Below, piece by piece: positions 1 to 23,834 of a stretch of 23,834 nt of DNA (its first letter is position 1; each line of letters starts with the position of its first letter). Below the pieces are notes generated by a model. The model worked only from the letters and a program-made list of their open reading frames with translations, was not told where the DNA came from and did not search any database. A program made the position numbers and the translations under genes. The stretch comes from a virus, in the IMG/VR virus record IMGVR_UViG_3300042691_039494, positions 1-23,834 of that record; one strand, 5' to 3'.

Positions 1-2
1 TT

Positions 3-164
3 GTTGCTGAATCTATCGTTGAGTATTGTTATAATAATTATTATGCTCGAATGATGGATGATGATTCAATTGAGTTTGGGAATATATGGTTAAGACTTAA
101 TCGATACATCGAATTAAATTATGAGATGGAAATAAAAGATTGGTATAATAAAAATTGTGGTTAA
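3..164 (+). CDS. C-terminal end of an unknown protein (5' partial)
   Basis: An open frame enters from the left edge and runs 53 codons to TAA at 162-164. The visible residues are rich in Asp, Glu, Asn, Tyr and Trp (for example ARMMDDDSIEFGNIW and YEMEIKDWYNKNCG), which suggests a soluble acidic tail. I recognise no family. The stop lies only 17 nt before the lysozyme start, and the TATTTATA motif of that gene begins on the last base of the stop region. The start of the gene is outside the window. Confidence 0.7.
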   Translation, partial: VAESIVEYCYNNYYARMMDDDSIEFGNIWLRLNRYIELNYEMEIKDWYNKNCG

Positions 165-172
165 TATTTATA
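165..172 (+). promoter_or_regulatory. TATTTATA motif, putative phage promoter
   Basis: TATTTATA on the coding strand, 9 nt before the ATG at 182. It is one of sixteen similarly placed copies in the window. Confidence 0.5.
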
Positions 173-181
173 GATAAAAAT

Positions 182-772
182 ATGAAGATTATTATTACAG
201 AATGGATATTTAATGATTTAGTTAATAAAATATTAGGTAAGTCCGATCAACAAAAATCATCAACTGGTAAACAGAAGTACGATGGTTCAACATTAAGTGT
301 TAGTGCTAATATATGGCCGTTTTTGAGGGAATGGGAAGGTGACCCAAAGAATAGAAAGAATGGGGTTAAAGAACCTAAATATAAGGCTTATAAGGATGCT
401 GTTGGTGTTTGGACAATTGGATATGGTCATACGTTAAATGTTAAACCCACGGACAGATTAAAATCCAAGAAGGAGGCTGATGATTTATTGGTTCAGGATG
501 TTAGGGAGAATGCTAATTATGTGAGAAAAATATTATCTGATTGGAAATCAAAAAAAATTCCTGGACATATGATAACTCAAGGACAATTTGATGCTTTGGT
601 TTCATTATCATTTAATTCGGGTATTGGTAATTTGAGAAAATCACAATTGATACAAGCATTAAAAAAGGGAGATGATAAAAAAGCTGCCGAGTTGTTAAAA
701 ACATATAATACTGTTGGTTTATCTGGAGTATCTAAACGTAGGGAAGGAGAATTAAAATTATTTCAATCATAG
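182..772 (+). CDS. GH24 (T4-type) lysozyme with N-terminal packaging-like tag
   Basis: This 196-residue protein is a muramidase cleaving the MurNAc-GlcNAc bond of peptidoglycan. The GH24 domain spans about residues 45-196. The catalytic Glu is probably E52 (EWEG). D72 and T78 (YKDAVGVWTIGYGHT) match the Asp and Thr of T4 lysozyme. About 10-15 extra residues lie between E52 and D72 compared with RrrD-like enzymes. The first residues, MKIIITEWIFNDLVNKIL, follow the tag shared by many proteins here and contain an I-T-E site. A low-complexity linker (about 20-40) joins tag and enzyme. ATG 182 was preferred to TTG 155 because only it gives the shared tag and leaves the promoter-like motif outside the gene. 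The metallopeptidase gene follows 3 nt downstream, so they are probably co-transcribed. The enzyme could be a head-packaged or tail lysozyme rather than the endolysin. Confidence 0.9.
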   Translation: MKIIITEWIFNDLVNKILGKSDQQKSSTGKQKYDGSTLSVSANIWPFLREWEGDPKNRKNGVKEPKYKAYKDAVGVWTIGYGHTLNVKPTDRLKSKKEADDLLVQDVRENANYVRKILSDWKSKKIPGHMITQGQFDALVSLSFNSGIGNLRKSQLIQALKKGDDKKAAELLKTYNTVGLSGVSKRREGELKLFQS

Positions 773-775
773 AAA

Positions 776-2002
776 ATGAAAAAAAGAATTCATGAATCAT
801 TGGGGGTTCCTGAAAATATTATTGATAGTTCAATTAAATTGTATGAATATATTTCAGCGTATGTATCAGGTTTAAGAAATATTGAATCTGAGGATGTTCA
901 TAAAATCCAAATCATTGGTGATTTTAGGATATCTGATATGAACTTAAAAAAAGTTAATTTAAAAGTTGAGTTAGATAAAAATAAAATAGATAGTTTTATT
1001 TTATTAAGTATGGGACAATCCAGTGAAAATGTTATTAACTCCATGTTTGAAATGAAAGCAATTATTAATCCCGATGAGATTGACATGAGTATTGAAATTG
1101 CAACTCCAGAACAATTCAAAGATGAAGAATTATCTGAGTTTATTCGAAGCAACAAAAAATATTTAATTCCAATTATTGCTCATGAATTAAAACATGGGTA
1201 TGACATATTCAAGAAAAACACTTATAATTTATATAAGAAGGTGGAGTATAATGTTTTTAGTTCAAATAGTTTTGGAAAAATAAAACCTCTAACTGAGGTT
1301 TTATTTAACTCTTATTATATTCATCATATTGAGAATTTGGTTAGACCGACAGAATTGGCGGCTCAAATTCAATTAGAAAAAATAACTCCCGAACAATTTA
1401 AGAATTTTTTCTTGGAAAATAAGATATACCAAACTTTGAAAAAAATTCAGAATTTTACAATTGAGGGATTAAAAAATGAATTAGAGTCATATATTACAGA
1501 AATTAATGATTTATTGGATCACATTGGTGAAAATTATGTATCCGAACAAGAAAAAATTGATAGAGTTTTGGAATTATTTTATATTAACATTACAAACTGG
1601 AAAAATGAAAAAATCATAAACTATATTTATCCTTTTGGTGTTAATAATCCATTATTTGCATTTATGCAAACACCAGAAAAAGATAATTATTTGGATGAAT
1701 TTTTCAAAAAAAGTGGAAAATTTGATGGTAATTATTTATCATTCTTTAAGAATGAAGAGAAATATCAAAGATATACAGCATCGAATATGATAAAGAAACT
1801 TGCTAGACTATATGAATTGACTTATAAAAATATTGAAGAACCAAGAAAACCTAAACCTATGTTACCTGAAAATAAATCAATATGGAATTGGGATTTGTAC
1901 CAAAAGATTAAAGGTGGAAACAGTTCAATAACCAATAAGATAATTACTAAAGAAGAATTTTTATCAGATATTGCGAATAAACTAAATAATAAGATTCGGT
2001 AG
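776..2002 (+). CDS. Putative zinc metallopeptidase (HELKH)
   Basis: A 408-residue protein of no family I can name with certainty. An HExxH zinc site is visible as AHELKHGYD (H136, E137, H140), after a hydrophobic strand (IPII), as in gluzincin and ImmA-like peptidases. The later segment LVRPTELAAQIQLE could supply a third ligand (Glu), an inference. The C-terminal half is Lys/Glu/Asn-rich and helical, with no membrane segment. The N-terminus (MKKRIHESLGVPE) is a degenerate version of the tag, with I-H-E in the expected place. The ATG lies 3 nt after the lysozyme stop. Possible roles are degrading a host protein on entry or processing a phage protein. The active site is fairly sure, the substrate unknown. 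Confidence 0.75.
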   Translation: MKKRIHESLGVPENIIDSSIKLYEYISAYVSGLRNIESEDVHKIQIIGDFRISDMNLKKVNLKVELDKNKIDSFILLSMGQSSENVINSMFEMKAIINPDEIDMSIEIATPEQFKDEELSEFIRSNKKYLIPIIAHELKHGYDIFKKNTYNLYKKVEYNVFSSNSFGKIKPLTEVLFNSYYIHHIENLVRPTELAAQIQLEKITPEQFKNFFLENKIYQTLKKIQNFTIEGLKNELESYITEINDLLDHIGENYVSEQEKIDRVLELFYINITNWKNEKIINYIYPFGVNNPLFAFMQTPEKDNYLDEFFKKSGKFDGNYLSFFKNEEKYQRYTASNMIKKLARLYELTYKNIEEPRKPKPMLPENKSIWNWDLYQKIKGGNSSITNKIITKEEFLSDIANKLNNKIR

Positions 2003-2004
2003 AA

Positions 2005-2012
2005 TATTTATT
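2005..2012 (+). promoter_or_regulatory. TATTTATT motif, putative phage promoter
   Basis: TATTTATT, 16 nt before the ATG at 2029 and just after the stop of the metallopeptidase gene. Confidence 0.45.
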
Positions 2013-2028
2013 ATAAAAATATTCAGTA

Positions 2029-3501
2029 ATGAAAAAAATAATAAAGTTAACGGAAAACCAATTAGCTAAATTGGTTAGAAATATAATCAAGGAAGATGAG
2101 GGATTACCAAATAAAGTAATTCAGGGGATTGGTAAGGATAATTATGATTATAAGAGAGAAAATGGTAAATATTATACTAAATTGAAAACCTCTAATAATT
2201 GGATTAATGTAACAGGAACAAAATACGAAGAAAATATTAGAAAATTAATTTTCAATGATTATGCAAATTCCCCATCCTCATCCCCGTCCCAATCATCGAC
2301 AATTTCAAAAACAGTACCATTTAAGAACACTACTGAAGGAAATGAATTTAGAAGTTGGGTTATTAAAAATTATCCCAATGTTGCTGCTGCGACAAGTTTA
2401 AGTCCAACAGGTGAGTATAATAATAGTTATATAACAAACGCTTGGAATTATAAAGTCGGAAATGAAAGTGTTGGGGGAAAATTTTTATCTCATAAAAAAA
2501 CTAATTCAAGTAACACTTCTAAAGGTTCTAATTTGTATGGTGTTGACCCATCATCAAGTAAAATATATAGTTCAAAATCAACTGAGTCCGAAGAAGATTG
2601 GTTAGGAATTAAGGGTTATCAAAAACGTTCAATTGAATTAGCACCATTAGAATCAATTCCTCAAGTACTGAAGGGAGCTGCTGGTGATAGGATGAATAGA
2701 GAAATTCATTACATTAATCAGAGATCTGAATATAAAGGGAAACCTTTTTTCATTATTGACCCTAGACTTAAACTTGTAGCGGCATTTGACGAATCACATA
2801 AATTTATAAGATTATCCCAAACCGTGGAAGGTGAGGATAAACAACCGACAAAACCTGTTACCTACCGTGAGTGGTGTGAAACGGCAGGATTCAAATGTAA
2901 GAATCCATCAACTAAATTGGACTGTTTTTGTTCTGGCGATTTGACTAAACAATATTATGTTTTATCAAAGATAGGTAAAAGGTCACTAAGTGCTGGTATT
3001 TATAAGGCTGGTGGTACAAGTTATCAATCTCATTATACCGGAGCCAAAAATGTTGATAATGTGATTAAAATAAAAACTCAATCAGGTCTTGAATTACCTT
3101 CAGCAATTCATGCTTTAGTTCCCATTTCAAATAGAATAGAGGCTGATGCAGAATTAAAAAAATATTTAGGGGATGCACAAAAAACCGGTAAAATTCCACA
3201 ACAATATAATGACCTTATTAATAATATGATTGGTAGTAAAAAATACGACTTATCTACAGGTTGTTTTAATGTTGACGCATCATTTGCAAATGATAGTAGA
3301 GTATTAGATATCGCCAAAAAAGGTGCGATGATATTTGTTATGTCTGAAGATAAAGATTATTATTTAGTACAAATGGATAACTCACAAGGAGCCGAATTCT
3401 TCAATGAACTTAAAGGAGAAAATGGATTCTGTAAAAAACCAACGTCAATCGCAACTCAAGTAGGTGGAGAACCTATTGATATAAGAAAAACAACTGCATA
3501 A
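2029..3501 (+). CDS. Tagged L,D-transpeptidase-like (YkuD-type) protein
   Basis: A 490-residue protein in three parts. Residues 1-25 carry the shared tag (MKKIIKLTENQLAKLV...IIKE|D) with two (L/I)-x-E sites. Residues 25-210 are a Ser/Asn/Thr-rich region with no recognised domain. The C-terminal part, about 220-475, resembles an L,D-transpeptidase. It has FFIIDPRLKLVAAFDESHKF, like the first strands of YkuD domains, a His in AIHALVP (H361) and the Cys motif LSTGCFNV (S409, C412). These match the H...S/T-x-GC signature, with Asn in place of the usual Arg after the Cys. Family members form 3-3 peptidoglycan cross-links or attach proteins to peptidoglycan. A Cys-rich insert (WCETAGFKCK, CFCSG) is unusual. 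The convergent gene next door is a shorter relative with a signal peptide instead of the tag. Hydrolytic instead of transpeptidase activity is possible. Confidence 0.7.
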   Translation: MKKIIKLTENQLAKLVRNIIKEDEGLPNKVIQGIGKDNYDYKRENGKYYTKLKTSNNWINVTGTKYEENIRKLIFNDYANSPSSSPSQSSTISKTVPFKNTTEGNEFRSWVIKNYPNVAAATSLSPTGEYNNSYITNAWNYKVGNESVGGKFLSHKKTNSSNTSKGSNLYGVDPSSSKIYSSKSTESEEDWLGIKGYQKRSIELAPLESIPQVLKGAAGDRMNREIHYINQRSEYKGKPFFIIDPRLKLVAAFDESHKFIRLSQTVEGEDKQPTKPVTYREWCETAGFKCKNPSTKLDCFCSGDLTKQYYVLSKIGKRSLSAGIYKAGGTSYQSHYTGAKNVDNVIKIKTQSGLELPSAIHALVPISNRIEADAELKKYLGDAQKTGKIPQQYNDLINNMIGSKKYDLSTGCFNVDASFANDSRVLDIAKKGAMIFVMSEDKDYYLVQMDNSQGAEFFNELKGENGFCKKPTSIATQVGGEPIDIRKTTA

Positions 3502-3506
3502 AAAAA

Positions 3507-3533
3507 AACACCACATTGTGGTGTTTTTTTTTA
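3507..3533. terminator. Bidirectional intrinsic terminator
   Basis: Arms AACACCACA and TGTGGTGTT (3507-3525) are flanked by A-runs on the left and T-runs on the right, so the hairpin can act on both strands. It separates the two convergent L,D-transpeptidase-like genes. Confidence 0.9.
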
Positions 3534-4367
3534 TTTGACTAAATAATTATTTGTATTTTCACCGATAACAAAAACTAATGAATTAACTGATTCATTTTTA
3601 GTTAGTTCTATAAATTTTTCGGGTACATTAATACAACCGAAAGAATTGTTAAAAGTACCGTTATTAATATTGTTTAGAACAACATTTCTAAAAGAATTAG
3701 GTACATTAATTTCATCAAAATTATTCCCAACTAACGATACTAGATTATTCATATTTTTAATTCTGTATTCACTTTTGTAAAGACTATGTATTGCTAATGC
3801 TAAATTTTTACCATCTAAGGTATTAATATTAAAAGTATTTTCACCTTTTCCTACGAATCCGTTGCTATGAAATTTTTTTGTAATCTGATAAACCCCTTTT
3901 GGAAAAAATCTACATTGAGTTTTTGCTAAATGAGTATATACCAAACTATTAGAATAATGTCTTTTTTTACCTGTTATATCGACATACTGTTTTTTATTAT
4001 CGTCCCATTTAAACCCAATGTCAATTACGTGTTCATACCATGTCTTTAAAGAACCATCAATCTTACTTTCATTTTGTTTATCAAAACCATCGATTGTTGG
4101 TGATTTTGCAACAAAATCACCTTTTTTATCAAAGAAGAAAATCAGATTTTCTCTTGTATCCACAATAAAAAAAGATTTATTTTGATATTTTTCAGATTTT
4201 CTAACAAGAATATATTGATTAGTAATTCGTTCAGGCATCCCTAATTTAATCAAAGAATCTCTATTTATGTTTGGTTCAACAAAAGTTAGTTTGTTGATTA
4301 CCCCATTAATTTTTATTGTATAAAAAGAGATAGATAAAACACTCAGGATTAGAAGTAATTTACTCAT
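3531..4367 (-). CDS. Secreted L,D-transpeptidase-like protein
   Basis: A 278-residue protein. Its hydrophobic N-terminus (MSKLLLILSVLSISFYTIKI) reads as a signal peptide or anchor, so it probably acts in the periplasm. From about residue 65 it parallels the tagged protein at 2029-3501: FFIVDTRENLIFFFDKKGDF, then AIHSLY (H194) and NNSFGCINVPEKF (S242, C245), a YkuD-like His and S-x-GC pair. A shared region with Tyr/Trp and Cys (about 105-155) also aligns by eye, so the two are probably paralogues. This one has no tag and no TATTTATA motif, and a TAnnTTTG sequence lies upstream. It may modify host peptidoglycan during infection while the tagged copy travels in the virion. That split is inference. 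Confidence 0.7.
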   Translation of the reverse strand: MSKLLLILSVLSISFYTIKINGVINKLTFVEPNINRDSLIKLGMPERITNQYILVRKSEKYQNKSFFIVDTRENLIFFFDKKGDFVAKSPTIDGFDKQNESKIDGSLKTWYEHVIDIGFKWDDNKKQYVDITGKKRHYSNSLVYTHLAKTQCRFFPKGVYQITKKFHSNGFVGKGENTFNINTLDGKNLALAIHSLYKSEYRIKNMNNLVSLVGNNFDEINVPNSFRNVVLNNINNGTFNNSFGCINVPEKFIELTKNESVNSLVFVIGENTNNYLVK

Positions 4368-4394
4368 GGTTATTGTGGTTTTAAATGTACCTTA

Positions 4395-4402
4395 CAAAGG
4401 TA
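4395..4402 (-). promoter_or_regulatory. Possible Bacteroidota -7 element (TACCTTTG)
   Basis: TACCTTTG on the minus strand fits TAnnTTTG and lies 27 nt before the start at 4367. The nearest upstream TTG is only 12 nt away instead of about 19, so the match is partial. Confidence 0.3.
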
Positions 4403-4446
4403 AATAGATTTTATCAAATAAAAAAGGATAATAATTTTTTTCTAAA

Positions 4447-4454
4447 TATTTATT
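4447..4454 (+). promoter_or_regulatory. TATTTATT motif, putative phage promoter
   Basis: TATTTATT, 18 nt before the ATG at 4473. Confidence 0.45.
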
Positions 4455-4472
4455 AAAAATAAAAATAATCAC

Positions 4473-4868
4473 ATGAAAAAAATAATACGATTAACGGAAA
4501 CTGATTTAATTAAATTAGTAAAAAGAGTTATTAGTGAACAACCTAGAGCTTATAATGACCCTGCTCTTTTAAATGTTGAAAACGAATTGTTAAATTTAGG
4601 GTTTAAATATAAACGTGATAGATCATCACACAAATTTGAATATATTTTAGGTCAAAATCTTATTAGAGTAATTGTAAATACTAGTGAGAAAAACCCATAT
4701 TCTGTATTATCAATAATTACTAACTCTAATTATATACCAAAACCAGGGTATGAAAAAGATAGTTGGGATGAAACAATTACCGATATAAATAAAGAATATT
4801 CTGAAAATGAATATAAACAACTTCTTTCCGATGTCTCAAAATCAAAACAAAAAATTAAGACAGCGTAA
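4473..4868 (+). CDS. Tagged small protein of unknown function
   Basis: A 131-residue protein with one of the two clearest copies of the tag: MKKIIRLTETDLIKLVKR followed by VISE|Q. The remainder (about residues 24-131) is a mixed alpha/beta, charged, soluble sequence (NELLNLGFKYKRD, LIRVIVNTSE, YSVLSIITNSNY) that I do not recognise. It has no Cys and no membrane segment. At DNA level the first 70 nt resemble the start of the gene at 11407-11892, while the bodies are unrelated. It is followed after 24 nt by a 36-codon basic ORF and then a terminator, so the two form a short operon. If the tag is cleaved at VISE, the mature protein would start at Gln24. Confidence 0.8.
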   Translation: MKKIIRLTETDLIKLVKRVISEQPRAYNDPALLNVENELLNLGFKYKRDRSSHKFEYILGQNLIRVIVNTSEKNPYSVLSIITNSNYIPKPGYEKDSWDETITDINKEYSENEYKQLLSDVSKSKQKIKTA

Positions 4869-4892
4869 GAATGACTTTAAATAATTAAAAAA

Positions 4893-5003
4893 ATGGCGAA
4901 GAACAGAAGAAATACAAGATCATTTGTAAAAAGTAAAAAGTCTAGAAATAAAACCTATAAGATGATGAATAAAAATCGAGAGGTTTTAAAAAGTTGTAAC
5001 TAA
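4893..5003 (+). CDS. 36-residue highly basic protein
   Basis: ATG GCG AAG to TAA encodes 36 residues starting MAKNRRNTRSFVKSKKSR. About 14 of them are Lys or Arg and none is acidic except one Glu, so it is likely to bind nucleic acid or a polyanion. The ORF lies 24 nt after the tagged gene and its stop is 2 nt before the first arm of a strong terminator, which supports its being a real final gene of the operon. There is no database-level evidence from sequence alone, and the family is unknown. Alternatives are a DNA-condensing head peptide or a ribosome- or RNA-binding protein. Confidence 0.55.
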   Translation: MAKNRRNTRSFVKSKKSRNKTYKMMNKNREVLKSCN

Positions 5004-5005
5004 AT

Positions 5006-5040
5006 AATATCCCCCATTTGATTTACATTTGGGGGATATT
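5006..5040 (+). terminator. Intrinsic terminator-like hairpin
   Basis: AATATCCCCC (5006-5015) pairs with GGGGGATATT (5031-5040) around a 15-nt loop. It closes the 4473-5003 operon. The right arm overlaps the TATTTATA motif of the next gene, so terminator and promoter are interlocked. Confidence 0.7.
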
Positions 5041-5044
5041 TATA
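5037..5044 (+). promoter_or_regulatory. TATTTATA motif, putative phage promoter
   Basis: TATTTATA directly behind the hairpin at 5006-5040 and 14 nt before the ATG at 5059. Confidence 0.5.
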
Positions 5045-5058
5045 TAAAAAAGATAAAA

Positions 5059-5394
5059 ATGAAATATATTATAACTGAGAATAAACTTCATAGTTTAATT
5101 ACGAAGGTATTAACCAAAGAATTTCCTGAAATTGTCGAGATTGACTTTGGCAGTAAAAAGGTAATGTTGGCATCCAAAACAGAAAAATTTAACCCTGGGG
5201 ACACCATAGAAGTGACTATAATAAAGGTTACGGTGGATAATAGAGACAGACGGATTATGTTCAGTGATTTGAAAGAGATGTATAGTGATATTAGAAAATC
5301 AGTTGATTCTTATTTTACACTCGGCATGGAGGAATATGGTTCACCATATGATCTTGAATTATACGTTTTGGAAAAAAATAAAAAATTCGGTTGA
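5059..5394 (+). CDS. Tagged small protein of unknown function
   Basis: A 111-residue protein beginning MKYIITENKLHSLITKVLTK, a version of the tag with an I-T-E site. ATG 5059 was chosen over TTG 5029 because the upstream extension runs through the terminator arm and the promoter motif. The body is mixed alpha/beta with a beta-rich centre (IVEIDFGSKKVMLAS, TIEVTIIKVTVDNRDRRIMF) and an acidic end. No family is recognised. The next gene starts 1 nt after this stop, so translation is probably coupled. Confidence 0.75.
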   Translation: MKYIITENKLHSLITKVLTKEFPEIVEIDFGSKKVMLASKTEKFNPGDTIEVTIIKVTVDNRDRRIMFSDLKEMYSDIRKSVDSYFTLGMEEYGSPYDLELYVLEKNKKFG

Positions 5395-5395
5395 T

Positions 5396-5785
5396 ATGAG
5401 AATAGAAAAAACCATTAAAATAATTTTGAGGGAAACTATGGAAGAAAAGTTACAGAAACTTTTTGATGATTATATTAGTGAATATGAGAATTTAATTCAA
5501 GATGAAAAAGAATATGAGGATGAGGATTATGATATATATACCTCTCTTGTATTTTTTAAAAAAAATGAAGATGGTGAAATTGATGATGATGACTGGGAGG
5601 ATGACAATTATGTGCTCAAAATAATTCCTATTGATAAATGGGGTGAAAAATTCAATTTAGAATATAGTACATGGGAATTAAAAGGTGGATTATCTACCTT
5701 TGGGAAAAGAATTTTTGAAAAACATTTGAAACCTTGGTTTGAGAAAACATATAAAATCAAAGTTGAAAATGTTTATCCTGTTTAA
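5396..5785 (+). CDS. Acidic small protein with a degenerate tag
   Basis: A 129-residue protein from ATG 5396, 1 nt behind the preceding stop. The N-terminus MRIEKTIKIILRETMEEK keeps the charged-helix character of the tag and an L-R-E site. Residues about 30-70 are strikingly acidic (DEKEYEDEDYDIY, DGEIDDDDWEDDN). The second half is aromatic and mixed (YSTWELKGGLSTFGKRIF, KPWFEKTYKIKVENV). No domain is recognised. The open frame extends back to 5285 but that part overlaps the previous gene and is unlikely to be translated. A DNA-mimic function could be imagined from the charge but nothing specific supports it. Confidence 0.7.
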   Translation: MRIEKTIKIILRETMEEKLQKLFDDYISEYENLIQDEKEYEDEDYDIYTSLVFFKKNEDGEIDDDDWEDDNYVLKIIPIDKWGEKFNLEYSTWELKGGLSTFGKRIFEKHLKPWFEKTYKIKVENVYPV

Positions 5786-5816
5786 TTGTTTTGTGACTTT
5801 ACTTATTCGTCCAAGA

Positions 5817-5824
5817 TATTTATA
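5817..5824 (+). promoter_or_regulatory. TATTTATA motif, putative phage promoter
   Basis: TATTTATA, 48 nt before the ATG at 5873, a longer leader than most copies. Confidence 0.4.
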
Positions 5825-5872
5825 ATGTAATGGGGCGGAATGAAATAGGGAAAGAAAAACAAAAAAACATCT

Positions 5873-6475
5873 ATGAGAGCATTATTATTAGTAGTAGTGT
5901 TGTGTTTAATAGTATCAGGAGACACTAGTTATCCACAAACATTACAAAAAGAAAATGATATTCCAGAGGTTACAAATGAAACTTTTGCAAAACAAATATC
6001 TAACAATTATAATCCAGAAACAGAACATCCATTTGTTGAGTTTTGTGATAAACACCAAGAAATTGCAATATACTATCATATAGAGTGTGGGATTCCTGTA
6101 AGTATTCAATTAGCTCAAGCCATTACTGAAAGTGGTGGAGGTAATTCAGAATTAGGAAAAGTCGCGAATAATCTATTTGGTATGAAATATTATAAGGAAT
6201 TATTCAAAGGAGATTTTTACACATCACCTGGTGGGACTCAATGGAGAAAATATGACTCATTTGAGGAATCATTCGAGGATCATGCAAATTTCTTACATAC
6301 GTATTATGGGCATGCGGTTGGTAAGAATTGGTTATATTGGGTGAATCATTGTGGAGGTTATGGTGGACCTGGATATTGGAAACATATTGGTAATGTTATC
6401 GAAAAATATAAATTATATGAGTACGATAATATTGTTGATTTTAATATAAAAAACAAAAAAACTTATAATTTATGA
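5873..6475 (+). CDS. Secreted GH73-type N-acetylglucosaminidase
   Basis: A 200-residue peptidoglycan hydrolase of the FlgJ/LytG glucosaminidase family, expected to cleave the GlcNAc-MurNAc bond. Residues 1-16 (MRALLLVVVLCLIVSG) are a signal peptide, with a Cys inside the hydrophobic core but no clear lipobox. The catalytic domain, about 55-190, shows IPVSIQLAQAITESGGGNSELG with the likely catalytic E86, then ANNLFGMKYY and YDSFEESFEDHANFLHTYY, all family hallmarks. There is no tag, so it is probably exported in the infected cell. Its stop TGA overlaps the ATG of the next gene (ATGA), which implies translational coupling. It might be an accessory lysis enzyme or may act on the envelope before lysis. 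Confidence 0.88.
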   Translation: MRALLLVVVLCLIVSGDTSYPQTLQKENDIPEVTNETFAKQISNNYNPETEHPFVEFCDKHQEIAIYYHIECGIPVSIQLAQAITESGGGNSELGKVANNLFGMKYYKELFKGDFYTSPGGTQWRKYDSFEESFEDHANFLHTYYGHAVGKNWLYWVNHCGGYGGPGYWKHIGNVIEKYKLYEYDNIVDFNIKNKKTYNL

Positions 6476-6657
6476 CAGAACAACAAAAAGCAACATTATA
6501 CGGTAATCTGTTAAATGAGCACACAAGACTTTTTAACCAAATAAGTCTCATTAAGAGTGAAAATTTGGAGATGAATCCACAACAGATGAAACAGGTGAGA
6601 GAATTGGAGATGAAACAAGCTCAAATTATGGAACAGGTAAGAAAAATGTTTAACTAA
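6472..6657 (+). CDS. Small coiled-coil protein
   Basis: A 61-residue, almost entirely helical, Gln/Glu/Met-rich protein. Heptad-like spacing is visible in LLNEHTRLFNQISLIKSENLE and MKQVRELEMKQAQIMEQV, which suggests a short coiled coil. The start overlaps the glucosaminidase stop by 4 nt and a strong terminator follows the stop by 3 nt, so it is the last gene of that operon. No family recognised. Confidence 0.7.
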   Translation: MTEQQKATLYGNLLNEHTRLFNQISLIKSENLEMNPQQMKQVRELEMKQAQIMEQVRKMFN

Positions 6658-6660
6658 ATA

Positions 6661-6690
6661 AAAACCCCTCTTTTATGAGGGGTTTTTTTA
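6661..6690. terminator. Bidirectional intrinsic terminator
   Basis: AAAACCCCTC (6661-6670) and GAGGGGTTTT (6677-6686) form a 10-bp stem with a 6-nt loop and T-runs on both strands. It separates convergent genes. Confidence 0.95.
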
Positions 6691-7518
6691 TGAGATTTCT
6701 CCTGTTATTTTTTTATAATATTGTTTTGCTTTTTCTCTTTTCAGAGGAATTCCGGTTACGGCAACAGGATTAGTACTGTTAGCGTAATATTCCCAACTAT
6801 GTCCAGGTCCAGCATTTTGTCTAAACGCTTCTTGAAATGCTTTTTCAAAGTCACTGATATCCTTTATTTTTTTAAAATAACAAGATAATGCTTTGGCGGC
6901 GTTTGATGGATCTTCCATTAGTTCAGGATTTGACACAAAACTAATACCTGTACAATCTTGGGCGGCTTTATAATTTCCTTTGAAGGTAATTCCGTTGAAT
7001 CCTCTGCCAACATACAAGTATCCTTCGTCAGGAGCATTTCCATACATTCCACCATATACAGCATCGAAAAACAATTTATCTGATTTTTTTATTCTGTTTA
7101 ATTGACTATCTGACATCTTACCTAATTTGGATGGGAAAATTGCTCGTATTCTACCATTTGAGGTGTTCTTATAACTAGCTTCCTTAAACGTCTTGAATCC
7201 GCTTTCACCACCAACAACACCCATCACACCAGCAGCGGCTTCATCCGTGAATCCATCTTCTTTAAGTTGTTCAAAAACGATTTGTTCATTTGTATTTAAT
7301 CCTTTAACGTCTGATACTGAAATTTTCTTTTTTTCATCTTCAGAGTCTTCAGTATCTGAAGATTCACTGTCAGTTGATTCGTCATCTTCTTTTTCTTTTT
7401 CTATAGGTAAAAATAAATCTATAGCCCTTTCTAATTTTGACATAGATTCATCTTCTGATAACAAATATAATTTTCTGATGTGTTTTTTATCTTCTTCAGT
7501 AATAATAAATTTTTTCAT
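6688..7518 (-). CDS. Tagged GH19-like / phage tail lysozyme-like hydrolase
   Basis: A 276-residue protein with three parts. The tag is MKKFIITEEDKKHIRKLY followed by LLSE|D. Next comes a very acidic linker (about 38-66, KEDDESTDSESSDTEDSEDE). The catalytic domain (about 75-275) has an N-terminal helix pair with GVMGVVGGESGFKT, where E105 is the probable catalytic acid. It also has VGRGFNGITFKGNYKAA and SNPELMEDPSNAAKALSCYF, which parallel the GRG-x-x-Q-T/NY and P-x-L...A...FF signatures of GH19 and related phage lysozymes. The start at 7518 was chosen because the upstream extension would run through a terminator and the TATTTATT motif. It probably cleaves peptidoglycan during entry. Confidence 0.8.
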   Translation of the reverse strand: MKKFIITEEDKKHIRKLYLLSEDESMSKLERAIDLFLPIEKEKEDDESTDSESSDTEDSEDEKKKISVSDVKGLNTNEQIVFEQLKEDGFTDEAAAGVMGVVGGESGFKTFKEASYKNTSNGRIRAIFPSKLGKMSDSQLNRIKKSDKLFFDAVYGGMYGNAPDEGYLYVGRGFNGITFKGNYKAAQDCTGISFVSNPELMEDPSNAAKALSCYFKKIKDISDFEKAFQEAFRQNAGPGHSWEYYANSTNPVAVTGIPLKREKAKQYYKKITGEIS

Positions 7519-7532
7519 TAAACTATTTTTAT

Positions 7533-7540
7533 AATAAATA
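7533..7540 (-). promoter_or_regulatory. TATTTATT motif, putative phage promoter
   Basis: Minus-strand TATTTATT lies between the terminator at 7551-7580 and the start at 7518 (14 nt). The terminator-motif-start order is good evidence that the motif initiates transcription. Confidence 0.55.
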
Positions 7541-7550
7541 TCATATAAAA

Positions 7551-7580
7551 AAAAAGGTGTTCGATAGAACACCTTTTTAA
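7551..7580 (-). terminator. Intrinsic terminator
   Basis: AAAAAGGTGTTC (7551-7562) and GAACACCTTTTT (7567-7578) form a 12-bp stem with loop GATA, a few bases after the stop of the T9SS-domain gene. It is symmetric but acts usefully on the minus strand. Confidence 0.93.
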
Positions 7581-7581
7581 A

Positions 7582-8808
7582 TTATTTAATGATTTTATAC
7601 GTTTCAGTATTTCCATTGGTTTTTATAACTGCGTTATACATTCCAGGACTCAGATTTTTTGTATTAATTTCAAATTTATTAGTAATACCGAATTGGAATG
7701 AGTTTGATAAAACTTCTTTACCTATACTATCATAAATTTTTAATTCACAAGGTCCGAAATAATCCCCAAGATTTTGAATTTTTATAAAATCATTAAATGG
7801 GTTCGGATGTAGAATAATTTTATTAATATAATCTTTAACCTGTACTACTGAGATATTAGAATAATGATGATTATCAAGTTCAACCATCTTTAACCTGTAG
7901 TAGGTGTATCCATTATAAATAGGTGATTCGTCAACAAATTGGTAATCATATGTTCCGATTTCGGTGGGATAAACAACACCTATTGAATCAAAATTATATG
8001 CGTCAGTTGATTTCTCAATAATAAAATATTCACCAGGTAAGGTAGTATTTGCTCTCCAACTAACTATTACGTCTTTATTATTTTTATCGTATTCAGTTCC
8101 AAAATAGATGAGTTGGATTGGGAAAATGGTACAATCATAAATTTCTTCAAGTAGTACGTTATCTATCCACCACTCTTCACCTGCTGAATTTACACGACAA
8201 AGTATATCAACAGCGATTTGAGTTGGTCCAGGAGGAATTGTTAACTGTATTACAGAAAATCCATCACCAGTTGCAGTTCTATTACCTCCAGCGACTGGTG
8301 TGTAAAAAGTGGCAACCCCATTTGCGGTTTTACTTGCAACACCTAAAGTATTATAATCCCAAGTTGCATTACCAAAACCACGAATACGCATTTCACCAAA
8401 ATATGTTATTCCACCATCTGTACTTAGTTGAACTTCCACAAAATCTGTATTATCAACACCTCGTGTTGTTGCAGTGGGTCCTGAAAATACATAAGACGCT
8501 AATCTAAAAGAGAATCTATGGGTTGAAGTTGGGTTGAGTCCGTTAATGTTTGGCATAACATACCAATCTTGTTCTAAACCCGAAGTACCGTTACCTGCGC
8601 CATAGATTACAGCACTAAGATTTGGTGATACTGAAGCGTTATTAAAAAAACCAGTATTAGTGGTTGTGGTATTTGGAGGGGTTCTCCACCAATCACCACT
8701 CCAATTAAAAGTTTCCATATTATCAAAAGCGATAGTATCAATACAAGTTTGAGACTTTCCAAAGAAACTTGTTAAACATAAAAGTAATAAAAGGATTGTT
8801 TTTTTCAT
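7582..8808 (-). CDS. Secreted beta-rich protein with type IX secretion (type A) sorting domain
   Basis: A 408-residue exported protein. Residues 1-19 (MKKTILLLLLCLTSFFGKS) are a signal peptide ending at a typical Bacteroidota site. About 20-225 is a beta-sandwich-like region (YVMPNINGL, FVEVQLSTDGG, WWIDNVLLEE), reminiscent of adhesin or MAM-like modules found in T9SS cargo. About 230-325 looks like a fibronectin-type strand set (VIVSWRANTT, YYRLKMVELD). The last 80 residues match the T9SS type A C-terminal domain: ILHPNPFNDFIKI, ELKIYDSIGKEVLS, LSPGMYNAVIKTNG and the basic end YKIIK. The host T9SS would move it to the cell surface. Phages seldom carry such genes, so it may block superinfection or alter adhesion, or may have been picked up from a host. 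A TATTTATT motif precedes it. Confidence 0.88.
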   Translation of the reverse strand: MKKTILLLLLCLTSFFGKSQTCIDTIAFDNMETFNWSGDWWRTPPNTTTTNTGFFNNASVSPNLSAVIYGAGNGTSGLEQDWYVMPNINGLNPTSTHRFSFRLASYVFSGPTATTRGVDNTDFVEVQLSTDGGITYFGEMRIRGFGNATWDYNTLGVASKTANGVATFYTPVAGGNRTATGDGFSVIQLTIPPGPTQIAVDILCRVNSAGEEWWIDNVLLEEIYDCTIFPIQLIYFGTEYDKNNKDVIVSWRANTTLPGEYFIIEKSTDAYNFDSIGVVYPTEIGTYDYQFVDESPIYNGYTYYRLKMVELDNHHYSNISVVQVKDYINKIILHPNPFNDFIKIQNLGDYFGPCELKIYDSIGKEVLSNSFQFGITNKFEINTKNLSPGMYNAVIKTNGNTETYKIIK

Positions 8809-8819
8809 AAGTTAGTTTT

Positions 8820-9245
8820 TTAATAAATATTAGTAACTTCCACTTCAAAAATTAACTTTTGTCCTGCTAGTGGGTGGTTGGCATCAATAGTTACAGTTTC
8901 CTCATCAACTTCCCATACTTTTACAATTATAGGACCTCTTGATGAGTTACCTTGTAGGGTTTCACCTACTTGTACATTTTCGGGGAATTGATTTTTATTA
9001 ACTTTAGTTCTAAGTTCAGGGTTATATTCACCATAAGCGTGTTCTGGATCAATTTCAATTACTTTTGATTCTCCAGTACTCATTTCAAGTAATCCGTTCT
9101 CAAATCCTGAAATTAGTTGACCTTCACCTAATTTAGCTTCTAATGGTTCTCTTCCTTCGGTAAGAGATGTGTCGAAAATTGTACCATCTACCAATTTTCC
9201 TGTGTAATTGACTGTAACGGTGTCACCAAGTTTAACTTTTCTCAT
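8820..9245 (-). CDS. FKBP-type peptidyl-prolyl isomerase, SlyD/FkpB-like
   Basis: A 141-residue cytoplasmic prolyl isomerase and chaperone. The split FKBP domain is visible: VKLGDTVTVNYTGKLVDGTIFDTS, then GEGQLISGFENGLLEMSTGESKVIEIDPEHAYG, then the inserted-in-flap (chaperone) segment at about 75-120, and the closing GQKLIFEVEVTNIY. PEHAYGE and DANHPLAGQ are hallmarks of the SlyD/FkpB branch. The length is typical of FkpB, and it lacks the His-rich tail of SlyD. There is no signal peptide or tag. It may help fold phage structural proteins together with the DnaK at 18852-20711. No clear promoter was found in the 38 nt upstream, so it may share a transcript with the gene at 9284-9559. Confidence 0.93.
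   Translation of the reverse strand: MRKVKLGDTVTVNYTGKLVDGTIFDTSLTEGREPLEAKLGEGQLISGFENGLLEMSTGESKVIEIDPEHAYGEYNPELRTKVNKNQFPENVQVGETLQGNSSRGPIIVKVWEVDEETVTIDANHPLAGQKLIFEVEVTNIY
8822..8829 (-). promoter_or_regulatory. TATTTATT motif, putative phage promoter
   Basis: Minus-strand TATTTATT starts at the stop codon of the FKBP gene, 13 nt before the start at 8808. Confidence 0.45.
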
Positions 9246-9283
9246 TTTTAATAATTTTTAAGTTTAATAATAATTTGTTTTTT

Positions 9284-9559
9284 TTAGTTAGTCAAATCAA
9301 AAGATGTTTGTAACATAAAACTTTCATTTCTGAATCCAAAACTAGACCAAGCATCTTCGAACATATAAAAAATACCACTAGATCCAACTTCTTCAAATAA
9401 ATTCAAGTCCCCGACATATATTTTACAACTGATAATATACATTTTTTTATTTGTACTGAAAATTATGTTTTCAACATCGACATAACTACCATTACCATAA
9501 AGGATTTCCAAATCTTTTTTGAATAATTTATTTATATAAATGATAAACCCTTTCTTCAT
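9284..9559 (-). CDS. Unknown 91-residue protein
   Basis: The protein starts MKKGFIIYINKLFKKDLEIL and continues with strand-rich sequence (MYIISCKIYVGDLNLFEEVG, GIFYMFEDAWSSFGF). No signal peptide, tag or known motif is seen. It lies upstream of the FKBP gene on the same strand (38 nt gap). A degenerate ATTTATA sequence on the minus strand is close to its start but does not match the promoter motif fully. It is probably a real phage gene because the flanking region offers no better frame. Confidence 0.6.
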   Translation of the reverse strand: MKKGFIIYINKLFKKDLEILYGNGSYVDVENIIFSTNKKMYIISCKIYVGDLNLFEEVGSSGIFYMFEDAWSSFGFRNESFMLQTSFDLTN

Positions 9560-9594
9560 GTGAAAAAAATATATAAATTTGTTGATAACATCAA

Positions 9595-9602
9595 TATTTA
9601 TA
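9595..9602 (+). promoter_or_regulatory. TATTTATA motif very close to the start
   Basis: TATTTATA ends only 3 nt before the ATG at 9606. If it is a -10-like element, the transcript would start at or inside the start codon (leaderless) or a later start would be used. Confidence 0.35.
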
Positions 9603-9605
9603 AAT

Positions 9606-9908
9606 ATGAAACGAATAATAATAACCGAATCACAAAAAGACGAGATTCTAAAAAAATACAGTGAAGCTGACGATAAACTTATGATTTATCTAAGAAGAAA
9701 TTTTCCTGCCGTTGAACATCCTGAACATATACAAGATATAATGGGTAAATATAGAATAATGATTAGTGATAAGTCTTATCCCGTTATTAATAACTTTGGT
9801 TATATAGTTAAAAAAATAGACAGTTATATCATACATGAATTTCCGGATTTGGATGACAAAAAAAGAAGACAAACGATAAAAAAATACGTAAAACATTTTG
9901 AGTATTAA
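9606..9908 (+). CDS. Tagged small protein of unknown function
   Basis: A 100-residue protein beginning MKRIIITESQKDEILKKY, a tag version with I-T-E. ATG 9606 was preferred to TTG 9579 because it gives the tag directly. The body is rich in Lys, Asp, Tyr and Ile (YLRRNFPAVEHPEHIQDIMG, YIIHEFPDLDDKKRRQTIKK) and predicted helical, with no membrane segment. No family is recognised. Confidence 0.7.
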   Translation: MKRIIITESQKDEILKKYSEADDKLMIYLRRNFPAVEHPEHIQDIMGKYRIMISDKSYPVINNFGYIVKKIDSYIIHEFPDLDDKKRRQTIKKYVKHFEY

Positions 9909-9927
9909 AATTTAAATCCTATTTTTG
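9898..9927 (+). promoter_or_regulatory. Bacteroidota-type promoter TTG-N19-TATTTTTG
   Basis: TTG at 9898-9900 and TATTTTTG at 9920-9927 are separated by 19 nt, matching the known Bacteroidota sigma consensus TTG-N19/21-TAnnTTTG. The next ATG is at 9969, 41 nt on. Confidence 0.65.
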
Positions 9928-9968
9928 TGTCACAATCATTAGTTCACAACATAAATCTTATACCAACT

Positions 9969-10220
9969 ATGAAAAGAGATTCTTTGGATCAGTACACTTG
10001 GCTTATGAAAGTTCTTGATTCTTGCGAAAATACGGCTCAGATTGAAACTTCTGAGAGACTTTTTGAGTTGTATATGAAAAAGTGGAAAAATGACATAAGT
10101 GAAAAGAATGTAATCCTCCTTTCAAACAACTTTGAAAAAGAAAAGAAGGGACAACTTTCAAAAGTAACAAGAAAGAATAAGTCATTTTTCTCAAAAATGT
10201 CACAATTTTTCTTATTCTAA
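9969..10220 (+). CDS. Small basic protein of unknown function
   Basis: An 83-residue protein starting MKRDSLDQYTWLMKVLDSCE. It has a helical first half (ERLFELYMKKWKND) and a strongly basic C-terminus (EKKGQLSKVTRKNKSFFSKM). No known domain. A GTG at 9927 could extend the frame, but it lies on the promoter -7 element, so ATG 9969 is the better start. The next gene follows after 9 nt, so both are probably transcribed from the host-type promoter. Confidence 0.65.
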   Translation: MKRDSLDQYTWLMKVLDSCENTAQIETSERLFELYMKKWKNDISEKNVILLSNNFEKEKKGQLSKVTRKNKSFFSKMSQFFLF

Positions 10221-10229
10221 TACAAATAT

Positions 10230-10787
10230 ATGAGTTACAATTATACTTGGTATGGTAGATTATGTTCATACCTATTTAGAGACTTACCCAACTTTTTAAA
10301 AAACATTTGGAAGTTCAGAAAAGCCTTATGGAGTCATCATTGGTGGGATTCTTATGGTACTTTATTCTTTATTGAGATTGGTGTTGAAGATATATCCAAA
10401 AATCTTGAAACCAAAGGGAATGAAGTTGAACATAGTAGACTCAAGAAAGTTGAAAAAATGAGTAGGGTTGTTGAAATCCTTAAAAATATCCGTGATTATA
10501 GATACCATGATATTGTTGAGATTGAATTGGGTCGCAAATATGATACAGAAAATATAAAATTTATTCCGTTTGAAGGGAACTCAGAGTTACATGAATTGGT
10601 TGATTATAATAATGAAGAACAAAAAGAGTTCAACAGAAAATTTTTCAAAAGGGTAACTGAATTGGAAGAACAAGAATGGGTTGAACTTTGGACGATAATG
10701 AAAGGACAAGATTATACAACCTTTGATAAGGAAAAAGATTTTGATGAACAATTTGACGGATCTGGTTTAAGAGGTTGGTGGGATTAA
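10230..10787 (+). CDS. Conserved phage hypothetical protein
   Basis: A 185-residue protein. The aromatic N-terminal region (WYGRLCSYLFRDLPNFLKNIWKFRKALWSHHWWDSYG) is followed by a charged helical region (GNEVEHSRLKKVEKMSRVVEILKNI) and an acidic end (FDKEKDFDEQFDGSGLRGWWD). From memory the RKALW..WWD / GNEV...RLKKVxKMxRxxEILKN pattern recurs in uncharacterised proteins of large marine and T4-like phages. I cannot confirm this here. There is no transmembrane segment of full length, and no tag. It lies 9 nt after the preceding gene and shares its host-type promoter. Confidence 0.7.
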   Translation: MSYNYTWYGRLCSYLFRDLPNFLKNIWKFRKALWSHHWWDSYGTLFFIEIGVEDISKNLETKGNEVEHSRLKKVEKMSRVVEILKNIRDYRYHDIVEIELGRKYDTENIKFIPFEGNSELHELVDYNNEEQKEFNRKFFKRVTELEEQEWVELWTIMKGQDYTTFDKEKDFDEQFDGSGLRGWWD

Positions 10788-10817
10788 AATTTTTTTAAAA
10801 AAAGTGATAGTATTTTT

Positions 10818-10846
10818 TTGATTTAATTAAAAAGTCTATATTTTTG
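10818..10846 (+). promoter_or_regulatory. Bacteroidota-type promoter TTG-N18-TATTTTTG
   Basis: TTG at 10818-10820 and TATTTTTG at 10839-10846 (18-nt spacer) precede the start at 10889 by 42 nt. Same architecture and leader length as the promoter at 9898-9927. Confidence 0.65.
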
Positions 10847-10888
10847 TAATTGTAATAAGAATTCATCACAACTTAAAAACACAATATT

Positions 10889-11368
10889 ATGAGAAATCTA
10901 TCAATTTTAATGTTCGTTTTATTTGCGATAAATCTTCACTCACAAAGTCAAGAGGTAATAGATTCACTATTACTTGATTCAATTTTATTCTATGACCCAT
11001 CAATGTATGAAAATAAAATTGACTTGGTTGAAAATCGAAAGGATACCTTAACATCATATTTTATGAATAAAAATGTACAATATGAGATATACCAAGTTGA
11101 TAACTCTAAAAATATTATCGTCTTTGATGAATTAGAAAATTTATTAATCATCGAAAATGAAAAATCACTTAAACCTAATTTTTTATTTCTAGAGTTTGTC
11201 GGCGAATTGGGTAATAAAAACTCAGTGGAAAAATACTATCTAACAAAAAATAGTGACGTTGTTACATTGTTCTATAAAATAAAAGAAAACAAATTAAATC
11301 TTTCTGGTGTTAACATAGAAATGATGGATAATTCATATATTCAATATTGTTATTACAATAGAAAATAA
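10889..11368 (+). CDS. Small secreted protein of unknown function
   Basis: A 159-residue protein with a Bacteroidota-style signal peptide, MRNLSILMFVLFAINLHSQS, probably cleaved near residue 19. The mature part is acidic and Asn/Leu-rich (VIDSLLLDSILFYDPSMYEN, NIIVFDELENLLIIENEKSL) with alternating strands. No family is recognised. It stands alone between a host-type promoter and a terminator. The export signal and promoter type suggest production early in infection and action in the envelope, an inference. Confidence 0.7.
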   Translation: MRNLSILMFVLFAINLHSQSQEVIDSLLLDSILFYDPSMYENKIDLVENRKDTLTSYFMNKNVQYEIYQVDNSKNIIVFDELENLLIIENEKSLKPNFLFLEFVGELGNKNSVEKYYLTKNSDVVTLFYKIKENKLNLSGVNIEMMDNSYIQYCYYNRK

Positions 11369-11374
11369 TAATAA

Positions 11375-11405
11375 AAAAAACCTCTTATAAAAAGAGGTTT
11401 TTTTT
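11375..11405. terminator. Bidirectional intrinsic terminator
   Basis: AAAAAACCTCTT (11375-11386) pairs with AAGAGGTTTTTT (11392-11403), loop ATAAA. It separates the convergent genes at 10889 and 11407. Confidence 0.93.
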
Positions 11406-11406
11406 A

Positions 11407-11892
11407 TTATAAAGAAATATCTAATTTAGAACCATCAGGTAATTCCACCATAGCGTTCCTCAATTTTGAATTTCCACAATCCTCAATTCTTTGATCACAA
11501 GTATTCAAAAAACCATTTTTAATAACTGGCAGACCATTAATTTTGAATTCTTTCATTACTTGAAAAACGGGTCTTTTTTGTTCAGTGGATGCTGAGACAC
11601 CCTGTGTACCAGGACGTTCTTGACCTTGTCGAACCACACTAGTGTCATCGAGATAAATTGCTTTTAGATAACCAACATGTTTATTTTGAATTAAGTTGTT
11701 ATATAAATTTTGTGCCTCAAGAAGAGTCATTCTTGGTCCTTTAAAAAGATTTTTATAATTTGTTGCAGTTGCAGGTATTTTAATTACATCTGTATTTGGG
11801 TTGGATGGAAAGGAATCAGTTGTTTGTTCACTGATAACTCTTTTCACTAATTTAACTAAGTCACTCTCAGTTAACCTTATAATTCTTTTCAT
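11407..11892 (-). CDS. Tagged small protein of unknown function
   Basis: A 161-residue protein with the best copy of the tag: MKRIIRLTESDLVKLVKR then VISE|Q. The tag is nearly identical to that at 4473, although the rest differs. After a Thr/Ser/Pro-rich linker (about 24-45), the body contains FKGPRMTLLEAQNLYNNLIQ, a Gln/Arg/Ser-rich turn, then VFQVMKEFKINGLPVIKNGF and two Cys (CDQRIEDC), ending in a strand (MVELPDGSKLDISL). No known domain. It may be a packaged protein, as inferred for the other tagged genes. Confidence 0.75.
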   Translation of the reverse strand: MKRIIRLTESDLVKLVKRVISEQTTDSFPSNPNTDVIKIPATATNYKNLFKGPRMTLLEAQNLYNNLIQNKHVGYLKAIYLDDTSVVRQGQERPGTQGVSASTEQKRPVFQVMKEFKINGLPVIKNGFLNTCDQRIEDCGNSKLRNAMVELPDGSKLDISL

Positions 11893-11929
11893 ATTTGTTA
11901 AATTTTTGATTTTATCTGTTTTATTTTAC

Positions 11930-11937
11930 AATAAATA
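11930..11937 (-). promoter_or_regulatory. TATTTATT motif, putative phage promoter
   Basis: Minus-strand TATTTATT, 37 nt before the start at 11892. Confidence 0.4.
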
Positions 11938-11977
11938 TATCTATCTTATAAAAAATTAGTAAAAACATAGTTAATTA

Positions 11978-12697
11978 ATGAAAATAACATTTATATCCGA
12001 TACTCATAGTAAACATAAACAAGTTGAAAAGGACTTACCAGGAGGTAACCTATTGATTCATGCCGGTGATATGTCTTCAATGGGTTACAAACAAGAAATA
12101 CAAAACTTCTGTCAATGGTTTGATGGGTTGGATTATGATTTCAAAGTATTCATTGCTGGTAATCATGATTGGGGTTTCATAGATAGAGAACCATTCTTTG
12201 TTCATGGGAGTGTTCTAATTCCCAAATCTACCGAAGAAATATTAAATACCTATAAGAACTTTGAATACCTAAGAGATAGTTCAGTAGAAGTACAAATTGG
12301 TGATGAAAAACCTGTGAAAGTATATGGCAGTCCTTGGCAACCAGAATTTTATGATTGGGCATTTAACTTACCAAGAAAAGGCGAGGAACTAAAACGTAGA
12401 TGGAATAATATTCCGACTGATACTGACATCCTTATCACTCACGGACCTGCTTATGGTTATGTTGATCAAGTTATTGGTAGAACTGAACATCTAGGTTGTG
12501 AACTATTGGCTGACAGAATCAAAGAAATCAAACCAAAGATTCACGTTTGTGGTCACATTCATACTGGTTATGGTTATACTTTTGATGGTGATACTCATTA
12601 TATTAATGCTAGTGTTCTTAATGAACAATATGCTTATGCGAATAAACCATTAATTGTGGATTGGAATCAAGAAACCAATGAACTTGTATTCTTATAA
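11978..12697 (+). CDS. Calcineurin-like metallophosphoesterase
   Basis: A 239-residue cytoplasmic enzyme of the metallophosphoesterase superfamily, with the full set of metal-binding motifs: FISDTHSKH (about 5-13), HAGDMS (about 29), AGNHDWG (about 61), ITHGPAYGY (about 151) and CGHIHTGYG (about 188). The order and size fit the MPPED/UPF0046-like branch, which hydrolyses phosphodiesters such as cyclic nucleotides. The substrate here is unknown. There is no tag or signal peptide. No TATTTATA or TAnnTTTG element was found in the short upstream region. A strong terminator follows. Confidence 0.92.
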   Translation: MKITFISDTHSKHKQVEKDLPGGNLLIHAGDMSSMGYKQEIQNFCQWFDGLDYDFKVFIAGNHDWGFIDREPFFVHGSVLIPKSTEEILNTYKNFEYLRDSSVEVQIGDEKPVKVYGSPWQPEFYDWAFNLPRKGEELKRRWNNIPTDTDILITHGPAYGYVDQVIGRTEHLGCELLADRIKEIKPKIHVCGHIHTGYGYTFDGDTHYINASVLNEQYAYANKPLIVDWNQETNELVFL

Positions 12698-12700
12698 TAA

Positions 12701-12730
12701 AAAACCCCTCTTTATCGGAGGGGTTTTATT
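12701..12730. terminator. Bidirectional intrinsic terminator
   Basis: AAAACCCCTC (12701-12710) and GAGGGGTTTT (12718-12727) with a 7-nt loop, between convergent genes. The arms are identical to those of the terminator at 6661-6690. Confidence 0.95.
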
Positions 12731-12731
12731 T

Positions 12732-13535
12732 TTAAACTAACAATAGTTTTTCAAATCTTTTAAATTCGTGTTTTCTGTGATCTAAACCATTATAACCACC
12801 ATTTACTCTTTTACTTACTTTTGTTACAACTTCTTCAGACGCACCTTCATCACATACATTCCAAAGGCTTGTGTTGTTAAAGAAGAACGCCGCAGAACCT
12901 AGAGGATATTTTGTAGCAACCAAATCAGGGTTTGCGACACAATCTTCGCCAATAAAACCAGAGAAAACTTGATAGTTTTGTTTTCCTGTTAATTGGATAT
13001 AACCGCGACCACGGAATTTCCATCCTTCTTTGGTTGTTTCATCGCCATTACCCAATCTACTACCATAAACACGAGAAGCTATCTTCTCAGGTTGGTGAGC
13101 GTATGACTCGGCTAGTGTACCCGGAAAATACTTAGGAAAAATTCTTAACAATCCATCTTTAGAATAATTAAGGTTTTCAGAAACAGCTTTGAAATTACCT
13201 GATTCAGTTGAACATTGTGCCAAAAAGTGACATAATCTCAAATTGGTGATAATTCCAAATTTATCAGCAATCATTGCGATTTCAGAAATTACCACATCAG
13301 GTATTTGACCTTTTAGTTTTTCTAATTTTAATGTCTCTTTTTCGACTTTTGGAAGAGATACTCCCATTTTTTCGAGTGTCGCAGGACCTGCAATACCATC
13401 GGCAACTAAACCATTTTTAGTTTGCCATTCTTTAAGTGCTTTGTCAGTACCAGGACCGAATGCACCATCGGCAGTAATGCCTAATTTTGTTTGGAGTTGT
13501 TTAACTAATTCTCCTTGTGAACCGATTTTTAACAT
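12732..13535 (-). CDS. Endolysin: PG_binding_1 + GH19 chitinase-type lysozyme
   Basis: A 267-residue protein. Residues 1-58 form a PG_binding_1 domain (VKQLQTKLGITADGAFGPGT, QTKNGLVADGIAGPATLEKM). Residues about 75-267 form a GH19 domain, with FLAQCSTESGNF holding the likely catalytic E111, FRGRGYIQLTGKQNY, and GSAAFFFNNTSLWNVCD. This layout is a standard phage endolysin that degrades the glycan strands at lysis. It has no signal peptide and no tag, unlike the other GH19-like protein at 6688-7518, which suggests separate jobs: lysis here and entry there. Its TATTTATA motif lies back-to-back with that of the histidine kinase gene. Confidence 0.93.
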   Translation of the reverse strand: MLKIGSQGELVKQLQTKLGITADGAFGPGTDKALKEWQTKNGLVADGIAGPATLEKMGVSLPKVEKETLKLEKLKGQIPDVVISEIAMIADKFGIITNLRLCHFLAQCSTESGNFKAVSENLNYSKDGLLRIFPKYFPGTLAESYAHQPEKIASRVYGSRLGNGDETTKEGWKFRGRGYIQLTGKQNYQVFSGFIGEDCVANPDLVATKYPLGSAAFFFNNTSLWNVCDEGASEEVVTKVSKRVNGGYNGLDHRKHEFKRFEKLLLV

Positions 13536-13552
13536 AGTTTTATAGTTTTTTT

Positions 13553-13560
13553 TATAAATA
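13553..13560 (-). promoter_or_regulatory. TATTTATA motif, putative phage promoter (divergent pair)
   Basis: Minus-strand TATTTATA, 17 nt before the endolysin start. It forms an inverted pair with the plus-strand copy at 13583-13590. ACTAA (about 13568) and TTAGT (about 13579) between them add a small inner inverted repeat. Confidence 0.5.
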
Positions 13561-13582
13561 CCAATTAACTAATTTAAGTTAG

Positions 13583-13590
13583 TATTTATA
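13583..13590 (+). promoter_or_regulatory. TATTTATA motif, putative phage promoter (divergent pair)
   Basis: TATTTATA, 20 nt before the histidine kinase start at 13611. Confidence 0.5.
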
Positions 13591-13610
13591 TAGAAAAAAA
13601 GTTATCAAGT

Positions 13611-15734
13611 ATGTCAATCAAGGTTAAAATTTCTATTTACTTTTCAGTTTTAATTATGTCAATTTTCTTTATAATGAAGATGATCTCATTATTTTTTATA
13701 AATGACGCACCACAATTAATCAAAATAATTGAGTTATCTTGTTTTATTATTTTTTTACCATTTTTTTCAATTTTAGTGAAAGAATATTATCACAAATTAA
13801 AACATAATATAAAATTAACAAAATACTCCAAAAAACTTAACAAAGTTCTTATTTCACAATCACACAATTCATTATTTTATCAAGGAAATGTAAAGGATGG
13901 GGCAAAAACTTTAACAAAAGAAGTTACAGAATCAATCAATACTGATAGATGTTCAATTTGGTTATATAATTCAGATAAAACCTCAATTATTTGTCAACAA
14001 CTTTATATTAAAAAAGAAGATGAATGGTATAGTGGTGTGGAAATGTTTAAAAAGGATTTCAGTTCTTATTTTGAACATTTAGAAATTGATCCGATTATTA
14101 TTGCTAACAATGCGGAAACTCATACCGCAACATCTTGTTTTTCGGAAGGATACTTAAAACCACTTGGTATTAAATCAATGTTGGATGTACCAATTATGTA
14201 TAAAGGTGATATAATTGGTGTTGTTTGTATTGAGAGTGAAACCCCAAGGGAATGGATTGAATTAGAAGTTAACTTTGCTCAAATGTTATCATCACTATAT
14301 TCTTTTGCTTATTCAGTTAAAGAAAGTAATATTTTGAAGGATAACTTATATGAGTTTGAAAAGTTTGTCGATACGTCTGTTTTAGTCTCTAAAGCTGACA
14401 ATAAAGGTAAAATAACATATGTGAATAAAAAGTTTGAGGAGGTGTCTGGGTGGTGTTTAGATGAAGTAAGAGGAAAGGATCATAGTATTGTTAATTCAGG
14501 TAGACATCCAAAGGAGTTTTGGGTTAATATGTACCGAGAAGTGGTAGTTGAGAAAAAGATTTGGAATGAGGTTGTAACCAATAAATCAAAAACTGGGGAA
14601 TTATATTGGGTTGATTCTTATATAAAGGGGGATTTCGATGAAAATGGTAAGTTTTTGGGTTATATGTCAATTAGATATGATGTTACTGATGTAAAGAAAA
14701 AAGAAATTGAGATTCGAAATAGAATGACGGCAATTAACACATCCAATATGGTTATTGAGTTTGACTTGGATGGTAAAATTATGTTTGCTAATAATTTATT
14801 CTGTGAAAAAATGGGATATACAGAAAAAGAATTGAAAGGTAAACATCATAGAATTTTTGTTTCGAAGGAATATTCAAAATCACCTGAATATAAAGAATTT
14901 TGGAAATTGTTGAGAAGTGGTGTTTATGTTACTGATGAGTTTTTAAGGTTTACTAAAGATAAAAAACAAGTTTGGATTCAAGCCTCATATAATCCAGTAT
15001 TTGGAGTTGATGGTAAAGTACAAAGGGTAATGAAAATTGCAACAGATATAACTGATAGAATCACACAATCTATTGAGATTGAGAAAAAGAACACCTATTT
15101 AGAACACGCTGCTAAGATTTTAAGACACGATATGCACTCAGGTATTAATACATACATACCTAGAGGTGTTAGCTCTTTAGAACGAAGATTAACACTTGAA
15201 CAAATAGAGGATTTAAAAATATCTGCACCATTTAAAATGATTAAAGATGGATTAGCTCATGCACAAAAAGTTTATAGAGGTGTTTATGAATTTACAAACT
15301 TAGTTAAAAAAGATGTTGTATTAAATAAAACAGAATGTAATTTAAAAAGTATTTTAGAAAGTTACTTAGCAACAACTTCATACAAAAGTCAGGTTCATAT
15401 CGATGAACTAATAACTAAAGATGTGAACGAGTCATTGTTTTGTACCTCCATTGATAACCTGATAAGAAATGGTTTGAAATATAACGATTCTGACACAAAA
15501 TTTGTTAAGATATTTATGGAGGGTGATATTTTAATAATACAAGATAATGGTAGAGGAATCACTCAACAAGATTTTGACCACTTATCAAAACCATACACAA
15601 GGAAAGAAGGACAAAAAGAGAGTGGTTCTGGATTGGGTTTGAATATTTGTGTTGCAATTTTAGAAGAACACGGATTTGAGATTACTTGTGAAAAAAATGA
15701 AATTGGTACTAAAATGAAAATAAACATAAAATAA
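13611..15734 (+). CDS. Membrane sensor histidine kinase (GAF-PAS-PAS-HK)
   Basis: A 707-residue sensor kinase. Two membrane helices lie at about 8-30 and 36-57. A GAF domain spans about 85-230 (TDRCSIWLYNSDKTS, SMLDVPIMYKGDIIGVVCIE). Two PAS-PAC units follow at about 246-362 (ITYVNKKFEEVSGW, YDVTDVKKK) and 372-483 (IMFANNLFCEKMGYTE, ATDITDRI). The phosphoacceptor segment ILRHDMHSGIN has H506. The ATPase has N-box SIDNLIRNGLKYND, G1 IIQDNGRGI and G2 GSGLGLNIC. All catalytic motifs look intact. A receiver gene follows after 13 nt, so this is a complete two-component pair inside what appears to be a phage genome. The input ligand is unknown. No tag. Confidence 0.93.
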   Translation: MSIKVKISIYFSVLIMSIFFIMKMISLFFINDAPQLIKIIELSCFIIFLPFFSILVKEYYHKLKHNIKLTKYSKKLNKVLISQSHNSLFYQGNVKDGAKTLTKEVTESINTDRCSIWLYNSDKTSIICQQLYIKKEDEWYSGVEMFKKDFSSYFEHLEIDPIIIANNAETHTATSCFSEGYLKPLGIKSMLDVPIMYKGDIIGVVCIESETPREWIELEVNFAQMLSSLYSFAYSVKESNILKDNLYEFEKFVDTSVLVSKADNKGKITYVNKKFEEVSGWCLDEVRGKDHSIVNSGRHPKEFWVNMYREVVVEKKIWNEVVTNKSKTGELYWVDSYIKGDFDENGKFLGYMSIRYDVTDVKKKEIEIRNRMTAINTSNMVIEFDLDGKIMFANNLFCEKMGYTEKELKGKHHRIFVSKEYSKSPEYKEFWKLLRSGVYVTDEFLRFTKDKKQVWIQASYNPVFGVDGKVQRVMKIATDITDRITQSIEIEKKNTYLEHAAKILRHDMHSGINTYIPRGVSSLERRLTLEQIEDLKISAPFKMIKDGLAHAQKVYRGVYEFTNLVKKDVVLNKTECNLKSILESYLATTSYKSQVHIDELITKDVNESLFCTSIDNLIRNGLKYNDSDTKFVKIFMEGDILIIQDNGRGITQQDFDHLSKPYTRKEGQKESGSGLGLNICVAILEEHGFEITCEKNEIGTKMKINIK

Positions 15735-15747
15735 AAATTAGAAAAAA

Positions 15748-16182
15748 ATGATTGAAACGTTAATGTTGGTAGATGATGAGGACTTGTTCCATTTAGTATT
15801 TGAAGACGCTTGTTCTTTATTAGATATTAGTCTTTCACTAAAATCTTTAAATAGTTCTGATGAAGCGGCAAAACTATTTCAAAAATGGTTACAAGGTGAT
15901 TTTTCAGATAGACCTGAGTGCGTATTCGTTGATTTAAACATAATTGGTTCTTCCTTTGATGGTATAGAATTGATTAGAAAAATTAACTTTGAGTATGGTA
16001 ATAATGTGGTTATAGGGATTATATCATCGTCTAATGAACCTGAAGAACAAGCAAAGGCAGTTCAAGCTGGAGCTCAATTTTGGATTATAAAATCTGATGA
16101 TATTGAACCTAGGCTAGAAGAATTCAAAAAAGATTATGAAGGCTATAAAAAAAGAACCGCGCCATTTAAGGTATATAAATAA
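15748..16182 (+). CDS. Stand-alone response-regulator receiver domain
   Basis: A 144-residue REC domain without an output domain. Acidic pocket D9/D10 (LMLVDDED), phosphoacceptor D62 (VFVDLNIIG), S93-S95 in the switch region (GIISSSNE) and K115 (FWIIKSDD) are all present. It probably takes the phosphate from the kinase encoded 13 nt upstream. Its last base is the first base of the next start codon (TAATG), so translation of the three genes is probably coupled. With no DNA-binding part, it should act through protein contacts, perhaps with the membrane coiled-coil protein next door. Confidence 0.92.
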   Translation: MIETLMLVDDEDLFHLVFEDACSLLDISLSLKSLNSSDEAAKLFQKWLQGDFSDRPECVFVDLNIIGSSFDGIELIRKINFEYGNNVVIGIISSSNEPEEQAKAVQAGAQFWIIKSDDIEPRLEEFKKDYEGYKKRTAPFKVYK

Positions 16183-16859
16183 TGAAATTTAATAAGGATA
16201 CAAAACAAGAGTTAATAGAATTACTCGAAAAGAAAAATATTGGGTTAGAAGGAAATATTTTGAAGATAATCGATTCTTCAGATGATCCTGATTTTACCAA
16301 ATATGTGGAGAATTGTAAGGAAAAGGATAAAGAAACAAGAAAAAAAAGGTTAGAAATAACAAAACAAGTTCAGGAAAAGAACAAAGAATTGATTGAGGTT
16401 AATGGTGAAAATCAAAGGATAATGGAGGAACTCCAAGAAACCTTGAAAGAGGTTGAAGATTCTAAAATTACCTTTGAAGTTCAAAATAGAGAACTGATAG
16501 CATGGAAACAAGATAACGAAAGAATTAGTATCGAACTCCAACAAGAGATGGCTAAGTCAGAAATGGCTAGAATTGAGGCTGAAAGTGCTAAAATGTCAGC
16601 GATTAATGATTTGGATGTATTACAAAAGAAAACCCAAACAGAATTAATTGGTAGCATTGTAAAAATTGCTTTGGGTGTAATAATATCTATTGGTATAATT
16701 ACAACATTTATGTATATTTTAGCTTTAGTTGTTAATAAAGACACTCAAATGATAGGTTCAACATGGTCTAATATGTTGGGTATATTATTAACAAATGCTT
16801 TTAGTATAATTGGGACAATAATGGGGGTTAAATACTCAGGAAAGGGAGATAAAGAATAA
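16182..16859 (+). CDS. Membrane-anchored coiled-coil protein
   Basis: A 225-residue protein. Residues about 1-50 are charged. About 50-155 is a long coiled coil (EITKQVQEKNKELIEVNGEN, MEELQETLKEVEDSK, ELQQEMAKSEMARIEAESAK). Two hydrophobic helices follow at about 160-185 (IVKIALGVIISIGIITTFMYILAL) and 195-217 (WSNMLGILLTNAFSIIGTIMG), so the C-terminus is in the membrane. The start overlaps the receiver stop. It may be the partner or output of the receiver, inferred from position only. No family recognised. Confidence 0.8.
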   Translation: MKFNKDTKQELIELLEKKNIGLEGNILKIIDSSDDPDFTKYVENCKEKDKETRKKRLEITKQVQEKNKELIEVNGENQRIMEELQETLKEVEDSKITFEVQNRELIAWKQDNERISIELQQEMAKSEMARIEAESAKMSAINDLDVLQKKTQTELIGSIVKIALGVIISIGIITTFMYILALVVNKDTQMIGSTWSNMLGILLTNAFSIIGTIMGVKYSGKGDKE

Positions 16860-16874
16860 TATTTAAATATTATT
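16855..16874. terminator. AT-only palindrome between convergent genes, weak terminator candidate
   Basis: A perfect 20-bp palindrome of A and T only contains both stop codons of the converging genes (TAA at 16857 and minus-strand TAA at 16870). The stem is weak and T-runs are short, so termination is uncertain. Confidence 0.4.
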
Positions 16875-17481
16875 GTTTTAGATGATTCATTAAAACCCCG
16901 CCTAGTGTTCCTGCATAAACTAACAGGTGATTTATTGTTTCTGAGTCTAATTTTGTTTTTCTTTTTGTGTAATCAACACCTAAAACACCGATAAATTTGT
17001 TATCAATTGTTTTAATTGCAAAACTATATTGTGACTTACATCCAGTTTCTTCGGCCAGATATTTTAGTCCGTGAGTTGCAATAGTTTCATCTTTAAAATC
17101 GGATATTTCAATAATGTCTTTTTCCAACAAATGATTAATTGATTTACTAAATAAATTAACAGGAATATTTTGGAAGTTAGTTTGTTTTGAATGGGTATTA
17201 GTCCCCACAACTTCATAAATAATACTAAATTTAGCCATTGATTTTCCTGTAGGATAGAAATTACCTCCATTGTGGAATTGTGATATCCATACACGATCAC
17301 AATGTAGTTCATCTCTAAGGTCTTCAATTTTTGATGTCACTAGTTGACTAATTTTTAAAGTTTCTTTCACCATATCTGGTTTTTTACTCTTACTAAGTTT
17401 GTTTTTTGCGTATAAAATACTTAGTGGACCAACAACCCCCATAACACCAGTTATAAAAGCGACAATAATTTCAGTTGACAT
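16870..17481 (-). CDS. Membrane-anchored GAF-domain protein
   Basis: A 203-residue protein with one N-terminal membrane helix (about 4-26, IIVAFITGVMGVVGPLSILYA). Residues about 40-200 form a GAF-like domain, including CDRVWISQFHNGGNFYPTG, CKSQYSFAIKTIDNKFIGVLGVDY and a closing helix. It has no kinase, cyclase or other output. It converges on the histidine kinase operon and may be an accessory sensor or adaptor for it, which is inference. Its own TATTTATA motif lies 30 nt upstream. Confidence 0.78.
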   Translation of the reverse strand: MSTEIIVAFITGVMGVVGPLSILYAKNKLSKSKKPDMVKETLKISQLVTSKIEDLRDELHCDRVWISQFHNGGNFYPTGKSMAKFSIIYEVVGTNTHSKQTNFQNIPVNLFSKSINHLLEKDIIEISDFKDETIATHGLKYLAEETGCKSQYSFAIKTIDNKFIGVLGVDYTKRKTKLDSETINHLLVYAGTLGGVLMNHLKQ

Positions 17482-17511
17482 TTACTATAATTTATAAATT
17501 TATTTTATGAT

Positions 17512-17519
17512 TATAAATA
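17512..17519 (-). promoter_or_regulatory. TATTTATA motif, putative phage promoter
   Basis: Minus-strand TATTTATA between the terminator at 17531-17560 and the GAF gene start at 17481 (30 nt). Confidence 0.45.
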
Positions 17520-17530
17520 TTATAATAATT

Positions 17531-17560
17531 AAAAAAGGGGTCTAATTCGACCCCTTTTTT
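17531..17560 (-). terminator. Intrinsic terminator overlapping the end of a gene
   Basis: AAAAAAGGGGTC (17531-17542) pairs with GACCCCTTTTTT (17549-17560), loop TAATTC. The stop codon of the 17542-17727 gene lies inside the hairpin. It ends the minus-strand synthetase-like operon. Confidence 0.93.
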
Positions 17561-17727
17561 AATTTACTGAATTTTGGCTCTCCTTTGTAAATGTTTTCAA
17601 CCTCATAAGCATTTTTACCATATTTTTTGTCATATCTCCATATTTGGATTATATCTCCACAATCAAGGACATATTCATATTTGGTACTTTCTGTTTTTGG
17701 TGTTTCCACATTTTGTTTCTTTGCCAT
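17542..17727 (-). CDS. Small basic protein of unknown function
   Basis: A 61-residue protein starting MAKKQNVETPKTESTKYEYV, with a compact beta-like core (YVLDCGDIIQIWRYDKKYGK, YEVENIYKGEPKFSKL). The start lies 2 nt after the synthetase-like stop, so the two genes form an operon. The last codons are built into a terminator hairpin. No family recognised. Confidence 0.65.
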   Translation of the reverse strand: MAKKQNVETPKTESTKYEYVLDCGDIIQIWRYDKKYGKNAYEVENIYKGEPKFSKLKKGSN

Positions 17728-17729
17728 AA

Positions 17730-18563
17730 TTAAGCTACTTCTGTACTAAGTTTTTTTTGAAGATTCAATTCATACGCTCTTGCCAATCTGGTCATACCAC
17801 AACCCCAACCAAATCTTGGGAAGAAGTCCAAAGATAAGAATTCTTCCAATTCTTTTTCTACTCTTTCCTTACCAAATAATTCAAAAAGTTTAGCTGAATA
17901 GTTTCCTCCTTCAATTGTGTAGAACATTTCCTTCATTCCTTCTTTGTCACAAGAACGTTCAGCTGAACCAATTGTCTCTTGTCCGAATAAGATAACATCA
18001 ACCTTTTGGAATTTGTCACCTTCACCCTTTTGCATATTCCAGAATGGGTTTGTTCTTAGTGGGAAGTTCTGAAGTGAGATTGAATCACCGATTTCATTCC
18101 ACATTTTTGTTTCGTGTTCAGCTTCAAGGATTTCTGTTCCGTATTTTTCACAAAGTTCATTGTAGTCGGCAACAGTCGGAACATCAAAACCAAGATATTC
18201 TAACATTTCTGCTTGAAGTTTAACCATATCTTCTTTTGTACCTTTAGTTTCCACTTCAAACATCGGGAAGATTAAATCATGACGACCAGGGATTGGTGTT
18301 TTCTCTTGTCTATAAGATGTTGAGATACAATACACACCAGGATATTCAGGGTTTTTAAGTAGTTCATACTCCAACCACATTTGACCTGTTTGAGGTAAAG
18401 GCCAAATCTGTCCTGAATATTCAAATTTAGTGATTGAGTGTGGGTTTTCACACGCTGCAAGGATTGACAATCTTGATTGTGTTGGTACTTCCAAGAATCC
18501 TTTTGATTGGAAGAAGTTTCTCATTTTCTGAACTAACTCGTTGTAGATTTTTGTGTTTTTCAT
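17730..18563 (-). CDS. Class II aminoacyl-tRNA-synthetase-like catalytic core (Asp/Asn/Lys branch)
   Basis: A 277-residue protein made of the class II catalytic fold only, without the N-terminal anticodon-binding OB domain of AspRS, AsnRS or LysRS. Visible motifs are motif 1 region VQKMRNFFQSKGFLEVPTQ, motif 2 CISTSYRQEKTPIPGRHDLIFPMFEVE (the Arg and Glu of fRxE are kept) and motif 3 FGWGCGMTRLARA (gxGxxR). ILFGQETIGSAERS resembles the amino-acid-binding strand of the AspRS/AsnRS group. Family members without the tRNA-binding domain include asparagine-synthetase-like paralogues, so it may make an amino acid or an aminoacyl conjugate instead of charging tRNA. I cannot fix the specificity. A possible leader peptide with a terminator lies just upstream. 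Confidence 0.8.
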   Translation of the reverse strand: MKNTKIYNELVQKMRNFFQSKGFLEVPTQSRLSILAACENPHSITKFEYSGQIWPLPQTGQMWLEYELLKNPEYPGVYCISTSYRQEKTPIPGRHDLIFPMFEVETKGTKEDMVKLQAEMLEYLGFDVPTVADYNELCEKYGTEILEAEHETKMWNEIGDSISLQNFPLRTNPFWNMQKGEGDKFQKVDVILFGQETIGSAERSCDKEGMKEMFYTIEGGNYSAKLFELFGKERVEKELEEFLSLDFFPRFGWGCGMTRLARAYELNLQKKLSTEVA

Positions 18564-18593
18564 TTTTTAATTTTAATGTTTATTGGTTAATTA

Positions 18594-18626
18594 TAAAAAA
18601 AAATCCCCCTAATGACAAGGAGGATT
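18594..18626 (-). terminator. Terminator in front of the synthetase-like gene, possible attenuator
   Basis: On the minus strand AATCCTCCT and AGGGGGATT form a 9-bp stem (one G-U pair) with a 7-nt loop, followed by about nine T. It lies between the small ORF at 18631-18666 and the start at 18563. There is no upstream minus-strand gene other than that ORF for it to terminate. Confidence 0.65.
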
Positions 18627-18630
18627 AGAT

Positions 18631-18666
18631 TTATCTTTTTAATATGTTGTATAAGTTGATGTCCAT
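18631..18666 (-). CDS. Possible 11-residue leader peptide (MDINLYNILKR)
   Basis: ATG to TAA encodes MDINLYNILKR. Two of eleven codons are AAC (Asn). The ORF is 16 nt behind a minus-strand TATTTATT motif and its stop is 4 nt before the terminator stem. This matches a leader-peptide attenuator for a gene in the Asp/Asn/Lys synthetase branch. ORFs this short are common by chance, so this rests mainly on arrangement. Confidence 0.3.
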   Translation of the reverse strand: MDINLYNILKR

Positions 18667-18682
18667 TATTTTTACTTTTAGG

Positions 18683-18690
18683 AATAAATA
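18683..18690 (-). promoter_or_regulatory. TATTTATT motif, putative phage promoter for the leader / synthetase-like operon
   Basis: Minus-strand TATTTATT, 16 nt before the leader ORF. No other copy is close to the synthetase-like gene. Confidence 0.4.
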
Positions 18691-18735
18691 CAAATAAATT
18701 TTAAAAAAGACATAATTTAACTAAAAATTTAATAA

Positions 18736-18754
18736 AACTGACAAATTGTCAGTT
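18736..18754. promoter_or_regulatory. Perfect inverted repeat, candidate operator upstream of dnaK
   Basis: AACTGAC-AAATT-GTCAGTT, 7-bp arms with a 5-nt spacer, located 47 nt before the -35 element of dnaK. It is not the CIRCE element bound by HrcA. I cannot name the regulator. There is no T-run, so it is not a terminator. Confidence 0.5.
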
Positions 18755-18801
18755 AAATTTTAATTGGTTTAATTTTTATCAATTGTTTTATGAATTATGG
18801 A

Positions 18802-18830
18802 TTGACACCATAAGAAATAAAACATATAAT
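18802..18830 (+). promoter_or_regulatory. Perfect sigma70-type promoter TTGACA-N17-TATAAT
   Basis: TTGACA (18802-18807) and TATAAT (18825-18830) with a 17-nt spacer lie 21 nt before the dnaK start. This is the exact consensus used by sigma70 of Proteobacteria, not the Bacteroidota form. Confidence 0.6.
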
Positions 18831-18851
18831 TAAACAAAAAACATTTAAATT

Positions 18852-20711
18852 ATGAGTAAAATTTTGGGTATAGACCTAGGGACTACAAATTCGTGTGTAG
18901 CAATTATGGAAAATGGTGAACCAGTGATTATCACCAATTCAGAAGGTAAAAGAACTACCCCATCTATTATTGGATTTATAGATGGTGGTGAAAGAAAGGT
19001 GGGGGATCCTGCAAAAAGACAATCAGTAACAAATCCTGAGAAGACAATCTATTCAATTAAACGATTTATGGGCTCAAATTATGACGAAATTAAGTCTGAG
19101 GTTAAGAGAGTACCATATAATGTCACAAAAGGGAAAAATAACACTCCTAAAGTTAAGATTGATGGTAAGGAGTATTCCCCGCAAGAACTTTCGGCTATGG
19201 TTTTACAGAAAATGAAACAAACTGCTGAGGATTACTTGGGTCAAACTGTAACTGATGCGGTTATTACAGTACCCGCATACTTCAATGACGCTCAAAGACA
19301 AGCAACAAAGGAGGCTGGAGAGATTGCAGGACTAAATGTTAAACGTATTATCAATGAACCAACCGCAGCCGCATTAGCTTACGGACTTGATAAGAAGAAT
19401 AAAGACTCCAAAATCGTTGTTTTTGACTGTGGTGGTGGTACTCATGACGTTTCTATCCTTGAATTGGGTGGAGGTGTGTTTGAAGTATTGTCAACAGATG
19501 GGGATACTCACCTTGGAGGTGATGATTTTGACAATGCAATCGTTGATTGGTTGACATCTGAGTTCAAAAATGACAATAATGGATGGGTTGAGGATTCTAT
19601 GGCGATTCAACGACTTAGAGAAGCATCTGAAAGGGCTAAAATTGAACTTTCATCATCTCAAAGTACTGAAATCAACTTACCTTACTTTATGGTAATTGAA
19701 AATCAACCAAAACACTTAGTTAAAACACTAACAAGATCCAAATTTGAACAATTAATTGACAAATTGGTTGAAAGAACAATTGAACCTTGTAAATCAGCAC
19801 TAAAAAACGCTGGATTAACAACAAAAGATATCGATGAGATTATTTTGGTTGGAGGTTCAACAAGAATTCCCGCAATTCAAGAAGCGGTTAAGAAATTTTT
19901 TGGAAAAGAACCATCAAAAGGAGTAAATCCTGATGAAGTTGTGGCTTTAGGTGCTGCTATTCAAGGTGGGGTGTTAGCTGGTGATGTAAAAGATGTCCTT
20001 TTATTGGATGTTACCCCACTTTCACTAGGTATTGAGACAATGGGAGGTATTATGACTAAATTAATCGATGCAAACACAACAATTCCAACCAAAAAGTCAC
20101 AAATTTTCTCTACTGCCGTAGATAATCAACCATCTGTTGAAATTCACGTATTACAAGGGGAAAGACCAATGGCGAAAGACAATAAAACCATTGGAAGATT
20201 CCATTTGGATGGTATTCCGCCATCAATGAGAGGTATTCCACAGATTGAAGTGACATTCGATATTGATGCAAACGGTATTATCAATGTATCGGCACTAGAT
20301 AAGGGTACAAATAAACAACAAACCATCAGAATTGAATCATCTTCAGGTTTATCCCAAGAAGAAATCGATAGAATGAAGAGAGAGGCTGAAGAAAACGCTG
20401 AAAGTGATAAGTTGGTTAAAGAAAAAGTTGAGAAAATCAATGAAGCTGATAATGTAATATTCAATATTGAAAAGACATTAAAAGATTTGGATGAAAAAAT
20501 TGGTGAACCTCAGAAGGATGAAATAAAAAGTGGTATTGAGCTACTAAAAGAAGCTAAAAATTCAGGGGATGTAACCAAAATAAATGAAGCTCTTGATAAT
20601 GTTAATACTAAAATGCAACAAGTTACTCAGGAACTCTATAGTAATGTAGGACAGACTGAAAACAGTGAAGGATTTACAGGTTCAGACGTTGAATTTGAAG
20701 AAGTTAAATAA
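18852..20711 (+). CDS. dnaK: Hsp70 chaperone DnaK
   Basis: A 619-residue, full-length Hsp70 that binds unfolded peptides in an ATP-driven cycle. The nucleotide-binding domain covers about 1-380: [62 protein letters not shown]. The linker [15 protein letters not shown] is near 378-392. The beta substrate domain follows, then the helical lid to the end. The tail DVEFEEVK is typical of Bacteroidota DnaK. In the phosphate-2 motif, FDLGGGTFDVS is altered to [11 protein letters not shown], two changes beside the active site. No grpE or J-domain gene lies in the window, though an FKBP isomerase and a CxxC-rich protein do. It was probably acquired from a Bacteroidota host. It is preceded by a palindrome and a consensus sigma70 promoter. 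Confidence 0.97.
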
Positions 20712-20716
20712 ATAAA

Positions 20717-20745
20717 AAACCCTCAACTATTCGTTGGGGGTTTCT
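20717..20745. terminator. Terminator shared by dnaK and the convergent membrane gene
   Basis: AAACCCTCAAC (20717-20727) pairs with GTTGGGGGTTT (20733-20743) with one wobble pair, loop TATTC. The stop codon of the minus-strand gene (20727-20729) is inside the hairpin. Confidence 0.85.
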
Positions 20746-21023
20746 TCTTTTTGTTCCTCAGTTTTCTTTTCTTTTTGTATTTGGTGTATAATGTACCCTG
20801 AAATTGCGAATTCAACTCCCGCCCACATAATTAAATCAGTCATAGTCAATGATGAATGTTTTTCTAAAAGGAAGAAAATCATACCCCATTGAGCGACAGC
20901 AAATGCAACACCTGACTCAATTCTTTTTTTAGAAAAGAATGATGGTTTTGTAGAATACATATTTGTAATTTCTTTGAAAAACCATTTAATGTTTTCCCAT
21001 CCGAAGAATAGTTTAGTTTTCAT
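20727..21023 (-). CDS. Small membrane protein, holin candidate
   Basis: A 98-residue protein. A basic amphipathic N-terminus (about 1-35) is followed by two hydrophobic helices at about 38-55 (GVAFAVAQWGMIFFLLEK) and 61-83 (TMTDLIMWAGVEFAISGYII), then a highly charged tail (QIQKEKKTEEQKEETPNE). Size, two membrane helices and charged C-terminus resemble class II holins, but holins have no diagnostic motif and the endolysin gene is 7 kb away. Other small membrane proteins would look the same. A TATTTATA motif lies 11 nt upstream. Confidence 0.6.
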   Translation of the reverse strand: MKTKLFFGWENIKWFFKEITNMYSTKPSFFSKKRIESGVAFAVAQWGMIFFLLEKHSSLTMTDLIMWAGVEFAISGYIIHQIQKEKKTEEQKEETPNE

Positions 21024-21034
21024 TGTGTTTTTAT

Positions 21035-21042
21035 TATAAATA
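21035..21042 (-). promoter_or_regulatory. TATTTATA motif, putative phage promoter
   Basis: Minus-strand TATTTATA between the terminator at 21053-21084 and the start at 21023 (11 nt). Confidence 0.55.
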
Positions 21043-21052
21043 CCTTAAAAAG

Positions 21053-21084
21053 AAAAAGAGGACGTAGCGATGTCCTCTTTTTTT
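21053..21084 (-). terminator. Intrinsic terminator
   Basis: AAAAAGAGGAC (21053-21063) pairs with GTCCTCTTTTT (21072-21082) around an 8-nt loop. It lies downstream of the minus-strand gene 21132-21659. A smaller repeat GTTAC/GTAAC (21085-21102) stands beside it. Confidence 0.9.
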
Positions 21085-21131
21085 GTTACCATAACTAGTA
21101 ACGGTCCTAAAAGTCCTCCTAAGAGGTTAGA

Positions 21132-21659
21132 TTATTCTCCTTTAACTAAAGCTAAGCATCTTTTTAGATATTCTTTAGTTCTTGGGGATGGAGTGTATTC
21201 ATCATCTTTTGTTTGAAGATTTAAAACTCTTTCAATATCTTTAACAAGTTCAGTTCCATGTTCATTTTCTTTGTAAAGTTCGATGATTTTATCCATGGCT
21301 TTATTACACTGTCCTGATGTCTCATCATAATAGTTTTTATTTCTGAACTTATCCAAATGGTGCATCATATTATAAGCCAAATGTGCTCCACCGTCTTTAA
21401 CATCTTTAAATAATCTTATGTTGTTAAGAATTCCCAAAGTATCAACCATTGAGTTTACCCCAAGTTTTCTCTTATTAACACCTGGAGCATAATCAATATA
21501 TTCATCGGCAGTTCCGACTATTTCATCCAACGGAATTACATTTCCTGCAACACATCTTGGTTTGTTTTTTTTCTCATCAATTTCAGGACTCATGTCCTCG
21601 TTTACAATCCTTCTAAGTGTTTTACGTATTTCAGATTCTTTCACGATAATATTTTTCAT
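21132..21659 (-). CDS. Tagged protein of unknown function
   Basis: A 175-residue protein starting MKNIIVKESEIRKTLRRI followed by IVNE|D, a clear version of the tag with two candidate sites. The body is helical and charged, with YIDYAPGVNKRKLGVNSMVD, KDGGAHLAYNMMHHLDKFRN, CNKAMDKIIELYKENEHGTE and EYLKRCLALVKGE. It has no membrane segment and no motif I can assign. It is a single-gene unit between a TATTTATA motif and a terminator. Confidence 0.75.
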   Translation of the reverse strand: MKNIIVKESEIRKTLRRIVNEDMSPEIDEKKNKPRCVAGNVIPLDEIVGTADEYIDYAPGVNKRKLGVNSMVDTLGILNNIRLFKDVKDGGAHLAYNMMHHLDKFRNKNYYDETSGQCNKAMDKIIELYKENEHGTELVKDIERVLNLQTKDDEYTPSPRTKEYLKRCLALVKGE

Positions 21660-21672
21660 AAATTTTTTTCTT

Positions 21673-21680
21673 TATAAATA
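21673..21680 (-). promoter_or_regulatory. TATTTATA motif, putative phage promoter
   Basis: Minus-strand TATTTATA, 13 nt before the start at 21659. Confidence 0.5.
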
Positions 21681-21699
21681 TGTCGTAGAGGAATAAATT

Positions 21700-21924
21700 T
21701 TACTGTAGAATATCATTATCATTTGGTTTATTTTCTTGATTTGTTTTTTTATCTGGTAACATTTGTAATAACCATATGTCAAATATCAAAAAATAAATCC
21801 ACCATGTTAACAAACTTACATCATGGGATTCAGGATATTGTGATGTCATAATGAATAGATAGAATATTTTTGAGAATACAAATATTCTTATTAATGTATA
21901 AAAAATTGCATAAATGTAGTACAT
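21700..21924 (-). CDS. Small membrane protein of unknown function
   Basis: A 74-residue protein with two hydrophobic, aromatic-rich helices, about 2-26 (YYIYAIFYTLIRIFVFSKIF) and 39-56 (LLTWWIYFLIFDIWLLQML), and a polar tail (DKKTNQENKPNDNDILQ). It could be a second holin, an antiholin or a superinfection-type membrane protein, and sequence does not decide. It has no promoter motif of its own in the sense orientation. Confidence 0.55.
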   Translation of the reverse strand: MYYIYAIFYTLIRIFVFSKIFYLFIMTSQYPESHDVSLLTWWIYFLIFDIWLLQMLPDKKTNQENKPNDNDILQ

Positions 21925-21960
21925 ATTATTTTTAGATGGTTTTATATTAATGATAGGTAA

Positions 21961-21968
21961 TATTTATA
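21961..21968 (+). promoter_or_regulatory. TATTTATA motif, putative phage promoter
   Basis: TATTTATA, 14 nt before the ATG at 21983. Confidence 0.5.
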
Positions 21969-21982
21969 AAAAAAGAAAAGAT

Positions 21983-22609
21983 ATGGAACAAAATATAGAT
22001 AGATTAATAAAAAAAGTTCTCAAAGAAACAGTAAACCCATCAATGAAGTTAACCGAATCTTGTTTGATTTCTGAGGATTTAAAATATCATTTGGAAAATA
22101 GAATACCATTAAATGAAAACATATTTAGAATATACTCAGACAAATACTTCAAGCTTATTAATGAAGTGAGAAATTTATTTAATGAAGGTAAAATACGATT
22201 AAATGATGAAGATATTTGGTTAGTAGAATCCGATTTAGGTAAAAAGGTATTATTGGAAAATGGTGATGAAGTTTGGTTAGATGCTCCAATGTATGAAGAA
22301 GAAGTTGAGGAATTATTGTCTGAAGCTAAACATAGAGGAAAAAATGTTAAATTAAATTCACCATTCAGAACACCTGGAGGTCCAAAGAAATTTGCAGTAT
22401 ATGTTAAAACACCAAAAGGGACAATCAAGAAAGTTACATTTGGTGATCCCAATCTTAAAGTAAGAAATAGAAATCCTAAAGCGGCAAAATCATTTAGGGC
22501 GAGACATAATTGTGCCCAAAAGAAAGATAGAACTATGGCTGGGTATTGGAGTTGCAATGTGGGGAGACATGCTAAGAAATTAGGGCTTAAAAGTTCAAAA
22601 TCTTGGTAA
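21983..22609 (+). CDS. Tagged phage protein with conserved basic C-terminal domain (DUF5872-like)
   Basis: A 208-residue protein. ATG 21983 gives an N-terminus (MEQNIDRLIKKVLKETVNPS) with tag character. Several (L/V)-x-E sites follow: VLKE, KLTE, LISE and PLNE within the first 55 residues. The acidic middle is about 60-115. The C-terminal domain (about 120-208) is basic and contains LNSPFRTPGGPKKFAVYVKT, KKVTFGDPNLKVRNRNPKAA and FRARHNCAQKK...GYWSCNVGR. I recall this RARHNC...YWSC pattern from proteins of marine myoviruses (DUF5872), and the domain number is from memory. The two Cys and nearby His could bind zinc. The multiple sites suggest stepwise processing in the prohead. The stop overlaps the next start (TAATG). 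Confidence 0.75.
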   Translation: MEQNIDRLIKKVLKETVNPSMKLTESCLISEDLKYHLENRIPLNENIFRIYSDKYFKLINEVRNLFNEGKIRLNDEDIWLVESDLGKKVLLENGDEVWLDAPMYEEEVEELLSEAKHRGKNVKLNSPFRTPGGPKKFAVYVKTPKGTIKKVTFGDPNLKVRNRNPKAAKSFRARHNCAQKKDRTMAGYWSCNVGRHAKKLGLKSSKSW

Positions 22610-22878
22610 TGGAAAACCTACCATATCAACAACAAATAATTGACAATAAAAAACTAAGAATATTCTCTCCAAACGTTGATTCAGACGAACTGAAATGGCA
22701 TCGTGACAGAGAGAATAGACTTGTTGAGGTATTGGAAGGGGAAAATTGGTATCTACAAATGGATGATGAACTACCTAAGAGGTTGACAGTTGGAGAAAAA
22801 TATTATATACCGATAGGGGTTTATCATAGAGTAATAAAAGGTGATTCTAATCTTAAGGTTCTGATTTCCATATTATAG
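22609..22878 (+). CDS. Small single-domain cupin
   Basis: An 89-residue cupin-fold protein with KWHRDRENRLVEVLEGENWY, then LTVGEKYYIPIGVYHRVIKG and a final strand LKVLISIL. The WH and YH histidines occupy the usual metal-ligand positions of cupin motifs 1 and 2 (G-x5-H-x-H-x3-E-x6-G and G-x5-P-x-G-x2-H), with motif 1 reduced. The ATG at 22609 overlaps the previous stop by one base, so translation is coupled. It is cytoplasmic, substrate unknown. Its 3' end overlaps the convergent CxxC gene by 26 nt. Confidence 0.8.
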   Translation: MENLPYQQQIIDNKKLRIFSPNVDSDELKWHRDRENRLVEVLEGENWYLQMDDELPKRLTVGEKYYIPIGVYHRVIKGDSNLKVLISIL

Positions 22879-23689
22879 TTAAATTACTATACGGTGTTAT
22901 ATTCAATTTCGGATTTTGTAATTCAAATTCAAAAACAAATTCACCGTCTTCCCTATCAACATGAAAATCATAATCGGAATAATCCTCAACTGAATTTAAA
23001 AGTATTACTGAGTCACTAATATACATGATGTCCAATAATGATTCGTCAAAAACATCCCCTTCTTCCATTTTTTTCATTTTATCAATAATTTCAGGATTAT
23101 AGGTTAAATAATTTTGTCTTTCGATTAAAACAGTATCGGTGGTTTCAATATTACCTGAACCACCACATTCATCACAAGAGATGTAACCATTATCACAATA
23201 TTGACAATGTTCATCACCAGTACCGTGACAAGTGTCACATTCTAAAGTTCCACCACCTTGACAGGTATCACAAGATTCACCTTCGGAATCTTCACCATCA
23301 CCACCACAATCATCACAATCAGTATTACCTTTACCACCACAATCACGACAAGTTTCTTCCCCAGTTCCGTGACACACATCACAATTAATTAAACCATCAT
23401 CACATTGATCACATTTTTTTGTTGGATTATGTTCTTCGATATACGATAATCTAAACGCAGTCAAAAATTTATTTACCGCATCATATAAGTCCTCAATATT
23501 TGGATTTTCTTTGAATTTTGGAACCAAAAAACTATATAACGCAATATCCTTACCTTTTAACATTGAATTAAATGCCGGCCTCATTTCAGGATTAGTTATT
23601 AATGCGTAATAAACATCTTTAGGTGTTGCATTACTCGAATAAAACTTATGTGTTTTTTTGATAAAATTTAATAATCTTGATTTTTCCAT
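22853..23689 (-). CDS. Protein with eight CxxC pairs (doubled DnaJ-type zinc-finger region)
   Basis: A 278-residue protein. Residues 1-88 are helical and unrecognised, with no HPD motif, so it has no J domain. Residues 93-180 hold eight CxxC pairs (C93/96, 103/106, 114/117, 125/128, 140/143, 151/154, 162/165, 172/175). Many are followed by GxG (CHGTG, CGGKG, CGGDG, CGGSG), as in the CxxCxGxG repeats of DnaJ. DnaJ has four such repeats binding two zinc ions, and this has eight, enough for four. The C-terminal 95 residues are acidic and beta-rich. It may be a chaperone or protein-binding scaffold, perhaps with the DnaK in this window. That link is inference. The start at 23689 is 17 nt after the upstream stop, suggesting an operon. 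Confidence 0.8.
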   Translation of the reverse strand: MEKSRLLNFIKKTHKFYSSNATPKDVYYALITNPEMRPAFNSMLKGKDIALYSFLVPKFKENPNIEDLYDAVNKFLTAFRLSYIEEHNPTKKCDQCDDGLINCDVCHGTGEETCRDCGGKGNTDCDDCGGDGEDSEGESCDTCQGGGTLECDTCHGTGDEHCQYCDNGYISCDECGGSGNIETTDTVLIERQNYLTYNPEIIDKMKKMEEGDVFDESLLDIMYISDSVILLNSVEDYSDYDFHVDREDGEFVFEFELQNPKLNITPYSNLTIIWKSEP

Positions 23690-23706
23690 ATTTTTTTTTT
23701 GATATG

Positions 23707-23834
23707 TTATTTATAATACCTATTCAAAGCATTCTGTGTTATAAATACATATTCTGTTTCTTTAAATTCTTCCAAAGTTCTTGAGTTGGTATAAGACATT
23801 GCTGACTTTAAGTAGTCTTCAAAGTTTTCAATCC
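23707..23834 (-). CDS. C-terminal end of an IMP dehydrogenase / GMP reductase family protein (5' partial)
   Basis: The minus-strand frame entering from the right edge gives 41 residues, including YLKSAMSYTNSRTLEEFKET and EYVFITQNALNRYYK, ending at TAA (23707-23709). The (R/K)SAMSYT-x-x-(R/K)TLEEF segment is the conserved helix after the phosphate-binding loop in IMPDH and GMP reductase. The short ending (YVFITQNALN) is nearer GMP reductase (guaC) than long IMPDH tails. A purine-nucleotide gene would fit a phage that remodels nucleotide pools. Most of the gene is outside the window. Confidence 0.7.
   Translation of the reverse strand, partial: IENFEDYLKSAMSYTNSRTLEEFKETEYVFITQNALNRYYK

Follow-up and report, generated by a model that had tools for sequence, protein, structure and literature searches.

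A phage-encoded kinase, receiver and membrane protein cassette that may time lysis in very large phages

An uncultured but widespread group of very large phages carries a cassette of three consecutive genes for a sensor histidine kinase, a stand-alone receiver and a coiled-coil membrane protein; judged from their sequences, these three proteins very probably form a working phage signaling pathway. We analyzed the cassette in a window of 23,834 nucleotides, that is, the whole stretch from positions 1 to 23,834 of IMG/VR record IMGVR_UViG_3300042691_039494. The genes are intact, tightly coupled, conserved and close to an endolysin gene; phosphotransfer and control of lysis are what we infer from them. 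Our complete model, a dedicated phage two-component pathway with a membrane protein as its output that probably sets the timing of lysis, is offered tentatively, with a confidence that falls just short of even. Signaling phages are mostly temperate, and few examples of sensing are known among lytic phages, e.g., lysis inhibition in the T-even phages and ICP1. If the model is correct, large lytic phages have a circuit of their own that responds to the environment, built on a conserved and complete phosphorelay with a virus-only membrane output in hundreds of uncultured contigs, and the cassette provides a defined three-gene unit for testing how lysis time is tuned.

The kinase (707 residues; 13,611–15,734, plus strand) contains two N-terminal membrane helices (residues 12–30 and 37–55, with the periplasmic loop near absent) followed by a GAF domain, two PAS domains, a divergent H-box (LRHDMHSGINTY) and a HATPase_c domain. 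Pfam identifies the GAF domain (98–231), the HATPase_c domain (614–705; 51.7 bits) and the PAS fold, with its best stretch at residues 391–476 and a weaker one at approximately 254–298; the Pfam search gave no HisKA match for the H-box (HDMHSGINTY). The catalytic residues present in the window are H506-D507, N616/N620, D645-x-G647-x-G649 and G674-x-G676; H506, N616, N620, D645, G647, G649, G674 and G676 are kept in 86–88 of 88 aligned kinases. Thus, the Pfam domains and the alignment bear out the sequence-only reading, which had described a histidine kinase with a GAF domain, two PAS domains and intact boxes; both the phospho-acceptor histidine and the HATPase_c boxes expected of a two-component kinase are in place.

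The receiver (144 residues; 15,748–16,182, plus strand) is a single-domain response regulator that matches Pfam Response_reg with 32.0 bits (cut-off 30.2). It has the acidic pocket, Asp, Ser/Thr and Lys of two-component receivers: D9, D10, D62, S93 and K115 are present in 77/77 distinct receivers, so the intact D62 and K115 noted earlier for this stand-alone protein extend to its relatives. The receiver is near-invariant across the clade and under strong purifying selection: the mean pairwise identity is 87%, and the conserved residues show 42% synonymous codon differences. The short or overlapping junctions reported from the sequence are also found: 13 nt separate the kinase stop from the receiver start, and the receiver and coiled-coil genes overlap by 1 nt (TAATG); 176/181 loci have junctions that overlap as ATGA/TAATG.

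The third gene (16,182–16,859, plus strand) encodes a protein of 225 residues that, from alignment, a structural model and gene order, we propose as the output of the receiver. The model (mean pLDDT 86) consists of one helix (residues 36–184) and a hairpin helix (189–219); the C-terminal membrane helices (166–184 and 198–216) are followed by the tail KYSGKGDKE, and the topology is presumably N-in/C-in. Two hairpin-compatible transmembrane helices and a charged C-terminus are features of holins; the length of 225 residues with a long coil is outside the small size and the families of holins, and the cytosolic coil of 150 residues sets it apart from small holins. Pfam and PHROGs provided no holin, antiholin or spanin family match (the holin T and antiholin RI/RIII families are not among the matches), no Pfam family and no meaningful PHROG relative; the PDB contained nothing meaningful by sequence or fold search, and in BFVD one uncharacterized phage protein matches. 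When 84,980 cellular genomes were searched for this family, one contig was matched; this is a phage contig that encodes the same trio in the same order (identities of 49% for the kinase, 70% for the receiver and 41% for the coiled-coil protein). The family is virus-specific, that is, it is found almost only in viruses.

At least 590 relatives of the receiver are present in IMG/VR. The coiled-coil gene directly follows the receiver gene in 80/80 loci examined, and the kinase gene immediately precedes the receiver gene in 76/80 (two of the others are at contig edges and two have one inserted ORF); the genes are paired as in two-component systems, and the same gene order, for which a survey of related phages had been suggested, is found in the examined IMG/VR loci. 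Among 16 large records, 11 contain all three genes and five contain none of the three. The position of the coiled-coil gene and the co-occurrence of the trio greatly strengthen the earlier suggestion that the coiled-coil protein is the output, and a direct role as output is, on balance, the better supposition.

The kinase core is conserved (residues 484–707; median identity to the window of 77%), and the sensor half is swapped or lost (a median of 63% of its length aligned, with 53% identity). The sensors in the relatives are GAF-PAS-PAS, PAS-PAS, GAF-PAS or signal-peptide/periplasmic (in one case TPR); some relatives encode tandem kinases, one cytosolic and one periplasm-facing, ahead of a single receiver, and some encode a secreted protein between two kinases. 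The initial statement that complete kinase–receiver pairs are rare in phages holds for characterized phages (50,697 phage records contain no sequence match to the receiver or the coiled-coil protein), but among these uncultured very large phages the cassette is common. In searches of the open-access literature, we found no description of a phage-encoded kinase–receiver pair.

The divergent neighbor of the cassette, and its proposed partner in lysis, encodes a GH19 endolysin with a peptidoglycan-binding domain (12,732–13,535, minus strand; identified with Pfam/PHROGs and locus comparison). In 57 loci, peptidoglycan hydrolases are encoded by 41/113 (36%) of the immediate flanking genes compared with 19/1007 (2%) of the genes further out, although the significance of this enrichment overstates independence because the loci share ancestry; the hydrolase neighbors occur in several orientations. 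On the tree, the GH19 gene has changed its position and orientation at least 15 times, and it adjoins the cassette in many rearranged loci. Eight large cassette-bearing records have a close GH19 homologue, which is located within ~2.5 kb of the cassette in seven, in records of 175–304 kb; in one large record the GH19 gene is 74 kb from the cassette, and no GH19 match was obtained in two records with the cassette. No recognized hydrolase is an immediate neighbor in 25/57 loci, and 18 loci lack GH19 in the nearest few genes. Genes for DnaK, an aaRS-like protein and a metallophosphatase are also syntenic neighbors without being lysis genes. Small two-helix proteins encoded nearby are holin-like by shape only, because PHROGs and Pfam call no holin among them.

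The cassette and the endolysin gene also share a promoter-like motif: TATTTATA is located 21–28 nt before the kinase ATG (13,583–13,590, plus strand), and a mirror copy is located 18 nt before the divergent GH19 ATG (13,553–13,560, minus strand). In 1961 upstream regions, TATTTATA has 281 matches in the −30 to −11 bins and 2–24 matches per 10-nt bin further upstream; from this positional enrichment it is a predicted clade-wide promoter signal of a phage promoter class. The motif noted before the cassette is present, but an exact copy is found upstream of only ~16% of the relatives' kinases, roughly the ORF-wide rate, so we rejected it as a cassette-specific signal. We also rejected TATTTATA as merely the reverse of the T4-type TATAAATA late promoter of the divergent gene: in the positional profile the sense-strand TATTTATA is found just before starts and TATAAATA further up, the latter as expected from divergent partners.

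In the mechanism that we propose, the kinase would be anchored in the inner membrane through its helical hairpin and would read a cytosolic or membrane-borne signal with its GAF and PAS domains, and in some relatives the second, periplasm-facing kinase would add a signal from outside. The kinase would phosphorylate the receiver at D62; the phosphorylated receiver would then bind the co-translated membrane protein at its cytosolic coiled coil or N-terminal domain, and binding would change the state of the near-invariant two-helix hairpin of that protein. This membrane step would most likely speed or hold back the release of endolysin and, thereby, time lysis; endolysin release is the most likely target because the endolysin gene lies in the same locus as the cassette and has a promoter of the same class. 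Control of lysis by the cassette, considered separately, is plausible without being the favored side of the question. The virus-specific membrane protein and the usual endolysin adjacency suggest that the phages sense their surroundings to time the bursting of the host; in a broader and somewhat more speculative form, a single near-invariant receiver, supplied by interchangeable cytosolic and periplasmic kinases, may control a virus-specific membrane protein and make lysis by a lytic jumbo phage conditional on signals.

The sequence-only reading had proposed that the phage senses a signal or redirects host signaling. The kinase–receiver pair looks functional, and the endolysin association points to lysis control rather than to redirection. 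We consider it unlikely that the kinase and receiver of the phage intervene in host pathways (kinases, phosphotransferases or targets), with the coiled-coil protein as a membrane scaffold: the sensors do look like ordinary bacterial GAF/PAS sensors, it is common for single-domain receivers to work in trans in a phosphorelay, and the natural solved structure closest to the receiver by sequence (3ilh, a Cytophaga-type receiver) is a bacterial response regulator, but the trio is inherited together with a virus-specific third member, and a near-invariant receiver combined with diverse sensors is easier to reconcile with one constant partner from the phage than with host partners that vary. Control of superinfection, in which a second phage or envelope damage would cause the membrane protein to bar further DNA from entering or phages from adsorbing, without acting on lysis directly, is a little less likely again; it would leave the repeated endolysin proximity unexplained, even though the periplasm-facing second kinase and the secreted inter-kinase protein suit the detection of envelope events and T4 ties superinfection sensing to lysis inhibition (PMC11413866). 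The lack of an output domain in the receiver would suit a phosphate sink that drains phosphoryl groups from host kinases and silences host responses, which we judge very improbable given that a decoy has no need of its own kinase with variable sensors or of a membrane protein that is always co-encoded. Kinase and receiver genes are mostly found in cells, as is established and as control genomes indicate, yet passenger host DNA or an assembly artefact can be dismissed almost entirely: hundreds of virus contigs encode related genes, in the same order wherever examined, the cassette recurs, identical or nearly so and with its neighbors unchanged, in several other IMG/VR contigs (which excludes a contig join), the phage promoter motif and, in the relatives' records, a T4-type portal mark the DNA as phage, as originally supposed, the third gene is nearly absent from cells, and purifying selection is strong.

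The lysis-timing pathway that we prefer resembles orthodox bacterial two-component systems that use a single-domain response regulator (HK853-type kinases) in having a HATPase_c kinase in which the H, N, G1 and G2 boxes are present, next to a receiver with the complete acidic pocket and the phospho-acceptor Asp, Ser and Lys; it differs in being phage-encoded, in an H-box that Pfam does not match to HisKA and in its proposed output, a co-translated virus-specific membrane protein instead of a DNA-binding domain. The phiCDHM1 agr locus (AgrD, AgrB and the AgrC kinase) is also a phage-borne sensor kinase system; it is a peptide quorum-sensing system without a response regulator (PMC3901668), whereas the cassette always has a receiver and a membrane protein, and AgrB/AgrD partners were not recognized in a by-eye look at recurrent cassette neighbors. 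A receiver-fold domain, cRec, occurs in jumbo phages but is described as linked to NAD/ADP-ribose enzymes and never found with histidine kinases (PMC7824862), unlike the receiver of the cassette. In its proposed logic, in which an environmental signal would alter a membrane step that controls the release of endolysin in a T4-related phage, the cassette is like T4 lysis inhibition (holin T with the antiholins RI and RIII; PMC11413866); we found no sequence relation, and the signal would travel by phosphorelay rather than by direct antiholin binding.

Converging on the cassette is a gene (16,870–17,481, minus strand) for a membrane-anchored protein that had been read as a GAF protein. It has no Pfam match, and a profile–profile comparison with the GAF region of the kinase gave no signal with an alignment of very low diversity; the fold is confirmed by structure, the top Foldseek PDB matches of the AF2 model being GAF domains (E-values down to 5.5e-8). 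We rejected it as a member of the conserved cassette from gene order in the relatives: in the lineage to which the window belongs it adjoins the cassette, but it is usually not a neighbor, being located elsewhere 1.8–2.8 kb downstream or further.

The virus contig (IMG/VR; 23,834 bases) encodes three adjacent plus-strand genes: a 707-residue histidine kinase with a GAF-PAS-PAS sensor (13611–15734), a 144-residue stand-alone receiver (15748–16182) and a coiled-coil protein of 225 residues whose C-terminal region is a two-helix membrane hairpin (16182–16859; membrane helices are predicted from a simple hydropathy scan). The kinase and receiver genes are separated by 13 nt, and the receiver and coiled-coil genes overlap by 1 nt; the gene layout proposed in the sequence-only reading, including its tight junctions, is borne out. 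The catalytic residues claimed to be intact are so: judged by residue conservation among aligned relatives, every phosphotransfer residue is present in both the kinase and the receiver.

The gene order is conserved. With the relatives' genes called mechanically, the coiled-coil gene is directly 3′ of the receiver in 80 of 80 receiver loci, and a kinase is immediately 5′ in 76 of these; among 16 large IMG/VR records (not necessarily complete genomes), 11 contain all three genes and five contain none. The receiver is near-invariant (mean column identity 88%), with synonymous codon differences of 42% at conserved residues. The kinase core has a median identity of 77% to that in the window; the sensor half aligns over part of its length (median, 63%). 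The sensors include a hairpin with GAF-PAS-PAS, PAS-PAS or GAF-PAS domains as well as forms without membrane helices; a second kinase class combines a signal peptide with a single membrane helix and a periplasmic domain, which in one case is TPR, and several phages place two kinases ahead of one receiver. Members of the coiled-coil family differ in coil length, but their N-terminal LEGNI segment is nearly fixed and their second membrane helix (GILLTNAFSIxGTIMGxKY) is nearly unchanged. Many inputs that feed a single fixed receiver and a single fixed membrane partner form the pattern predicted by a dedicated pathway. Between the tandem kinases of some relatives, just 5′ of the periplasm-facing one, lies a gene for a secreted protein of ~200 aa (e.g., loci L031, L144, L154, L166 and L184) that could be its sensory partner.

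In 57 distinct loci from related phages, peptidoglycan hydrolases account for 41 of 113 immediate flanking genes vs 19 of 1007 farther out (the formal p-value, 4e-30, is inflated by shared descent); these 41 are 30 GH19 endolysins and 11 members of a family related to PHROG endolysin 33083. The GH19 gene adjoins the cassette upstream and divergently in 15 loci, downstream and co-directionally in 13, and is near it in others, with at least 15 changes of arrangement on the receiver plus coiled-coil tree; it lies within ~2.5 kb in seven of the eight large cassette-bearing records with a close GH19 homologue. That the proximity survives rearrangement is an argument for a functional link between cassette and endolysin. 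Within 13 kb, the window itself encodes an unusually large set of peptidoglycan-active enzymes: a phage lysozyme (155–772), a glucosaminidase (5873–6475), a tail-lysozyme-like protein (6688–7572, minus strand) and GH19 (12732–13535, minus strand); two L,D-transpeptidase-type lookalikes (2029–3501; 3531–4367, minus strand) were recognized by eye only.

The promoter-like motif TATTTATA is located 21–28 nt 5′ of the kinase start, and a mirrored copy is located 18 nt 5′ of the divergent GH19 gene. Across 1961 upstream regions of related contigs, matches peak at −30 to −11 (281, vs 2–24 per 10-nt bin farther 5′), so the cassette uses the phage's own promoter class; the exact motif precedes only ~16% of the relatives' kinases, so it is not cassette-specific.

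Takeover of host signalling, control of superinfection and a phosphate sink are rival explanations for the cassette; our best reading is a pathway from signal to endolysin timing. The kinase would relay a signal to the receiver, the receiver would induce a conformational or oligomeric change in the coiled-coil membrane protein, and the altered protein would change the timing of endolysin release. This logic is like that of T4 lysis inhibition, although the cassette is not a member of the T4 system. The coiled-coil protein is no holin by sequence, and its hairpin topology goes no further than allowing a holin-like role. Some relatives encode a small two-helix membrane protein directly 3′ of the coiled-coil gene; neither it nor the inter-kinase secreted protein matched a named lysis family.

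IMG/VR contains 169 relatives of the kinase, at least 590 of the receiver and at least 559 of the coiled-coil protein, in records as large as 322 kb. A T4-type portal gene is present in 11 of the 16 large records searched; by portal protein, the closest cultured phages are Microcystis phage Mel-JY01 and Flavobacterium phage immuto. Neither the receiver nor the coiled-coil protein has a match in 50,697 phage records, and among 84,980 cellular genomes there is a single match to the coiled-coil family. In nature, then, the unit is common but essentially undescribed. The single cellular match lies on a divergent phage contig (L265; contig 2 of G021) that was binned with a bacterial genome of 2.1 Mb; it carries the same trio with terminase-like and PhoH-like genes (the latter two by eye) and shows that the trio reaches beyond the main clade. 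The family is absent from 244 other genomes of the phylum. A 281-kb phage record that lacks the cassette (G006, behind locus L259) encodes a different CheY-like stand-alone receiver (249575–249901; 105 bits), and no HATPase_c kinase was found in it.

A search of the open-access literature found no phage-encoded kinase-receiver pair, and a review of phage communication published in 2026 (PMC13389391) uses neither the term "two-component" nor "response regulator". The agr locus of phage phiCDHM1 includes a kinase but no regulator (PMC3901668), and the cRec receivers of jumbo phages are said never to co-occur with kinases (PMC7824862), whereas the window pairs a kinase with a receiver.

Elsewhere in the window, a secreted protein (7582–8808, minus strand) has a Por_Secre_tail domain, the type IX sorting tail of Bacteroidota; this tail suggests a Bacteroidota host, by which the phage-encoded protein is apparently exported. 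Many otherwise unrelated proteins share the N-terminus MKKIIRLTESDLxRIVKRVIxE (a pattern search matched 77 of 5611 distinct ORFs), including those with window starts at 2029, 4473 and 11407–11892 (minus strand), others, and relatives such as L133, L030 and L224; it looks like a candidate cleavable capsid-targeting propeptide for a T4-type prohead protease that would tag packaged proteins. The window also encodes a full-length DnaK (18852–20711) and, close to it, a protein with repeated DnaJ-like CxxCxGxG zinc motifs and no Pfam match (22853–23689, minus strand). A class II aminoacyl-tRNA-synthetase-like protein with the catalytic domain only (17730–18563, minus strand) shares ~52% identity with the 'tRNA ligase' of Prochlorococcus phages P-SSM2 and P-SSM7.
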